Assembly (NCBI GenBank): GCA_035063765.1
Contig: JAPSFT010000008.1
Location: 124,001-188,000, forward strand
DNA length: 64,000 nucleotides
Direction of reading: 5' to 3'
From: Deltaproteobacteria bacterium
Lineage (GTDB): Bacteria; Myxococcota_A; UBA9160; PR03
Shown here: piece after piece, positions 1 to 64,000 of the stretch
Layout of the letters: each line of letters opens with the position of its first letter
Numbering within the stretch: position 1 is the first letter of the stretch
Made by a program: the position numbers and the translations under genes
The notes under the pieces: generated by a model
Seen by the model: only the letters and a program-made list of their open reading frames with translations
What the model was told of the DNA's origin: nothing
Databases searched by the model: none

Positions 1-2
1 TG

Positions 3-1793
3 CTCGTCGCGATGAGCGAGCGGCGCCGGCTGCGCGAGACGAAGGCCGCCGACCGTGCCGACGTGATGCTGCTCGGCGCGCTGGTGAGCTTCCTGCCGGC
101 GACGCTCGCGCTGCTGGCGGAGGAGCTCCTGGCCGCGCCCTTCCCCTGGTACCTGGGCCTGCTCTCCTTCTTCGTGTTCCCGGTGGCGGTGGGCTACGGG
201 ATCGTGCGGCGGCAGCTCTTCGAGATCCGGGTGGTGGCGAAGTCGAGCGCCGCCTACGGCGCCGTGACGCTCGCGATCACGGGCATCTACGCCTTCCTGA
301 TCATCTTCGCGGACGCGGTGGTGAGCCGCTTCAGCCTGGACGCGCGCTCGCCGGGGTTCTCGGTGGCGTTCCTCTTCGGGGCGATCCTCGCCTTCAACCC
401 GCTGCGCGACCGCATGCAGCGGCTCGTGAACCGCCTCTTCGACCGCGACTACGCGCTCTACCGGCGCGCCGTCCGCGAGATCTCGGAGGCGATGGTCTCC
501 ATGCTCTCGACCAAGGAGGTGGTGGACCGCATCCTGGTGGCGCTCACCGAGACGATGGGCGTCACGCGCGCCGTGGTCCTGCTCCAGGACGAGGGGCGCC
601 GCCGGCTGGTCCCGGTGGCCTCGCGCGGCGAGTGGGAGGAGGAGGCGCTCGGGCTCTCGCTCCCGCTCGGCCACCCGCTCTGCGCGCGCCTGCTCGCGCG
701 GCGCGACGCGCTCGCGCGCAGCGACTTCGACGACGAGCCGGACCTCGAGCTGCGCGAGCACTGCCGCGACGTCTTCGACCAGCTCGAGGTCGAGCTGGTC
801 GTACCGATCCCCTACGGGGCGGACCTGCTCGGTGCGATCGGGGTCGGCCACAAGTTCTCGGGCGAGCGGCTCGGCGCCGAGGATCGCCAGCTCCTGATGA
901 CGCTGGCCAACCAGAGCTCGATCGCGATCCAGAACGCGCGCGCCTTCGGCGAGATCGCCGACCTGAACGCCACGCTCGAGGCGCGCGTGGAGGAGCGCAC
1001 GCGCGAGCTGCACGACGCGCAATCCCAGCTCATGCAAAGCGAGAAGATGCGTTCGCTGGGCCAGCTCGTGGCGGGCGTCGCCCACGAGCTCAACAACCCG
1101 ATCGGCTTCGTGCACGCGAACCTCCAGCTCCTCCAGGAGTACAGCCGGCGGCTGGTGTCGGCGCAGCGCGCGGGCGAGGACACCTCGAAGATCGAGGCTG
1201 CGATCGAGAAGCTCCTGGCGCGCAGCCGCGAGGGCACCGAGCGGGTCACCAAGATCGTGCAGGACCTGCGCACCTTCTCGCGCATGGACCACGCCGCGCT
1301 CGCCGACGTGGACCTGAACGAGGAGCTCGACCGCACGATCGCGCTGATGGAGGCGCGCCTGCGCGACGGCATCGAGCTGGTGCGCGACTACGCGCCGCTG
1401 CCGCGCGTGCGCTGCTACGCCGGGCAGCTCAACCAGGTGTTCATGAACCTGCTCATGAACGCCTGCGACGAGCTCGACGGCAAGGGCCGGATCCGGGTCC
1501 GGACGCGGGTGCGCACCGGCGCGCGCAAGGAGCCCGTGGGCGTGCGCCTCGAGTTCCACGACGACGGCCCGGGCATCCCGCCCGACGTGCAGGCGCGGCT
1601 GTTCGAGCCCTTCTTCACCACCAAGCCGGTCGGCAAGGGGACGGGCCTCGGCCTGTCGATCTCCTACGGCATCGTCGAGCGCCATGGGGGGCGCATGCTG
1701 GTCGGCTCGGCGCCGGGGGAAGGGACGACCTTCGTGATCGAGCTGCCGCTGGTGGCCAGGCCGCTCGCCGACGGCGCGGGCGAAGCGGTTTGA
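3..1793 (+). CDS. Membrane sensor histidine kinase (5' end cut by window)
   Basis: Two-component sensor kinase. The frame is open to the window edge and the neighbour at 1825-4392 aligns straight through the first visible Met, so the true start lies upstream. Counting from the ATG at 12, hydrophobic segments fill about residues 20-130, a GAF-like domain about 165-310, a short coiled coil about 318-345, then HisKA with the H-box AHELNNPIGF (phospho-acceptor His about 358). The HATPase domain shows an N-box (NQVFMNLLMNACDEL), a G1 box (DDGPGIPP) and an F/G2 region (FEPFFTTKPVGKGTGLGLS). No receiver domain or response regulator is adjacent. Signal unknown. Confidence 0.9.
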   Translation, partial: LVAMSERRRLRETKAADRADVMLLGALVSFLPATLALLAEELLAAPFPWYLGLLSFFVFPVAVGYGIVRRQLFEIRVVAKSSAAYGAVTLAITGIYAFLIIFADAVVSRFSLDARSPGFSVAFLFGAILAFNPLRDRMQRLVNRLFDRDYALYRRAVREISEAMVSMLSTKEVVDRILVALTETMGVTRAVVLLQDEGRRRLVPVASRGEWEEEALGLSLPLGHPLCARLLARRDALARSDFDDEPDLELREHCRDVFDQLEVELVVPIPYGADLLGAIGVGHKFSGERLGAEDRQLLMTLANQSSIAIQNARAFGEIADLNATLEARVEERTRELHDAQSQLMQSEKMRSLGQLVAGVAHELNNPIGFVHANLQLLQEYSRRLVSAQRAGEDTSKIEAAIEKLLARSREGTERVTKIVQDLRTFSRMDHAALADVDLNEELDRTIALMEARLRDGIELVRDYAPLPRVRCYAGQLNQVFMNLLMNACDELDGKGRIRVRTRVRTGARKEPVGVRLEFHDDGPGIPPDVQARLFEPFFTTKPVGKGTGLGLSISYGIVERHGGRMLVGSAPGEGTTFVIELPLVARPLADGAGEAV

Positions 1794-1824
1794 CGGGCGT
1801 GGAACGCGGCGCGTACCCTCGCCG

Positions 1825-4392
1825 GTGGGGAGCCCGACCACGATGAGCCTTCCCCGGCCCGGACTGCGCTTCCGGCGCGCCACCGTGTGGCTCGCCTTCG
1901 CCTGGGCGGCGCTGGCGCTCTTCGCCTTCCTGCGCGCCACGCTCTTCCACACCGGCTACACGATCCCCTTCCAGACCAGCACCTCGGCGCGCGTCACCAT
2001 CACCGGCGCGAGCGAGGAGGCCCGGGCGGCGGGCGTCCGCCCCGGTCATCGCCTCGAGACGATCGACGGGCTCCACTACCTGCGCTGGGGCCGGGAGGGG
2101 CACTGGCGCGACCTGCGCCCCGGCGGCGCCAACCGCTACGGCCTGTCGACCAAGCAGGGCCGGACCTTCGAGCTGGATCTGCACCCCGTGCCCGCGGCCA
2201 CCGGCGCGGCGGCGTTCGTCCCGATCTATCTCGCCTCGCTGGCCGTCGGATGTACCTATCTCTGCGTCGGACTCCTGGTCTGGCTGCTGCGCCGCGACCG
2301 CTACGAGTCCTGGTCCTTCGCGCTCTTCTGTGCCGCGATGGCTGCGCAGATGTTCCTGTCCTTCGACACCTTCCGGCAGACGGCCGGCTACCAGCGCAAC
2401 GCGATGAACTTCGGGTTGCTCGGCGCCGCCACCTTCCAGCTCTTCACGACCTTCCCCTTCGAGCCGTCGTGGATCGCGCAGCGCCGGTGGCTGCGGCGAC
2501 TGCCCTGGGTGCTGGCGCTGCTGGCGGCGCCGCTGGTCTGGCTCGAGGGGCCGGGCCGGATCCCCTACTTCACGATCCAGTCGATCGCCTTCTACTTCGT
2601 GTGCGCGCTGGGTCTCGCGTGCTGCGGCCTGCTGGCCTGGGAACGCAAGCGCCGCCGCCGCGACGAGAACGCCGACCGCGCCGACGTGATGCTCTTCGGC
2701 GCGCTGGTCTCGTTCGTGCCGGTGTTGAGCCTCCTGCTCGTGGACAGCGTGCTCGACACGGGCTTCCCGATCTACCTGGCGCTGCTCTGGTTCGTCGTGT
2801 TCCCGGTCTCGGTGGCCTACGGGATCGTGCGCCGGGAGCTCTTCGACATCCGGCACCTGGCGCGCTCCTCGGTGGCCTACGGCGCCGCCACCCTCGCGAT
2901 CACCGGCGTCTACGCCTTCCTGATCGCCGCCGCCGACGCCACGCTCGTGAAGCTCCACATGGACGCGCGCTCGCCACGCTTCACGATGCTCTTCGTGTTC
3001 TTCGCGATCCTCACCTTCAATCCCCTGCGCAGCCGCGTGCAGAGCGTCGTCGACCGCGTCTTCGACCGCGACCAGGGGCGCTACCGCCAGACCGTGCGCG
3101 AGATCTCCGAGGCGATGGTCTCGATGCTGTCGATCAAGGAGATCGTCGAGCGGATCGTGCGCGCGCTCACCGAGGCGATGGGGGTCGAGCGCTCGCTGGT
3201 GCTGCTGCTCGCCGAAGACGACCGCACCCTGCACCCCGAGGCGGCCGGCGGGAGCTGGCCGGTCGAGCTGGGCGCGTTCGCGCTCGCGATGGAGCACCCG
3301 GTCTGCAAGTACCTCTGGATGCGCCGCGAGGACGTCTCGCGCGGCGACGTCGACCACGAGCCCGACCCGCGCATGCGCGAGGCGTGCCTCGAGCTCTTCG
3401 ACCGGCTCGACGTCGTGCTGCTGGTGCCGGTGCTCTTCGGGGTGGACCTGCTCGGCGTGATCGCGGTGGGCCGCAAGACGTCGGGGGAGCGCTTCGGTCC
3501 CGACGACCGCCAGCTCCTCCTGACCCTCGCCAACCAGAGCTCGATCGCGATCGAGAACGCGCGCGCCTTCGACGAGATCGCGAAGCTCAACGAGACGCTC
3601 GAGGCGCGCGTCGAGGAGCGCACCCGCGAGCTGCGCGACACCCAGGCGCTGCTCGTGCAGAGCGAGAAGATGCGCACGCTCGGCCAGCTCGTGGCCGGCG
3701 TGGCGCACGAGCTCAACAACCCGATCGGCTTCGTCCACGCCAACCTGAAGCTGCTCGAGGAGTACGTGGCCAAGCTGGTATCGATCCAGGAGCACGGGGG
3801 CGACGACACGCGCGTGCGCGAGGCGATCGCCAAGCTGCTCTCGCGCAGCCGCGAGGGCACCCAACGGGTCAAGCAGATCGTGGCCGACCTGCGCAGCTTC
3901 TCGCGCATGGACCAGGCCGAGCTCCAGGAGGTCGATCTCAACGGCGAGATCGAGGGGACGATCAAGCTGATGGAGCCGCGTGCGAAGTGCGGCATCGAGG
4001 TGCAGCGCGATTTCGGCGAGCTGCCGCGCGTGCGCTGCCACGCCGGCCAGCTCAACCAGGTCTTCATGAACCTCCTGATCAACGCCTGCGACGCGATGGG
4101 CGACCAGGGCCGGATCCGCGTCCGCACCCGCGTCCTCGACGCCGGGCACGTGCGTCTCGAGTTCGCGGACGAAGGCCCCGGCATCCCGCCCGAGATGCGC
4201 GACCGCGTCTTCGAGCCCTTCTTCACCACCAAACCGGTCGGCCAGGGCACCGGCCTCGGGCTCTCGCTCTCGCACGGCATCATCGAGCGCCACGGCGGGC
4301 GGATCTGGGTGGAGGCGGAGCCGGGCGCGGGGAGCCGCTTCGTGATCGAGCTGCCGGTCGGCGGGATCGAGGTGGCGTCTCCGGCGGCGTAG
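1825..4392 (+). CDS. Membrane sensor histidine kinase with PDZ-like sensor region
   Basis: Full-length paralogue of the preceding gene, 31 bp downstream. An N-terminal membrane helix (about 14-38) is followed by a PDZ-like segment (about 50-125, with EEARAAGVRPGHRLETIDG), several membrane helices to about residue 385, a GAF domain (about 430-590), a coiled coil, HisKA with the acceptor at His628 (AHELNNP) and HATPase with N, G1 and G2 boxes (DEGPGIPP, GQGTGLGLS). The GTG at 1825 sits 5 nt after TACCCT with no Shine-Dalgarno, which fits a leaderless start; ATG 1843 is the alternative. The two kinases are nearly collinear from the TM region to the C-terminus, so they probably arose by tandem duplication. 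Confidence 0.9.
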   Translation: MGSPTTMSLPRPGLRFRRATVWLAFAWAALALFAFLRATLFHTGYTIPFQTSTSARVTITGASEEARAAGVRPGHRLETIDGLHYLRWGREGHWRDLRPGGANRYGLSTKQGRTFELDLHPVPAATGAAAFVPIYLASLAVGCTYLCVGLLVWLLRRDRYESWSFALFCAAMAAQMFLSFDTFRQTAGYQRNAMNFGLLGAATFQLFTTFPFEPSWIAQRRWLRRLPWVLALLAAPLVWLEGPGRIPYFTIQSIAFYFVCALGLACCGLLAWERKRRRRDENADRADVMLFGALVSFVPVLSLLLVDSVLDTGFPIYLALLWFVVFPVSVAYGIVRRELFDIRHLARSSVAYGAATLAITGVYAFLIAAADATLVKLHMDARSPRFTMLFVFFAILTFNPLRSRVQSVVDRVFDRDQGRYRQTVREISEAMVSMLSIKEIVERIVRALTEAMGVERSLVLLLAEDDRTLHPEAAGGSWPVELGAFALAMEHPVCKYLWMRREDVSRGDVDHEPDPRMREACLELFDRLDVVLLVPVLFGVDLLGVIAVGRKTSGERFGPDDRQLLLTLANQSSIAIENARAFDEIAKLNETLEARVEERTRELRDTQALLVQSEKMRTLGQLVAGVAHELNNPIGFVHANLKLLEEYVAKLVSIQEHGGDDTRVREAIAKLLSRSREGTQRVKQIVADLRSFSRMDQAELQEVDLNGEIEGTIKLMEPRAKCGIEVQRDFGELPRVRCHAGQLNQVFMNLLINACDAMGDQGRIRVRTRVLDAGHVRLEFADEGPGIPPEMRDRVFEPFFTTKPVGQGTGLGLSLSHGIIERHGGRIWVEAEPGAGSRFVIELPVGGIEVASPAA

Positions 4393-4432
4393 CGCGCGTG
4401 TGGCCGCGCTCCCACCCGCCCCGCGCGGCCGC

Positions 4433-5614
4433 TCAGCCGATCGCGCCTTCCGCGCGCAGCGCGCCGCGCGCCGCCTCGTCGTAGCCGAGCTCCGCCAGCA
4501 CCTCGTCGGTGTGCTCGCCGAGCCGCGGCGCGGGGCGGCCGATCGCCGACGGCGTGCGCTCGAAGCGCGCCGGCGGCACCGGCTGGCGGATCCGGCCGGC
4601 GTGGGGGTGGTCGATCTCGACGATGCTGCCGTTGTGGCGCACCTGGGGGTCGTCGAGCACCTCCTCGAGCGTGCTCACCGGGCCGGCCGGCACGTCCTCG
4701 GCGACCAGCCGCGCCAGGATCTCGCGCGTCGGCCACTTGCGGAACTCCTCGTAGAGGATGGCGCCCAGCACCTCGGCGTGCTTGCCGCGCTCCCAGAGCG
4801 TGAAGCGCGGGTCGTCGCAGAGCTCCGGCCGGCCGAGCGCGCGGAACAGGCCGTGGAACTCGGAGTCGGAGGCCGTGAAGTAGACGAGGTGCCCGTCGGC
4901 CGTCTCGGTGAGGCGGTAGATCTCGTAGAGCGTGGGGCCGGGCGCGACGCCGTCGCCGACCATCGTGTGGGCCATCATCCCGTCCGGCCACAGGAAGGCC
5001 AGCGAGGCGTCGAGCATCGCGATGCGGATGTGCTGGCCGCCGGCGCCGCGTGCGCGCGCAAAGAGCGCGGCGGTGATGGCCTGCGCCGCGGCCCAGGCCG
5101 AGGCCTTGTCCACCACGACGTGTCGGATCAGGTCGGGGACCGGCACGTCGGGGTTCTTCTGGATCGCGACGTGGCCGGAGAGGCCCTGGAGGATCGGGTC
5201 GTAGACGCGCCGCCGGTGGTAGGGCCCCCCGTCGCCGTAGCCGCTGATCGAGCAGTAGACGAGGTCCGGCTTCACGCGCCGCAGATCGGGCTCGGCGATG
5301 CCGAGCCGCTCGACGGCGCCCGGCCGGAAGTTCTGCACGAACACGTCGGCGTCCGCGACGAGCCGCAGCAGGACCTCGCGCGCCTGCGGCTTGCGGAGGT
5401 CGAGGACCACCGAGCGCTTGCCGCGGTTGCTGTTCACGAAGAAGGCGCCGAGGTCGCCGCGCCGGAACGGGGCGAGCCGCAGGAGGTCGCCGATCCCCGG
5501 CGGCTCGACCTTGATCACCTCGGCGCCCTGGTCGGCCAGGATCATCGTCGCCAGCGGACCCGAGAGGATCGCCGACGCGTCCACGATGCGGATTCCGTCC
5601 ATGGGCCCCGGCAT
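4433..5614 (-). CDS. CaiB/BaiF family CoA-transferase
   Basis: Class III CoA-transferase, moving CoA between acyl-CoAs and free acids. The 393-residue length is typical. The N-terminus shows the family pattern: GIRIVDASAILSGPLATMIL, then ADQGAEVIKVEPPG, then NSNRGKRSVVLDL. The Asp of VVVDKASAW lies where the catalytic Asp is expected, and QHIRIAMLDA follows as in the family. The ATG at 5614 is preceded by GGAG at 9 nt, which favours it over the Met four codons on. It stands alone, convergent with the kinase pair and divergent from the metallo-hydrolase. The substrate cannot be told from sequence; racemase members also belong to this family. Confidence 0.9.
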   Translation of the reverse strand: MPGPMDGIRIVDASAILSGPLATMILADQGAEVIKVEPPGIGDLLRLAPFRRGDLGAFFVNSNRGKRSVVLDLRKPQAREVLLRLVADADVFVQNFRPGAVERLGIAEPDLRRVKPDLVYCSISGYGDGGPYHRRRVYDPILQGLSGHVAIQKNPDVPVPDLIRHVVVDKASAWAAAQAITAALFARARGAGGQHIRIAMLDASLAFLWPDGMMAHTMVGDGVAPGPTLYEIYRLTETADGHLVYFTASDSEFHGLFRALGRPELCDDPRFTLWERGKHAEVLGAILYEEFRKWPTREILARLVAEDVPAGPVSTLEEVLDDPQVRHNGSIVEIDHPHAGRIRQPVPPARFERTPSAIGRPAPRLGEHTDEVLAELGYDEAARGALRAEGAIG

Positions 5615-5744
5615 GCGCGCAGTCTCCGGTGGAGATCGGCGGGACGGTACCAGAGCCCGTGCCCCGCCCGGGTTTTGCGGCCCCGGGGCAGGTCCCCGAC
5701 CCTCCGCCGGAGGTCGGGCCCGCCGCCCGATGGGAGGACAAGCC

Positions 5745-6770
5745 ATGACCCGGCCGCTCCGGCTCTCCCTGCTCGCCGCCACCGTGCTCGCCGCGGCGCC
5801 CGGCTGCGAGCGCGTCGTCGAGCGCCAGATCGAGCGCAACCTCACGCGCGTGGACGAGTCGGTCCTCCGTTCGCCGGACCTCCAGGTGGTGCTCTGCGGA
5901 ACCGGCTCGCCGCTGCCCGACCCGGCGCGGGCGGCCGCCTGCACGGCCGTGATCGCGGGCGGCCACTTCGTGCTCGTGGACGTCGGGCCGGGCTCGTGGG
6001 AGGTGCTCGACCTCGCGAACCTCCCGATCGGGCACGTCGACGCGGTCCTGCTCACGCACTTCCACTCCGACCACATCGGCGACCTCGGCGAGGCGACGAC
6101 CCAGAGCTGGATCGCCGGGCGCGCCGCGCCGCTCGAGGTCTTCGGCCCGCCCGGGACGGCCCGCGTGGTGGCCGGCTTCGGCGAGGCCTACGCGGCCGAC
6201 GTCGAGGCGCGCGTCGCCCACCACGGCGAGCGCTGGATGCCGCGCGCCGCTGCCAGCGCCGTGGCCCGCGAGCTCCCGCTGCCGGAGGGCACGGCCGCGA
6301 CGCCGGTCTTCGAGCGCGACGGCCTGCGCGTCACGATGTTCGCCGTAGACCACGAGCCGGTCCACCCGGCGGTCGGCTACCGCTTCGACTTCGCCGGCCG
6401 CTCGGTCGTGGTCTCGGGCGACACGCGCAGGAGCGCGAGCCTCGTCGCCAACGCGCGGGGCGCGGACCTGCTCGTACACGAAGCCCTGAACCGCGCGATG
6501 GTCGAGCGCGCGGCCACGGTGGCGCGCCGGCTCGGCCGCGAGCGGGTGGCGAAGCTCGCCGGCGACATCCCCGGCTACCACACGAGCCCCGTCGAGGCCG
6601 CCGAGGCCGCCCGCGAGGCCGGCGTCCCGCACCTGGTGCTGACCCACCTGGTGCCGGCGCCGCCGAACGCGCTCCTGCGCCGGGTCTTCCTTGCCGGGGT
6701 CCCGGACGTCTACGACGGCGAGGTGACGCTCGGCGAGGACGGGATGCGCTTCTCGCTGCCGCCGCGCTGA
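5745..6770 (+). CDS. Exported metallo-beta-lactamase-fold hydrolase
   Basis: Metal-dependent hydrolase of 341 aa in the RNase Z/arylsulfatase-like MBL branch. The metal-binding motif HFHSDH is at residues 105-110, preceded by FVLVDVGPGSWEVL and followed by VVSGDTR and LVLTHLVPAP, which place the later Asp and His ligands. The first 20 residues form a signal peptide ending near PGC; the lipobox is weak, so periplasmic or lipoprotein. GGGAGGA precedes the ATG at 5745. The two conserved regions are well separated, as in extracellular phosphodiesterase or arylsulfatase members. Substrate unknown. Confidence 0.88.
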   Translation: MTRPLRLSLLAATVLAAAPGCERVVERQIERNLTRVDESVLRSPDLQVVLCGTGSPLPDPARAAACTAVIAGGHFVLVDVGPGSWEVLDLANLPIGHVDAVLLTHFHSDHIGDLGEATTQSWIAGRAAPLEVFGPPGTARVVAGFGEAYAADVEARVAHHGERWMPRAAASAVARELPLPEGTAATPVFERDGLRVTMFAVDHEPVHPAVGYRFDFAGRSVVVSGDTRRSASLVANARGADLLVHEALNRAMVERAATVARRLGRERVAKLAGDIPGYHTSPVEAAEAAREAGVPHLVLTHLVPAPPNALLRRVFLAGVPDVYDGEVTLGEDGMRFSLPPR

Positions 6771-6786
6771 GCGACGGCGCGAGCGG

Positions 6787-7416
6787 TCAGGCGGCGCCGT
6801 CCTGGCGGTGGCGCCACTCCGCCTCCTCGGCATGGGCGCGCTCGAAGAGCGCCTCGAGCTCGGCCGGGTGCACCTCCTCGGCGGGAGCGGGAGCGCGCTC
6901 GCGCAGCGCGCGGGCGACGAGGGCGGCGGGCGATGCGCCCGGGACGTGGAAGCGCGGATGGCCGGGGCGCGGATCGAGGCCGGTGGGACGTGCGCTGCTC
7001 CAGGTCACGGTCGAGCCGTCGCTGCGCCGCTCGCTGACATCGACCCAGTGTCGGGCCCTGCGGTCCTCGTGGACGGCCCCGATCAGTCGCTGGCCGGGGT
7101 GGGCGAAGAGCTCCACCCGCGTGCCCGGGATCTCGGGGATCGCGAAGACGCCGGCGCTGCGGAAGCCCTCGCGCGCGAAGCCTCGCACGAGGCGCCCCGC
7201 CGCCCGGCTGCGCTTCCACGGCTCGCCGCCGGCGGGGAGCAGATGGATCGCGCCGGGTGCGGCGGCGAGGCCGCCGGCGCAGGGCGTCTCGTCGGCACGG
7301 CGCCGCCGCAGGAAGGCCGCGAGCCCGCGCTTCGCGAGCCGCGACCCGGCGCCGGCCACGAGCAGGGTCGTCGCGAACGACGCGAGGAACACCCAGGCGA
7401 GCAGCAGGATCGACAC
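6787..7416 (-). CDS. Hypothetical membrane-anchored protein
   Basis: Protein of 209 aa that I do not recognise. An N-terminal hydrophobic helix (about 2-24, ILLLAWVFLASFATTLLVAG) is followed by a basic stretch and a soluble region containing GAIHLLPAGGEPWKRSRA and a beta-rich middle (RVELFAHPGQRLIGAVHED). The C-terminal 50 residues are Ala/Glu rich and probably helical (PAEEVHPAELEALFERAHAE). It converges on the metallo-hydrolase with 16 bp between stops. The helix at the exact N-terminus supports the chosen start. No catalytic motif seen. Confidence 0.6.
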   Translation of the reverse strand: MSILLLAWVFLASFATTLLVAGAGSRLAKRGLAAFLRRRRADETPCAGGLAAAPGAIHLLPAGGEPWKRSRAAGRLVRGFAREGFRSAGVFAIPEIPGTRVELFAHPGQRLIGAVHEDRRARHWVDVSERRSDGSTVTWSSARPTGLDPRPGHPRFHVPGASPAALVARALRERAPAPAEEVHPAELEALFERAHAEEAEWRHRQDGAA

Positions 7417-7537
7417 GGCCGGCCCCCGATTCGTGTCCGATCGGCAGGCTGACCGCCGCGCCTGAGGTGGGCAAGCTCGGCGGCGGGTCCACCGGGAGCT
7501 ATCCTACGCGCACCTCGCGTCACAAGGAGCCCCCCGC

Positions 7538-8575
7538 ATGCCCTCCCTCCGCCTGGGTCTCACCGCCGGCTACTCCGGTGCCTCGATGCAGATCAACCGC
7601 GACCTGATCCTCGAGGCCGAGCGCCTCGGCTTCTGGTCGGTGTGGAGCGCCGAGGCCTACGGCTCCGACGCCGTCTCGCCGCTCGCCTACATCGCCGCCT
7701 TCACGACGAAGATCCAGCTCGGCACCGCGATCATGCAGATGCCGGCCCGCACCCCGGCGATGACCGCGATGACCGCGATGACCCTCGACGCCATGTCGGG
7801 CGGGCGCTTCATCCTGGGCCTCGGGCCGTCGGGACCGCAGGTCGTCGAGGGCTGGCACGGGGTCGCCTACGGCAAGCCCCTCACCCGCACCCGCGAGTAC
7901 GTCCAGATCATCCGCAAGATCCTGGCCCGCGAGGTGCCGCTCGAGTGGAAGGGCGAGCACTACGAGATCCCCTACCACGGGCCGGGCGCGAGCGGGCTCG
8001 GCAAGCCGCTGAAGAGCATCCTGCACGGGCGCAAGGACCTGCCGATCTACACCGCCTCGATCGGGCCGGCCGGGATCGCGTGCAGCGCCGAGGTCGCCGA
8101 CGGGCTGATCCCCGTCTGGATGAACCCGGAGCGCTGGGACCTGCTGGCGCCACACCTCGAGAAGGGCTTCCAGAAGGCGGGCGGCGGCAAGTCGCTCGCC
8201 CACTTCGACGTCGCGCCCTTCGTCACCTGCATCGTCGGCGACGATCTCGATCGCTGCCGCATGCCGGTGAAGGGCATGCTCGCGCTCTACATCGGCGGCA
8301 TGGGCGCACGCGGCAAGAACTTCTACAACGACTACGCCAAGCGCCTCGGCTACGAGCAGGCCGCCGTCGAGATCCAGGACCTCTATCTCGCGGGCAAGAA
8401 GGCCGAGGCGATGGCGAAGGTGCCGGATGCGCTGGTCGACTCGATCGCGCTGCTCGGCCCGAAGGAGCGCATCCGCGACCGCCTCGAAGCGTGGAAGGCC
8501 TCGCCCGTGAAGACGCTGCTGGTCGGCGCCGGCCAGCCCGAGGCGCTGCGCACGCTGGCGGAGCTGGCCCTCTAG
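7538..8575 (+). CDS. LLM-class (F420-type) flavin-dependent oxidoreductase
   Basis: Luciferase-like TIM-barrel oxidoreductase of 345 aa. Family landmarks: [19 protein letters not shown] near the N-terminus, [39 protein letters not shown], and [10 protein letters not shown] before the variable insert; [12 protein letters not shown] and [12 protein letters not shown] follow. Members reduce or oxidise substrates with coenzyme F420, or FMN in some branches; the cofactor cannot be fixed here because no F420 biosynthesis gene is present. AAGGAG precedes the ATG, and TATCCT at 7502-7507 is a plausible -10 box. bioA follows after 18 bp, so the two may be cotranscribed. Confidence 0.9.
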
Positions 8576-8593
8576 CCGGGCTTCCGGAGGCCG

Positions 8594-9916
8594 ATGGACC
8601 GCGAGCGGATCGTCGCCCTCGACAAGCGGCGGGTCTGGCACCCGTACACCGCGATGGACGAGTACGCGGAGCGCGTAGACCCGCTCGTGGTGGTGCGCGC
8701 CGAGGGCGCGCGCCTCTACGACGCCGACGGGCGCTCGTACCTCGACGCGAACTCCTCGTGGTGGGTGGCGGCGCTCGGTCACGGCCACCCGCGGCTGGTG
8801 GCGGCGCTCGAGCGCCAGGCGCGCGCGTTTGCGCACGTGTCGCTGGCCGGGGTCACGCATGCGCCGGCGGCGGAGCTCGCGGAGGCGCTGTGCGCCGTCG
8901 CTCCGCGGAGCCCGGGCCGCGCCGGCCTCGAGCACGTCTTCTACAGCGACGACGGCTCGACCGCGGTCGAGGTGGCGCTCAAGCTCGCGCTCCAGTACTG
9001 GGCCCAGAACGGGCGGCCCGGCCGGCGCGCCTTCGTGGCGCTCGACGGGGGCTTCCACGGCGAGACGCTCGGCTGCACCGCACTCGGCGGCGTCGAGGTC
9101 TTCCGGCGGCCCTTCGCCGGCGCGCTCGCCGAGGTTCTCCACGTCCCGTCTCCGGGCGATCCGGAGGTCTCGCTCGACGCAGCGGTCGAAACGCTCGCCA
9201 GCGTCCTCGCGCGCGAGCAGGAGCGGATCGCCGCCGTGGTCGTCGAGCCGATGGTCCAGGGCGCCGCGGGGATGCGGATCTACGACCCCGCGTATCTGCG
9301 CGCCGTCCGCGAGCTGTGCGACCGTCACGACCTGTTCCTGGTCGCCGACGAGGTCTTCGCCGGCTACGGCCGCAGCGGCCCGATGTGGGCCTGCCAGCAC
9401 GCGGGCGTCGCGCCGGACCTGCTGTGCACCGCCAAGGGCTTCTCGGGCGGCATGCTTCCGATGGCCGCGACGCTCGCCACGCGCCGCGTCTTCGAGGGCT
9501 TCCGGGGCGCACCCGAGCGCGCCTTCTTCTACGGGCACTCCTTCTGCGGCAACCCGCTCGGCGCCGCGGTCGCGCTCGAGGTGCTGCGCGTCTACGAGGA
9601 GGAGAAGGTGCTCGCGGGGGCGCTGCCCAGGGCCGCGCGCATCGCGCGTTGCTTCGAGGGGCTAGGCGCGCTGCCCGGCGTCGCCCGCACGCGCGCGCTC
9701 GGCATGATCGGCGCGCTCGACCTCGCGGGCGACGCGGGCTACCTGGCGCGTGCCGGCTGGCGCGTCTTCGAGGAGGCGCGCCGGCGCGGCGCCTATCTGC
9801 GCCCGCTCGGGAACGTGGTGTACGTCGCGCCTCCGCTCGTGATCTCCGACGCCGACCTCGACGAGCTGCTCGGCATCGTCACCGAGAGCGTGGCGGCGGT
9901 GGCGGACGGGCGATGA
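8594..9916 (+). CDS. bioA: Adenosylmethionine-8-amino-7-oxononanoate aminotransferase
   Basis: PLP enzyme of biotin synthesis converting KAPA to DAPA with SAM as amino donor. The 440 aa match BioA length. BioA-type marks include VWHPYTAM near residue 14, the Trp pair in DANSSWWVAALGHGHP, and YSDDGSTAVEVALK. LVADEVFAGYGRSG carries the PLP-pyridine Asp, and Lys281 in CTAKGFSGG is the Schiff-base lysine. No other bio genes are nearby, so biotin synthesis is dispersed or partial. The stop overlaps the DUF3179 start (ATGA), indicating translational coupling. Confidence 0.93.
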   Translation: MDRERIVALDKRRVWHPYTAMDEYAERVDPLVVVRAEGARLYDADGRSYLDANSSWWVAALGHGHPRLVAALERQARAFAHVSLAGVTHAPAAELAEALCAVAPRSPGRAGLEHVFYSDDGSTAVEVALKLALQYWAQNGRPGRRAFVALDGGFHGETLGCTALGGVEVFRRPFAGALAEVLHVPSPGDPEVSLDAAVETLASVLAREQERIAAVVVEPMVQGAAGMRIYDPAYLRAVRELCDRHDLFLVADEVFAGYGRSGPMWACQHAGVAPDLLCTAKGFSGGMLPMAATLATRRVFEGFRGAPERAFFYGHSFCGNPLGAAVALEVLRVYEEEKVLAGALPRAARIARCFEGLGALPGVARTRALGMIGALDLAGDAGYLARAGWRVFEEARRRGAYLRPLGNVVYVAPPLVISDADLDELLGIVTESVAAVADGR

Positions 9917-10938
9917 GCGCGCGGCGCGCGCTCGCCTGCCTGCTCGTGCTCCTCGCCGCGCCGCCGCCCGCGTCCGCTGCCGAGACGAGCGGGGAGGAGC
10001 GGCTCAACGGCTTCACGATCAGCCGGCAGACCGTGGACCGCGACGACATCGTCCCGGGCGGCCCGCCGCGCGACGGGATCCACAGCATCGACGCGCCCCG
10101 CTTCGTCCCCTCCGAGCAGGCGACCTGGGTGGACGACACGACGATCGTGCTCGGCGTCGTCGTGAAGGGCGACGCGCGCGCCTACCCGGTGCACCTGATG
10201 GACTACCACCAGGTCGCCAACGACGTGGTCGGGGGCGTGCCGCTGGCCGTCACCTGGGACCCCCTCACCGGCGTGCCGCTCGCCTTCGAGCGTACCGTCG
10301 GCGGGCGGGTGCTCACCTTCGGGGTCTCGGGCCTGCTCTACAACTCGGGCTTCCTCCTCTACGACCGCGAGACGGAGAGCCTCTGGTCGCAGTTCCTGGG
10401 GCGCGCGCTGAGCGGGCCGCTCGCGGGCAAGACGCTCACGCGGGTGCGCATCCGCCAGGAGGACCTGACGAGCTGGCGCACGCGGGTCGGGAGCACGCGC
10501 GTGCTCGAACGGCCGTCGCGGGGCATCGACTACGCCCGCAGCCCCTTCGAGCGCTATCTGACCGAGAACGCCGTGCGCTACCCCGTGAAGGCGCGCGACC
10601 CGCGCTTCCACGCCAAGGAGCTGGTGCTCGGCGTGGTGGTGGGCGGCAAGGCGCGCGCCTACCTGGGCTCCGTGCTGACCCGCGAGGGCGGCTGGGCCGA
10701 GGACCGCTTCCAGGGCCGCAGGATCCAGATCGACTACTCGACGGACCTCTCGGTCTTCCGCTGGGAGGCGCCCGACGACGTCCAGGTGACCGAGGCCTAC
10801 TGGTTCGCCTGGAAGGCCTTCCACCCCGACACCGGGATCTGGAAGCTCGACGAGACGGCGGGGCGCGACCCGAACCCGAAGCTCGTCCGCCGCGAGCGAC
10901 TCCGGCCGCTCAAGGGCGGGCCGGAGCCCGGGTCGTGA
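9913..10938 (+). CDS. DUF3179 domain secreted protein
   Basis: Exported protein of 341 aa with a cleavable signal (about 1-22, ending PPPASAAE). The body carries the DUF3179 pattern: DGIHSIDAPRFVPSEQATWV, VVVKGDARAYPVHLMDYHQV, VAVTWDPLTGVPLAFERTV and FGVSGLLYNSGFLLYDRETE with SLWSQFLGRALSGPLAG. The family is widespread but has no settled biochemical role. Its ATG overlaps the bioA stop. The 3' end overlaps the convergent DoxX gene by 29 bp. Confidence 0.85.
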   Translation: MSARRALACLLVLLAAPPPASAAETSGEERLNGFTISRQTVDRDDIVPGGPPRDGIHSIDAPRFVPSEQATWVDDTTIVLGVVVKGDARAYPVHLMDYHQVANDVVGGVPLAVTWDPLTGVPLAFERTVGGRVLTFGVSGLLYNSGFLLYDRETESLWSQFLGRALSGPLAGKTLTRVRIRQEDLTSWRTRVGSTRVLERPSRGIDYARSPFERYLTENAVRYPVKARDPRFHAKELVLGVVVGGKARAYLGSVLTREGGWAEDRFQGRRIQIDYSTDLSVFRWEAPDDVQVTEAYWFAWKAFHPDTGIWKLDETAGRDPNPKLVRRERLRPLKGGPEPGS

Positions 10939-11353
10939 CCACGTCGCTGCTGCGCCCGTCCACGCTCCAGATCCCCCCGCCGTTCGCTGCGATGAAGAGG
11001 AAGGCGAAGCAGTACAGCGCCGCCATCTCGCCGCCGTTGTTCAGCGGCACGAGGCCGACGAAGCCCAGCTCACCGACCCTGCTGAACGCGTGAGCCATGA
11101 AGTAGGCGGCGGCCATCATCCCGCTGCACACGAAGGCGGCCCAGCGGGTCTGGAGCCCGATCATCACCAGGAAGCCGCCGATCAGCTCGATCGGCCCGCC
11201 GATCCAGATCACGAAGCCCGGTACGGCGCCTTCCGGCATCGCGGCCGGGAAGCCGACCAGCTTCTGCATGCCGTGCCAGAGGAAGAGGAAGCCGGTCACG
11301 ATGCGCAGCAGCGCGTAGGTCTCGGCCGTGTAGGAGCGCAGGAAGGGCGCCAA
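10910..11353 (-). CDS. DoxX family membrane protein
   Basis: Small polytopic inner-membrane protein with the DoxX pattern of four helices: YALLRIVTGFLFLWHGMQKL, FVIWIGGPIELIGGFLVMIG, WAAFVCSGMMAAAYFMAH and AALYCFAFLFIAANGGG. The usual GMxK and GGxxE-like loop positions are present. DoxX proteins are linked to quinone-related electron transfer or redox stress, but this copy has no informative neighbour. I chose TTG 11353 because GGAGGA lies 5 nt upstream and it leaves a family-like short N-terminus; an ATG at 11401 without Shine-Dalgarno is the alternative. Confidence 0.85.
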   Translation of the reverse strand: MAPFLRSYTAETYALLRIVTGFLFLWHGMQKLVGFPAAMPEGAVPGFVIWIGGPIELIGGFLVMIGLQTRWAAFVCSGMMAAAYFMAHAFSRVGELGFVGLVPLNNGGEMAALYCFAFLFIAANGGGIWSVDGRSSDVVTTRAPARP

Positions 11354-11443
11354 GGGGTTCCTCCGGGATCGCCTCCGCCACCGGACGGAGCGTCCCGCCA
11401 TGATGCCCGACGCGGCGAGTGCCTGCCTTCCCGTCTCCCCGGG

Positions 11444-11875
11444 TTAGGGTCCCATCGCCTCGCGCGGCCCGGCATTGGCCGGATCGAGCCGGATCGGGCG
11501 CGGGTCAGGGCGCGGGAGCAGCCCGTACCACCAGTCGACGAGCCCGTACTTCTCGCGGAACGCGGCATCGACCCGGGTCCGCACGGCCGGGTCCTCGATC
11601 GCGATGGCCCGGTAGGGGAGGGCGACGCCGTTGCGCACCAGCTCCACGACCGGCCGGTCGCGCAACTGCGCGAACCAGCCCCGCTCCGGCCTCGCCACCC
11701 GCACCCACGGCGAGCCGTCGAGGTCCACGACCCAGAGCTTCGTCTCGTGCACGGTGCCGGCCGCGTCGATCGTGCGCAGCACCACCTTCTCGCTCTGCTC
11801 GCCCGCCACGTAGGTGGCGGCGGCGAGCGCCCCGAGCACGGCGAGCGTCACGCCGAGCCAGCGCGCCCCGCGCAC
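11444..11875 (-). CDS. Membrane-anchored split-barrel-like (PNPOx/Ddn-type) protein
   Basis: Protein of 143 aa: an N-terminal membrane helix (about 6-26, WLGVTLAVLGALAAATYVAG), then a compact beta-rich domain with VVLRTIDAAGTVHETKLWVV, SPWVRVARPERGWFAQLR, PVVELVRNGVALPYRAIAIE and AAFREKYGLVDWW. This pattern resembles nitroreductase/quinone-reductase-like deazaflavin or FMN split barrels; family membership is my recollection, not a search result. GTG 11875 starts 5 bp after the stop of the upstream amidase gene, so the two are likely cotranscribed. A role with the LLM oxidoreductase in F420 chemistry is possible but unproven. Confidence 0.65.
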   Translation of the reverse strand: MRGARWLGVTLAVLGALAAATYVAGEQSEKVVLRTIDAAGTVHETKLWVVDLDGSPWVRVARPERGWFAQLRDRPVVELVRNGVALPYRAIAIEDPAVRTRVDAAFREKYGLVDWWYGLLPRPDPRPIRLDPANAGPREAMGP

Positions 11876-11880
11876 GCGCC

Positions 11881-13287
<1,407 letters not shown>

Positions 13288-13446
13288 GGGTTCCCTCCTC
13301 GGGAGTGGCGAGTCTATCAGCTCGGCGCGGGCCGCCGATGGAAACCTGCCGCCGGGGCGGCCGCCAGGACCCGGCCGCACCGACGTCACGAGGTCGAGAA
13401 CGGCCTCGTTTCTGCCTCCAGACCCCCGAGATTGCCATCCCGGCCA

Positions 13447-13474
13447 TTGCCGGGCGGAGGGGAACCCGTATGAT
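13447..13474 (+). promoter_or_regulatory. Sigma70-like promoter of the histone-like gene
   Basis: TTGCCG (13447-13452), 16 bp, TATGAT (13469-13474). It is the best sigma70 match in the 296-bp gap between the divergent amidase and the small basic gene at 13584, and predicts a 5' leader of roughly 100 nt. The rest of the gap holds nothing I can assign. Confidence 0.55.
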
Positions 13475-13583
13475 GCGCTCGCCGCCGCCCGCTCGGGGGC
13501 TCGGCGGGAATCGAGGCCAAGAAGCCAGGACCGGAATCCAGGCCTGGCAACGGGCGCGCATGGCGCGCCATCTGGGGGGAACG

Positions 13584-13796
13584 ATGGCAGCGAGGAAGAA
13601 GGCGGCGAAGAAGGCCGCCAAGGGCTCGGGCGAGCTGATCATCTCGAAGTCGCGCGTGAAGGCCGCCACCCGGAAGTGCAACGTGGGCGGTGACTTCTAC
13701 GGTGCGCTCGACGCGGCCGTGCGCCAGCAGATCGCGCAGGCCGAGGCCCGCGCGCTCGCCAACAAGCGCAAGACGCTCAAGCCGCAGGACCTCTAG
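13584..13796 (+). CDS. Small Lys-tailed histone-fold DNA-binding protein
   Basis: Protein of 70 aa. A Lys/Ala N-terminal tail (about 1-16, ARKKAAKKAAKGSGE) precedes a single-histone-fold-like core: strand/helix IISKSRVKAATRKCN (about 19-33), long helix FYGALDAAVRQQIAQAEARA (about 38-57), and the loop NKRKTLKPQDL at the end. The RKT-x(4)-D loop is the hallmark of archaeal histones and of Bdellovibrio Bd0055-type bacterial histones. The chain ends where helix 3 would begin, as in short bacterial forms. ATG 13584 follows GGGGGGA; an in-frame ATG at 13560 is the alternative. A strong hairpin follows the stop. Likely role: nucleoid binding, inferred from the fold. Confidence 0.75.
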   Translation: MAARKKAAKKAAKGSGELIISKSRVKAATRKCNVGGDFYGALDAAVRQQIAQAEARALANKRKTLKPQDL

Positions 13797-13815
13797 CCCG
13801 GGATCCCGCTCGACG

Positions 13816-13849
13816 AAGGGGGCTCGCAGCGCTGGCTGCGAGCCCCCTT
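13816..13849. terminator. Bidirectional hairpin between histone-like and HerA-like genes
   Basis: Perfect 14-bp stem (13816-13829 with 13836-13849), 6-nt loop, AA at the outer left and TT at the outer right. It lies 20 bp after the histone-like stop and 3 bp from the HerA-like stop, so it can serve both convergent genes. The tail is short for a classical intrinsic terminator. Confidence 0.75.
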
Positions 13850-13851
13850 GC

Positions 13852-16302
13852 TCATTCCCCGGTCCAGACCAGCACGAGCGGCCGCGCGTCGATGTCCGCC
13901 TTGCGGGGCGCGACGAGCTGCTCCTCGAGCGGCAGCGTCGCCGCGTCGGGCGTCGCCGCCAGCCGCTCGCGCTCGGCCTCGAGCTCGCGCTCGAGCGCGG
14001 CGAGCTGCTCGCGCAGGTCCTCGATGCGCTCCCCGGCGCGTGCCACGTCGCCGCGCTCGTCGGCGGCACGCCCCACGCCGCGCGCGGCCGTCGTCACCCG
14101 GCCCACGTTCCGGGCGCTGCCGAGCTTGCGTCCGAAGAGCGCGCCGACGACGCTCGCGCCGATCGAGATCGCCGCCTGCACCTTGTGCTGCGTGTACTGC
14201 TCCTGCTCGCGCGCATGACGCTGCTCGGCGTCGGCGATCCGATCGCGCAGCCGGGCGAGCCGCGGTGCGTGGCGAGCGCGCAGCGCTTCGAGGGCGGCGT
14301 CGCGCGCCTCGCGCTGGGCCTCGCGCAGGCGCACCCGGAACGCGCCCTCGCTCTCGCCCGGCTCCGAGACGAGCTTCGGGTCGGCGCAGCGCAGGAGCCG
14401 CAGCGGGCGCGCGCGGTGGAGCCGGGCTGCGAGCTGCTTGCGCCAGCGCTCGTAGCTGGCGGCCCGCCCCGCCGCCGCCGGGAGCGGCGCGAAGCGCGCG
14501 CCGGCGGGCGGCTCCGCGGCGAGCGCGGGCGCAGCGGCGGGCAGCTCGTGGGCGCCGTCCCAGGGCGCGGCCTCGCTCCCGGCGTCGAGCGGCGCGAGCC
14601 AGGCCACGTCCTGCCAGAGGTCGAGATTCGCCTTCCGGTCGGTGAAGTGCAGCGACGCCACCCCGAGCAGCGCCGGCCGCAGGAGTGCGCCGGCGGGAGC
14701 GGCGAGGAAGCCCTCCGCGACGCCCGCGGGCGCGGGCGGCGGGCGCCCTCCCGAGGCCTCGACGGGCGCGGTACCCGCCGCCGGCGCAGGGCCCACGGCC
14801 GGCGGGGTCGCAGCGGGCGGAGGGCTCGCCGCCGGCGCGCCCGCAGCCGGCGCGCCCGCAGCGGGCGGGCTCGCGGGCGCGGCGCCGGCCGCCGGCTGCG
14901 CGAGCTGCCGGATCTGCTCGCGCGTCAGCGGGCCCGCCAGGTACGAGAGCGCCCAGCGCGTCTGGAACAGCACCGGCTCGTCCTCGTGGGCGTTGCTCAT
15001 CAGGAACACGCGCTTCGGGAGGTTCGAGAGCAGCGCGTCCACCCGCGCGTGGTCGAAGCGCGCGCCCGAGGCGGCGGAGGCGCCCTCCAGCCCCTCGAGC
15101 ACGCGCGCCTTGTCGCGCTCGGTCTGGAGCCGGCCCAGGAACCAGGTGCCGGCGTTCGCCAGGCCCTTGTAGTCGAGGTCGACCGGATTCTGCGTCGCCA
15201 GGACGACCCCGAGACCGAAGGCGCGCGCCTGCTTGAGCAGGGTCAGCATCGGCTCCTTCGCCGGCGGGTTCGCGACCGGCGGGAAGAAGCCGAACACCTC
15301 GTCCATGTAGAGGAGCGCGCGCAGGGAGCTGCTGCCGCGCTGCGCGCGCATCCAGGCCACCACCTCCGTGAGCAGCAGGGTCACCGCGAACATGCGCTCG
15401 GCGTCCGAGAGGTGCGCGATCGACACGATCGAGAGCCGGGGGCGGCCGTCGCCGGTGTGGAGCAGGCGCGCGACGTCGAGCGGGTCGCCCTCGGTCCAGG
15501 CGGTGAAGGCCGGCGAGGCGGCCAGGTTGTTGAGCGCGAGCGCGAGCCGGGTGCGCTCGGCGGCGGGGAAGAAGGTCTCGAGGTCGAGGGCGCCCACGCG
15601 CTCGAGCGGCGGGCGCTGCACCTCGCGGATCAGGCCGGGCAGGTCGAGGGCGCGCCCTTCCCGCCAGGCGCGCTCGAGCAGGCTCGAGAGCAGCACGTGC
15701 TCGCGGCTGCGCAGCGGGTCGGCGTCGACGCCGGCCAGCCCGAGCACGCCCGTCACCGCGCCGAGGATCTTCTCGCGCAGCGCGTCCGGGTCGGCGGCGA
15801 GGGCGGCCGGGGGCGGCGCGAACGAGCGCAGCGCCGCGAGCGGGCGGCCCGCGGTGCTGCCGGGGGTGTAGAGCACGCGCTCGGCGGCGGCTGCGAAGCG
15901 GGCGATCCGCGCCGGCTCCTGGCCCCACTCCGCGAGCCCCTCGCGCCAGCGCTGCGCGAGGGCCGCCGCGTGCTCCGCGGGCGCGCGGCCCTCGCGGGCC
16001 GCCTCGGCCGGGTCGATCCACGGCCCGAAGTCCTCCGGCGCGAGCCGGGGGAAGGCGAGCAGGAGGTTGCCGAGGTCGCCCTTCGGATCGACCGCGAGCA
16101 CCGGGATGCCGTCGATCACGGCCTCCTCGATCAGATCGACGGCGAGCCCGGTCTTGCCCGAGCCGGTCATGCCCACGATCACGGCATGGGTGACGAGGTC
16201 CCGGGCGTCGTAGAGCAGCGGCTCGTCGGCGACCGCGCGGCCCGCCTCGGGGTCGAAGCGGCGGCCGAGGTAGAAGGCGCCGAGCCGTTCGAAGTCCTGC
16301 AC
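13852..16302 (-). CDS. HerA/FtsK-type P-loop ATPase with C-terminal coiled coil
   Basis: ATPase of 816 aa of the helicase-HerA-like (DUF853/DUF87) type. Walker A GMTGSGKT is at about residues 44-51, preceded by LVTHAVIV; VLAVDPKGDLGNLL follows as in this family. Walker B is LLYMDEVFGFFPP, then the sensor-like VVLATQNPVDLDYKGL. After about residue 480 comes a Pro/Ala-rich linker of about 60 residues. A C-terminal region has long charged coiled coils around a glycine-rich hydrophobic patch (AAISIGASVVGALFGRK). GTG 16302 has GAGGGG 6 nt upstream; TTG 16332 is an alternative without one. No NurA nuclease is adjacent, so DNA-end processing is not implied. Confidence 0.85.
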   Translation of the reverse strand: MQDFERLGAFYLGRRFDPEAGRAVADEPLLYDARDLVTHAVIVGMTGSGKTGLAVDLIEEAVIDGIPVLAVDPKGDLGNLLLAFPRLAPEDFGPWIDPAEAAREGRAPAEHAAALAQRWREGLAEWGQEPARIARFAAAAERVLYTPGSTAGRPLAALRSFAPPPAALAADPDALREKILGAVTGVLGLAGVDADPLRSREHVLLSSLLERAWREGRALDLPGLIREVQRPPLERVGALDLETFFPAAERTRLALALNNLAASPAFTAWTEGDPLDVARLLHTGDGRPRLSIVSIAHLSDAERMFAVTLLLTEVVAWMRAQRGSSSLRALLYMDEVFGFFPPVANPPAKEPMLTLLKQARAFGLGVVLATQNPVDLDYKGLANAGTWFLGRLQTERDKARVLEGLEGASAASGARFDHARVDALLSNLPKRVFLMSNAHEDEPVLFQTRWALSYLAGPLTREQIRQLAQPAAGAAPASPPAAGAPAAGAPAASPPPAATPPAVGPAPAAGTAPVEASGGRPPPAPAGVAEGFLAAPAGALLRPALLGVASLHFTDRKANLDLWQDVAWLAPLDAGSEAAPWDGAHELPAAAPALAAEPPAGARFAPLPAAAGRAASYERWRKQLAARLHRARPLRLLRCADPKLVSEPGESEGAFRVRLREAQREARDAALEALRARHAPRLARLRDRIADAEQRHAREQEQYTQHKVQAAISIGASVVGALFGRKLGSARNVGRVTTAARGVGRAADERGDVARAGERIEDLREQLAALERELEAERERLAATPDAATLPLEEQLVAPRKADIDARPLVLVWTGE

Positions 16303-16334
16303 CTGCTTCCCCTCGCCCCGGGCCGGAAGCAAGC

Positions 16335-16370
16335 GAGCGGGGACGCGGGCTCCGGCCCGCGTCCCCGCTC
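16335..16370 (-). terminator. GC-rich hairpin after the LEA-like lipoprotein gene
   Basis: Perfect 16-bp stem (16335-16350 with 16355-16370) and a TCCG tetraloop, 23 bp beyond the leftward lipoprotein stop and upstream of the HerA-like start. No T-run follows on the minus strand, so it may be a weak terminator or attenuator. Confidence 0.6.
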
Positions 16371-16392
16371 CTTCGGCCTCCGGGCGCGACGG

Positions 16393-16815
16393 CTACTCGG
16401 CCGGCTTGTCCTGCATCGCCTCGCCCGCCGCGTCCATCGCCTCGCCGGTCTTCTCGACGGCGGCGCCCGCGGCGTCCTTGGTGGCCTCGGCGGCACCCGC
16501 GACCGCGTCGCCGGTCGCCTGGGCCGCGTCGCCCGCGCCCTCGGCCGCGTCGGAGGCGGCGTCCTGCGCGCCCTGGGTCGCCTGGTCGGCCGCCTGCTTC
16601 GCCGATTCGACGGCCTTCTGCGCGGCGTCCCGCGTGCTCTCGGCGGCCTGCCGGGCCGCCTCGGTCGCGGCGTCGGCAGCCTCCTTCATCTTGTCGGCCG
16701 CTTCCTGCGCGGCACGCTCGGTGTCGCTCTGGCCGCCGCACGCGACGGGCCCTCCGAGAACGACGGCTCCGAGACCGAGGGCCAGGACCGCCGTGGTGAT
16801 GGCAACACGCTTCAT
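16393..16815 (-). CDS. Ala-rich LEA-like helical lipoprotein
   Basis: Protein of 140 aa. An N-terminal signal (about 1-26) ends at PVACGGQS, so a lipid-modified Cys is plausible although the lipobox is not canonical. The mature part is almost entirely Ala/Asp/Glu/Lys with an 11-like heptad rhythm (AAQKAVESAKQAADQATQGA), predicted as one long amphipathic helix like LEA or apolipoprotein-type repeats. ATG 16815 has AGGAGG 8 nt upstream, which decides against the GTG at 16824. It lies between MscL and the HerA-like gene. Function unknown; envelope or desiccation protection is only an analogy. Confidence 0.7.
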   Translation of the reverse strand: MKRVAITTAVLALGLGAVVLGGPVACGGQSDTERAAQEAADKMKEAADAATEAARQAAESTRDAAQKAVESAKQAADQATQGAQDAASDAAEGAGDAAQATGDAVAGAAEATKDAAGAAVEKTGEAMDAAGEAMQDKPAE

Positions 16816-16870
16816 TTCCCTCACCTCCTCCTCGTCGGAACCGCCGGCTCCGCGAGTCGTTCTCCGCCAC

Positions 16871-17260
16871 CTAGCTGCGTCGCAGCAGATCGCGGATCTC
16901 CGTCAGCAGCTTCACCTCCTCCGGCGGCTCGGGTGCCGCCGGTGCCGGCTCGGGCTTGCGAAGCTGGTTGACCGCCTTCACCAGGAGGAAAACACAGAAG
17001 GCGATGATCAGGAAGTCGATCACGTTCTGGATCAGGAGCCCGTAGCTCAGGGTCACCGGTGCCGCCTCGGTCCCGCCGATGGCGAGCTTCAGGTCCCGGA
17101 AGTTCACGCCGCCCGTGGCGAGCCCGACCGGCGGCATCAGCACCCCGTCGACCAGGGCCGAGACGATCCGGCCGAAGGCCGCGCCCATGACCACGCCGAC
17201 CGCCATGTCGACCACGTTGCCGCGCTGGACGAACTCGCGGAACTCCGAGACCATGCCCAT
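16871..17260 (-). CDS. mscL: Large-conductance mechanosensitive channel MscL
   Basis: Homopentameric inner-membrane tension-gated channel that releases solutes on hypo-osmotic shock. The 129-aa length fits. N-terminal amphipathic helix EFREFVQRGNVVDMAVGVV leads into the pore-lining TM1 (GVVMGAAFGRIVSALVDGVL); TM2 is LIQNVIDFLIIAFCVFLLVK; the cytoplasmic bundle helix is VKLLTEIRDLLRR. GAGAGGAG lies 5 nt before the ATG. The gene ends a leftward run with inositol-phosphate enzymes upstream and an LEA-like lipoprotein downstream. Confidence 0.96.
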   Translation of the reverse strand: MGMVSEFREFVQRGNVVDMAVGVVMGAAFGRIVSALVDGVLMPPVGLATGGVNFRDLKLAIGGTEAAPVTLSYGLLIQNVIDFLIIAFCVFLLVKAVNQLRKPEPAPAAPEPPEEVKLLTEIRDLLRRS

Positions 17261-17294
17261 CGGCGCTCCTCTCGTGTGTGGTCCCTGCCCCGGC

Positions 17295-18680
17295 CTACGC
17301 CCGCGAGGCCTCGGCCCGGATCCTTGCGATGCGGGCGCCCGCGTGGACGTGGGTGCCCAGCGCGAGATAGGCGAGCACCAGCTCCACCTGTCCCGTGACG
17401 CCCGCGACGAGGGTCAGGAAGAGACGGCCGTCGCGGCCGAGCAGGAGCCAGCGCCAGCGCCCCTCGCGCTCGCTCGCCCACGGCTGCAGGAACTGCGTTC
17501 CGTACTTCTCCTTGACCAGCATCGAGAGGCTGTTGCCGGCCAGCGCCGCGAAGCCGAGCGCGACCGCCCACGCCCCCGCGCCCATCGCCCACGCGTAGGC
17601 CGTCATGCCGCCGATCACGGCCGCTTCGCCCACGCGGTCGAGGAGCGCGTCGTAGAGGCCGCCGAAGGCCGAGTCCTGGTAGCGGACGCGCGCCAGCTCG
17701 CCGTCCACCCCGTCGAGCACCGACGCCGCCTGCGCGAGCAGGCCGCCCGTGGTGGCGTGCCCGATCGCGAACGACAGCCCCGCCGCGAGCGTCGTCGCGA
17801 AGCTCGCGATGCTCACCTGCCAGGGCTTCACCGGCCGCGAGAGGAGCCGCTCCGTGATGCGCAGCGAGATGGGCCGGTTCAGGTGGCGGGCGACGATTCC
17901 GTCGGTGCCGCGCACCGCGCCGGCCAGCACCTCGCGCCGCGCGCGCGCCACGTCCTCGGGCCGCTGCACGGGCTGCCAGCGCTCGTGTACCGCCCAGCTC
18001 TCGACGGGCTCGCGCGTGAGCAGCGCCGCGAACCCGCGCAGCCAGGCGCGCTCGGCCGCGTCCGCCGCCGGTGTCGCCGTCCCGGAGGGCGGCGGGCTCG
18101 CCGGGTCGTCGACCTGGTCGTCGTTCGGGGCGGGCAGCGGGGCGCGGCGGTCGATCGCGCGCAGGAAGGCGGGTGTCGCGAGCGCGAGGCCGACGAGGAC
18201 CCCGTCGGCGCCCATCAGCGCGCGGCCCACCTGCTGCACGCGCGCGCGCGGCCCCCGGCTCCAGACGCTCGCCTGGGGCAGCGCTGCGCCGCGCTCCCGT
18301 GCTTCGGGGCGGAAGTCGACCGCGACGATCGGCACGACGGCGCCGGCGGTCTCCGCGACGAAGCGCCGGACGAGCTGGCGGTCGTAGTGGCAGTCGGCGC
18401 GCGCGAGCAGGACCGGGCCGTCGCCCGCGCAGGCCAGCGCGAGCGAGTCGACGCTGCGCACGCGCAGGCGCTTGCAGGGGCCTGCGGCGAGCACGCGCCC
18501 GAGCGCCGCTACCGTCGCGGGGTCGCCCGCCAGGAGGAAGCGCCGCACCCCGGCGCGCGCGAAGGCGAGGGCGGTGCGCTCGACGGGAGTCAGGCCGAAG
18601 AGCGCCACCCGCTCGTCGGCGGGCGGCCGCACGGCCCACAGCACGCACGGACGGTCACTGGCGCTGGGCAGCGTCTCCAT
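17295..18680 (-). CDS. Nucleotidyltransferase-like/CDP-alcohol phosphatidyltransferase fusion
   Basis: Protein of 461 aa with the architecture of IPCT-DIPPS. The C-terminal membrane domain has the complete CDP-alcohol phosphatidyltransferase motif at residues 326-348: DG-x2-AR-x8-G-x3-D-x3-D (Asp326, Asp344, Asp348), with several hydrophobic helices. The N-terminal about 200 residues resemble a sugar nucleotidyltransferase fold (TPVERTALAFARAGVRRFLL, VLLARADCHYDRQLV) but lack a recognisable GxGTRL nucleotide loop. The upstream gene makes inositol-phosphate 28 bp away, so the likely product is di-myo-inositol-phosphate-like or a phosphoinositol lipid. Whether the N-domain still makes CDP-inositol is uncertain. 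Confidence 0.8.
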   Translation of the reverse strand: METLPSASDRPCVLWAVRPPADERVALFGLTPVERTALAFARAGVRRFLLAGDPATVAALGRVLAAGPCKRLRVRSVDSLALACAGDGPVLLARADCHYDRQLVRRFVAETAGAVVPIVAVDFRPEARERGAALPQASVWSRGPRARVQQVGRALMGADGVLVGLALATPAFLRAIDRRAPLPAPNDDQVDDPASPPPSGTATPAADAAERAWLRGFAALLTREPVESWAVHERWQPVQRPEDVARARREVLAGAVRGTDGIVARHLNRPISLRITERLLSRPVKPWQVSIASFATTLAAGLSFAIGHATTGGLLAQAASVLDGVDGELARVRYQDSAFGGLYDALLDRVGEAAVIGGMTAYAWAMGAGAWAVALGFAALAGNSLSMLVKEKYGTQFLQPWASEREGRWRWLLLGRDGRLFLTLVAGVTGQVELVLAYLALGTHVHAGARIARIRAEASRA

Positions 18681-18707
18681 CGTCGGCGCGCTCCCCCAAC
18701 CGGGTCC

Positions 18708-19859
18708 TCATGCGCCGTCCGGCTCGCCGAGGAAGGCCTCGATCTGACGGGCGGCGTCCACGTCCCGCATCTGCACGGGCGGGTGCTTCATCGTGTAGGC
18801 CGAGATCGGCAGCAGCGGACCCGCGAGACCGCGCTCGCGCGCGATCTGCACGTAGCGGATCACGTCGATCACGATGCCTGCCGAGTTCGGGGAGTCCTGC
18901 ACCGACAGGCGCGCCTCGAACTCGATCGGGGCGCCACCGAACCCGCGGCCCTCGATGCGCAGGAAGCACACCTTGTTGTCGTTCTGGAACGGCACGTAGT
19001 CGCTCGGGCCGATGTGCACGTTGTCGGCGCCGATGTCGTACGGAAGCTGCGAGGTGACCGCTTCCGTCTTGGAGATCTTCTTGGACGCGAGCCGCTCGCG
19101 GGACAGCATGTTCAGGAAGTCGGTGTTGCCGCCCGTGTTGAGCTGGTAGGTGCGCTCCACCTTGACGCCGCGGTCCGCGAACAGGCGCACGAGCTGGCGG
19201 TGCACGATGGTGGCGCCCACCTGCGACTTGATGTCGTCGCCGGCACAGGGGATGCCAGCCTGGCGGAAGCGCTCGCCCCACTGCGGGTCCGACACGATGA
19301 AGACGGGCAGGCAGTTCACGAGCGAGACGCCGGTCTCTAGACACGCCTCGGCGTAGGCCTGCACCGCCTTCTGCGAGCCTACCGGCAGGTAGGAGACGAG
19401 GATCTCGGCGCCGCTCTCGCGCAGCGCGCGGGCCACGTCCACCGGCCGCTCGCCGGCGACCCGGAACGAGCGCTCGGCCGGGTACTCGGCCATGTGCGCG
19501 GCCACGCCGTCGAGCACGGGGCCCATCTGGACGGCCACCTCGGACTTGCCGATGTGGTCCGAGATGACGGTCGTGCAATTCGGGGCCGCGAAGGCCGCCT
19601 CGTGGAGCGGCCGGCCGACCTTGCGGGCGTCCACGTCGAAGGCCGCCACCACCTCGACGTCGCCCGGGCGCAGGCCGCCCATCTCGAGGTGCATGAGGCC
19701 CCAGGCCTCCTGCTGGCCGCGCGGGACGCGCCGGTAGTGCTCGATGCCCTGGAGCAGCGAGCTCGCGCAGTTGCCGACGCCGGCGATGGCGATCCGCACC
19801 CGACGCTCCCGGCCTTGGCCGTGGCTGTGGTCATGGCCGTGGACCTTGGCGTCCCCCAT
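18708..19859 (-). CDS. ino1: Inositol-3-phosphate synthase
   Basis: NAD-dependent cyclisation of glucose-6-phosphate to inositol-3-phosphate. The 383 aa fit the short actinobacterial/archaeal Ino1 type. Visible motifs: Rossmann loop IAIAGVGNCASSLLQGIEHY (about 23-42), AAFDVDARKVG, VSYLPVGSQKAVQAYAEACL, the catalytic-core GDDIKSQVGATIVHR, QLNTGGNTDFLNM and SKTEAVTSQL. A His-rich N-terminus (HGHDHSHGQG) is unusual and may bind metal. GAGGAGGG precedes the ATG. It heads the leftward pair with the CDP-alcohol transferase, supporting inositol-phosphate use there. Confidence 0.95.
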   Translation of the reverse strand: MGDAKVHGHDHSHGQGRERRVRIAIAGVGNCASSLLQGIEHYRRVPRGQQEAWGLMHLEMGGLRPGDVEVVAAFDVDARKVGRPLHEAAFAAPNCTTVISDHIGKSEVAVQMGPVLDGVAAHMAEYPAERSFRVAGERPVDVARALRESGAEILVSYLPVGSQKAVQAYAEACLETGVSLVNCLPVFIVSDPQWGERFRQAGIPCAGDDIKSQVGATIVHRQLVRLFADRGVKVERTYQLNTGGNTDFLNMLSRERLASKKISKTEAVTSQLPYDIGADNVHIGPSDYVPFQNDNKVCFLRIEGRGFGGAPIEFEARLSVQDSPNSAGIVIDVIRYVQIARERGLAGPLLPISAYTMKHPPVQMRDVDAARQIEAFLGEPDGA

Positions 19860-19887
19860 CGGACCCTCCTCGATGACGAGGGCGAAG

Positions 19888-21027
19888 CTAGCCCTCCTCC
19901 GCCCCCCCGGCGAGGCGGTGGCCGATGCGGAACAGCCGCACGAGCGGCACCCGCTCGAGCACCTCGAGCGGCGGCCGGCCGTGGCGAGCGGCGAGCCGGT
20001 CGAGCCCGGCGCTCGCGGTGGCGGCGGCCTTCTCGATGGCCTTCGGGAGCGATTCGGCGTCGCCGAGCGGCAGGCGGTCGGCCACCGCGACCTGGTTGGC
20101 GAGCGACACGAACGCGTAGAAGAACGCGCGCCGTGCCGCGGGCTCGAGCTGCGCAGCGGCCTGGAACAGCGTCAGGCGTGGATCCGCGGCGGCCGGCAGC
20201 CCGGGCATCCACACCGGGAGGTGCCATTCGCCGGCGCCGGGCGCCGGGGTTTCCGGCAAGGTCTCGAGCTCGCTCCGGCGCGGCGCTGCGTAGATCGCGA
20301 GCGCCTCCTCGCGCGGCGCGAAGCCGAGATCCTGGAGCCGCCCGGTGCGCCAGCGGAGCGCGAACTCCTCGTTGTCCGGCCCCGACTCCCACGACACGGC
20401 CTGGAGCAGGCGGAAGTAGAGCCAGTAGTCGCCCTCGAAGAGCAGCTCGAGCACGCGCAGGGCGTCTTCGAGGTCGTCGCCGGAGCGGCGCGCGACGACG
20501 TAGAACTGGCCCTCGAGCGTGCGCGCGCCCGCCGGGGCCTGCCAGCCGGGGTCGTCGTTCGGCTTCAGGTGCGCCTCGAGCCGGTCCGCGAGCCACAGCA
20601 TCAGCAGCTCGGCGTCGAGCGCGTGCAGCGCGCGCAGGAGCGCGTCGTCGCCGCCCTCGAGCAGCGCCCCGATCCACGCGGAGAGGCGCTCGCGGTCGGG
20701 CGTGTCCTCCGCGCCCCAGGCGTCGAGGTCGACACAGGACTGGAGCTGCTCGTCGCTGGCGTGGGCCAGCACCCAGCCCGCGTCGGCGAGGCCGATCGCC
20801 TTGACCGTGAAGCACAGCTCGGCTTCGGGCAGGCGCGGGATCACCTGCTCGGGCGCACGCAGGAGGTCGAGCAGCTCGGCGCGGCGCGCGACGGGCGTCT
20901 CGCAGACGAGCGCCACCTGCTCGTCGACCGCCAGCGTGGCGAGTGCCGCGCGGGCGCCGTCGCGATCCTTGCGCGCCAGCGCGAGGAGGCGCCGCGCCTC
21001 GGCGGGCAGCTCGATCTCGGGGGGCAT
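19888..21027 (-). CDS. DUF6178 family protein
   Basis: Protein of 379 aa, mostly alpha-helical and acidic, matching my recollection of DUF6178. It has no signal or membrane segment. Recognisable stretches are LLALARKDRDGARAALATLA, QVIPRLPEAELCFTVKAIGL, LLMLWLADRLEAHLKPND and WLYFRLLQAVSWESGPDNEE. The function of this deltaproteobacterial family is not known. It lies 28 bp upstream of the inositol-phosphate synthase on the same strand, so it may head that leftward transcription unit. Start chosen as the only early Met (21027). Confidence 0.75.
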   Translation of the reverse strand: MPPEIELPAEARRLLALARKDRDGARAALATLAVDEQVALVCETPVARRAELLDLLRAPEQVIPRLPEAELCFTVKAIGLADAGWVLAHASDEQLQSCVDLDAWGAEDTPDRERLSAWIGALLEGGDDALLRALHALDAELLMLWLADRLEAHLKPNDDPGWQAPAGARTLEGQFYVVARRSGDDLEDALRVLELLFEGDYWLYFRLLQAVSWESGPDNEEFALRWRTGRLQDLGFAPREEALAIYAAPRRSELETLPETPAPGAGEWHLPVWMPGLPAAADPRLTLFQAAAQLEPAARRAFFYAFVSLANQVAVADRLPLGDAESLPKAIEKAAATASAGLDRLAARHGRPPLEVLERVPLVRLFRIGHRLAGGAEEG

Positions 21028-21130
21028 CGGGGTGCTCAAGCTAGCGCCCGGCCCGACCCGCGCCGCGGGGCGGTCGCCGCGATGGTACCATCGGCGGCTT
21101 TTCCGGATCCGCGCAGCAGGAGGTGCCGGG

Positions 21131-22666
21131 GTGCTGTGGAGGGCCTGGAGCTTCGCGTCGGGCCTGCCGCTCGGGGCGTTCGCCGCGCTCGCCCTTGCCG
21201 GGGACGCCGCCACCGCGCTCGCCTGGGCGCCCTGGGGCGCGCTGGCCGGTGGTCTCGTGCTGGCGCTCGTGACGACCCTGCTCGCGCGCTGGCGCGACGA
21301 GGAGCCCGAGCGCGGCCGCCACCTCGCGATGGCCGCGAGCGCAGGCTGGCTCGCGCTGCCCGCCGGCCTCGGGTGGTGGCTCGGCTTCGCGCCGGGCCGC
21401 GCGGGCTGGCTCGCGCTGTGCGTCGCGGCGCTCGCCGTCGCACTCTGGCGGCGGGCGCGGGCACTCGGCCCCGCCGGCGGACCCGTCCGCCAGGCGCTCG
21501 CCGCCGCGCTCTACGGGCTCGCCGGCAGCTTCGCGGCGCTCGCGATCGGGGTGCTCGGCGCCACGCTCGGCGGCGCGGGCGTGAGCGAGCCGAACCCGCA
21601 GTTCGCCGCGCTGGTCTACGACCTCGACGCCGCCGTCGCCACGCGCGCGCTGCCCTCCTGCGCGCCCGAACCGCGCGCGCTGCGGGTGCTGCTCGAGCGC
21701 GGTGCGCACCCCTCGCTCTCGCCCGACGCGCGCACGCTCTGGTTCGACGCGCCCCCCGGCGGGGCCGGCGGCGGGCGGCAGATCCACCGCCTCGAGCGCG
21801 CGAGCGGCACGGTCGCGTGCTGGACCTGCGGCGAGCCGGGCAGCAACGTGAGGCCCCATGCCGGCGACACCGGCCTCGGACTCGTCTTCGACAGCGACCG
21901 CCATGCCGACTGGCTGCACCCGGACGACACCGAGGTGTACCTGGCGGGCACGCACCGGGCGATGCCCTCGCGCAGGCTCACCTTCCACGCCGGCCCGGAC
22001 GAGCACGCGTTGCTCGGGCCCGACTCGCGCTTCGTCGTCTGGTCGCGCCGCGACCGGGGGCGCTACGAGGTGGCGGCGGCGGCCCTGCGCTCCGGCCACG
22101 GCGGGATCCTGCTCGGCGAGGTCGGAGTGCTGGCGCGCGGCGGCGCGGAGTGGATCGCACCGCTCGCCTGGTCGCCCGACGCGCGCAGCCTGGTCGTCGG
22201 GCACGGGAATCCCTTCGCACCGGTGGCCGGCGTGCTCTTCGATCCCGCCACGGGCGCCGAGGCGCGCCTGGGCGACGGGCTCGCGCCCGCCGCGTCCTTC
22301 GTCGCGGACGGGGGCTGGCTCGCGTTCACGACGGCGCAGGGCGGACACTGGGGCGGCGCGCTGCCCGCCGCGCTCGGCTTCGCGCTCGGTCCGCGTGCCA
22401 CCGCGCTCGCGGCCGGCCAGCCGCTGCGTTCGGGCACGGGCGTGCGCAGCGGTGCGGCGGCCGAGCCCGGCGCAGCGGCCGCGCTGGCGCTGCCGGCCGC
22501 GCTCGCCGCCTGGGGGGAGCCGACCGGGATCGCCCTCGAGCCGGACGGCACCGGCTTCGTCCTGGGCCAGCGCCGCGTGCGCGCGGGGGGCAGCGAGGAG
22601 CGGCTCGTCGAGGTGACGCTCTCCTGCGGCGGTACCGCGCTCGCGAACGCGCCGGAGACGCACTGA
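21131..22666 (+). CDS. Membrane protein with TolB-like beta-propeller domain
   Basis: Protein of 511 aa. The first about 140 residues contain four hydrophobic helices (PLGAFAALALAGDAATALAW; GALAGGLVLALVTTLL; GWLALCVAALAVAL; LYGLAGSFAALAIGVLGA). The rest is periplasmic and shows PD40/WD40-like blades: HPSLSPDARTLWFDAP, GLGLVFDSDRHADWLHPDD, LLGPDSRFVVWSRRDRGRY and PLAWSPDARSLVVGHG. These S-P-D-x-R-x-L/V repeats are the TolB-type signature. AGGAGG lies 7 nt before GTG 21131. The aspartyl protease starts 2 bp after its stop, so the two are coupled. Specific role unknown. Confidence 0.8.
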   Translation: MLWRAWSFASGLPLGAFAALALAGDAATALAWAPWGALAGGLVLALVTTLLARWRDEEPERGRHLAMAASAGWLALPAGLGWWLGFAPGRAGWLALCVAALAVALWRRARALGPAGGPVRQALAAALYGLAGSFAALAIGVLGATLGGAGVSEPNPQFAALVYDLDAAVATRALPSCAPEPRALRVLLERGAHPSLSPDARTLWFDAPPGGAGGGRQIHRLERASGTVACWTCGEPGSNVRPHAGDTGLGLVFDSDRHADWLHPDDTEVYLAGTHRAMPSRRLTFHAGPDEHALLGPDSRFVVWSRRDRGRYEVAAAALRSGHGGILLGEVGVLARGGAEWIAPLAWSPDARSLVVGHGNPFAPVAGVLFDPATGAEARLGDGLAPAASFVADGGWLAFTTAQGGHWGGALPAALGFALGPRATALAAGQPLRSGTGVRSGAAAEPGAAAALALPAALAAWGEPTGIALEPDGTGFVLGQRRVRAGGSEERLVEVTLSCGGTALANAPETH

Positions 22667-22668
22667 GC

Positions 22669-23601
22669 ATGCGCCGCGCCGCGCTCGGGCTGCTCCTGCT
22701 CGCCGCGGCCGGTCCGGCGGTAGCGCAGGAGCCGGCGCCGGACGCGGTGCTGGCCGAGCTGCCGTTCCTGGACGCAGGGCCCAACCAGGTCAAGCTCGAC
22801 CTCGCACCCCCGGACGGCAGGGCGCTCCCCCTGCTCCTCGACACCGGCGCGCTCCAGAGCTTTGCGACGGTGGGCGGCGCGCGCGAGCTCGGGATCGTCG
22901 TGCGCCGCAACAAGCAGACGCCCTACCGGCGCGAGACGCGGCTCGGGCACCCGCTCGAGCTCTACGTCGACACGCGCCGCGGCGACACCGGCGAGGCGCG
23001 CGGCGGCGACTACGCGCTGGTGGGGGCCCCGTTCCTGGCCCGCTACGTGGTCGAGATCGACTTCCCCCGCCGGCGCGTGCGCTTCCTCGATCCCGAGCGC
23101 TACCAGGTGCCGGAGTCGGACCCGGAGGCATCCGTGCTGCCGATGCGCGCCGGGACGCCCCAGGCGATCGTCGAGATCGAGGTCGGCGCGGTGCGGCTGC
23201 CGGCGGTGCTCGCCACCGGCGCCCCCGGCACGCTGATCCTGCCCGGCGGCTGGGCGGAGGAGGCCGGAGCGGCCGTGACGCCCGATCCCGAGCAGACGGC
23301 GAAGCTCGAGCTGCCGCCCGGCAGCGCCCCGATGCAGGCGGCGCGCGCGGCGCTCGTGCGCCTGGGCCGCTTCGAGGAGCGCGACGTCCCGCTGCTGGTC
23401 GCGCCGCAGGGCGCCTGGGGCCAGGGCGCGCGCTCGGAGGCGCTGCTCGGCGTCGACTTCCTGAAGCGCTTCGTGCTGCGCATCGACTACCCGCGCCGGA
23501 GGCTCTGGATCGGCGACGCGCCGGCCGTGCCCGCCGGGCCGCCGCCCGTGTCGGCGCCGCCGCCGACCGGTGCACCGGAGGCCGCGCTCGGGGTGGGTTG
23601 A
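22669..23601 (+). CDS. Exported two-lobe aspartyl-protease-like protein
   Basis: Protein of 310 aa with a signal peptide (about 1-20, AAAGPAVAQ). The first lobe has the retropepsin-type catalytic triad LLLDTGAL (Asp58-Thr59-Gly60) and the lobe-closing hydrophobic segment YALVGAPFLARYVVEIDF with RRRVRFLDP. The second lobe repeats the plan, with ALLGVDFLKRFVLRIDYPRR near the end, but its active-site triplet is Ala182-Thr183-Gly184, so the Asp is lost. The C-terminus is Pro-rich. It may be a one-Asp homodimeric protease or a binding protein. It is coupled to the beta-propeller gene (2 bp). Confidence 0.8.
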   Translation: MRRAALGLLLLAAAGPAVAQEPAPDAVLAELPFLDAGPNQVKLDLAPPDGRALPLLLDTGALQSFATVGGARELGIVVRRNKQTPYRRETRLGHPLELYVDTRRGDTGEARGGDYALVGAPFLARYVVEIDFPRRRVRFLDPERYQVPESDPEASVLPMRAGTPQAIVEIEVGAVRLPAVLATGAPGTLILPGGWAEEAGAAVTPDPEQTAKLELPPGSAPMQAARAALVRLGRFEERDVPLLVAPQGAWGQGARSEALLGVDFLKRFVLRIDYPRRRLWIGDAPAVPAGPPPVSAPPPTGAPEAALGVG

Positions 23602-23622
23602 AGGCGCGGCTATCCTCGGGGA

Positions 23623-24255
23623 GTGCTGCCCAGGGAGGACATCCGGGTCGCGCTCGCGGCGCACCCGCCGCGGCTCATCGAGGACCCGGCGCGGGCGCAC
23701 GCCGCGGTCGCGGTGGTGCTGCGCGAGGCCGCTGACGCCGCACGCAGCCCCGAGCTGCTCCTGATCGAGCGTTCCCGCCACGAGGGCGATCCCTGGTCCG
23801 GGCACATGGCCTTCCCGGGCGGGCGCGTGGAGCCCGGCGACCCCGACTCGCGCGCCACGGCGGAACGCGAGACCTTCGAGGAGGTCGGGCTGCCGCTCGC
23901 CGGCGCCGATCTGCTCGGGCGCCTCGACGACGTCGAGGGCCGCCAGGGCAGGCGCAGCCTCCCGCTCGTGGTCTCGGCCTGGGTCTACCACGTGCCCGAG
24001 CCGGGGCCGCTCGCGCTCAACTACGAGGTCGAGGAGGCGCTCTGGGTGCCGGTCCGCCGGCTCGTGGACCCCCGACACCACGTGGAGTACCCGACGCCGC
24101 CCTGGACGGGCTACCCCGGGATCCTCGTGGGCCGGCCCGATCGGCACGTGGTCTGGGGCCTCACCTACCGCTTCCTCGAGATCTTCCTCGAGAAGCTCGG
24201 CCATCCGCTGCCGGATCGCTGGAGCCGCGTGCCCGAGGCACGTCCGGACGAGTAG
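23623..24255 (+). CDS. Nudix hydrolase, CoA-pyrophosphatase-like
   Basis: Protein of 210 aa. The Nudix box is seen as GGRVEPGDPDSRATAERETF followed by EEVGL, and the upstream HMAFPGGR matches the NUDT7/CoA-diphosphatase subgroup. It likely cleaves a nucleoside diphosphate linked to CoA or similar. GTG 23623 lies 6 nt after TATCCT (23611-23616) and has no Shine-Dalgarno, consistent with a leaderless mRNA. The C-terminal part (VWGLTYRFLEIFLEKLGHPL) is typical of the family. It is convergent with the GH31 gene. Confidence 0.9.
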   Translation: MLPREDIRVALAAHPPRLIEDPARAHAAVAVVLREAADAARSPELLLIERSRHEGDPWSGHMAFPGGRVEPGDPDSRATAERETFEEVGLPLAGADLLGRLDDVEGRQGRRSLPLVVSAWVYHVPEPGPLALNYEVEEALWVPVRRLVDPRHHVEYPTPPWTGYPGILVGRPDRHVVWGLTYRFLEIFLEKLGHPLPDRWSRVPEARPDE

Positions 24256-24294
24256 GGCGCAAGCCCGCGACCGAGCCGATTTCCTCACAGGCTC

Positions 24295-26769
24295 TCAGGG
24301 GGCGGGATCCACCTCGAGCGCGCGGCCGGCGCCGTCGTCCTGCCAGCGTACGTGCAGGACGCCGGCCTCCCACCACCAAGCGGGCTCGCCGGCCGGCGCC
24401 GCCAGGTCCGCACGCCGCGGGCCGGGGAGGCGCACGGCGTCGAGCCACACCGCGCCGGGTGGGGCACAGCCGTGGACGGCGACCCGCAGCGGGCGGGGCG
24501 GGATCGTGAAGCCTCCCTCGCGCGCGCCGAGCTCGAGGCGCAGGCGCCCGGCGGCACGCGACCACAGCCGCACCGGCGTGCGTGCCTCGACGCCCGCGCG
24601 GTAGGCCAGCGTCTCACCGTCGTCCTCGACGACGGTGGCGGTGCCGTCGCCGCCCGGGAACACCTCGAGCACGAGCGGCTCCTGCGGCGCCTCGCCGACG
24701 TGCTGCACGGGGCTGCGCGTCGGGATCACGCTGCCGCCGCGCGCGAAGAGCGGCATCCGCTCGAGCGGCGCCGCCACCTCCACCCGGCGCGGGCCGATCC
24801 AACGCGCGCCGTCGTCGAAGCCGAACCAGACACCCGCTGGCAGATACACGATCCGGCGTCGAGCACCACGCGCCAGGACCGGCGCCGCCAGCAGGTCCGG
24901 CCCGATCGCAACCTGGTCGTCGACGGCCACGGCTTCGGGGTCGTCGGGATGGTCCCAGGCGAGCGGGCGCCAGAGCGGAGCGCCGGTGGCCTCGGCTTCG
25001 CAGCAGAGCCCGTACAGATAGGGGAGCAGCCGCATGCGCAGCTCGAGCGCTGCCCGCGCCGCCGCCTCCGTTCGCGACCCGAAGCGCCACGGCTCCTGGC
25101 GGTGCTTGAGCCACATCGAATGCGTGCGCGCGAAGGGCTGGAGCGCACCGATCTGCATCCAGCGCGCGAACAGTTCGGGTCCGCACCAGCCCGCGAAGCC
25201 GCCGATGTCGGCGCCGCACAGGGGGACGCCCGAGACGGAGAGCCCGAGCAGCATGCGCAGCGAGAGCCGGAGCTGCGCCCAGGTGCTGGCGGTGTCGCCC
25301 GTCCACAGCGCGGCCCAGCGCTGGATGCCCGCGCCGCCCGAGCGCGACAGCACGAAGGGCCGGCGCCCGGGCGCGAGCTTCGCGAGGCCCTCGCGGGTCG
25401 CGCGGCACTCGAGGTGGCCGTAGGCGTTGCGCACGTGCTCGTGCGGCACGCGCTGCTCCGGATCGGCGGGATCGGCCTGGCGCACCTGCGAGAGGTCCTG
25501 TGGCGCGAGCGGCAGGATCAGGCGCCCGAGCCGCAGCTCGCGCGCCCAGCCCGCGGGCTCGTTCATGTCGTTCCAGATCCCCGCCACGCCCGCGGCCACC
25601 AGGGGCTCGTGCAGCGCCCCCCACCACTCGCGCACGTCGGCACGCGCGAAGTCCGGCAGCGCGGCGTCACCGGGCCAGACCTTCAGCTTGTAGGGCGTGC
25701 CGTCCTCGCGACGCAGGAATGCATCACGCTCGGCACCGTCGCGGAAGAGCTTCCAGCGCGGGTCCACCTTGACGCCCGGGTCCACGATCGTGACGACGCG
25801 CAGGCCCTGCGCCGCGAGCTCGGCCAGCAGGCCCGCCGGGTCCGGGAAGCGCCGCGGATGCCAGGTGAAGACGCGGTAGCCGTCCATGTGGTCGATGTCG
25901 AGATGGATGGCGTCGGTCGGCACGCGGTGCGCGCGGGCCTCACGGGCCACGCGCCGCACCGCTCGCGCGCTCCGGTAGCCCCAGCGCGACTGGTGGTGGC
26001 CGAGCGCCCAGAGCGGCGGCCGCGGCGCGTGGCCGGTGCGCGCTGCGTAGCGGCGCAGCACGTCGGCGGGCCGCGGCCCGGGGAGGAGCACGAGATCGAT
26101 GCCGCGCGCGCAGGTCTCGATCGCGACCTGCGAGGGATCCGTGGCGGCGACGTCGAAGCGCGCGGGCGCAGCGCCTTCGAGCAGCACGCCGTCGGCGCGC
26201 ACGGCGTCCGCCCGCGTCGCGAGGCGCAGGAAGAACGGGATCGAGGTGTAGAGCGGATCCACGCCGTCGCGCACCGGGACGTCACGGCTGCGCACCTGCA
26301 GGACGCGCCCCCGCTTGTCGAGCGGTCCCGTCTTCCCGCCGAAGCCGAGGAAGCGGTCGCCCTCGGCGCAGGCCAGCACGACGCGTGCGGCGCCGTCGGC
26401 GCCGAAGCCGAGCGCGCCGAGCCGCGCGATCTGGCGGCCGCCGCGCTCGAGCACGCGCAGCGCCAGGGGTTGGGCGGTGATCTCGACGCGCAGCGCGCCG
26501 TCGGGCCCGTCGAAGGCCAGCGCCGCACCGCCGCCCTCGAGCGCGAAGGGCTCGGCGTTGGAGCCGCGCCAGGGCTCGCGGCCGAGCGCCGCGTCGAGAT
26601 CGGGCGGCAGCGCGCGGCCCGAGGCGGCGCGCAGCCGCAACGAGCCGTCGCGCGCGACCGCGACGCGCGCCACGGCCTCGCCGAGGTCGAGGTCGACCGT
26701 GCCCGGGCCGGCCGGCGCGAAGCGCAGCACCCGGTCGAGCACGGTGAAGCGGCGATCCCCCCGAGCCAT
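24295..26769 (-). CDS. GH31 family alpha-glucosidase
   Basis: Retaining alpha-glycosidase of 824 aa, full length for GH31. It has an N-terminal beta-sandwich (about 1-235) and a TIM barrel starting near PPLWALGHHQSRWGYRSARA. The nucleophile is Asp401 in GIWNDMNEPA and the acid/base is Asp492 in WTGDTAS. LCGADIGGFAG and ARTHSMW follow, then C-terminal beta domains (LAAPVLARGARRRIVYLPAG). No signal peptide, so cytoplasmic: likely intracellular maltooligosaccharide or alpha-glucoside hydrolysis. It is divergent from plsC and not next to transporters. TAGACT lies 10 nt before the ATG. Confidence 0.94.
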   Translation of the reverse strand: MARGDRRFTVLDRVLRFAPAGPGTVDLDLGEAVARVAVARDGSLRLRAASGRALPPDLDAALGREPWRGSNAEPFALEGGGAALAFDGPDGALRVEITAQPLALRVLERGGRQIARLGALGFGADGAARVVLACAEGDRFLGFGGKTGPLDKRGRVLQVRSRDVPVRDGVDPLYTSIPFFLRLATRADAVRADGVLLEGAAPARFDVAATDPSQVAIETCARGIDLVLLPGPRPADVLRRYAARTGHAPRPPLWALGHHQSRWGYRSARAVRRVAREARAHRVPTDAIHLDIDHMDGYRVFTWHPRRFPDPAGLLAELAAQGLRVVTIVDPGVKVDPRWKLFRDGAERDAFLRREDGTPYKLKVWPGDAALPDFARADVREWWGALHEPLVAAGVAGIWNDMNEPAGWARELRLGRLILPLAPQDLSQVRQADPADPEQRVPHEHVRNAYGHLECRATREGLAKLAPGRRPFVLSRSGGAGIQRWAALWTGDTASTWAQLRLSLRMLLGLSVSGVPLCGADIGGFAGWCGPELFARWMQIGALQPFARTHSMWLKHRQEPWRFGSRTEAAARAALELRMRLLPYLYGLCCEAEATGAPLWRPLAWDHPDDPEAVAVDDQVAIGPDLLAAPVLARGARRRIVYLPAGVWFGFDDGARWIGPRRVEVAAPLERMPLFARGGSVIPTRSPVQHVGEAPQEPLVLEVFPGGDGTATVVEDDGETLAYRAGVEARTPVRLWSRAAGRLRLELGAREGGFTIPPRPLRVAVHGCAPPGAVWLDAVRLPGPRRADLAAPAGEPAWWWEAGVLHVRWQDDGAGRALEVDPAP

Positions 26770-26820
26770 CCCGCGGCGCAGTCTAGCCGTGCGCGGCGCA
26801 GGCCGTATCCTCCCGCGCCG

Positions 26821-27633
26821 ATGAGCGAGCCCACCGCCGAGACCCTGGCCCAGCGAGCCGCACGCGGCCGCCCCGCGCGGCTCGTCGACTGGGTCTTCAC
26901 GGTGCCGTTCCTGCTCGCGTTCGGCCTCGTGCTGCTCGTCTTCGACCCGCTCCAGCGCATCGCGCGGCTCTTCGGCCAGCGCCCCCAGGAGATCGTGGCT
27001 GGCGGGCTCCAGGCGGCGCTGGTCCTGGTGTTCCGGATCGCGGGCACGCGGCTCGCCGTCGAGCGCGCGCCGGAGCTCCAGCCGCGCACCGGCTACCTGC
27101 TGATCGCCAACCACCAGAGCATGTTCGACATCCCGATCTTCGGCGCGCTGCTCTTCACGAACTACCCGAAGTACGTGTCGAAGCGGGAGCTCGCGCGCGG
27201 GCTCCCGAGCATCTCCTACAACCTGCGTCGCGGCGGCAACGCGGTGATCGACCGCGCCGACCGCGAGCAGGCGGTGGAGGCGATCCGCGTCCTCGGAAGG
27301 GATGCCCAGGCGCGCGGCGTCTCGGTCGTGATCTATCCCGAGGGCACCCGCTCGCGGGCCGGCGAGCTGCGCGCCTTCAAGCCCGCCGGCACGCTGGCGC
27401 TCCTCGAGGCCGCGCCGGACCTGCCGGTGGTGGCGGTGACCATCGACGAGGCCTGGCGGCTGCTCTCGCACAACCTGCTCCCGGTGCCCTTCGGGACGCG
27501 CGTGCGCGTCCGCTTCGGGGCGCCGATGGCGCGCGCGGGCGCGAGCGGGCCGGAGCTGCTCGAGCGCGCGCGCAAGGAGATCGAGGCGACGCTCGTGCGC
27601 TGGCGCGCGGAGCCCGGCGCCCCGGACGCGTAG
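26821..27633 (+). CDS. 1-acyl-sn-glycerol-3-phosphate acyltransferase (PlsC family)
   Basis: Membrane-associated acyltransferase of 270 aa converting lysophosphatidate to phosphatidate. One or two N-terminal helices (VFTVPFLLAFGLVLLVFDPL). Block I is NHQSMFD with His98 and Asp103; block II is RRGGNAVIDRADRE; block III is YPEGTRSR (Glu174, Gly175); block IV is DLPVVAVTIDEA. TATCCT lies 9 nt before the ATG and there is no Shine-Dalgarno. The short intergenic gap to the divergent GH31 gene must hold both promoters. Confidence 0.93.
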   Translation: MSEPTAETLAQRAARGRPARLVDWVFTVPFLLAFGLVLLVFDPLQRIARLFGQRPQEIVAGGLQAALVLVFRIAGTRLAVERAPELQPRTGYLLIANHQSMFDIPIFGALLFTNYPKYVSKRELARGLPSISYNLRRGGNAVIDRADREQAVEAIRVLGRDAQARGVSVVIYPEGTRSRAGELRAFKPAGTLALLEAAPDLPVVAVTIDEAWRLLSHNLLPVPFGTRVRVRFGAPMARAGASGPELLERARKEIEATLVRWRAEPGAPDA

Positions 27634-27693
27634 CGCCTGCGGCCGCCCGGGCCCGAACGAGCCCCGCCGGCGGCTTCGCTAAGCTCCCCGGCC

Positions 27694-28602
27694 GTGTCCC
27701 GCCTCGTGCGCCTCAGCGAGCGCCTCGACCGTGTCCTCACCCTGGCCGAACGCTGGCTCGAGCGGCACACCGGCGGGCGCCTCGACCCCGAGGCGGCGCA
27801 CCGCCACCTCGCGTTCCGCTGGGACGCGCGCGACGGCGCCGGCCGCCTGGTCGCGATCGAGCAGCCCCACGCCGTCGACCTCGACGACCTGCTCGGGGTC
27901 GAGCGTGCCGTTGCGGAGCTGGTGCGCAACACCGAGCAGTTCGTGCGCGGCCTGCCTGCCAACCACGTCCTGCTGCACGGCGAGCGTGGCACCGGGAAGT
28001 CGTCCTCGGTGAAGGGGCTGCTCGGGCGCTTCGGCGGGCAGGGCCTGCGGCTCGTCGAGGTGCGCAAGGGCGACCTGCTCCAGCTTCCCGACGTGGTGGC
28101 CGCGCTGCGCGGGCTGCCCTACCGCTTCCTGATCTTCTGCGACGACCTCGCCTTCGACGAGGGCGAGCCCGGCATGCGCGAGCTCAAGGCGGCGCTCGAG
28201 GGGAGCCTCGAGGCGACGCCGGAGAACGTGCGCATCGTGGCGACCAGCAACCGCCGCCACCTCCTGCCCGAGCGCGTGCGCGACAACCGCGAGGCGCGCC
28301 TCGACGAGGCGGGCGAGCTGCACCTCGGCGAGGCGCTCGAGGAGAAGCTGGCGCTCGCCGACCGCTTCGGCCTCGTGCTCGGCTACTACGGCTTCGACCA
28401 GACCACCTACCTCCGGATCGTGTCGCACTACGCGCGCAAGGCCGGCGTGGACTGCCCGCCCGAGTGGCTGCGCGCCGAGGCGCTGCGCTTCGCCCTGCAC
28501 CGCTCGAGCCGCTCCGGACGCACGGCGCGGCAGTTCGTCGACGACCTGGCCGGCCGGCTCGCGCTGGCGGCGCAGGCCGGCGACACGCGCGGAGCCTCCT
28601 GA
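27694..28602 (+). CDS. DUF815-type AAA+ ATPase
   Basis: P-loop ATPase of 302 aa. Walker A is LLHGERGTGKSSSVKGLL (about 95-112). Walker B-like FLIFCDDLAFDEGE (about 146-159) is followed by a sensor-1-like VRIVATSNRRHLLPER and the C-terminal helical lid YLRIVSHYARKAGV. These match the DUF815 family of unknown biological role. The GTG at 27694 lies 8 nt after TAAGCT and lacks a Shine-Dalgarno. Its stop overlaps the next ATG (TGATG), so it is coupled to the CNNM/CBS protein. Confidence 0.88.
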   Translation: MSRLVRLSERLDRVLTLAERWLERHTGGRLDPEAAHRHLAFRWDARDGAGRLVAIEQPHAVDLDDLLGVERAVAELVRNTEQFVRGLPANHVLLHGERGTGKSSSVKGLLGRFGGQGLRLVEVRKGDLLQLPDVVAALRGLPYRFLIFCDDLAFDEGEPGMRELKAALEGSLEATPENVRIVATSNRRHLLPERVRDNREARLDEAGELHLGEALEEKLALADRFGLVLGYYGFDQTTYLRIVSHYARKAGVDCPPEWLRAEALRFALHRSSRSGRTARQFVDDLAGRLALAAQAGDTRGAS

Positions 28603-29672
28603 TGCCAGGCCTCGGGCTCCCGGTCCTCGGTCTCCTGGCGATCGCGGCGCTGGTGCTCGCCAACGCCTACTTCGTCGCCACCGAGTTCTCGCTGGTCGCG
28701 GTGCGCCGCAGCCAGTTGAAGCTCTGGGCCCGCGAGAACCGCCGCGGCGCCGCCGCGGCGATGAAGGCGGTCGAGCGGCTCGACGACGCGATCGCCGCCA
28801 CCCAGCTCGGCATCACCCTGGCCAGCATCGGCCTGGGCTTCCTCGGCGAGCCGGCGCTCGCGTCGCTGCTGCGGCCGCTGCTCGAGGCGGCCGGCCTGGG
28901 TCCGGGCTGGGTGCACCCGGTCGCCTTCGCCGTCTCGTTCTCGCTCGTGACCTTCCTGCACGTGGTGGTGGGGGAGCTCGCGCCGAAGGCGCTGGCGCTC
29001 GACCGCCCCGGGCCGGTCGCGCTCGCCTGCGCGGCGCCGCTCCTGGTCTTCGGGCGCGCCTTCCACCCGCTCCTGCGCGTCATGAACGGCGCCGGCAACG
29101 CGCTCGTGCGCCGCTTCGGCGTCGACCCGCAGCCTTCGCCCCACGGCGTGCATTCGCCCGAGGAGCTGTCGCTGCTGGTCGACGAGGCCAGCGCCTCGGG
29201 GGCGATCCGTGCCGACACCGGGCGCCTGCTCGGCAACGTGTTCCGGCTCTCGCGCACCCGCGTGCGCGACGTGATGGTGGCGCGCGAGCGCATCTTCGCC
29301 GTCCACCTGAAGACGCCGATCGACGACCTGCTCGAGGCGACCCGCGACCAGGGCTACACGCGCGTGCCCGTACACACGGGAGCCCTCGAGGACGCGGTCG
29401 GGGTCCTGCACACCAAGGACCTGTTCCACATCTACGCCGAGCGGCGGCTCTTCGTGCTCGCGGACCTGCTGCGGCCGCTCGCCGAGATGCGGCCCGAGCT
29501 CTCGATCCTCGAGGCCCTGCGCCGCTTCCGCCGCCAGCGCGCCCACCTCGCGCTGGTCCGCGAGGCGGGCGGCCCGGTGGTCGGCCTGGTGACGCTCGAG
29601 GACGTCCTCGAGGAGATCGTGGGCGAGATCGAGGACGAGCACGACGAGCCGACCCCGGCGGCGGGGGAGTAG
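28602..29672 (+). CDS. CNNM/CorC family CBS-domain membrane protein
   Basis: Protein of 356 aa. The N-terminal CNNM transmembrane domain (about 1-180) begins with LLAIAALVLANAYFVATEFS and includes TQLGITLASIGLGFLGEPAL and VVVGELAPKALAL. Two CBS modules follow (about 200-340: VRDVMVARERIFAV and VVGLVTLEDVLEEIVGEIED). The usual C-terminal CorC/HlyC transporter-associated domain is missing; the protein stops just after CBS2 in an acidic tail. The family is linked to Mg/Co efflux or membrane repair. It is translationally coupled to the DUF815 ATPase. Confidence 0.9.
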   Translation: MPGLGLPVLGLLAIAALVLANAYFVATEFSLVAVRRSQLKLWARENRRGAAAAMKAVERLDDAIAATQLGITLASIGLGFLGEPALASLLRPLLEAAGLGPGWVHPVAFAVSFSLVTFLHVVVGELAPKALALDRPGPVALACAAPLLVFGRAFHPLLRVMNGAGNALVRRFGVDPQPSPHGVHSPEELSLLVDEASASGAIRADTGRLLGNVFRLSRTRVRDVMVARERIFAVHLKTPIDDLLEATRDQGYTRVPVHTGALEDAVGVLHTKDLFHIYAERRLFVLADLLRPLAEMRPELSILEALRRFRRQRAHLALVREAGGPVVGLVTLEDVLEEIVGEIEDEHDEPTPAAGE

Positions 29673-29764
29673 GGCCCGCGCGACCCGCGTCTGGACGAGG
29701 CGACGGCGAATGGAGTAGGGTGGCCTCGCCACCACTCCGCCCGAAGGCCTGGAGGATTGCGGCC

Positions 29765-30673
29765 ATGCGCGCCCGCACGCTGCTCGTCGCCTCGCTCCTC
29801 ACCGTCGCGAGCCTTGCTCCGGCAGCGGAGGCGCAGCGGGCCTGTCGCTTCGGCTCCTGCGTCCTCGCGGTCTTCCCGGCGGTGGGGCCGATCGTGGTCG
29901 AGGGTGGCGCGCAGGGGGTCTTCCTGCTCTCGATGCTGAGCGGCGTGCCGGCCCCGGAGCTGCCGCTGCGCCCGCTCGCGGCGCCGCTCGACGCCGAGCA
30001 GCAGGCGCTGCTCGGCTGCGGCCCCTACTGGGGCACCGCCTGCGAGCACTCGGGGATCGACCTGCGCAACGCGGACGCCGGCGTCCTCATGCAGAGCTGG
30101 TTCGTGCCCGACGGCGTGGACTTCGCGGGCGACGTGCAGGTTCTGGTCCCTGGCAGCCGCGGGCCGTTCCCGCCCGACGGCAGCACGTCGGTCCCGCCCA
30201 GCGGCCCGATCGGAGGGCCGTTCCCGAACGAGATGGCGGCGACCTCCTACAACTTCCAGATGCTCCTGGTCGCATTCTCCTCGGGCACCGGAAGGCCCGG
30301 CCGGGATCCGGGTGCCTTCGACCCGAACGACCCCTACGCGCTCTTCGACCCCTACGATCTCTCCACCTGGTCCTCCGCAGGCCAGTGCTCCTTCCTCCAG
30401 CCGATGTACTGCTCGGCGATCCGGGCGTTCTTCGAGCTGCGGCCCGCGCGGCCCGGACCGTGCTCCCTGGCCCGGCCGCAGAACTGCTGGGCGGCGCCGG
30501 CGCCCGTTGTGACGTGGTCGCCCTGGTCGCAGGGCCTCGGCGCGCACGGTGGTGCCGTCCGCTTCGGACGCCGCGACTTCGCCGTGAGCGGGAAGGGCTG
30601 CCCGCCCGCGCGAAGAGCGTCCGCCTCGTGGAGCATCGAAGCGGTGCGCTACGGGCGCTGCCTGCCGCGCTGA
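29765..30673 (+). CDS. Secreted Cys-containing hypothetical protein
   Basis: Protein of 302 aa with a clear signal peptide (about 1-24, SLAPAAEAQ). The mature part has few helices, many Pro/Gly, and about ten cysteines spread through it (RACRFGSC; LLGCGPYWGTACEHSG; AGQCSFLQPMYCSAI), suggesting disulfides in the periplasm or outside. A Pro/Gly-rich loop lies at about residues 135-165. GGAGG sits 9 nt before the ATG. I do not recognise the family and the neighbours do not help. Confidence 0.65.
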   Translation: MRARTLLVASLLTVASLAPAAEAQRACRFGSCVLAVFPAVGPIVVEGGAQGVFLLSMLSGVPAPELPLRPLAAPLDAEQQALLGCGPYWGTACEHSGIDLRNADAGVLMQSWFVPDGVDFAGDVQVLVPGSRGPFPPDGSTSVPPSGPIGGPFPNEMAATSYNFQMLLVAFSSGTGRPGRDPGAFDPNDPYALFDPYDLSTWSSAGQCSFLQPMYCSAIRAFFELRPARPGPCSLARPQNCWAAPAPVVTWSPWSQGLGAHGGAVRFGRRDFAVSGKGCPPARRASASWSIEAVRYGRCLPR

Positions 30674-30683
30674 GCCCTCGCCG

Positions 30684-31268
30684 TCACGGCGCCTGCGGCT
30701 CGCGCACCTCCAGCGCCAGCGACTCCGTGTAGGTCGCGACGACCGTGTCGCCGACCGCCACGCGGTCGAGGTTCGCGGGGTTCCGTACCGGCACGACGCG
30801 CGCCACGCCGGCCGGTCCGCGCAGGGTCGCGGTGCCCGCGGCCCGGTCGATCCCCTCGATCACCAGCACGGCGGTGATCCGGCGCGCGAAGAGGCCCGCC
30901 GGACGCCGGCCCGGCTCCGCCGTGGCGGCCACCTCCAGGATCGAGGCGCCCTCCGCCGCCTCCTGCGGCGTCGGCTCGCGCACCTCGAGCACGACCGACT
31001 CGGCAAGCTCGCCTTCCAGGATGTCGCCCGGCTTCACCTGCGCGAGGTTCTTCACGCCCTCGTCCGCCTGGAAGACCGCCTCGCCGCCGGCGTCGTCTAC
31101 GAGCGTCACCCGGCGCGTGCGCTGGTCGATCGCCTTCACGCGCGCATGGATGGCGGTTACCTGGGTGGTCTCCCGGCGGAGCGGCTCGGCCGTCTCGGCG
31201 CCCGAACCCCCGGAGCCCGCGCACGCCGCACAGGCGGCGAGCGCGACGAGGATCGCGAGTCGCTGCAT
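30684..31268 (-). CDS. Lipoprotein with two repeated beta modules
   Basis: Protein of 194 aa. Signal with lipobox LAACAACAG puts the lipid Cys at about residue 13 or 16. The mature part is two similar modules of about 65 residues: the first runs from TTQVTAIHARVKAIDQRTRR to VVLEVREPTP, the second from RRITAVLVIEGIDRAAG to LALEVREPQAP. Each has V-x-GD followed by a strand ending ES-x2-LEVREP, resembling small OB-like or SH3-like barrels. It is followed upstream by the YSC84 gene (9 bp), so the two are likely cotranscribed. Function unknown. Confidence 0.7.
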   Translation of the reverse strand: MQRLAILVALAACAACAGSGGSGAETAEPLRRETTQVTAIHARVKAIDQRTRRVTLVDDAGGEAVFQADEGVKNLAQVKPGDILEGELAESVVLEVREPTPQEAAEGASILEVAATAEPGRRPAGLFARRITAVLVIEGIDRAAGTATLRGPAGVARVVPVRNPANLDRVAVGDTVVATYTESLALEVREPQAP

Positions 31269-31277
31269 CGGAGCCCC

Positions 31278-31829
31278 CTACTTCGGATGGATGCGGAAGA
31301 TCTTCGTGCCCTGCAGGCCGAGGCCGGCCATCAGCCCCTGCTGGTCGAAGAAGAACGCGTAGATGTCGCTGCGCGCGGTGGTGGTGCTGAGCGAGCCGGA
31401 GAGCCCTTCGTCGGCCACGACCAGCGTCGGGCCGACGCCGACCTCCCAGCCTTCGGTCTTGCGGAAGTACGCGAGCGCTGCGTCGTTCATGAAGAAGAGC
31501 GCGTAGCCGTAGGACTGGAGGCCCGCCTGGAGGCCGTAGGACGCCGACACCGTGCGGTAGTAGCCGTCGGCGCGATCGCCGGCGAGCAGCGCGCCCTGGC
31601 CGAAGGCACCGCCGAACAGGAAGCCGCCCTTCACGATGGTCGGGAAGACCAGGACCGCCCTGGCGTCGCGCGCGAGCGAGCGAGCCGCGTCGTTCCGGGC
31701 GAGCAGGCCCTTCAGCGCGGCCTTCGCCTGCCGTTCGATCTCGGCGGCCGACTTCGCGTGGGCGGGGGCGGCGAGAGCCGCCAGCGCGAGCAGGGCGACG
31801 AGGAGCGAGGCGCGGGCGTCCGTGTGCAT
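31278..31829 (-). CDS. YSC84/SYLF-domain exported lipid-binding protein
   Basis: Protein of 183 aa with a signal peptide (about 1-25, AALAAPAHAKS). The mature region is a SYLF domain: LARDARAVLVFPTIVKGGFL, GGAFGQGALL, YYRTVSASYGLQAGLQSYGY, ALFFMNDAALAYFRKTEGW and VVADEGLSGSLSTTT. In this family the domain binds phospholipids; bacterial members are envelope proteins of uncertain role. Its location beside MlaA and HpnM/HpnN-type genes supports a part in outer-membrane lipid homeostasis. The chosen ATG gives the cleanest signal peptide. Confidence 0.87.
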   Translation of the reverse strand: MHTDARASLLVALLALAALAAPAHAKSAAEIERQAKAALKGLLARNDAARSLARDARAVLVFPTIVKGGFLFGGAFGQGALLAGDRADGYYRTVSASYGLQAGLQSYGYALFFMNDAALAYFRKTEGWEVGVGPTLVVADEGLSGSLSTTTARSDIYAFFFDQQGLMAGLGLQGTKIFRIHPK

Positions 31830-31968
31830 GGCGTCGGGGCGACCTCCGGGGCGAGGATGGCGCACACACGTGGAGGGCGCCGGTGGGGACGCGCCGGAGC
31901 CCCCTCCCGGCCGCCCCGCGGCGGACGGGTCGGCGGCCGAGCATGGGGTCTTGCCCTACCCTGCGCCC

Positions 31969-32808
31969 GTGCCGCGTCCCGGGGTGCATGCGACGAGGGT
32001 GTGCCTGCTCGCGCTGCTCGCCGGCCTCCTGCTGGCGGGCGCGGCCGGCGCCGGGCCGGCCGACACCGGGCCGGCCGACACCGGGACGGCGGGGGCCGCG
32101 CCCGAGACCCCAGCGCTCGACGAGTTCGACCGGGAGCTCGAGGCCGCCGCGATCCCGGATCCGATCGAGCGGGTGAACCGCGGGGTCTTCGCCGGCAACC
32201 GCGCCGTCGACCGGATGGTGCTCGACCCGGTGACGCGCGCCTACGGCCGGGTCGTGCCCGATCCGATCAAGCGCGCGATCGCGCGCGTGTTCGACAACCT
32301 GAACCAGCCCGTGGTGATCGCCAACGACCTGCTCCAGCTCCGGCCGCGCCGGGCCGGCAGCGCGACGGCGCGCTTCGTGCTGAACAGCACCTTCGGGTTC
32401 GCCGGGATCTTCGACCCCGCCCGCGAGGCCGGCTTTCCGCCCCATCGCTCCGATTTCGGGCAGACGCTCGGCCGCCATGGGGTCGGGCCCGGCGTCTACC
32501 TCGTGATCCCGCTGCTCGGGCCGAGCAGCGCGCGGGACGCCGTCGGCACCCTCGTCGACCTCGCGTTGCGGCCCGACACCTGGCTCCTGCCGATTCCGCC
32601 GCGCCTGCTGCTCGGCGGCACCTGGGGGATCAGCGAGCGCGAGGAGCACCTCGAGGCGCTCGACGCGCTCGAGCAGTCGTCGGTCGACTTCTACGCCGCG
32701 ATCCGCAGCGCGTACTGGATGAGCCGGGAGGCCTTCGTGCGCGAGAGCCACCCGGCGCCCGCGACCGGCGCCGCACCCGCGCCGCCCGATCTCGCGACGG
32801 CGCCCTGA
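31969..32808 (+). CDS. mlaA: MlaA/VacJ family outer-membrane lipid protein
   Basis: Protein of 279 aa. MlaA removes mislocalised phospholipid from the outer leaflet of the outer membrane. Landmarks: DPIERVNRGVFAGNRAVDRM, PIKRAIARVFDNLNQPVVIA, FVLNSTFGFAGIFDPAREAG, DFGQTLGRHGVGPGVYLVIP and LLGPSSARDAVG. The signal region (LLALLAGLLLAGAAGAG) has no Cys at the cleavage site, so unlike E. coli MlaA it does not look lipidated. GTG 31969 lies 6 nt after TACCCT with no Shine-Dalgarno (leaderless pattern). The MlaC/HpnM homologue converges 6 bp from its stop. Confidence 0.92.
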   Translation: MPRPGVHATRVCLLALLAGLLLAGAAGAGPADTGPADTGTAGAAPETPALDEFDRELEAAAIPDPIERVNRGVFAGNRAVDRMVLDPVTRAYGRVVPDPIKRAIARVFDNLNQPVVIANDLLQLRPRRAGSATARFVLNSTFGFAGIFDPAREAGFPPHRSDFGQTLGRHGVGPGVYLVIPLLGPSSARDAVGTLVDLALRPDTWLLPIPPRLLLGGTWGISEREEHLEALDALEQSSVDFYAAIRSAYWMSREAFVRESHPAPATGAAPAPPDLATAP

Positions 32809-32814
32809 GCCGGC

Positions 32815-33549
32815 TCAGGCTTCCTGCGCGCCGCGCTCCTGGGCCGCGATCTTCTGCTCGATCGCCTCGAGCAGCGCGTCGAAGCCCTCGCGCTTGAGCA
32901 GGCCCGAGTACTGCGAGCGGCGCAGCGCGAGCTCGCTCACGGTGCCGTTCATGAACACGTCGATGATGCGCCAGCGGCCGGCTTCGGCGCGCATCCGGTA
33001 GTCGAGCGCCACCGCTTCCCCGCTGGCGCGCAGGATGCGGGTCTTCACCAGCACCGTGTCGTGCGAGGCGGGCTCCACGCCGAGGGTCTCGAAGCGCGCG
33101 CCGTCGTGGTGGTCGAAACGCGCCGCGTAGGTGGCGATCGCCAGCCGCGAGAAGGCGTCGACGAGGCGCGTCCGCTCCGCCTCGTCGAGATCGCGCCAGC
33201 CGAGCCCCGCCGACTTCTCGGCCATGAACGGGAAGTCGTAGAGCTCGAGCAGCACGGGGCGGATCCGCTCGAGGCGCCCGGAGAAGCCGAGTGCCTGGGC
33301 GTCCTTCATGACCCCGAGCAGGGTCGCGTGGAGCGTCTCGATCGCGGCGGCGGCCTCCGCCTCGGGCGGAGGCCCGGCCGGGGCCGGATCCGCGGCGGCG
33401 GCGGGGCTCGCGGCGCCGAGCACGAGCGCGGCCACCCACGCGGCGAGCTGCGAGCCACGCCGGGCCCGGTGGCAGGATCGGGCCCGCGGCCCGCCGCGCG
33501 GTCGGCTTGCGGACGGGGGTGCGGTTCGGGATGCAGTCCGGGCGCTCAA
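32815..33549 (-). CDS. MlaC/HpnM (Ttg2-like) periplasmic lipid carrier
   Basis: Protein of 244 aa. A long basic N-terminus runs into a signal helix (QLAAWVAALVLGAASPAAAA). The mature part matches the toluene-tolerance/MlaC fold: AAIETLHATLLGVMKDAQAL, YDFPFMAEKSAGLGWRDLD, RLVDAFSRLAIATYAARFD, and near the end WRIIDVFMNGTVSELALRRS. Next to an HpnN-type RND gene, HpnM (hopanoid-associated) is the best label; MlaC is the general one. TTG 33549 is preceded by GAGGA. It is divergent from the RND gene with a 94-bp shared promoter region. Confidence 0.85.
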   Translation of the reverse strand: MSARTASRTAPPSASRPRGGPRARSCHRARRGSQLAAWVAALVLGAASPAAAADPAPAGPPPEAEAAAAIETLHATLLGVMKDAQALGFSGRLERIRPVLLELYDFPFMAEKSAGLGWRDLDEAERTRLVDAFSRLAIATYAARFDHHDGARFETLGVEPASHDTVLVKTRILRASGEAVALDYRMRAEAGRWRIIDVFMNGTVSELALRRSQYSGLLKREGFDALLEAIEQKIAAQERGAQEA

Positions 33550-33643
33550 GGGGAATCCTCTGCGGGTTCGTCGGTGGGGGCGGCAGTCTAACGAGCGTGG
33601 TACGGGGTCGCCTCGATCGGGACGCGAGGGGAAAGGACGCCGC

Positions 33644-36304
33644 GTGGCGATGCGTAATCTCGACGCCCTGGTGAGCCGCCTGGCGGGCGGCTGTGTCGAC
33701 GCGGCGCAGCGTCGCCCGCGCGCGGTGCTGGCGGCGAGCCTGCTCCTGGCGGCGGCGTCGATCGCCTACGCGGCGACCCATCTCGGAGTCAACTCCAACA
33801 CCGACGACCTGCTCTCGGACGAGCTGCCGCACCGGCGCAACCTGGCCGCCTTCGCGCGCCACTTCGGGGACCCCGGGCTCGACCTGATCGTGGTGGTCGA
33901 GGGGGCGACGGCGGGAATCACCCACGACGCTGCCGACGCGCTCGCCGAGCGCCTCGCCGCCGACACCGGCCGCTTCGCGAGCGTGGTGGCACCGGGGGGC
34001 GGCGACTTCTTCGACCGCAACGGCCTGCTCTACCTCGACACCGCCGACCTCGAGGAGCTGGCGGACCGGCTGGCGACGGCGCAGCCCTTCCTCGCCGAGC
34101 TGGCGCTCGACCCGACGCTCCCGCGGCTGCTCGAGCTGCTCGCCGTGGCGGTGCGGCGGGCCGACTTCGAGCCGGGCTCCGAGGGCGAGCTGCGTGAGAT
34201 CCTCGACCGGGTCGCCGCCGGCCTCGAGCAGCCGCTCGACGCCGGGACCCCTCCGCTGGCGTGGGACGACTGGATGCTCGGCGCGGCGCCGGCCGGCTTC
34301 GTGCCCAACCGGCGCGTGCTCTTCGCGACGCCACGCGTCGACTACGAGGACTTCGAGCCGGCCAGCGCCGCCGTGTCGCGGGTGCGGGAGCTGGCGCGCG
34401 CCGCGAGCCTCACCGAGGAGCACGGCGTGCGCGTGCGGGTGACGGGGGACCTGGCGCTCTCCACCGAGGAGCTCTCCAACGTGCGCGGGCAGGCGGCGGC
34501 GCAGCTCGGCGGCTCGTTCGTCGTCGCGACGCTGCTGCTGCTCGTCGGGCTGCGCTCGGGGCGGCTCGCGCTGCACGCGACGATCGCCCTGCTGGTGGGG
34601 CTCGCCTGGACGACCGGCTTCGCGGCGCTCGCGATCGGACACCTGAACGTGCTCTCGACCGCCTTCGCGGTGCTCTTCATCGGCCTGGCGATCGACTACG
34701 GGATCCACTTCCTCCTGCGCTGGCTCGAGCTCCGGGACGCCGGCCTCGAGCCAGGCTCCGCGCTGGGCGGCGCCGGCCGGAGCGTCGGGACCTCGCTCTT
34801 CCTGTGCGCCCTCACGACCGCGATCGGCTTCTACTCGTTCGTCCCGACCGGCTTCGTCGGGATCGCCGAGCTCGGTGTGATCGCGGGCTCCGGGATGTTC
34901 CTCTCGCTGCTCGCGACCCTGACGCTGCTGCCCGCGCTGGTCACGCTGTGGCCGCCTCCGCAGCGCCGGCGCGGCCTCGGCGCGCTCCGGATCCGGCTGC
35001 CGGACCTCCACGTGCGCTGGCCGCGCACGGTGTGCGCGCTGGCCGGCGCCGTCGCCCTCGGCTGCGTCGCGCTGCTGCCGGCCGTGCGCTTCGACGGCGA
35101 CCCGCTCAACGTGCGCGATCCCAGCACCGACTCGGTGCGCGCGATGCGCGACCTCGTGACCGGGCGTCGCCCCTCGCCCTGGACCGCCGAGCTGCTCGCA
35201 CCGGATCTCGGGGCGGCCGAGGCGCTGGCCGCGCGCTTCGAGGGACTGCCGGGCGTGGCCCACGCGATCACGCTGGCCTCCTTCGTCCCCGACGACCAGG
35301 AGCGCAAGCTCGCGATCCTCGACGACGTGCGGCTCTTCCTGCCGAACCTGGCGCCTCCCGGCGTGCTGCCGCCCCCCGATCCGGTCCGGACGCAACGCGC
35401 GCTCGACGAGCTGCGCCGGGCGCTCCGGGAGCGCATCGCGGCCGAGGGCCGGACGCCGCTCGGGGCGAGCGCGCGCGCCCTGGTCTCGGCCGCCGAGGAC
35501 GCGCTCGCGCGCCTCGGTGCCTCGCCCGAGTCGGCGGCCGACGTGGCGCGGCTCGAGGAGCGCCTGCTCGGCGACCTGCGCGGCTGGCTGCGCCGCCTCG
35601 ATCGCCTGCTCCAGGCGCGGCCGGTGGGTCTCGACACGCTGCCGGCCTCGCTGCGCTCCCGGTACCAGTCCGACGACGGCACCGCGCGCGTCGAGCTCTT
35701 CGCGAGCGAGGACCTCTCCGAGCCGGGCGCGATGGAGCGCTTCGCCGACGCCGTGCTCGCCGTGGACCCCAGCGCGACCGGCACGGCCGTCACGATCGTC
35801 GAGTCGGCACGCGCGATCGAGGGCGCGATGGCGCGCGCCCTCGCCTACGCGGCGCTCGCGATCGCGGTCCTGCTGCTCGTGCTCTGGCGCAGCGTCGCGG
35901 ATCCGCTGCTCGCGATGACGCCGCTGGTCTTCGCCTCCCTCACCACGGCCGCCACCGCCGTCCTGCTCGGCCTGCCCTTCAACTACGCCGATGTGATCGT
36001 GCTGCCGCTGCTGCTCGGGATCGGCGTCGACAGCGGCATCCACCTCGTATACCGCTTCCGTCACGAGCCGCCGGCCGCGGAGGGCGTGATGCACAGCAGC
36101 ACCGCCCGGGCGGTCCTGTTCTCGGCGCTGACGACGCTCGCGAGCTTCGGAAGCCTCGGCTTCTCGACCCATCGCGGGATCGCGACCCTGGGACAGCTCC
36201 TGACCCTCGGCGTGGCGATGATGCTCCTCGCCAACCTGATCCTGCTGCCGGCGCTGCTCGCCTGGGTCGGCGGGGTCAACCCTCGCCGAGAACGAACGCG
36301 CTGA
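33644..36304 (+). CDS. hpnN: HpnN-type RND/MMPL lipid transporter
   Basis: Inner-membrane RND-superfamily transporter of 886 aa, the usual HpnN length. TM1 (about 27-48, AVLASLLLAAASIAYAATHL) is followed by a periplasmic loop starting VNSNTDDLLSDELPHRRNLA, TM2-6 with FIGLAIDYGIHFLLRWLE, a second periplasmic loop (about 485-740) and TM7-12 with GIGVDSGIHLVYRFRHE. The two D-Y/S-G-I-H motifs are the RND proton-relay type. HpnN moves hopanoids to the outer membrane in known species; no hopanoid synthesis gene is visible here, so cargo is inferred. GTG 33644 has AAAGGA 6 nt upstream; ATG 33650 also possible. Confidence 0.88.
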   Translation: MAMRNLDALVSRLAGGCVDAAQRRPRAVLAASLLLAAASIAYAATHLGVNSNTDDLLSDELPHRRNLAAFARHFGDPGLDLIVVVEGATAGITHDAADALAERLAADTGRFASVVAPGGGDFFDRNGLLYLDTADLEELADRLATAQPFLAELALDPTLPRLLELLAVAVRRADFEPGSEGELREILDRVAAGLEQPLDAGTPPLAWDDWMLGAAPAGFVPNRRVLFATPRVDYEDFEPASAAVSRVRELARAASLTEEHGVRVRVTGDLALSTEELSNVRGQAAAQLGGSFVVATLLLLVGLRSGRLALHATIALLVGLAWTTGFAALAIGHLNVLSTAFAVLFIGLAIDYGIHFLLRWLELRDAGLEPGSALGGAGRSVGTSLFLCALTTAIGFYSFVPTGFVGIAELGVIAGSGMFLSLLATLTLLPALVTLWPPPQRRRGLGALRIRLPDLHVRWPRTVCALAGAVALGCVALLPAVRFDGDPLNVRDPSTDSVRAMRDLVTGRRPSPWTAELLAPDLGAAEALAARFEGLPGVAHAITLASFVPDDQERKLAILDDVRLFLPNLAPPGVLPPPDPVRTQRALDELRRALRERIAAEGRTPLGASARALVSAAEDALARLGASPESAADVARLEERLLGDLRGWLRRLDRLLQARPVGLDTLPASLRSRYQSDDGTARVELFASEDLSEPGAMERFADAVLAVDPSATGTAVTIVESARAIEGAMARALAYAALAIAVLLLVLWRSVADPLLAMTPLVFASLTTAATAVLLGLPFNYADVIVLPLLLGIGVDSGIHLVYRFRHEPPAAEGVMHSSTARAVLFSALTTLASFGSLGFSTHRGIATLGQLLTLGVAMMLLANLILLPALLAWVGGVNPRRERTR

Positions 36305-37163
36305 GCGCGGCGCGGCACGCTTCGGGGTTGTCGACCATCACCGAATGGCCCGCGCGGGGGATCCCCACGAGCCGGCCCTGCGCCAGCACCTCGCCGGCCA
36401 TGCGGTCGGCGATGTCGGCCGAGACGACGTCGGAGGCGGCGCCGCGCACGACGAGCGCCGGGCACGGGACGCGGGCGAGCGCCTCCCAGAGCTCCCGCGC
36501 GAGGCGGGCCTCGCGCTCGCGCAGCGCGGCCTCGCCGGCTCCCGCGCGGCCGCGGAACCAGGCAGGGTCGAGCTTCGGCTCGAAGCGGCCGTCGGGCCGC
36601 GCGCGCAGCCCGTGGCGCGCGAGGCGCTGGAGCTGCTCGCGGCCCGCGGCGGGATAGCTACGCGCGAGCAGCTCGCGGTACTCGGTTTCGGACGCGAAGC
36701 TCGGCCCGCCACCGGGCCCGGCCCCGGTGGCGCCCCTCTGGAGATCGAGCCGGATCCGGACGGTGCCGCGCGGATCGAGCTCGGGCGCCGAATCCACGAT
36801 CACGAGCCCCGCCATCCGCTCGGGGTGGCGGCCCGCGAAGAGCATCGCGATGCGCCCCCCGAGCGAGTGCCCGACCAGCACCAGACGCTCGATCCCGAGC
36901 GCGGCGGTGGCGGCCTCCAGGTCGGCAAGGTGGAAGTCGTAGTCGTAACGGGCCTCGGGATCGCGGTCGGAGTCGCCATGGCCGCGGAGGTCGAGCGCCA
37001 GGGTGCGGTAGTAGGGGGCTACGGCGGGGGCGAGGTCGTCCCATACGTGCGCCTCGTTGCCGAACCCGTGCACGAAGACGAGCGGCACCCCGTCGCGGCT
37101 CCACTCGAGCGCGTGGAGCGACAGGCCGTGTGCGCCGGGGACGCGGATCGAGACGGGCTCCAT
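36276..37163 (-). CDS. Alpha/beta-fold hydrolase
   Basis: Protein of 295 aa. The oxyanion region is LVFVHGFGNEAHVWDDL, followed by LALDLRGHGDSDRDPEARY. The nucleophile elbow is GHSLGG (Ser at about residue 97), the acid is probably Asp in VVRGAASDVVSADIADRM, and the His is in IPRAGHSVMVDNPEA. No signal peptide. Epoxide hydrolase, haloalkane dehalogenase or ester hydrolase cannot be told apart. The 3' end overlaps the RND transporter by 29 bp (convergent). TAGGAT lies 8 nt before the ATG. Confidence 0.9.
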   Translation of the reverse strand: MEPVSIRVPGAHGLSLHALEWSRDGVPLVFVHGFGNEAHVWDDLAPAVAPYYRTLALDLRGHGDSDRDPEARYDYDFHLADLEAATAALGIERLVLVGHSLGGRIAMLFAGRHPERMAGLVIVDSAPELDPRGTVRIRLDLQRGATGAGPGGGPSFASETEYRELLARSYPAAGREQLQRLARHGLRARPDGRFEPKLDPAWFRGRAGAGEAALREREARLARELWEALARVPCPALVVRGAASDVVSADIADRMAGEVLAQGRLVGIPRAGHSVMVDNPEACRAALSAFVLGEG

Positions 37164-37204
37164 GCGCGCGAATCCTAGCCGCGGTGTACCTTCGCCGCGA
37201 CGCC

Positions 37205-37648
37205 ATGGGCCTCGCACGCCTCGATCACATCCCGACCGTCAAGCTCGCGATGACGCCGTTCCCGCACGCCGTGGAGGTGGACGCGCCGCTCTCGGCCGCG
37301 CTCGCGATGATGGACGAGCACGGCGTGCACCAGCTCCCGGTGACGGAGCAGGGCCGGCTGGTCGGCGTCGTCGCGAAGGGGGAGCTCGAGCTCGTGACCG
37401 CCAGTGCGCGCGGGCGCCCGCTGGCGGCGCGGGTGCGCGACGCCCTGTCGGCGAACTCCTGCGTGGTCGAGGACGGCGAGCGCCTCGACCACGTCCTCGA
37501 ACGGATGGCGGGCGAGCACATCGCAGCGGCGCTGGTGGCGCGGCGTGGCAAGCTGGTGGGCATCTTCACCTTCACCGATGCGTGTCGGCTGTTCGCGAGC
37601 TGGCTGCGGGATCGCTTCCCGGATCCCGGCTCCGACGACGCCGCCTGA
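37205..37648 (+). CDS. Tandem CBS-domain protein
   Basis: Protein of 147 aa made only of two CBS motifs: AMTPFPHAVEVDAPLSAALA then QLPVTEQGRLVGVVAKGELE, and a second set VVEDGERLDHVLERMAGEHI then RRGKLVGIFTFTDACRLFAS. Such stand-alone pairs bind adenosine nucleotides and regulate other proteins. The ATG at 37205 has no clear Shine-Dalgarno; an in-frame GTG at 37187 is possible. It is divergent from the hydrolase (41 bp) and 66 bp before the Fur-family gene. Confidence 0.88.
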   Translation: MGLARLDHIPTVKLAMTPFPHAVEVDAPLSAALAMMDEHGVHQLPVTEQGRLVGVVAKGELELVTASARGRPLAARVRDALSANSCVVEDGERLDHVLERMAGEHIAAALVARRGKLVGIFTFTDACRLFASWLRDRFPDPGSDDAA

Positions 37649-37714
37649 GGCGCTCCGGCGAGGCCCGGGCCCCCGGGTTGGTCGCTCGGGCCGGACGCCT
37701 TAGACTGTGGGGCC

Positions 37715-38152
37715 ATGCGCCGCACCGCCGAAGAGATCGAGAACCTGCTCCGGAGACGGGGCTTCTCGCTGACCCCGCAGCGGCGTGCGATCCTGCGCCA
37801 CCTGGCCGAGCGGGGTGGGCACTGGACCGCAGCCGAGGTCCTGGAGAGCCTCACCGGCGAGTTCCCGCTGGCGAGCCGGGCCACCGTCTACAGCACGCTC
37901 GCGCTCCTGCGCGAGCTGGGCGTCCTCGCCGACGTCCCGGCCCCCGGCCCGGGCGGGGAGGCCCGCTACGACGCGAATCCCGAGCCGCACCAGCACTTCG
38001 TCTGCCGGCGCTGCGGGTGTCTCGAAGACGTGCCGTCCGAGTGGTTCCCGGTCGCGATCCCCGCAGGGGTAGGCCACGGGTTCTCGGTCGAGCACTATCG
38101 CATCGTGGCCGAAGGGGTCTGCGCGGGCTGCGAATCCAGTCCTCGCGACTAG
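37715..38152 (+). CDS. Fur-family metalloregulator
   Basis: Protein of 145 aa. Winged helix with LTPQRRAILRHLAERGGHWT and ASRATVYSTLALLRELGVL (recognition helix). The dimerisation part has HQHFVCRRCGCLEDV and a C-terminal CAGC pair, giving the structural Zn site. Fur, PerR, Zur and Nur all fit this pattern; PerR-like is attractive because of its short N-terminus and Cys4 site, but the sensing ligands cannot be assigned by eye. TAGACT lies 8 nt before the ATG (possible leaderless start). No obvious target gene is adjacent. Confidence 0.9.
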   Translation: MRRTAEEIENLLRRRGFSLTPQRRAILRHLAERGGHWTAAEVLESLTGEFPLASRATVYSTLALLRELGVLADVPAPGPGGEARYDANPEPHQHFVCRRCGCLEDVPSEWFPVAIPAGVGHGFSVEHYRIVAEGVCAGCESSPRD

Positions 38153-38188
38153 CGTCCGGCCGGCCCGGCGGGGCCCGGTAGGCCCAGT

Positions 38189-38216
38189 TCGGGATTGCGA
38201 ACTCGGGATTGCGAAC
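38189..38216 (+). repeat. Tandem 14-nt repeat upstream of the FCD regulator
   Basis: Two back-to-back copies of TCGGGATTGCGAAC (38189-38202 and 38203-38216). The first, with its preceding GT, also reads as an inverted repeat GTTCG-n6-CGAAC. It lies in the 240-bp gap between the Fur-family stop and the FCD regulator start, so it may be a regulator site. Confidence 0.6.
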
Positions 38217-38322
38217 GTGCTCGCCATCGATCGGTGGGGGGCGCGCGCGACATCGGGGCAGCCGGTGGAGCCGGCTCTTTGCGCTCCGGCCCTGGCAGCC
38301 GCTTCGATCATGCGACAACCTG

Positions 38323-38350
38323 TGGTCCGACCTCCGACATCGGATGTCGG
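38323..38350 (+). promoter_or_regulatory. Candidate FadR-type operator and palindrome
   Basis: TGGTCCGACCT (38323-38333) matches the FadR-class GntR operator TGGTCnGACCA at all but the last base. It is followed directly by a perfect palindrome CCGACATC-G-GATGTCGG (38334-38350). Both sit 43-70 bp before the regulator ATG, where an autoregulatory operator is expected. Confidence 0.6.
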
Positions 38351-38392
38351 TTGATCGTTCCGCCGACCTGTCTGGGTGAGAAGGAGTCCAGG

Positions 38393-39172
38393 ATGCGCGT
38401 GGAGCCGGTGGGAGCCGAGACGCGGGTGGACCGGGTCTTCGAGCAGCTCCGCTCCCAGATCATCTCGGGAGCGGTCGCGGCCGGCGCCCGGCTCCCGAAC
38501 GAGCGCGAGCTGGCGGAGGCCTTCGGTGTCAACCGGGCGTCGGTGCGCGAGGCCCTGAAGCGGCTCGAGTTCCTGGAGCTGGTCGAGGTCCGGCACGGGC
38601 AGGGCACCTTCGTGCAGCCGCTCTCGGCGTCCTCGGCCCTCCAGGTGATCGAGGGCCTCCTGCGCGATCCCGCCGTGGTGACCCGCGCGCTGCTCGAGCA
38701 GCTCCTGCTCTTCCGCCGGAACATCACGCTCCAGGTCGTCGAGCTGGCCGCGCGCAACCGCAGCGAGGCGCAGCTCGCCCGCGCGCGCACCTTGCTCGAC
38801 GAGGAGGCCGCCGAAGGGAGCGATCCCAAGCGGGCCCTCGAGATCGACCTGCGCTGGAACGCGCTGCTCAGCGAAGCCACCGGGAACCTGCTCTACCAGC
38901 TCGTCGGCAACCTCTTCACGAAGCTCGTGGCCCGGCTGGGCCCGCTCTACTACAACGCGGAGCGCGATCCCGCGCGCTCGATGCAGAACCATCGTGCGCT
39001 GCTGGCGGCCGTCGAGCAGCGCGATCCCGACGCCGCGCGGCGCCGGATCGAGGAGATGCTGCGTTACAGCGAGGAGCGCATCCTCGCAGAGGTGACGCGG
39101 CTCGAGGAAGCCGGCGTGATCGGTCCCGGGGCGCACCGCCCGCCGCGCGCTCCGGCGGAGGGAGCGCCGTGA
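38393..39172 (+). CDS. GntR-family (FCD-type) transcriptional regulator
   Basis: Protein of 259 aa. The N-terminal winged helix has RVFEQLRSQIISGAVAAGAR and LPNERELAEAFGVNRASVRE with ALKRLEFLELVEVRHGQGTF. The C-terminal helical domain is FCD/FadR-like (about 85-235). At the first metal site the usual D-x3-H reads DLRWNALLSEATGN, so His is replaced by Asn, and the terminal His is also missing; the effector pocket may therefore be metal-free. AAGGAG lies 8 nt upstream of the ATG. Its stop overlaps the next GTG (GTGA), and it likely controls the ether-lipid/glycerol-3-phosphate operon. Confidence 0.9.
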   Translation: MRVEPVGAETRVDRVFEQLRSQIISGAVAAGARLPNERELAEAFGVNRASVREALKRLEFLELVEVRHGQGTFVQPLSASSALQVIEGLLRDPAVVTRALLEQLLLFRRNITLQVVELAARNRSEAQLARARTLLDEEAAEGSDPKRALEIDLRWNALLSEATGNLLYQLVGNLFTKLVARLGPLYYNAERDPARSMQNHRALLAAVEQRDPDAARRRIEEMLRYSEERILAEVTRLEEAGVIGPGAHRPPRAPAEGAP

Positions 39173-40833
39173 CGATCGCGCGCGAGAACCTGCGCTGGAA
39201 CGGGTGGGGTCGGCTCGGCGAGTCGATCGAGCTCTCCGGCCCGCGGGAGCAGGCGCTGCTGGCCGAGCTCGGCCGCCGGCTCGGGCGCTCCCTCTCGCGT
39301 GCACCGGCGCCGATCGAGCTCGATGCCGTGCGGCCGCCGCCCTGCAAGCTCACGCCAGCGGTCCTCGCGCAGCTGCGCGCCGCCTGCGGCGAGGACTTCG
39401 TGCGCACCAGCGCCTTCGAGCGCCTCACCCACGCGCTCGGGCGCAGCCTGCCCGACCTGCTCCGGCTGCGACGGGGCGAGATCGAGCGCTTCCCGGAGGC
39501 GGTGCTCTACCCGCGCGACGAGGGCGCCGTGGCCGCCGTGCTGCGCATCGCGGCCGAGACGGACCTGGCGGTGGTCCCCTTCGGCGGTGGCTCGAGCGTG
39601 GTGGGGGGCGTCGAGCCCCGCACGGGCCCCGGCCAGGCGGGTGCGCTGGCGCTCGACACGACCCGCCTGGACGAGCTCCTGCGCCTCGATCGCGAGAGCG
39701 GCACGGCGACCTTCCAGGCCGGGATCGACGGCCCCGCGCTCGAGGCGGCGCTCGCAAGCCAGGGGCTCACGCTCGGCCACTTCCCGCAGTCCTTCGAGCA
39801 CTCGACCCTGGGTGGCTGGATCGCGACCCGTTCGGTGGGGCAGCAGTCGGACGGCTACGGCGGGATCGACGAACTCCTGGTGTCCGTACGCATGGTGACG
39901 CCGGAGGGTGTCGTTCGCACGATCGAAGTGCCGCGTTCGGCCACCGGGCCCGACTGGAACCATCTCGTGCTCGGCTCGGAGGGCGTGCTGGGCGTGATCG
40001 TCGAGGCGACGCTGCGGGTGCGGCCGGCGCCGCGGGCCTCCGTGATCCGCGGAGCGTTGTTCCGCAACTGGGCGGACGGGCTCGCCGCCGTGCGCGCGAT
40101 GCACGGAGCCGGCCTGTCGCTCACGATGGCGCGCCTGTCGGATGCCGCCGAGACGGAGCTCTCCCTGCTCCTGCGCCGCGACCCCATGCGGCGGGTCGAC
40201 CCAGCCGCCACCGCGCTCGGCCTCGCGGCTCGCGCGGGCTGGGGCTCCGGACGCTGCACGCTCCTCTACGGCGCCGAGGGCGAGCCCGGCCGCGTGCGCG
40301 GTGCACTGCGGAGCGCACGCGCGATCGCCTGGCGCCACGGCGGGCTCCCGCTGGGAAGCGCGCCGGGTCGCGCGTGGCGGCGCGAGCGCTTCCGCACGCC
40401 CTACCTGCGCGAGTGGCTGCTCGACCACGGTGTCGCCGTCGACACCATGGAGACGGCGCTTCCCTGGAGTCGCGTTGCGGATGGACATCGAGTGGTGACG
40501 GATGCCCTGCACGCCGCGCTCGGCGTCCATGCCGGGTCGGGGCTGGCGATGGGGCATCTCTCGCACGGCTACCCCGACGGCGCCTGCCTCTACTTCACGG
40601 CGCTCTGGCCCCTCGACGAGGCGCGCCCGCTCGAGCAGTGGGCCGCGATCAAGCGCGACGTGAGCGACGCGATCGTGGCCGCCGGAGGCACGATCTCCCA
40701 TCACCACGGTGTCGGGACCGATCACGCCGCGTGGCTGGCGCGCGAGCGGGGGACCCTGGCGCTGGCGGCGCTGCGCGCGGCAAAGGCGGCGCTCGACCCG
40801 CGCGGGCTCATGAACCCGGGGAAGCTCCTGTGA
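39169..40833 (+). CDS. Alkyldihydroxyacetonephosphate synthase-like FAD oxidase-fold enzyme
   Basis: Protein of 554 aa with the VAO/PCMH fold. The opening NLRWNGWGRLGE is typical of the alkyl-DHAP synthase family. The FAD domain has ERFPEAVLYPRDEGAVAAVL, AVVPFGGGSSVVGGVEPR and STLGGWIATRSVGQQSDGYG. The C-terminal GTISHHHGVGTDHA contains the HHH motif of alkyl-DHAP synthases, which exchange the acyl chain of acyl-DHAP for a fatty alcohol in ether-lipid synthesis. It is flanked by coupled regulator and glycerol-3-phosphate dehydrogenase genes, in line with glycerolipid metabolism. A D-lactate or glycolate dehydrogenase role is less likely given the HHH site. Confidence 0.85.
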   Translation: MTIARENLRWNGWGRLGESIELSGPREQALLAELGRRLGRSLSRAPAPIELDAVRPPPCKLTPAVLAQLRAACGEDFVRTSAFERLTHALGRSLPDLLRLRRGEIERFPEAVLYPRDEGAVAAVLRIAAETDLAVVPFGGGSSVVGGVEPRTGPGQAGALALDTTRLDELLRLDRESGTATFQAGIDGPALEAALASQGLTLGHFPQSFEHSTLGGWIATRSVGQQSDGYGGIDELLVSVRMVTPEGVVRTIEVPRSATGPDWNHLVLGSEGVLGVIVEATLRVRPAPRASVIRGALFRNWADGLAAVRAMHGAGLSLTMARLSDAAETELSLLLRRDPMRRVDPAATALGLAARAGWGSGRCTLLYGAEGEPGRVRGALRSARAIAWRHGGLPLGSAPGRAWRRERFRTPYLREWLLDHGVAVDTMETALPWSRVADGHRVVTDALHAALGVHAGSGLAMGHLSHGYPDGACLYFTALWPLDEARPLEQWAAIKRDVSDAIVAAGGTISHHHGVGTDHAAWLARERGTLALAALRAAKAALDPRGLMNPGKLL

Positions 40834-42494
40834 GCACCGCCGCGTGGGGCCTCGACGAGCGCCGGGCCGCGCTCTCACAGGCGGAGCGCGACGGCGTCGA
40901 CGTGCTCGTGATCGGGGGCGGTATCTGCGGGGCGGGCGTGGTGCGCGAGGCGGCGGCGCGCGGGCTGCGCGCCTTCCTGGTCGAGCGGGGCGACTTCGCC
41001 TCGGGCACCTCGAGCCGCTCCTCGAAGATGATCCACGGTGGGCTCCGCTACCTGGCCCAGGGACACGTCGGGGTGACGCGCGAGGCGTGCCGGGAGCGCG
41101 ACCAGCTCGCACGGCTCAATCCGAACCTGGTGCGGCCGCTGCCCTTCCTGTTCCCGTCGTGGGTGGGTGGCAAGATCGCGCCCTGGCAGGTGCGCGCCGC
41201 GCTCTGGGCCTACTCGGCGCTTGCCAGCTTCCGCCCCGAGGCGAGCTTCCGGATGCTGTCGCGGCAGGAGGTCGCCGAGTACTCGCACGACGTGCGGCTC
41301 GACGGGCTGCGCGCTGCCGGTCTCTACCACGACGCCCAGGCCGACGACGCGCGGCTCGTGCTGGAGGCGCTGAAGAACGCGCGCCGGCTCGGCGGTGACG
41401 CGGCGCCGCACGCGGAGGTCGTCGAGCTGCTGCGGGACGGCGGGCGCGTGGCCGGCGCGCGGGTGCACGACCGGCTCGAGGGCCGGACGCTCGCGATCCG
41501 CGCCCATGTGGTGGTGAACGCGGCGGGGCCCGGGATCGCGCGCGTGCGCGGGCTCGACGCCGGCGCCCGCGCGGTACACGTGCGTCCGGCCAAGGGCGTG
41601 CATCTCGTGATCCCGCGCCAGCGCCTGCACACGCGGGGCGCCGTTGCGCTGGAAGGGGAGGACGGCCGGCATCTCTTCGTGTGTCCCTTCGAAGACGTGC
41701 TGATGATCGGCACCACCGACACCTTCAGCGACGAGATCGACGAGCCGGTGGTCACGATCGACGAGGTGCACTACCTGCTGGCAGCGGCCAACGCGGCCTT
41801 CCCGAGCGCCGTCCTCACCACCAACGACATTCGCAGCGTGTGGGCGGGCGTGCGCCCGCTGGTTGCGGACGAGGATGCCGATGCGCCGCCCTCCGACGTG
41901 TCGCGCGAGGCGGAGATCGAGGAGTCGCCGAGCGGCCTCCTGTCGGTGGCGGGCGGCAAGCTCACCACGTTCCGCGCGATGGGCGAGGCGGCGGTGGAGC
42001 GCGCGCTGCGCCGGCTTCCGGCCGGGCGCCGGCGGGCTGCCGGGCCGAGCCGCACCTTCGGGATGGCGCTGCGCGACGACGGTTTCGACGCGGCGGCGCT
42101 CGAGCAGGAGCTGCGCGGGCGCCACCGCCTCTCGCCGCGGAGCGCCGAGCATCTGGTGCGCGCCTGGGGCGAGGAGTCACTTGCGCTGCTCGCAGCGGCG
42201 CCCGAGGCATGGCGGCGCCCGATCGGGCGCTCGCGCTACCTCTACGCCGAGATCCCCTGGGCCTTCCGCACCGAGTGCGCCGCCTCGCTGTGCGACGTGC
42301 TCGAGCACCGCGTGCGCCTGGCGCTCTTCGCGGAAGGGCAGGGCCTGCCCGAGCTCTCGCGCCTCGCCGCCGTCGCCGGCGAGGCGCTCGGCTGGGACGC
42401 CGAGCGCACCCGCGCCGAAGCCTCCACCTACGCCGCCGCCGTCCGCCGCCGCTACCAGATCGCCGCCACCCCTCCTGCGCGCGCCGTCGCCTAG
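40830..42494 (+). CDS. glpD: FAD-dependent glycerol-3-phosphate dehydrogenase
   Basis: Protein of 554 aa that oxidises glycerol-3-phosphate to DHAP with electrons to quinone. The dinucleotide loop is VLVIGGGICGAGVVREAAAR followed by LVERGDFASGTSSRSSKMIH with GGLRYL, as in GlpD. VVNAAGPGIARVRGL, LMIGTTDTF, SVWAGVRPLVAD and LSVAGGKLTTFRAMGE complete the family pattern. Its GTG overlaps the preceding stop, so it shares the operon. In ether-lipid context it supplies or drains DHAP. The TAG stop lies at the edge of the downstream repeat at 42494. Confidence 0.93.
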   Translation: MSTAAWGLDERRAALSQAERDGVDVLVIGGGICGAGVVREAAARGLRAFLVERGDFASGTSSRSSKMIHGGLRYLAQGHVGVTREACRERDQLARLNPNLVRPLPFLFPSWVGGKIAPWQVRAALWAYSALASFRPEASFRMLSRQEVAEYSHDVRLDGLRAAGLYHDAQADDARLVLEALKNARRLGGDAAPHAEVVELLRDGGRVAGARVHDRLEGRTLAIRAHVVVNAAGPGIARVRGLDAGARAVHVRPAKGVHLVIPRQRLHTRGAVALEGEDGRHLFVCPFEDVLMIGTTDTFSDEIDEPVVTIDEVHYLLAAANAAFPSAVLTTNDIRSVWAGVRPLVADEDADAPPSDVSREAEIEESPSGLLSVAGGKLTTFRAMGEAAVERALRRLPAGRRRAAGPSRTFGMALRDDGFDAAALEQELRGRHRLSPRSAEHLVRAWGEESLALLAAAPEAWRRPIGRSRYLYAEIPWAFRTECAASLCDVLEHRVRLALFAEGQGLPELSRLAAVAGEALGWDAERTRAEASTYAAAVRRRYQIAATPPARAVA

Positions 42495-42584
42495 GGGACA
42501 GACCCGGCGATCCGGCGATTTGGGGACAGACCCGGCGATCCGGCGATTCTCAAGGAGAATCGCCGGATCGCCGGGTCTGTCCCC
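42494..42584. repeat. Direct-plus-inverted 27-nt repeat forming a 30-bp hairpin
   Basis: A 27-nt unit (GGGGACAGACCCGGCGATCC then GGCGATT) occurs at 42494-42520, again at 42522-42548, and inverted at 42558-42584. The second copy with its 3-nt extension pairs perfectly with the inverted copy: 30-bp stem (42522-42551 with 42555-42584), AAG loop. The first copy can compete for the same arm. It may terminate the glpD message. The look is that of a REP/MITE-like mobile repeat, which is inference. Confidence 0.9.
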
Positions 42585-42596
42585 TAAGCTACCGCG

Positions 42597-43526
42597 ATGC
42601 GCATCCTGGCAATCGTGAACCCCCGCAGCCGCGCGGGGGCGACGGCGCGGCGTTGGCCGGGGGTCGAGGCGAAGCTCCGCCAGGCTCTCGGGCCGCTCGA
42701 GGTGGAGGCGACGCGCGGTCCGCGCGATGCGGAGAGGATCGCGCGCGAGGGCGTGCGGGCCGGTGTCGAGCTCGTGGTCGTGGCTGGCGGCGACGGCACG
42801 CTCTCGGAGACCGCGGCGGGCCTGCTCGGCGCGGGGCTCGGCCGCTACGCCGAGATCGCGCCGCTCCCGCTCGGCACGGGCGGCGACTTCGTGCGGGGCC
42901 TCGGCCTGTCCGGCGACCTCGACGCCGCCATCGCGCGCATCGCCGCCGGCAAGGTCCACCGGATCGACGCCGGCCGCATCGCCTTCCACGACCGGCGTGG
43001 CCAGCCCGCCACCACCCACTTCGTGAACATCGCGAGCGCCGGCGTCTCGGGCCTCGTGACCGAGCTGGTGAACCGCGCTCCCAAGGCGCTCGGCGGCCGG
43101 CTCTCGTTCCTGATCGGCACGCTGCGTGCGATCGCGCGCTGGCAGGCGGCGCCGGTCCGGATCCGCGTCGACGGCACGGTCGTGCACGAGGGACCGCTCG
43201 ATCTCGCCGCCGTCGCCAACGGCTCGCACTTCGGCGGCGGCATGCGCGTGGCCCCCGCGGCGCGACCCGACGACGGCCTCTTCGACGTGATCTCGATCCG
43301 CGGGACCTCGCGGGCCCGACTCCTGCGCCACCTGCCGCTCCTCTACGACGGCCGCCACCTGTCGCTTCCCGATGTTGCGAGCCATCGGGGCGTCCACGTC
43401 GAGATCGAGCCTCTCCGCTCCGACACCGAAGTATGCATCGAGGTGGACGGCGAGCCGCTCGGGCGCCTGCCGGCGCGTTTCGAGCTGCTGCCCGGCGCCC
43501 TGGCCCTGCGCGGGCTCCCGCCGTGA
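42597..43526 (+). CDS. Diacylglycerol-kinase-family lipid kinase
   Basis: Protein of 309 aa. The catalytic domain starts ILAIVNPRSRAG and has the nucleotide motif VVVAGGDGTLSETAAGLL and APLPLGTGGDFVRGLGL. ASAGVSGLVTELVNRAPKAL and LAAVANGSHFGGGMRVAPAA follow. This is the DgkB/YegS/LCB5 type that phosphorylates diacylglycerol or related lipids with ATP. TAAGCT ends 6 nt before the ATG, just after the hairpin repeat, and there is no Shine-Dalgarno. Its place behind the ether-lipid operon supports a glycerolipid substrate. Confidence 0.9.
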   Translation: MRILAIVNPRSRAGATARRWPGVEAKLRQALGPLEVEATRGPRDAERIAREGVRAGVELVVVAGGDGTLSETAAGLLGAGLGRYAEIAPLPLGTGGDFVRGLGLSGDLDAAIARIAAGKVHRIDAGRIAFHDRRGQPATTHFVNIASAGVSGLVTELVNRAPKALGGRLSFLIGTLRAIARWQAAPVRIRVDGTVVHEGPLDLAAVANGSHFGGGMRVAPAARPDDGLFDVISIRGTSRARLLRHLPLLYDGRHLSLPDVASHRGVHVEIEPLRSDTEVCIEVDGEPLGRLPARFELLPGALALRGLPP

Positions 43527-43548
43527 GCCCGCTCCACCGTCCCGGCCC

Positions 43549-44508
43549 ATGAGCGTCTTCGCGGAGGTACGGGCCGCTGCGGCCCGCGTGATGGAGCGTG
43601 CCCGGAGCGCGCGCATCGACGAGGCCGCGCTGGCGGCGCTCGCCGGCCGCCTGCTCGCGACCCCGCAGCCACCGCCGGCCTGGGACCCCGTCGCCCATCA
43701 CGTCGGGACCCCTGCCTCACGGCTTGCCTACGTGCTCACGCTCGACGCCGTGAATTTCGGGAGCGGCTGGTTCCCGAAGCTGCGCAAACGCCCGGGCCTC
43801 TCCGGCTACTACACCGTCGCGATGGGGCTCAAGGACCGCTTCGACGAAGCGGGCCCCTGGAGCGCCGCCGAGCTCGGGAAGCTCACCCCGGGCGATCTTG
43901 CGGCCGTCACGGGCCAGTCGCTCGAGGATCCCGAGGTGGCGGAGCTGATGGTGCTCTTCGCGCGCGCGCTGAACGACCTCGGCACGCTGCTCACCGCCCG
44001 GCATGGTGGCCGCTTCGAAGCACTCGTCGAGACGGCGGCTGGCTGCGGCGCCCGGCTCGTGGAGGCGCTCGCGGAGATGCCGCTCTACCGCGACGTCTCC
44101 CGCTACGACGGCTTCCCGGTGCCCTTCTACAAGCGCGCCCAGATCACCGTCGCCGACCTCGCGATCGCGTTTGCGGCCGAGGGCCCGGGCCGCTTTCACG
44201 ACCTCGACGAGCTCACCTGCTTCGCCGACAACCTGGTCCCGCACGTGCTTCGCCGCGAGGGCGTGCTCGTCTACGCGCCCGCCCTCGCGGCGCGCATCGA
44301 CGCCGAGGAGCGGCTCGAGGCCGGCTCACCCGAGGAGGTCGAGATCCGCGCCGCCGGCGTCCACGCCGTCGAGGGCCTCGTCGCGGCGATCCGTGCGGGC
44401 GGCGGCCGCGCGACGGCGCACGAGATCGACATGGCGCTCTGGCAGCGCGGGCAACGTCCCGAGATCAAGGCGCATCCCCGTCACCGGGCGCGCTGCCCCT
44501 ACTACTGA
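43549..44508 (+). CDS. Queuosine salvage protein (queuosine-5'-phosphate N-glycosylase, DUF2419)
   Basis: Protein of 319 aa of the Qng1/DUF2419 family, which releases queuine from queuosine-5'-phosphate for reuse in tRNA. Landmarks: YVLTLDAVNFGSGWFPKLRK, SGYYTVAMGLKDRF, KRAQITVADLAIAFA and the conserved FADNLVPHVLRREGVLVY, whose Asp is in the catalytic region of the family. The C-terminus has HEIDMALWQRGQRPEIKAHP and ends RCPYY. It follows the lipid kinase by 22 bp on the same strand. No tgt or queuosine biosynthesis genes are in view. Confidence 0.88.
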   Translation: MSVFAEVRAAAARVMERARSARIDEAALAALAGRLLATPQPPPAWDPVAHHVGTPASRLAYVLTLDAVNFGSGWFPKLRKRPGLSGYYTVAMGLKDRFDEAGPWSAAELGKLTPGDLAAVTGQSLEDPEVAELMVLFARALNDLGTLLTARHGGRFEALVETAAGCGARLVEALAEMPLYRDVSRYDGFPVPFYKRAQITVADLAIAFAAEGPGRFHDLDELTCFADNLVPHVLRREGVLVYAPALAARIDAEERLEAGSPEEVEIRAAGVHAVEGLVAAIRAGGGRATAHEIDMALWQRGQRPEIKAHPRHRARCPYY

Positions 44509-44574
44509 AGGCGTGGTCGGCCGCGGTCGCCTCCGGGCCGCTGCCGCGCGGGTGCCGCCGGCCGCTCCCTTCCC

Positions 44575-45282
44575 TCAGCCGCTCGCGATCGCGAGCAGCT
44601 CGCGCAGGCTCCCGATCACGTGGTGCGGGGCGGGGGCGCCCTCGGGCGGCGGGCTCCCGATCAGGACGCTGGTCATGCCGAGCGCGTTCGCGCCCGCGAC
44701 GTCGTGCCAGGGGGAGTCGCCGACGAAGAGCACCGACTCCGGCGCCGGGTCGCCCGCCTTCTCGAGCGCGAGCCGGAAGATGCGCGCGTCGGGCTTGCAG
44801 GAGCGCGCCTCCTCGCTGGTCGTGATCGCGTCGACGTGCGCCTCGAGCCCGAGCCGGCTCCAGATCGCCGCGAGCTGGTCGTCGTCGATGTTGCTCACGA
44901 TCGAGACGTGGAGGCCGCGCGCGCGCAGCCCCGAGAGCGTCTCGGCGGCGTCGGGCCGGGGCGCCACCTCGGGCTCGCCGAGGACCCGGCCCTGCGAGAA
45001 GCGGACGTCCTCGTCCGCGGGCTCCGCGGCGACGCCGAGGCTGCGCAGGAACCGGGCGTGGGCCTCGCCGAAGAGATCCCGGTGCAGGTAGTACGGGCGG
45101 CTCGCCCAGCTCGCCATCGTGGTCGCCATCGCGATCCGGTAGGCGCGCCGCAGCTCGTCGAGCGGCGCGGCGACGCCGCGGCCGCGCGCCATCTCCTCGA
45201 GCACCCGGTCGAAGTGGGCGTTGATCGAGCCGTAGCTGAAGAGGGTCCCGCCGAGGTCGAAGAACACCGCTCGATGACGCAC
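44575..45282 (-). CDS. HAD-superfamily hydrolase
   Basis: Protein of 235 aa. Motif I is AVFFDLGGTLFSYG (first Asp nucleophile; the usual second Asp is Gly, DLGGT, as in many HAD phosphatase-like members). Motif II is VSIVSNIDDDQLAA. Motif III Lys is in CKPDARIF, and motif IV is VLFVGDSPWHDVAGANALGM. A helical cap lies between I and II, making a subfamily IA type. Dehalogenase-like and phosphatase members share this pattern. GTG 45282 has GGAGG 5 nt upstream. It is divergent from the cold-shock gene. Confidence 0.9.
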   Translation of the reverse strand: MRHRAVFFDLGGTLFSYGSINAHFDRVLEEMARGRGVAAPLDELRRAYRIAMATTMASWASRPYYLHRDLFGEAHARFLRSLGVAAEPADEDVRFSQGRVLGEPEVAPRPDAAETLSGLRARGLHVSIVSNIDDDQLAAIWSRLGLEAHVDAITTSEEARSCKPDARIFRLALEKAGDPAPESVLFVGDSPWHDVAGANALGMTSVLIGSPPPEGAPAPHHVIGSLRELLAIASG

Positions 45283-45362
45283 GCGGACCTCCGGGGACGG
45301 CTCGGAACGGACCAGCGTAGCCAGCTCCTCGGAGAAGCCCAAACCCGCGTCACCATGAAGGT

Positions 45363-45390
45363 TTGACACGTTTCCGGGCTGCCCTATCCT
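45363..45390 (+). promoter_or_regulatory. Strong sigma70-like promoter of the cold-shock gene
   Basis: TTGACA (45363-45368), 16 bp, TATCCT (45385-45390): the best sigma70 match I see in the window. Initiation near 45397 would give a leader of about 120 nt, a length typical of cold-shock mRNAs. GGGGGGAGG sits just before the ATG at 45518. The remainder of the 235-bp gap to the HAD gene shows nothing else. Confidence 0.7.
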
Positions 45391-45517
45391 GCGCAGCTCT
45401 CCGCGACCGGTTCCCCCCGGCGCGCAGTTCCCCGACTCTGCGGCCCGACGCGCTCCAGCCGGTCTCCCACCGCCCTGGCGCCCCTCTCCGGCCGACCCCT
45501 GCGGGGGGAGGTGCCCG

Positions 45518-45988
45518 ATGCTCCAGCTCGACACGATCGAGACCGGCAGCCGCGTGACCCACAAGAACACCGGCCTCCGCTACACGGTTGCGGACCTCGG
45601 CGAGGAGGAGGTCCTGCTCTCGCCCGACAACTCCGAGTTCCAGGACCTGCTCGTGCCGGTCGATCTGTTCCGCCAGGAGTTCATCGCGAGCGACCGCTAC
45701 AGCGCCGGCCGCGGCCGCCCGCGTGCCCGCCGCCCCGCGGCCGCCGTGCCGACGGGTCCGAAGACCCGCGGCCGCATCAAGAAGATGGTCCGCGACCGCG
45801 GCTTCGGCTTCATCCGGGGAGACGACGGCAAGGAGGTCTTCTTCCACCGCTCCGGCCTGAACGCCGGCGACTACGACGCGCTCAACGAGGGCGACGCGGT
45901 CGAGTACGTGGTGCAGGAGGGCCCGCGCGGCGCACGCGCCGAGAACGTGCGCGCGGTGACGGACGCGCCCGCCCCCGCCACGGCCTAG
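45518..45988 (+). CDS. Cold-shock-domain protein with an extra N-terminal domain
   Basis: Protein of 156 aa. A C-terminal cold-shock domain (about 84-150) begins RGRIKKMVRDRGFGFIRGDD, with RNP1 RGFGFI and RNP2 VFFHRS, so it should bind single-stranded RNA or DNA. The first about 60 residues (LDTIETGSRVTHKNTGLRYT and VADLGEEEVLLSPDNSEFQD) form a separate acidic beta-rich domain I do not recognise, joined by an Arg/Pro/Ala linker (about 62-82). Typical CspA is 65-70 aa, so this is an extended form. It has a strong promoter and long leader. Confidence 0.88.
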   Translation: MLQLDTIETGSRVTHKNTGLRYTVADLGEEEVLLSPDNSEFQDLLVPVDLFRQEFIASDRYSAGRGRPRARRPAAAVPTGPKTRGRIKKMVRDRGFGFIRGDDGKEVFFHRSGLNAGDYDALNEGDAVEYVVQEGPRGARAENVRAVTDAPAPATA

Positions 45989-45998
45989 TCCGAGCCGA

Positions 45999-48116
45999 TC
46001 AGCGCGGCGTGGCGTCCGGGAGGCCGCCGTCCACGGGGAGCGTCGCTCCGGTGGTCGGCGTCTGGCGCGTCGCGAAGAAGACGACCGCGTTGGCGACGTG
46101 CTCGGGCGTGATGCGCGCCTTCAGCAGGTTGCGGTCGCGGTAGTAGGCCTCGAGTCCGGCCGCGTCGAGCCCGCGCGCGCGCATGCGCGCGGGCCCGACC
46201 TCCTGCCACAGGCCCGAGGGGCGCGCCGCGTCGCCGAACACGGCGTCGGGCGCCACCAGGTTCACGCGCACGTCCTGCGGCGCGAGCTCGAGGCTCGCGA
46301 TCCGGGCGAGCTGGTGGGCGGCGGCCTTGGTGGCGCTGTAGGCGCCGAAGCCCGCGCCGGGCGCGAAGACGTTCTTCGTGGAGACGAGGACGACGTCGCC
46401 GCCGGTCGCCTGGGCGGCGAAGTGGCGCGCCGCCTCGCGCAGCAGGAGCAGCGTGCCTTCGAGGTTCACCTGCTCGAGCCGCCGGAAGGCGTCGAGCGAG
46501 AGCTCGGCGAGGGGCGCGACGTGGGCAGCGCCGGCGTTGGCGACCACGAGATCGACGCCGCCGAAGGCGAGCGCCGCCTCCGCGAACGCGGCCGACACCG
46601 AATCAGGATCGGTCACGTCGAGCGGAACCGCGGCGAGGCGCGGTCCGGCGTCCTTCGCGAGCTCTGCCGCGAGCGCGTCGAGTCGCGCGCCGGGGAGGTC
46701 GGTGGCCACGACGTGGCAGCCTTCGCGCAGCAGGCCGCGCACGATCCCGGCGCCGATCGCGCCCGCCGCGCCCGTGACGAGCGCCACCTCGGAGCCGAGC
46801 CGCGGCCGCACGGCCCGGCCGAGCTTCGCCTGCTCGAGCGCGTAGTACTCCATCTCGAAGAGATCGCGCTCGCAAAGCCCGGCGTAGCTGCCGCCGGCCC
46901 CGGCGATCCGGCGCTTCACCGCGAGCGTCTGGCGCGCGATGTCGCGCACCACGCCGGCGGCCTTCGCGTCGGGCCCCGCGCAGACGGCCCCGATCCCCGG
47001 CGCCAGCACGATGCGGGGCATCGGATCGGCGGGCCGGATGCCGGGCGGCAGGAGCGCGCGGTGGCGCTCGAGGTACGCCTCGTAGTCGCGCGCGTAGGCG
47101 GCCAGCGCGCCCCGCAGCCCGGGCAGCGCCTCGTCGTCGCGACCGCCGCCGTCCGGCAGCTCGAGCCAGAGGGGCAGCGCCTTCGTCCGGATCAGGTGGT
47201 CGGGGGTGAGGGGCGGCGTCAGCGCGAGCGGCCGGGCGCCCTCGGCGTCGACGAAGTCGAGCACCTCGCGCTCGAGGAGTGGGCGCAGGACGGTGCGGCG
47301 CCACGGACGGTCCGGGTCCCCGCTCGCGGTCGCGAGCGCGCCGCGCAGGAGCGGCGCGAGGCGCGCCATGCGCGCGCGGGCGGTCGCGAGCTCCGTGGGC
47401 GCTCCCCGCACCCGCAGGGGCCGCGTCTGGCGCCGCTCGGTCCAGCGCTCGGCCGCATCGACGACGGCGATCATGCGCTCGTAGGACTCGCGCGCGGTCT
47501 CGCCCCAGGTGAAGACCCCGTGCTGCACGAGCACCATCGCGGTGGCGCCGGGATTCGCCTCGGCCGCGTCGGCGGCGGCCCGGGCCAGGTCGAAGCCCGG
47601 CTTCACGTAGGGGAGCAGGATCGCGTCCGCTCCGAGTGCGTCGCGCAGGCACGCCTCGCCGTCCGCACGGTTCGAGAGCGCGAGGATCGCGTCCGCGTGG
47701 GTGTGGTCGACCACGCGTGCGGGCAGCCAGGCATGCATCAGGGTCTCGATCGACGGCGTCGCCGCGGCGGCGTCGAAGAGCGCGGCGCGCAGCTCGTTCA
47801 CCATCGCCTCGTCGTCGAGCGTCTCGACCGCGCGCAGCCGGCGCAGCCAGGCGAGATCGGTGGCGGGCAGCCCCTCCGGCACGATCGCGGCCAGGTCGTA
47901 GCCCGAGGCCTTCACGAACAGCGCCGGGACCTTCTCGCCGAGGACGGTCTGGTGCGTGCCCTTCGACGAGGTGTTGCCGCCGCCGTGCAGCACCAGCGCC
48001 GGGTCCGCCCCGAGCAGCCGGCTCGAGTAGACGCGCAGCGCCAGCTCCTCGCCGTGGCGCTCTCCCCAGCGCTCGACGGCGGCGCGGGCCTCGCTCTCGC
48101 ACCAGCGGCTCTCCAT
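45999..48116 (-). CDS. Bifunctional class II aldolase/short-chain dehydrogenase
   Basis: Protein of 705 aa. The N-terminal class II aldolase domain (about 1-420) has LVLHGGGNTSSKGTHQTVLG, the zinc ligands in VVDHTHADAILALSNR and VLVQHGVFTWGETARESYER. The C-terminal SDR domain (about 435-705) has the cofactor loop LVTGAAGAIGAGIVRGLL, VANAGAAHVAP, catalytic Ser in VLVSTKNVFAPG and Tyr/Lys in YSATKAA. This is the architecture of fused rhamnulose-1-phosphate aldolase/lactaldehyde dehydrogenase; the actual sugar phosphate is inferred. It starts 2 bp after the nadE stop, so the two are coupled. It converges on the cold-shock gene. Confidence 0.9.
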   Translation of the reverse strand: MESRWCESEARAAVERWGERHGEELALRVYSSRLLGADPALVLHGGGNTSSKGTHQTVLGEKVPALFVKASGYDLAAIVPEGLPATDLAWLRRLRAVETLDDEAMVNELRAALFDAAAATPSIETLMHAWLPARVVDHTHADAILALSNRADGEACLRDALGADAILLPYVKPGFDLARAAADAAEANPGATAMVLVQHGVFTWGETARESYERMIAVVDAAERWTERRQTRPLRVRGAPTELATARARMARLAPLLRGALATASGDPDRPWRRTVLRPLLEREVLDFVDAEGARPLALTPPLTPDHLIRTKALPLWLELPDGGGRDDEALPGLRGALAAYARDYEAYLERHRALLPPGIRPADPMPRIVLAPGIGAVCAGPDAKAAGVVRDIARQTLAVKRRIAGAGGSYAGLCERDLFEMEYYALEQAKLGRAVRPRLGSEVALVTGAAGAIGAGIVRGLLREGCHVVATDLPGARLDALAAELAKDAGPRLAAVPLDVTDPDSVSAAFAEAALAFGGVDLVVANAGAAHVAPLAELSLDAFRRLEQVNLEGTLLLLREAARHFAAQATGGDVVLVSTKNVFAPGAGFGAYSATKAAAHQLARIASLELAPQDVRVNLVAPDAVFGDAARPSGLWQEVGPARMRARGLDAAGLEAYYRDRNLLKARITPEHVANAVVFFATRQTPTTGATLPVDGGLPDATPR

Positions 48117-48118
48117 GC

Positions 48119-49759
48119 TCAGCCCTCGTAGCGGTGGACGATCGGCAGGCGCCGCCCGCTGCCGAAGGCCTTGCGGGACGTGCGCAGCACGAGCGGCGCC
48201 TGGCGGCGCTTGTACTCGTTGCGGTCGAGCTGGCGCACGATGCGGCGCACCTCCTCGCGGCCGACGCCCGGCGGCGGCTCGATCTCGTCGGCTCCGCGGC
48301 CGCCCTCGATGGCCTGCTCGAGCACCGCGTCGAGGACCGGGTAGGGCGGCAGGTCGTCCTCGTCGCGCTGGCCGGGCGCCAGCTCGGCCGAGGGCGGCTT
48401 GTCGATGCTGCTCTGCGGGATCCGCTCGCCGTGGCGGTTGGCGTGGCGGGCCAGCGCGTAGACGTCGCGCTTGTAGACGTCGCCGAGGACGGCGAGGCCG
48501 CCCACGGTGTCGCCGTAGAGCGTGCAGTAGCCGATCGAGAGCTCGCTCTTGTTGCCGGTGGCGAGCACCAGGCGGCGCTCCTCGTTCGAGATCGCCATCA
48601 GGATCGCGCCCCGGATCCGCGACTGGATGTTCTGCTGGGTGAGGCCGTAGTCCTCGCGCACGCCGAAGAGCCCGCCGAAGACGCGCCGGTACTCCTCGTA
48701 GACGGGCCGGATGTCGACGAGCCGGGTCTCGATGCCGAGCGCGCGCCCGAGCGCACGCGCATCCTCGATGCTGTGGGGCGACGAGAACGGGCCCGGCATC
48801 AGCACGCCGAGCACGCGATCGGCGCCGAGCGCCTCGACGGCGAGGTGCGCGGTCAGCGCCGAGTCGATCCCGCCCGAGAGGCCGACGACCGCGCCCGGCG
48901 GCAGGCTCTGCTTGCGGAAGTAGTCGCGGATCGCGAGCACCAGGCCCGCCTCGAGCTGCGCCGCGCCGATCGGCTCGGCGACCGCGTCGGGCGCGATCGG
49001 AGCCGGTGGTGCGTCCAGGTCGAGCACCTCGAGCGCGGGCTCGAAGAGCGGCAGCGAGGCCCGGATCCGGCCCTCGGCGTCGACCAGGAAGGAGCCGCCG
49101 TCGAAGATGAGCTCGTCGTTGCCCCCGACCTGGTTGCAGAAGGCGATCGGAACGCGATGCCGGCGGGCCAGGCCCGCGAAGAGCGAGCGCCGCTCGGCGG
49201 GCTTTCCCTGGTGCCAGGGCGAGGCCGACAGGTTCAGGACCAGGCGCACGCCGCGCGCCGCGAGCTCGCCGGTGGGGTCGAGGCCGTAGGCCACGCGGTC
49301 CACCCAGCCGTCCTCGCACACCGTGAGGCCGAGGGCGATCCCCGCGAGCGTCGCCGGCAGGCGGCTCGTGGCGGGAGCGAAGTAGCGGCTCTCGTCGAAC
49401 ACGTCGTAGGTCGGCAGCAGGGTCTTGGCCTGCACGGCGGCGCGCCGGCCGCCGGCCAGCAGCACGGCGCAGTTGCCGAGCCCCTTGCCGCCGTGCGGCT
49501 CCACCGGCAGCACGGCGCCGAGCGCGATCGCGATGCGCCGCGAGGCGGGCTCGAGCGCCGCGAGCTCGCGGAGCTGGTCCTCGACGAAGCCCTCGCGCTC
49601 GAGGAGGTCCATGGGCGGATAGCCGCTCAGCACCAGCTCGGGGAGCAGCACCAGCTCCGCACCGGCCGCCGCCGCCTTGGCGGCGGCCTCCTCGACGAGC
49701 CGGCGGTTGCCCGCGAGGTCGCCGACCGTGGGGTTCACCTGGGCGAGGGCGATGCGCAC
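48119..49759 (-). CDS. nadE: Glutamine-dependent NAD+ synthetase
   Basis: Protein of 546 aa converting NaAD to NAD+ with ATP and glutamine. N-terminal nitrilase-type glutaminase: Glu in LVLLPELVLSGYPPMDLLE, Lys in QAKTLLPTYDVFDESRYF, Cys in LGLTVCEDGW. The C-terminal synthetase has the PP-loop VVGLSGGIDSALTAHLAVEA, NIQSRIRGAILMAISNE and ATGNKSELSIGYCTLYGD. GTG 49759 lies 6 nt after TATCCT (leaderless pattern) and matches the VRIALAQVNPTVGDLAGN start of the family; an upstream in-frame ATG at 49783 is less likely. It overlaps in regulation with the coupled aldolase/dehydrogenase. Confidence 0.96.
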   Translation of the reverse strand: MRIALAQVNPTVGDLAGNRRLVEEAAAKAAAAGAELVLLPELVLSGYPPMDLLEREGFVEDQLRELAALEPASRRIAIALGAVLPVEPHGGKGLGNCAVLLAGGRRAAVQAKTLLPTYDVFDESRYFAPATSRLPATLAGIALGLTVCEDGWVDRVAYGLDPTGELAARGVRLVLNLSASPWHQGKPAERRSLFAGLARRHRVPIAFCNQVGGNDELIFDGGSFLVDAEGRIRASLPLFEPALEVLDLDAPPAPIAPDAVAEPIGAAQLEAGLVLAIRDYFRKQSLPPGAVVGLSGGIDSALTAHLAVEALGADRVLGVLMPGPFSSPHSIEDARALGRALGIETRLVDIRPVYEEYRRVFGGLFGVREDYGLTQQNIQSRIRGAILMAISNEERRLVLATGNKSELSIGYCTLYGDTVGGLAVLGDVYKRDVYALARHANRHGERIPQSSIDKPPSAELAPGQRDEDDLPPYPVLDAVLEQAIEGGRGADEIEPPPGVGREEVRRIVRQLDRNEYKRRQAPLVLRTSRKAFGSGRRLPIVHRYEG

Positions 49760-49817
49760 GGCGGCAGGATAACCGAGGGCCATTGCCGCTGCGCACGGAG
49801 CCCCGCAACATCGGCGC

Positions 49818-50717
49818 ATGTCGGAGATCGTCGGTCCTACCTCCCACTTCTTCGTCTCGCAACGCCTGCGGCTCCACTACGTGGACTGGGGCAACGAGGG
49901 CGCCCCGCCGCTCGTGCTGGTGCACGGCGGGCGCGACCACGCCCGCAACTGGGACTGGGTGGCGCGCGAGCTGCGCCGCGACTGGCACGTGGTGGCGCCG
50001 GACCTGCGCGGCCACGGCGACAGCGGCTGGGCGATCGGCGGCATGTACGCGGTCGCGGACTTCGTGCTCGACCTCGCCAACCTGATCGACGCGCTGCGCG
50101 TGGAGCGCGTGCACCTGGTCGGCCACTCGCTCGGGGGCGCCGTGAGCCTGATGTACACGGGCGTGTTCCCGGAGCGGGTGGCGAAGCTGGTCGCGATCGA
50201 GGGGCTGGGCCCGCCGCCGAAGCTCCTCGCGCGGCTCCGGGAGCGCCAGCCCTGGGAGCGCATGCAGGACTGGGTGCAGCAGATGCGCGGGCTCGCGGCA
50301 CGCCTGCCGCGCCGCTACGAGAGCCTGGAAGCCGCCGCTGCCCGCATGCGCGAGGAGAACTCCTTCCTCTCCGAGGAACAGGCGCTTCATCTCACCGTGC
50401 ATGGCGTCAACCGCAACGAGGACGGCACCTACTCCTGGAAGTTCGACAACTACGTGCGCGCCTTCGCGCCGTACCGCTTCGACGTCGATGACATGCGCGC
50501 GCTCTGGGGGCGCATCGAGTGTCCGACCCTGCTCGTGCGGGGTGCCGACTCCTGGGCGAGCGATCCGGTCGTGGACGGGCGCATCGAGCCCTTCCGCAAC
50601 GCGCACGCGACGACGATCGCCGACGCAGGCCACTGGGTTCACCATGATCAGATGCGGGAGTTCCTGCGGGTGCTACAGGGGTTCTTCGCGGAGGCCGAGG
50701 GCGGGGCTGGCGGATGA
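49818..50717 (+). CDS. Alpha/beta hydrolase whose 3' end is tandemly duplicated
   Basis: Protein of 299 aa. Motifs: LVLVHGGRDHARNWDWVARE, VVAPDLRGHGDSGWAIGGMY, nucleophile elbow VGHSLGGAVSLM (Ser about 113), acid region LVRGADSWASDPVVDGRIEP, His in IADAGHWVHHDQMREFLRVL. It resembles meta-cleavage or epoxide-type hydrolases. The last 64 nt of the gene are the start of a 139-bp tandem repeat, so the C-terminal EFLRVLQGFFAEAEGGAGG is repeated downstream without a start codon. It is divergent from nadE (58 bp). Confidence 0.9.
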   Translation: MSEIVGPTSHFFVSQRLRLHYVDWGNEGAPPLVLVHGGRDHARNWDWVARELRRDWHVVAPDLRGHGDSGWAIGGMYAVADFVLDLANLIDALRVERVHLVGHSLGGAVSLMYTGVFPERVAKLVAIEGLGPPPKLLARLRERQPWERMQDWVQQMRGLAARLPRRYESLEAAAARMREENSFLSEEQALHLTVHGVNRNEDGTYSWKFDNYVRAFAPYRFDVDDMRALWGRIECPTLLVRGADSWASDPVVDGRIEPFRNAHATTIADAGHWVHHDQMREFLRVLQGFFAEAEGGAGG

Positions 50718-51021
50718 GGCCGGGTGCCCCGCGGCTGGAGCTGACGACGCGCCAGGCGCGTCGCAGCTCAGCCGCTTCGCGGCCGATCCGCTGCGGGAGT
50801 TCCTGCGGGTGCTACAGGGGTGTTTCGCGGAGGCCGAGGGTGGGGCTGGCGGATGAGGCCGGGTGCCCCGCGGCTGGAGCTGACGACGCGCCATGCGCGT
50901 CGCAGCTCAGCCGCTTCGCGGCCGATCCGCTGCGGGAGTTCCTGCGGGTGCTACAGGGGTGTTTCGCGGAGGCCGAGGGCGGGGCTGGCGAAGGAGGCCG
51001 GGTGCCCGCGGCTGGAGCTGG
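50654..51021 (+). repeat. 139-bp tandem repeat, about 2.7 copies
   Basis: Unit 1 is 50654-50792, unit 2 is 50793-50931, unit 3 starts at 50932 and decays near 51021. Units 1 and 2 differ at only four positions. The unit spans the last part of the hydrolase gene, its stop and a hairpin: GAGCTG, bulged A, CGACGCGCC, A, GGCGCGTCG, CAGCTC (50738-50769; again at 50877-50908). The period is not a multiple of 3. It abuts the convergent MaoC stop at 51026, so the hairpins may act as stacked terminators. Confidence 0.92.
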
Positions 51022-51025
51022 GAGG

Positions 51026-51493
51026 TCAGGGAAAGTAGAGGTAGATCGCGTCGGCGGTACACACGGGCTTGTCACCGCCCTCGACCTCGAAGACGAGGTG
51101 GATCGTGGTGTGCGCGGCGCCGCTCGGCAGCTCGCGCACGTTCTTGAGCTCGGCGCTGAGGCGGACGCGGGCGCCCGCGGGCACCGGGGCGGGGAGGCGC
51201 ATCCTCTCGAGCCCGTAGTTCATCGCCAGCCGCGCGCCCTTCACCTCGACGAGCCGGGGCAGCAGGACGGGGGCCAGCGCGATCGTGAGATAGCCGTGCG
51301 CGATCGGGCCGCCGAAGGGCGACTCGCGGCGCGCGCGCTCGACGTCGACGTGGATCCACTGGTGGTCGCCGGTGGCGCGGGCGAAGGCGTCGATCTGCTC
51401 CTGCCCGACCGTCATCCAGTCCGAGGGCCCGACGCGCTGGCCGACGAAGCTCTTCAGCGCCGAGACGCTCGGGATGACGAGGGAGTCGGCCAT
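51026..51493 (-). CDS. MaoC family (R)-specific enoyl-CoA hydratase-like protein
   Basis: Hot-dog-fold protein of 155 aa. The hydratase-2 motif is complete: ARATGDHQWIHVDVERARRE followed by SPFGGPIAHGYLTIAL, giving the catalytic Asp and His. It likely hydrates trans-2-enoyl-CoA to (R)-3-hydroxyacyl-CoA in fatty-acid or polyester metabolism. GGAGG lies 7 nt before the ATG at 51493. The stop directly adjoins the tandem repeat. It is followed upstream by the GNAT gene on the same strand (76 bp). Confidence 0.93.
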   Translation of the reverse strand: MADSLVIPSVSALKSFVGQRVGPSDWMTVGQEQIDAFARATGDHQWIHVDVERARRESPFGGPIAHGYLTIALAPVLLPRLVEVKGARLAMNYGLERMRLPAPVPAGARVRLSAELKNVRELPSGAAHTTIHLVFEVEGGDKPVCTADAIYLYFP

Positions 51494-51569
51494 GGACGTG
51501 CCTCCGCGGGGCCGCGCGAACGGTAACACAGGCCGCCCGGGGCAGACGCGGGGCGGGCGGGCTCCGGCT

Positions 51570-52184
51570 TCACGGGTGCCGGAGGGGTCCGGCGGGCGGT
51601 CGTGCCATGAACCAGCAGGGGACGTCGAGGACGCGGGCTTCCTTCGCGACCTCGAAGCCGGCGCGTCTGTAGAAGACCACGTTCTCGGGCTTGTCGGTCT
51701 CGAGCCAGGCGTGCGCGCCGCCCGCGTCGAGCGCTTCGGCGAGATCCGCGAGCAGCCGGCTCCCGATGCCGAGGCCCTGGAGCCCGCCCTCGACGGAGAC
51801 GGGCCCCACGTGCCAGTGCGGAGCCTGCGGGTCGCGCGCGGCCCACGCCTCGAGCCAGCGCAGGCTCCGCGCGAAGGGGCGAGGACCACTGCGCAGGAGT
51901 GCGAGAGCGGCCCGGGCGAGCGCGGATGCCGGCATGCGGCACGCACCCGGCGGCACGGCGCCGCACACCCCGACCACGAAGCCGGCGCGCACGGCCACAC
52001 GCGGGGGCTCCGGCACCACGGCGAAGAGCGCCCGGAACAGCCGCTCGAGCGCGGCGACACGCCGGTCGGGGTCCGCGCCGAAGGCCGCCACGTGGATCGG
52101 GTTGTCGCGCATGCCGCGCGCGGCGACGCCGGCCGCCGCCCGGCGCTCCTCGGGCCGCAGGCGCCGCACCTCGATCTCGAGCAT
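51570..52184 (-). CDS. GNAT-family N-acetyltransferase
   Basis: Protein of 204 aa. The acetyl-CoA binding region is VGPVSVEGGLQGLGIGSRLL with ADLAEALDAGGAHAWLETDK, followed by PENVVFYRRAGFEVAKEARV, the typical GNAT motif A-B order. The N-terminal half (VEVRRLRPEERRAAAGVAAR-like segment and VAVRAGFVVGVCGAVPPG) is more divergent. Acceptor unknown. GGAGG precedes the ATG by 6 nt. It lies divergent from the DUF1329 gene. Confidence 0.87.
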   Translation of the reverse strand: MLEIEVRRLRPEERRAAAGVAARGMRDNPIHVAAFGADPDRRVAALERLFRALFAVVPEPPRVAVRAGFVVGVCGAVPPGACRMPASALARAALALLRSGPRPFARSLRWLEAWAARDPQAPHWHVGPVSVEGGLQGLGIGSRLLADLAEALDAGGAHAWLETDKPENVVFYRRAGFEVAKEARVLDVPCWFMARPPAGPLRHP

Positions 52185-52267
52185 CCATGGCCTCCGGTAC
52201 GAGCAGCCACACGGGGTGCCCGCGGAGAGATAGAATGGCATCGATCCGACCGGGAAGGAGGCGGCTC

Positions 52268-53788
52268 GTGCGCGGTACGCTCCGTTCCCTGCGATTCGTC
52301 CTGTCGCTGCTCTACCTCGTCGTCTGGCCTGCGATGTCGGCGCAGCCGGCGGAGGAGGGCGCGCCGCTTCCGCCGGCCGCTGGCGGCCCCTGGTTCCTCC
52401 CCCCCGAAGGCGCCTGCACGCCCGGCGGCGGGCTGCGCCTCGCCGCCGGAGACGATGCCGTGGCGTCGTTTCCGTGGGCACCCGGCGACGCGCTCGCCCT
52501 CGCGCAGGTCGAGGCGCTCCGCCGCTTCCTCCCGAAGCCGCTCTGGGACTACCGCGAGCGCTTCTTCTACGAGGGCATGCGCCTCGAGATCGGGCCTTGC
52601 TACCGGGACTACTCGCCACCGGCCTTCTTCCAGGACGCGAGCCGGGGATCCGCTTCCGCGCCGACCCTGGCACGAGACGGCGGCCTCGCGGGCTGGAGCG
52701 CCGGCTTCGCCTTTCCGCCCGACACGATCGATCCCGCCGACCCCCAGGCCGGCACGAAGTGGGCCTGGAACGCGGCGACCCGCTACCAGGGCGCGGGCTT
52801 CCGCGGGCGCTTCCGGGTCGTCGACCTGCTCGGTCGCGTCGGTCGCGCCGAGCCCTTCGAGGGCGAGATCTTCCGGATGCAGCTCACGCATCGCGCGGAC
52901 CTGCCCGACCAGGGGTTCGCCACCGCGTTCGCGAAGGACAACTGGTGGGTCGCTGGTGGCCGCTTCTTCGAGCCGACCAACGCGCGCGAGTTCGCCTGGC
53001 GGCAGTACCGCAACGAAGACGCGCTCGCGAAGGCCGCGCGCACCGACGACCTGATCGCCTATCTCCCGACCTGGCGGCGGGTGCGGCGGATCCCGGCTGT
53101 TCACGTCGAAGGCCTCTACATGCCCTCGTTCAGCGTGGGCGTCGCGCCTGCGCAGCAGCTCACGGTCGGCGGCGGTGCGGCCGGCGCGGGCGGCGGCGTG
53201 GTATCGGCCGGCGGCGTCGGCGCCGAGGGCGGCACTCTCCAGACCCGGCGCAGCGGCTTCGAGGGCCAGGAGATCCGCCCCCTGCTCTGGGACTGGCAGC
53301 TGCATGGCGTCCAGGACCTGCTCGCCCCCATCAACATCATGAGCCCGATGTATCCAGCCGAGGAGAACCGCGAGTTCGGGCCGTGGGGTCTCTCGTTCGC
53401 GAGCGACCGTTGGGATCTGCGCCGCGCGCTGGTGCTGGAGGGACGCATCAAGGGCAAGCCCGGCGAGCGCGGCGAGGCGCGCGTGCTGTGGTACTTCGAC
53501 CTCCAGACGCTCGTGCCGCTCTACTACATGGCCTACGACGCGAAGGACGAGCCGATCGACGTCGGCGTCTTCGCGAGCCGCTGGAGCGAGGACCGTCCCG
53601 ACTACCCGCGCTGGCCCGACGACCCGAAGCGGCCGCTGCGGGTGCTCGATTCGATGGGGGCGGCCTTCGCGAACCTCGCCGAGGACGGCAGCTGGCGCCG
53701 CGAATCGTGGAACCTGGTCGCGACGCCGCCGCCCGACCAGCAGCTCGAGAAGATGACGTCGTCGTCGGATCTGACGAAGGGACGCTGA
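52268..53788 (+). CDS. DUF1329 outer-membrane-associated protein
   Basis: Exported protein of 506 aa. Signal helix at about 4-24 (LRSLRFVLSLLYLVVWPAMS). The DUF1329 pattern is seen in RFLPKPLWDYRERFFYEGMR, ARTDDLIAYLPTWRRVRRIP, FEGQEIRPLLWDWQLHGVQD and WDLRRALVLEGRIKG with ARVLWYFDLQTLVPLYYMAY. Family members have a LolB/LolA-like fold and are often near RND exporters and steroid or lipid degradation genes; cargo is unknown. AAGGAGG lies 8 nt before GTG 52268, preferred over ATG 52234. A Gly/Ala-rich insert is at about 300-322. Confidence 0.86.
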   Translation: MRGTLRSLRFVLSLLYLVVWPAMSAQPAEEGAPLPPAAGGPWFLPPEGACTPGGGLRLAAGDDAVASFPWAPGDALALAQVEALRRFLPKPLWDYRERFFYEGMRLEIGPCYRDYSPPAFFQDASRGSASAPTLARDGGLAGWSAGFAFPPDTIDPADPQAGTKWAWNAATRYQGAGFRGRFRVVDLLGRVGRAEPFEGEIFRMQLTHRADLPDQGFATAFAKDNWWVAGGRFFEPTNAREFAWRQYRNEDALAKAARTDDLIAYLPTWRRVRRIPAVHVEGLYMPSFSVGVAPAQQLTVGGGAAGAGGGVVSAGGVGAEGGTLQTRRSGFEGQEIRPLLWDWQLHGVQDLLAPINIMSPMYPAEENREFGPWGLSFASDRWDLRRALVLEGRIKGKPGERGEARVLWYFDLQTLVPLYYMAYDAKDEPIDVGVFASRWSEDRPDYPRWPDDPKRPLRVLDSMGAAFANLAEDGSWRRESWNLVATPPPDQQLEKMTSSSDLTKGR

Positions 53789-53805
53789 GCGACGCGGGAC
53801 CGCGG

Positions 53806-55200
53806 CTACTCGCCGTCGCGGTGGATCGCGCGGACGAAGGCCTCGTGGAGGGCCTTACGGATCGTGGCGTGGTCGGCCTTGTGGTAGGTCTTGCGGAAGG
53901 CCTTGAGCGGGATGATGCCCTTGGCCATCGTGCGATGGCCGCCCCCCACGCCGAGGCCCTCGACGACGGCCCGCACCACCTCGCCGGCAGCGCGCACGTA
54001 GCCGACGTTGCGTACCGAGAAGACCAGGTCTCCACCCACGATGCCGGCGGCCACCGACCACTCGGCGCCCTCCGCCTGGAGGCCCAGGTCCGCGACCTGC
54101 GGGATCACGTCCTCGCGCACCCGGCCGAGCACCAGCATGTGGATGCCGTCCTCGACGGCGGTGCGGGCGAGCGAGCGCCCGAGCGCGCGCAGGCCACCGA
54201 CCGGCAGCGCCGGGCGCTCGATGCGGCGCAGCAGCGCGGGGCTGTGCAGCGCGTGCAGGAACGCGAAGCTCTGGATGTCGCGGCCGCTGGTCTCGCGGCC
54301 GAGCAGCTGCGTGTCGCTCTTGATGCCGTAGAGCAACGCGGTCGCGAGCTTGGGCCGGACCTCCGCGCCCGCCGCACGCACGTACTCGGTGAGGATCGTC
54401 GAGGTGGCGCCGTAGGACGGCCGGATGTCGCGGATGCGCGCCTCGTAGCCGCTGCGCTCCGGGTGGTGATCGATCACGACGTCCACCGAGAGCACATGCG
54501 GTGGTGCGCCCTCGCCGAAGACCGTCGGCTGGACGTCGACGAGCGTCAGGCTGTCGAACTCCGCGAGCTCGGCAGGGGTCACGGTGCGCACCTCGATGCC
54601 GAGGGCGGCGACCATGGCACGGTTCTCGGGCCGCTTCACCGCGCCGAAGGAGACCAGCGGCGTGCTCGTGCTCTTGCGCCCGAGCAGCGCACGGAGCGCC
54701 ACGCCGCAGGCGATGCCGTCGGGGTCGGGGTCGGGCTGGAGCAGGATCGCGATCTTCTCGCGCAGCTCGAGCAGCTCGCGGATCTCGGTCACGCGGCGCA
54801 GGTTGGCGAGGTGGTCGAACTCCTCGTCGAAGTCGTCGCGGATCAGCGAGCGCAGCCGGCCCAGGCGCAGGCAGCGGTGCGGCAGGAGCTGCCCGGGCTC
54901 GAGCTCGTCCGAGAGCACCAGGACGGGGGCCTGTGGCACCGCGTCGTTCAGCACCGCCACGGCCTGGCGCACGAAGCCCGGCTCCTCCGAGACGATCCCG
55001 AAGACGTCCCCTTCCTTGGGGTTCAGCTTCGCGATCGCCTCGGGAACCAGCCCCCCCTGGAGGGCGCGAAAGCCCTGGGGCCGGGCGCGCGACTCATCCT
55101 CCCGCGGGACCCAGGTGAGCTCCTCGCTGTCCGCCGCTCCGATCCGGCTCCACAGCCGTGCGAGCTCGGCGCCATCGCAGACGATGATCCGGCGGTTCAA
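53806..55200 (-). CDS. DHH/DHHA1 phosphoesterase with N-terminal extra domain
   Basis: Protein of 464 aa. The first about 140 residues are a TrkA-N/RCK-like alpha-beta segment (RIIVCDGAELARLWSRIGAA, KEGDVFGIVSEEPGFVRQAV). The DHH domain follows: AILLQPDPDPDGIACGVALR, LTLVDVQPTVFG, VVIDHHPERSGYEARIRDIR and LLYGIKSDTQLLGRETSGRD. DHHA1 ends with GLGVGGGHRTMAKGIIPLKA. This is the nanoRNase/pAp-phosphatase class; oligoribonuclease or c-di-nucleotide turnover is possible. TTG 55200 has GAGGAG upstream. It is divergent from the nitrite reductase fusion. Confidence 0.87.
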   Translation of the reverse strand: MNRRIIVCDGAELARLWSRIGAADSEELTWVPREDESRARPQGFRALQGGLVPEAIAKLNPKEGDVFGIVSEEPGFVRQAVAVLNDAVPQAPVLVLSDELEPGQLLPHRCLRLGRLRSLIRDDFDEEFDHLANLRRVTEIRELLELREKIAILLQPDPDPDGIACGVALRALLGRKSTSTPLVSFGAVKRPENRAMVAALGIEVRTVTPAELAEFDSLTLVDVQPTVFGEGAPPHVLSVDVVIDHHPERSGYEARIRDIRPSYGATSTILTEYVRAAGAEVRPKLATALLYGIKSDTQLLGRETSGRDIQSFAFLHALHSPALLRRIERPALPVGGLRALGRSLARTAVEDGIHMLVLGRVREDVIPQVADLGLQAEGAEWSVAAGIVGGDLVFSVRNVGYVRAAGEVVRAVVEGLGVGGGHRTMAKGIIPLKAFRKTYHKADHATIRKALHEAFVRAIHRDGE

Positions 55201-55463
55201 GGGGGCTCCTCGGGCGCGCGCGGGACGCGCTCCGAACGACGGCCGAGTCTAGCCGAGACCGGTTTTCGCACGGATCGCCGGCCCCACGGGGATGAACGCC
55301 TCGTGACAGGCGTGAACGGACGGGGACGCGTGGCCACCCCGCCCGTCCGGGTGATGCGGCGATCCGGGCTCTCGGGTTGAATCGTCAGCCGCAACGGAGA
55401 CTTGCCCCGCCCTCTCACGCGCGATCCGCTGCGTCTGCGGCGCCGGCGTGGCAGGTTTGGGGC

Positions 55464-57413
55464 GTGATCCGGCGGTGGGATCGCTCGTGGCTGGCGGTGG
55501 CGGCTCTCGTGGGCGCCGTGGGGGGGCTCGGAGCCTTCACCTTCGGGTACGCCGAGGGGCTCGCGTACCTGAGCGACGACCCCCGCGCCTGCGCGAACTG
55601 CCACGTCATGAACGAGCCGTTCGAGGGCTGGCAGAAGGGCCCCCATCACGCGGTCGCCACCTGCAACGACTGCCACGTCCCCCATACCTTCGTCGGCCGG
55701 TGGCTGTCGAAGGGGCTGAACGGCTTCCATCACAGCAAGGCCTTCACGCTCCAGGGCTTCCACGAGCCGATCCGGATCACGCCGCGCAACGCCGCGGCGC
55801 TCCAGGCCTCCTGTCTCCACTGCCACGGCGACTTCGTGCACGAGATCACCGCCGCGCGCCGGGACGCCGCCGGCGCCGACGAGGTGCGCTGTGTGCACTG
55901 TCACCGCAACGCCGGACACGGACCGAGCGAAGGGGAGGGTGGCATGGCCGCTTCGCGTTCTGTTTCCCCCTGGCTCGCCGCCGGCGTGGCGATCGCCGCC
56001 GCGGCTGCAGCCGCCGGCATCGCCGCGCTGCTGGTCGACATCGACCGGCGCAAGGCGGAGGCGCGCGATCCCTACCTGAAGCTCGTGCGGGTCGGTGAGG
56101 AGACGACCGATCCGGCGCCGTGGGGCACGAACTGGCCGCGCCAGTACGACTCCTACCGCCGCACCGCCGATGCGACCCGGACACGCTACGGCGGCAGCGA
56201 GGGCGCGCCGGCCCGGTCGCGACTCGAGAAGGACCCGTGGCTGGTGCGGATGTTCGCGGGCTACGCCTTCGCGCTCGACTTCCGCGAGCGGCGCGGGCAC
56301 GCCTACATGCTCTACGACCAGGAACAGACCCGACGCATCACCGAGCGCCTGCAGCCCGGCGCGTGTCTGCACTGCCATGCGTCGGTGATCCCGACCTACC
56401 GGCGCCTCGGCGCGGGCAACGTGCACGAGGGCTTCGTGGCGCTGGGCAAGCTCCCCTACGCGGAGGCCCACGCCGAGGTGGTCGCGACCGGCTCGATGGA
56501 CCCCGTCGCGCGCGGCGCGACGCAGGAGTTCGAGCACGTGCCCGGCGCGCACCCGGTGAGCTGCGTCGACTGCCACGATCCGCGTACGATGGCGCTGCGC
56601 GTGACGCGCCCTGGCTTCCTCGCGGGCATCGCCGCGCTGGCGGCCGGCTCCGCCCCGGTGCCGCACCTGCCGAGCGTCGGGCGCTGGCGCGCCGGCGACC
56701 GCGCGCGCCCCTACGACCCCAACGTCGACGCGTCCCGCCAGGAGCTGCGCTCCTTCGCCTGCGGCCAGTGTCACGTCGAGTACTACTGTGGCCCGAAGCT
56801 GACCTTGTTCTTCCCGTGGGCCGAGGGCCTGCGCGTCGAGCAGGTCGAGGCGGTCTACGACGCTACCCGCTTCGACGACGGCCATCGCTTCTACGACTGG
56901 CAGCACGCCGAGACCGGCGCCGAGCTGCTGAAGGCACAGCACCCGGAGTTCGAGACCTGGAGCCAGGGCGTCCACGCCCGCGCCGGAGTCGCCTGCGCCG
57001 ACTGTCACATGCCCTACCAGCGCGAAGGCGCCCTCAAGGTGAGCGACCACTGGGTGCGCAGCCCGCTCCTCAACGTGGCGCGCGCCTGCCAGCCCTGCCA
57101 TCCGGTGGCGGAGAGCGAGCTCCTGGCGCGCGTCGCCACGATCCAGGACCGCACCGACGCACTGATGGAGCGCGCCGCGGTCGCGCAGATCGACATGCTG
57201 GACGCGATCGTCGCCGCCCGGGCTGCGGGCGCCGGCGACACCCGGCTCGGGGAGGTGCTCGAGCTCCAGCGCCGGGCGCAATGGCGGCTCGACTTCGTGA
57301 ACGCCGAGAACTCCATGGGCTTCCACGCGCCCCAGGAGACGGCGCGTGTGCTGGGTGAGGCGATCGACTACGCGCGCCAGGCACAGCTGCGCGCAGCCGC
57401 GCTCGGGCGCTGA
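55464..57413 (+). CDS. NrfH-NrfA fusion: nona-heme cytochrome c nitrite reductase
   Basis: Protein of 649 aa joining the quinol dehydrogenase NrfH to the catalytic NrfA. NrfH part: TM at about 8-30, then four hemes, CANCH (43-47), CNDCH (67-71), CLHCH (117-121) and CVHCH (143-147). A second TM (about 169-192) leads to NrfA with [20 protein letters not shown] and five hemes: CLHCH (301-305), CVDCH (367-371), CGQCH (433-437), CADCH (511-515), CQPCH (542-546). The catalytic heme uses CxxCH instead of CxxCK. An in-frame ATG at 55944 (Met161) follows GGGGAGGG and could start NrfA alone. The upstream TTG 55377 is a less likely start. Predicted role: nitrite to ammonium from the quinol pool. Confidence 0.9.
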
Positions 57414-57455
57414 CCGTCGTGAGCAGGCGCCCTCTTCGCCGGGTGCCCTCGGAGC

Positions 57456-59060
57456 CTAGCTTCCGAGCGCCAGCGCCTTCGCGCCCTTGTAGTCCGCCTT
57501 GCCGTTCGGCGCCCGCAGCGTGGCCTCGCTGAAGACGATCCGCTTCGGGGTCTTGTAGCCGGCGAGCCGCTCGCGCACGTGCGTGCGCAGCTCCTGCTCG
57601 CTCGTGCTCCGCCCCGCCTCGAGGCGGACCACGCCGGTCACCGCCTCGCCCCACTTCTCGTCGGGCACTCCGACCACGATCGCGTCGGCGACGGCGGGAT
57701 GGGTCTTCAGCGCCTCCTCGACCTCCTCGGGGTAGACCTTCTCGCCGGCGGTGTTGATGCACACCGAGCCGCGCCCGTGGAGCACGATCGTGCCGTCGGC
57801 GTTGACCGTGCACCAGTCACCGGGGATCGACCAGCGGCGGTCCTGGTAGGTCTTGAAGGTCTCGGCGCTCTTCTTCTCGTCCTTGTAGTAGCCGAGCGGG
57901 ATCGGGCCGGAGCGGGCGATGAAGCCGGGCTCGCCGCTGCCCGGCTCCACCTCCTTGCCCTCGGGAGTGAACACCTTGCAGTTCGGCCCGATCCGGAACT
58001 TGCCGAGCGAAACCGTGCTCGTCTTCGTCGTCAGCTCGACGCCGAAGCCCACCGCCTCGCTCGAGCCGAACGAGTCGTAGAGCAGCGCGTGCGGGATGTG
58101 CTCGAGGAGCGCCTGTTTGACGGGCGGGCTCCACATCACGCCCGACGACACCATGAGCAGGAACTTCGACAGGTCCCAGCGGCCCGGATTCTCCTGCAGC
58201 GCCTTCAGCATGGGCTTCGCGAAGGCGTCGCCGACGATCGAGCAGGCGTTGACCCCACGCGCCTCGACCGTCGACCAGAGCTCCTCGGCGTCCAGCGCCT
58301 TGCTCGCGCTGGTCACGATCGTGCCGCCGCCGCCGAGGGCGTTGAGCGCGGTGAAGAGCCCCGTGCCGTGCATCAGCGGGCAGGCCGGGAGCAGCCGCTG
58401 CGCGCGCCCCTCCTGGGCGACGCGCCCGGCGTGCTCGGCCGGGCTCTCGCTCGCCTTCTCGCCGAGCACGACGTTGCCGCCACCGCCGAGCGAGTGGTAG
58501 AGCGCGCGGTGCTCCCACATCACGCCCTTCGGCATGCCGGTGGTGCCGCCCGTGTACATGAAGATCAGGTCGGCCGGGTCGCGCCGGACGTCGAGGCGCT
58601 CGTCGGTCCCCGCGCCGACGATCTCCTGGTAAGGGATCGCGGATGCGCCTGCCGCGTCGCCGTCCTGGATCTCGATCCATTCCCGGACCTTCGGCAGCCG
58701 GTCGCGCACCTTCGCGATCCGGTCGGCGAACTCGGCCTCGTAGACGACGGCGGTGGCGTCGGCGTTGTCGAGCAGGTAGACGAGCTCCTCCTCGCGGTAG
58801 CGGTAGTTGACGTTGACCGGGACCAGCCGGGCCTTCAGCGCGGCGAGCAGGGTCTCGATGAACTCGGGCCGGTTGTAGGCGTAGATCGCGAGCTTGTCGT
58901 TCGGCTGGTGGCTGCGCGCGAGGTGGCGGGCCAGCGCGTTCGCGTTGCGGTCGAGCTCGCGCCAGGTGCGGGTCGGCCCGGCGACGCCGTGGGCGAGGGC
59001 CCGGCGGTCGGGGACGGTGTCGGCGACGAGCTCGAAGAGGTCCGCGAAGTTCCAGTCCAT
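57456..59060 (-). CDS. Acyl-CoA synthetase (AMP-forming)
   Basis: Adenylate-forming ligase of 534 aa that activates a carboxylic acid, probably a fatty acid, with ATP and CoA. The AMP-binding signature is DLIFMYTGGTTGMPKGVMWE (about 169-188). LLYDSFGSSEAVGFGVELTT is the A5 region, WCTVNADGTIVLHGRGSVCI with NTAGEKVYPEEVEEALKTHP the A7-A8 hinge, and the catalytic Lys is in APNGKADYKGAKAL. GAGGAG lies 8 nt before the ATG. The MFS gene is 28 bp upstream on the same strand, so cotranscription is likely. Chain length is not predictable. Confidence 0.93.
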   Translation of the reverse strand: MDWNFADLFELVADTVPDRRALAHGVAGPTRTWRELDRNANALARHLARSHQPNDKLAIYAYNRPEFIETLLAALKARLVPVNVNYRYREEELVYLLDNADATAVVYEAEFADRIAKVRDRLPKVREWIEIQDGDAAGASAIPYQEIVGAGTDERLDVRRDPADLIFMYTGGTTGMPKGVMWEHRALYHSLGGGGNVVLGEKASESPAEHAGRVAQEGRAQRLLPACPLMHGTGLFTALNALGGGGTIVTSASKALDAEELWSTVEARGVNACSIVGDAFAKPMLKALQENPGRWDLSKFLLMVSSGVMWSPPVKQALLEHIPHALLYDSFGSSEAVGFGVELTTKTSTVSLGKFRIGPNCKVFTPEGKEVEPGSGEPGFIARSGPIPLGYYKDEKKSAETFKTYQDRRWSIPGDWCTVNADGTIVLHGRGSVCINTAGEKVYPEEVEEALKTHPAVADAIVVGVPDEKWGEAVTGVVRLEAGRSTSEQELRTHVRERLAGYKTPKRIVFSEATLRAPNGKADYKGAKALALGS

Positions 59061-59088
59061 GGGGCGCTTCTCCTCGGATGACCCGGGG

Positions 59089-60564
59089 TCAGGAACGTAG
59101 CGTCGCTTCCGGTTCGCCGCGCCGGCGCGCGGCGAGCCGCTCCTGCACGTCGGCGTAGACCTCGCGGGTCAGGGGGTAGCGCGAGAAGAGCAGGGCGGCG
59201 GCGAGGGCGACCAGCAGCGGCATGCCCCCGTACAGGAAGCGGATCCCGCGCAGCGTGCCGGCGCCCTGCTCGCGGCCGGGCGCGAAGCCGATCGCGTCGA
59301 GCAGGAGTCCCATCGCGAAGAGCGCCACGGCGGCGCCGATCTTCTGGACCAGCATCCAGATCCCGTAGAAGCCGCCCTCGTGCCGGCGGCCGTGGTGGAG
59401 CTCTTCCCACTCGAGGACGTCGGGCCCGATCGCCCCGGGCAGCATCCACAGCCCCAGCGCGCCGGCGCCCACCAGCAGGTTCAGCGCCGGGAACAGGATG
59501 CCGAGCTCGCGCGGGATCAGGAAGACGCCGCAGGTCACGACCCCGAGGTACACGAAGGCGAAGACGTAGCCGTGCTTCTTGTCGCGGGAGCGCATCGCCC
59601 GCGTCCACAGCGGCGCCGACAGGAAGACCCCCGCGAAGTAGGCCACGATCGTTGCGATGTCGAGGAAGGCGGCGGGTCCGATCCGTGCGATCACGCCACC
59701 GAGCGCGGTGCCCTCCAGACCGGTGGCCGTGAAGACGTAGCGGTCGAGGAAGCGGAACACCGAGACCGGTGTGGTGGTGGCGAAGACCGAGGCCGCGTAG
59801 CAGACGATCAGGATCCCGGCGGGCCGGTTGCGGAGCGGGAACGACACGATCCGCCGCAGGTTCTCGCCGATCGGCACCCGCGGTCCGGCGGCGTGTGCGG
59901 GCCGGTCGCGAACCCCGACCAGCGCGATCACGACACCCACCAGGATCACGAGCGCGATGCCCGAGCCGGCGGTGGCGAAGGTCGCGCGTGGCAGCCAGAG
60001 CGCGAGCAGCAGCATCGGCGTGATCGCACCCAGCATGTCGCCGATCATGCCGATCGTGGTGCGCCAGGCAGCGAGGCGGGTGCGCTCGTCGTAGTCCTCG
60101 GTCAGGTCCGGCGCCATCGCCTGGTAGGGCGTCTCCACCATGCTGCGGAAGGTCAGGCAGGCCACGAAGGTGACGAGCAGCCAGCCGAAGAGCGCCTCGC
60201 CGGTGCGGTCGGGCGGAGCGAAGAGCAGCCAGGTGGCGAGCGCGAGCGGTGGGGCGCCGAGCGCGAGCCAGGGACGGCGCCGGCCCCAGCGATGGCGCGT
60301 GTTGTCGGTCAGGTGCCCCATGAGCGGGTCGGAGACGGCGTTGACGGCCTTCGTGATCAGCATCACGAGTCCGAACAGGGCCGGCGGCAGGGCCAGGGTG
60401 TCCACGTAGAAGAACGGGAGCTGCGTGGCGACCAGCGTGTTGGAGGCCGACAGCCCGAACTGCGCCGCCGAGTACGCGAGCAGCACCGGGAGCGCGAGGC
60501 GCCCGGCGGGCGGCGGGCTCGAGGCGCGCAGGGCGGGGGCCGGACTCGCGGCGGGCGTCGTCAC
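59089..60564 (-). CDS. MFS transporter, GPH/MFS_2 type
   Basis: Twelve-helix transporter of 491 aa. The N-terminal half has LLAYSAAQFGLSASNTLVAT, then the sodium/sugar-symporter signature KAVNAVSDPLMGHLTDNTRH with RWGRRRPWLALGAPPLALAT. VETPYQAMAPDLTEDYDERT, and in the C-half GPDVLEWEELHHGRRHEGGF and GIWMLVQKIGAAVALFAMGL, are typical of the MelB/GPH-like group, including lipid-type MFS_2 members. A substrate shared with the downstream acyl-CoA synthetase (a fatty acid or lysolipid) is plausible. GTG 60564 is chosen because it leaves a short cytosolic N-terminus; Shine-Dalgarno is weak. Confidence 0.88.
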   Translation of the reverse strand: MTTPAASPAPALRASSPPPAGRLALPVLLAYSAAQFGLSASNTLVATQLPFFYVDTLALPPALFGLVMLITKAVNAVSDPLMGHLTDNTRHRWGRRRPWLALGAPPLALATWLLFAPPDRTGEALFGWLLVTFVACLTFRSMVETPYQAMAPDLTEDYDERTRLAAWRTTIGMIGDMLGAITPMLLLALWLPRATFATAGSGIALVILVGVVIALVGVRDRPAHAAGPRVPIGENLRRIVSFPLRNRPAGILIVCYAASVFATTTPVSVFRFLDRYVFTATGLEGTALGGVIARIGPAAFLDIATIVAYFAGVFLSAPLWTRAMRSRDKKHGYVFAFVYLGVVTCGVFLIPRELGILFPALNLLVGAGALGLWMLPGAIGPDVLEWEELHHGRRHEGGFYGIWMLVQKIGAAVALFAMGLLLDAIGFAPGREQGAGTLRGIRFLYGGMPLLVALAAALLFSRYPLTREVYADVQERLAARRRGEPEATLRS

Positions 60565-61426
60565 GGGCGGGGACGGTACCCGAAGTGCTCGGCGTGCGGG
60601 CCACGGGGTTGCACGTGGCACCGGGGCTGCGGGGGCTCGACAGCGATGTGTGTATAACGATTGGAGGCGCCGCGGCTTCTTCACCGCCTGGCTCCCCGCG
60701 CGCGACGCCCCGGCGCCGTTCCGCACGCCCGACCACGCGTTCTGGCGGATTCCGGCGCGGGGGCGCTGCTGGCGCGGCCCCGGACTACGGCGTGAACGGC
60801 CCCGTCGGGGCGCGCGAGAAGCAGCTTGTCTCGACCGGCGTTCCGGCGTAGAGTGGACTCGTACCCGGTGCCGGACGCAGGAGATCCGAGGTCCCGCTCT
60901 CGCCGGCTGGTCGTCGCGTCGCCGGACGCCGGGTGCCACGAGAGACGTCGGCGAAGCGGGTACAGGCGGGGGAAGCCCTTCCCGAGTCGGGAGCTTCCAC
61001 TCGACGAGCCCGGAGACCGACGGAGGCGCGGCATCGTTCGCGCGCCGGGAGCGCCGCAAGGCCTGCGCTGCGAGCCCGCATCCCGAGACCCGCAGCGGCG
61101 ACGAACCGGCGCACGAGCACCCACCTCCCGACGGCGAAGCCGATCGCACGCCCAGCGCCTCGTTCGCAAGCCGGGATGGGCGAAGGAGGGGATGGATGCG
61201 AGCCTCGCGGCACCCGACCGACGGTGTCCGGGAGGAACGGCACGCCACTCCGGTCCGGCCACAGGCCCGAGCGCTCCGTCAGAGCTCCGGGAAGGCCCCC
61301 GCCACCTCGACCCCGCGAAGCGAGCGCGCAGCGAGCCGAAGGCGAGGAAGGTCCATCCGGCCGCCTCCGTAACGGCTGTCCGCGCGCCGCGAGCCGGCCG
61401 CGAGCGCAGCGGGCAGGAGCGACGGG
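60565..61426. other. 862-bp stretch with no supported gene
   Basis: No frame gives a convincing product; the open frames are Arg/Pro/Ser-rich and lack domains, and codon-position GC looks unstructured. On the + strand there is an extended -10-like TGTGTATAAC (60649-60658) and a bulged hairpin GGAAGC-CCT-TCCCGA-G-TCGGGA-GCTTCC (60971-60998). A non-coding RNA or a decayed gene is possible but not shown. Confidence 0.6.
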
Positions 61427-62338
61427 CTACTTGCGCGAAGCCGCGATCACGCTGCGCGCCTCACGGCGCACGCCCGCATCCGGATCGTGTGCAGCCAACG
61501 CGGGCAGGCGCGCGAGCCCGGGCGCCGAGCCCGTGGAGTCGACGAGCGTCACCGCCACGCGCCGCACCTCCGCGTCGTCGTGTGCGAGGGCGGCGAGCAA
61601 CGCCTCGTCGATGCCCTCGAGGCGGAGCTGGACGGCGCTGCGCAGCGCCGTCTCGGCCACCTGCGGGTCGGCGTCGGGATCGCGGATCGCGGCGAGCAGG
61701 AGCCGCGCGCCCTCGGGACGCCCGGCGGCGAGCAGCGCGGATACCCGGCGGGCGGGAGTCGGTGCGGCCGGGTCGAGAGCGGCTCGCACGCGCTCGACCG
61801 CACGTTCGGACGAGACCGGCAGCAGCGCGGAGCGGGGATCGAGGAGGGCGGCGGCCGCGGCCTCGCGCAAGCTCTCCTCCCGGCCGTCGAGCCAGCCCAG
61901 GTACACCGCGACGAGGTGGTCGTGGTCGGTGCCGGCGCCCAGCAGGGCGGGCAGCGCGCTGCGCCAGGCGGCAGCGCTGGCGCCGTCGCGCAGGACCACG
62001 AGCTCGCGCGCATCGTCGACGAGCACGTAGGGAGAGCGCGCGCCGCGGAGCGGAAGAACCAGGGTGAGCCCGACCGCGTAGGGAATCTCCTGCGATGGCG
62101 CGTGCTTGAGCTCGAAGGTCCGCGCTGCTGAGCCGCGCAGGACCGCAGCGTCGCGCAGCGCCACGCGGTCCTCGCGGACGTCCGCGACGGTCGCGATCGC
62201 GACGACATCGGCCCCGGCGAGTCGCAGGTGGAGCGGCCGGGGCCCGGCCGGCATCCCATGCTGCGCCGGTGCAGGCCCGTCCGCTGCGAGGAGCGCAGCG
62301 AGGACCGCGACGGTCGCAAGCGGACGGCGGACGCGCAT
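61427..62338 (-). CDS. Exported HEAT-repeat protein
   Basis: Protein of 303 aa with a signal peptide (about 1-25, VAVLAALLAADGPAPAQ). The N-terminal half is beta-rich (GADVVAIATVADVREDRVAL; YAVGLTLVLPLRGARSPYVL), then helical pairs with HEAT-like repeats follow from about residue 135: LREAAAAALLDPRSALLPVS, RVSALLAAGRPEGARLLLAA, AETALRSAVQLRLEGIDEAL and LAALAHDDAEVRRVAVTLVD. These repeats act as protein-binding scaffolds. It is divergent from the NO-reductase cluster. An in-frame ATG at 62353 adds five residues; neither has a good Shine-Dalgarno. Confidence 0.7.
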   Translation of the reverse strand: MRVRRPLATVAVLAALLAADGPAPAQHGMPAGPRPLHLRLAGADVVAIATVADVREDRVALRDAAVLRGSAARTFELKHAPSQEIPYAVGLTLVLPLRGARSPYVLVDDARELVVLRDGASAAAWRSALPALLGAGTDHDHLVAVYLGWLDGREESLREAAAAALLDPRSALLPVSSERAVERVRAALDPAAPTPARRVSALLAAGRPEGARLLLAAIRDPDADPQVAETALRSAVQLRLEGIDEALLAALAHDDAEVRRVAVTLVDSTGSAPGLARLPALAAHDPDAGVRREARSVIAASRK

Positions 62339-62484
62339 CGGGCGGAGGAGCATACGGAAGCGGGTCTGGGTCTGCCCAGCGCCGTGCCGGAGAACGGGTC
62401 GCAGCACTTCGACTGTGTTATAGCTGCTCAGTCATGAGGCGAAATGGCGCTTCATGGCTATTTCAGCCTCGTAGACTCGAACGA

Positions 62485-62501
62485 GGTGACCCGGTGTCAC
62501 C
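62485..62501 (+). promoter_or_regulatory. Inverted repeat upstream of the NO-reductase cluster
   Basis: GGTGAC-CCGGT-GTCACC, 6-bp perfect arms with a 5-nt spacer, 95 bp before the first gene. The local sequence (62400-62470) is less GC-rich, with TATAGC at 62421-62426. The spacing does not match the canonical CRP/FNR site, so the cognate regulator is unknown. Confidence 0.45.
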
Positions 62502-62595
62502 ATCCGCCTCGCGTTGCCCCGGTTCCGGCCAGACCGGCGCTGGGCGCGCCGCGTCCATCGGCTACGCACAGGCGAGCCAAGGAGGAACACGCTGC

Positions 62596-62730
62596 ATGGC
62601 CCCGCTCGTCCGCTCCCCGGGTGAACGATGGCTCCGCCTCGGGGCGATCGTGGTCCTGGCCCTGCTCGCGAGCGCCGTGGCGTACGCGGTCGGGATCGGT
62701 GTCGTGAACTCCTCGCGCATCGCGGTCTGA
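62596..62730 (+). CDS. Small single-helix membrane protein of the NO-reductase cluster
   Basis: Protein of 44 aa. One membrane helix (about 16-38, LRLGAIVVLALLASAVAYAV) between a basic N-terminus and the short tail VNSSRIAV. GGAGGA lies 9 nt before the ATG at 62596. The next small membrane gene begins 2 bp after its stop and that one overlaps norC, so all four frames form a coupled operon. No family recognised; an accessory subunit of the NO reductase is an inference from position. Confidence 0.65.
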   Translation: MAPLVRSPGERWLRLGAIVVLALLASAVAYAVGIGVVNSSRIAV

Positions 62731-62732
62731 GC

Positions 62733-62951
62733 GTGCGCGACGATCAGGCCATCGTCGCCCTGGTGCTGCTGGCGATCGCGACGGTGCTCTTCGCGCCGCT
62801 CGCCGGGCGCAGCGGCTGGCCGGGGCTGGCGACGACGTCGATGCTGGTGGCGGCCGGCTCGGGGGTGGCCGCGTTCGTCCTCGCCGTCGTGGCGACGGTG
62901 CGCGCCGGACGGCGCCCGCCGCGTGCCGGGCGGGGTCCGGAGGAGCCGTGA
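62733..62951 (+). CDS. Small two-helix membrane protein of the NO-reductase cluster
   Basis: Protein of 72 aa. Two predicted helices (about 6-22, IVALVLLAIATVLFAPLAG, and about 33-56, TTSMLVAAGSGVAAFVLAVV) and a basic Arg/Pro tail. GTG 62733 starts 2 bp after the upstream small gene, and its end overlaps the norC start by 4 bp. That tight packing argues it is real. Function unknown; it could assist assembly or stability of NorCB. Confidence 0.65.
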   Translation: MRDDQAIVALVLLAIATVLFAPLAGRSGWPGLATTSMLVAAGSGVAAFVLAVVATVRAGRRPPRAGRGPEEP

Positions 62952-63775
62952 CCAAGGCCGATACCCGTCGCTTTTTCGTGTACGGAACCGTATTGTTCAC
63001 GCTTGCCTTCATCGGGCTCACGGTCGACTCGCACTGGACGGTCGTGCACCGGGAGCACGCGAAGGAGCTGGACGACGAGGTGCGGCGCGGGCTGCGGGTG
63101 TGGATGAAGTACAACTGCGAGAACTGCCACACGCTGCTCGGCGAGGGCGCCTACTTCGCCCCCGATCTGACCGAGATCGTCGAACAGCGCGGGGCGGCCT
63201 ACCTCGCCGCCTTCCTCGAGGACCCGTCGAAGTTCTACTCGGAGGAGCGCCATGGCCGGCTGATGCCGACCCTCGGCCTTTCGAAGCAGGAGACCGGCGA
63301 CGTGATCGCCTTCCTCGCCTGGGTCGGCGGGATCGACACCCAGGGCTGGCCGCCGCGGCCGATCCGGGTGACCGGCACGCCGGCGGGCCTGCCCGACGCC
63401 GGTGCCGCGGTGGCCGCCGCGCCCGGCAGCGACCCGGGGAAGAGAACCTTCGCGGAGGCCGGCTGTGCCGCCTGCCATTCCCTCGAGCCCGGCGTCGAGC
63501 TCGTCGGCCCCTCGCTCGCGAGCGTGGCCGTGCACGCGGAGCAGCGCATCCACGACCCCGGGTACCGGGGCCAGGCGCGCGACGCGGAGGCGTACCTGCG
63601 CGAGTCGATCGCGGAGCCGAGCGTCTTCATCGCGCCACCCCGGGCCAAGCATGCGACACCGGAGGGGGTCTCCTACATGCCCTCCGTCTACTCCGCGACC
63701 CTGAGCCCGCAGGCCACCGAGGACCTCGTCGCCTTCCTGCTGACCCTGCGCCGACCGGAGGAGGCCGCACGATGA
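62948..63775 (+). CDS. norC: NorC-like cytochrome c with a second cytochrome domain
   Basis: Protein of 275 aa. An N-terminal anchor (about 9-26, FFVYGTVLFTLAFIGLTVDS) precedes the classic NorC domain: VWMKYNCENCHTLLGEGAYF with heme CENCH at 57-61 and APDLTEI, YLAAFLEDPSKFYSEERHG, RLMPTLGLSKQE (Met ligand). NorC normally ends near residue 145; here a Pro-rich linker leads to a second cytochrome c domain with CAACH at 173-177 and a likely Met ligand in YMPSVYSATLS. It feeds electrons to NorB. The GTG at 62948 overlaps the preceding gene by 4 bp and its stop overlaps the norB ATG. Confidence 0.9.
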   Translation: MTKADTRRFFVYGTVLFTLAFIGLTVDSHWTVVHREHAKELDDEVRRGLRVWMKYNCENCHTLLGEGAYFAPDLTEIVEQRGAAYLAAFLEDPSKFYSEERHGRLMPTLGLSKQETGDVIAFLAWVGGIDTQGWPPRPIRVTGTPAGLPDAGAAVAAAPGSDPGKRTFAEAGCAACHSLEPGVELVGPSLASVAVHAEQRIHDPGYRGQARDAEAYLRESIAEPSVFIAPPRAKHATPEGVSYMPSVYSATLSPQATEDLVAFLLTLRRPEEAAR

Positions 63776-64000
63776 GCTTCACGACCCAGCGCATCGCCTA
63801 TGCCTACTTCCTGGCCGCCGTCGTGCTGTTCGTCCTCCAGGTGACCTTCGGCCTGCTGACCCTCGCCAAGTACCTGGGGCCCGATCCGCTCCTCCACGTG
63901 ATGCACTTCGCCACCAGCAAGGAGATCCACACCAACCTGCTCCTGGTCTGGTGCCTCACCGGCTTCATGGGCGCCACCTACTACATCGTGCCCGAGGAGT
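63772..64000 (+). CDS. norB: Nitric oxide reductase catalytic subunit (3' end cut by window)
   Basis: The first 76 residues of NorB, the heme-copper-superfamily subunit that reduces NO to N2O in the inner membrane. TM1 (RIAYAYFLAAVVLFVLQVTF) is followed by LLHVMHFATSKEIHTNLLLV, with the conserved His region of NorB, and then WCLTGFMGATYYIVPEE. The ATG overlaps the norC stop (ATGA), so the two are coupled. The remaining His ligands lie beyond the window. Confidence 0.93.
   Translation, partial: MSFTTQRIAYAYFLAAVVLFVLQVTFGLLTLAKYLGPDPLLHVMHFATSKEIHTNLLLVWCLTGFMGATYYIVPEE

Follow-up and report, generated by a model that had tools for sequence, protein, structure and literature searches.

The 70-residue protein P0001, encoded in the window (the whole stretch of 64,000 nucleotides analysed here), is most likely a face-to-face (FtF) alpha3 histone, which by analogy with characterised histones would form tetramers via R56, N60 and R62, wrap about 60 bp of DNA and gain additional grip on it through basic tails; we give this reading a probability of roughly 0.8. 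P0001 (translation of the open reading frame at 13584–13796: MAARKKAAKKAAKGSGELIISKSRVKAATRKCNVGGDFYGALDAAVRQQIAQAEARALANKRKTLKPQDL) belongs to a known family, and the bulk of the interest lies in the occurrence of two kinds of histone in one bacterial class. The features of the locus are as follows:

13447–13474, + strand: sigma70-type promoter TTGCCG-16-TATGAT (one found, shuffle mean 0.0)
13574–13579, + strand: Shine-Dalgarno-like GGGGGG ahead of the P0001 ATG
13584–13796, + strand: gene of the tailed histone P0001, assigned to the FtF group (70 aa plus stop)
13584–13631, + strand: basic N-terminal tail, residues 1–16, MAARKKAAKKAAKGSG (low pLDDT in the AF2 model)
13647–13676, + strand: predicted alpha1 helix, residues 22–31 (AF2 model)
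13695–13760, + strand: predicted alpha2 helix, residues 38–59, 22 residues (AF2 model)
13749–13790, + strand: FtF signature R56, N60, R62, T64, D69 (from conservation; meaning of the residues from PMC11390915 and PMC12701072)
13816–13849, no strand assigned: 15-bp hairpin between convergent genes (from fold energy; U-tract weak)

Fold and group assignment of P0001

The first-pass annotation had read a single histone fold with an RKT-x(4)-D motif and a nearly absent helix 3 from this stretch. Translation confirmed the coordinates of the reading frame and its length of 70 residues, the motif is present (R62, K63, T64 and D69), and the AF2 monomer model (mean pLDDT 76, with 82–94 in the second half of the chain) reduces alpha3 to a single turn (residues 67–69); model and fold search both return a histone and no unrelated family. 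Searches of Pfam, NCBIfam and PHROGs yielded no family for the 70-residue protein, and a match to PF02895 was dismissed as noise (E 0.17).

The kinship proposed earlier, namely with the Bd0055 (HBb) type, would make P0001 a “bacterial dimer” with an added tail, bending or coating DNA as a dimer. Sequence comparison instead places it among the FtF histones and outside the Bd0055 group, since it carries both the R and the N of the tetramer contact and matches FtF structures with much higher scores. In fact, R56, N60, R62, T64 and D69 correspond to R48, N52, R54, T56 and D61, the signature of the FtF profile given in PMC11390915, and they are invariant in an alignment of 41 sequences (A1) and kept in 101–102 of 102 copies. 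Bacterial dimer histones, as characterised in the same source, lack R48 and N52, and in the profile alignment the R and N of FtF histones are replaced by S and D in HBb. Consistently, the family profile scored 49.7 bits against HTkC (E 3.4e-12) and 41.9 bits against HLp (E 8.8e-10), both FtF histones according to the descriptions in PMC11390915 and PMC12701072, but only 21.6 bits against HBb/Bd0055 (E 0.002), i.e., 20–28 bits less, and a phmmer search with P0001 against solved chains matched only HTkC (9F2C) and HLp (9QT0). In Foldseek searches with the model, HTkC and HLp ranked at the top (TMt 0.81–0.85), followed by HBb (0.71–0.78); at best 7.8e-3, the E-values were modest, which is no surprise for a fold this short. 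The truncated alpha3 (3–4 residues) and the short alpha2 of the model likewise agree with the FtF group, as do the signature residues and the identity of the nearest relatives; the long alpha2 and the alpha3 of about 10 residues of HMf-type histones are missing, as is a match to PF00808.

Some features are nevertheless common to P0001 and Bd0055-type histones: the alpha3-truncated fold, the RKT motif and, within alpha1, an S-K motif, and HBb was also matched in the profile and fold searches. A further counterpoint is K63, as the equivalent lysine is described in PMC11390915 as not strongly conserved in the FtF profile but conserved in bacterial dimers and nucleosomal histones. Given the lower HBb score and the invariance of the R/N pair in the P0001 family alignment, we consider a Bd0055-type dimer unlikely and assign P0001 to the FtF histones.

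Distribution, proposed function and gene context

The tail-plus-core protein is kept in 56 of the 61 nearest genomes, and the family occurs in 83 of the 91 genomes that represent the class (42 of 43 among the good genomes), in single copy. A scan of named genomes gave further relatives in Latescibacterota, Eisenbacteria, Krumholzibacteriia, Methylomirabilota, one acidobacterial assembly and many Planctomycetota, as well as more distant ones in Thorarchaeota and Aenigmatarchaeota. The tree of the 54-residue core is poorly resolved, with the archaeal copies outside the bacterial ones, and gives no direction of transfer; in viral contigs, no relatives of P0001 or of the second histone P0003 (see below) were found. 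FtF histones in Myxococcota are reported in PMC11390915, and a literature search combining UBA9160 and histone returned nothing.

Several relatives depart from the usual architecture. One of them, G027 (L100 3006–3431, – strand), carries two identical FtF histone units in one open frame with a nearly uncharged tail, which could be a natural histone doublet or a duplication of the assembly, and at L050 2478–2890 the frame extends about 80 residues past the fold, a C-terminal extension absent in other relatives. Moreover, in several genomes of another family of the same phylum (f29), open frames of about 157–159 residues match histone profiles weakly; these are perhaps histones fused to another domain.

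The 16-residue Lys/Ala tail is as the first-pass annotation described it, and it raises the net charge from +6 for the core to +12 for P0001. Across the order, 53 members have 11–22 residues ahead of the fold, and the median number of K/R among these is 7; the charge of this segment is conserved across relatives while its sequence drifts. Most archaeal relatives are tailless. The tail and the occurrence outside Bdellovibrio had been regarded as notable, yet both are already described for bacterial FtF histones in PMC11390915, which describes tails in these proteins as frequent and for the most part positively charged; having one is thus normal for the FtF group and no oddity. Many Planctomycetota relatives (L032, L033, L036, L040, L041, L049, L051, L054) carry K/A/T/P-rich N-terminal tails of 40–52 residues, much longer than those in the lineage of the window.

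Taken as an FtF histone, P0001 most likely acts as a chromosomal architectural protein whose N-terminal tail is disordered and positively charged. Two chains would pair via the histone handshake, and two dimers would meet at both ends via the L2 loop and the end of alpha2 next to it, on its C-terminal side (R56, N60, R62), closing a ring-shaped tetramer around which about 60 bp of DNA would wrap with little sequence preference. The analogy is with HLp of Leptospira, a tetrameric histone that wraps DNA of about this length (60 bp; PMC12701072). Tetramer formation and wrapping by P0001 are thus proposed from its relatives, and the contact of the tails with DNA from their charge: with 6–7 extra positive charges per chain and four chains per tetramer, they probably hold wrapped or neighbouring DNA. 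The near-universal tailed FtF histone of this lineage offers a chance to test what a basic tail does for a bacterial histone. The genome also encodes two HU-family proteins, with which P0001 would share the nucleoid, and this weighs against assuming a main role in compaction.

The presence of HU leaves room for a special role, e.g., of an FtF-like histone diverted to bridging or locus-specific regulation, with the tail touching a second DNA duplex, and DNA bridging by HLp is left open in PMC12701072. The near-universal single copy and the conserved strong-type promoter of its own rather suit a housekeeping protein, and no fixed neighbour gene points to a local function, so that this option appears slightly less probable still than the Bd0055-type dimer, and the architectural FtF histone remains our preferred reading.

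The sigma70-like promoter noted in the first-pass annotation was recovered, and promoters of this type (at least 9 of 12 matches) lie upstream of 39 of 54 relatives compared with 0.4 in shuffles. The strong terminator claimed alongside it holds in part: the region downstream of the gene (13797–13860) folds into a very stable structure (–40.5 kcal/mol, z –5.3), but the U-tract of the hairpin is weak and the consensus terminator scan did not call it. The hairpin is probably a two-way terminator for P0001 and the convergent gene, and P0001 is presumably highly expressed and abundant. The gene stands alone between a divergent amidase gene on one side and a convergent HerA-like ATPase gene on the other; a stable operon or module was rejected, as the amidase neighbour is patchy and the HerA-like gene recurs only within the family. 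Farther along the window, a lipoprotein-like open reading frame of 143 residues (16393–16824, – strand) features Ala/Lys/Glu-rich, heptad-like repeats and is without a Pfam match.

The P0001 reading frame is a real gene and no chance frame, because the tail-plus-core protein is conserved in relatives and a Shine-Dalgarno-like match precedes the tail ATG in nearly all copies among order-level relatives. Although this GC-rich DNA holds many spurious open reading frames, including a longer one in the frame of P0001 itself, an artefact of base composition or of a wrong start codon is highly improbable in view of this site and of the K/R content maintained while the tail sequence drifts.

A second, full-length histone in the same genome

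Searching the same genome with PF00808 revealed a second histone, located outside the window:

G000:C18:32332–32553 (L070 1492–1716): second histone P0003, 74 aa

P0003 lies above the cut-offs of both PF00125 and PF00808, and its model (mean pLDDT 91) comprises a full-length alpha2 (residues 24–51) and alpha3 (59–70), matching HMfA, HPhA and the Asgard histone HHoB with TMt 0.90–0.91. Judged by this predicted structure, P0003 would be a nucleosomal-fold (HMf-like) histone, with nucleosome formation as a candidate property. An alignment of 25 family sequences shows K10, R11, R21, R54, K55, T56 and D61 to be invariant, and none of the 25 has an equivalent of His49 of the dimer-dimer interface, the position being occupied by Ala, Ser or others. 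His49, a residue used for stacking, is linked to stable tetramers in PMC10627809, which also describes some archaeal histones that lack it and form no stable tetramers.

Of the 91 genomes of the class, 51 encode a member of the P0003 family; one family of the class (f5) has none among its 30 members, and no copy turned up in the genomes sampled from the rest of the phylum. A larC-like gene adjoins it in 36 of 40 loci, and contamination as its source was rejected because of this fixed neighbour and the spread across the class. Searches for P0003-type proteins gave only weak partial matches in 29 FtF-bearing genomes of other bacteria and a clear match in two of four archaeal genomes.

According to two published papers, bacteria lack nucleosomal-type histones. 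As modelled, P0003 would contradict this confinement to archaea and eukaryotes; the supplementary lists of the surveys may already contain it, e.g., as “undefined”. P0003 would allow asking whether bacteria can build archaeal-style chromatin. We give even odds to a picture in which a whole Myxococcota class builds its chromatin, atop HU, from two kinds of histone: one of the FtF type and tailed, the other full-length and of the archaeal-style nucleosomal fold, a type so far reported only outside bacteria.

Comparison with known histones

The archaeal nucleosomal histones (HMfA, HPhA and Asgard HHoB) share with P0003 the full alpha2 and alpha3, the RKT and D motif and an RVS loop with an arginine next to T56, whereas P0003 is bacterial, has no equivalent of His49 and carries one additional residue ahead of the RVS loop.

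For bacteria, PMC12701072 counts only two histones characterised in structure and function, the dimeric HBb and the tetrameric HLp. HBb/Bd0055 of Bdellovibrio bacteriovorus (PDB 8CMP, 8FVX, 9EZZ, 9F0E) resembles P0001 in its short alpha2, one-turn alpha3, RKT motif and RD clamp, but differs at R48 and N52 (S and D, respectively), in its lower score and in lacking a basic tail of the P0001 kind; it binds DNA as a dimer (PMC11317129, PMC10627809). The best match of P0001 in both sequence and fold, the FtF histone HTkC of Thermococcus kodakarensis (PDB 9F2C), is archaeal and tailless, with Glu where the P0001 family has Asn (N60). The bacterial FtF histone HLp of Leptospira perolatii (PDB 9QT0–9QT2) has in common with P0001 the alpha3-truncated fold, the R/N/R tetramer residues and the RD clamp, and both are stand-alone, basic proteins (PMC12701072). 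The two are only about 30% identical, the tail of P0001 is longer and lysine-rich, and the host of HLp lacks HU, whereas the P0001 genome encodes two HU-family proteins.
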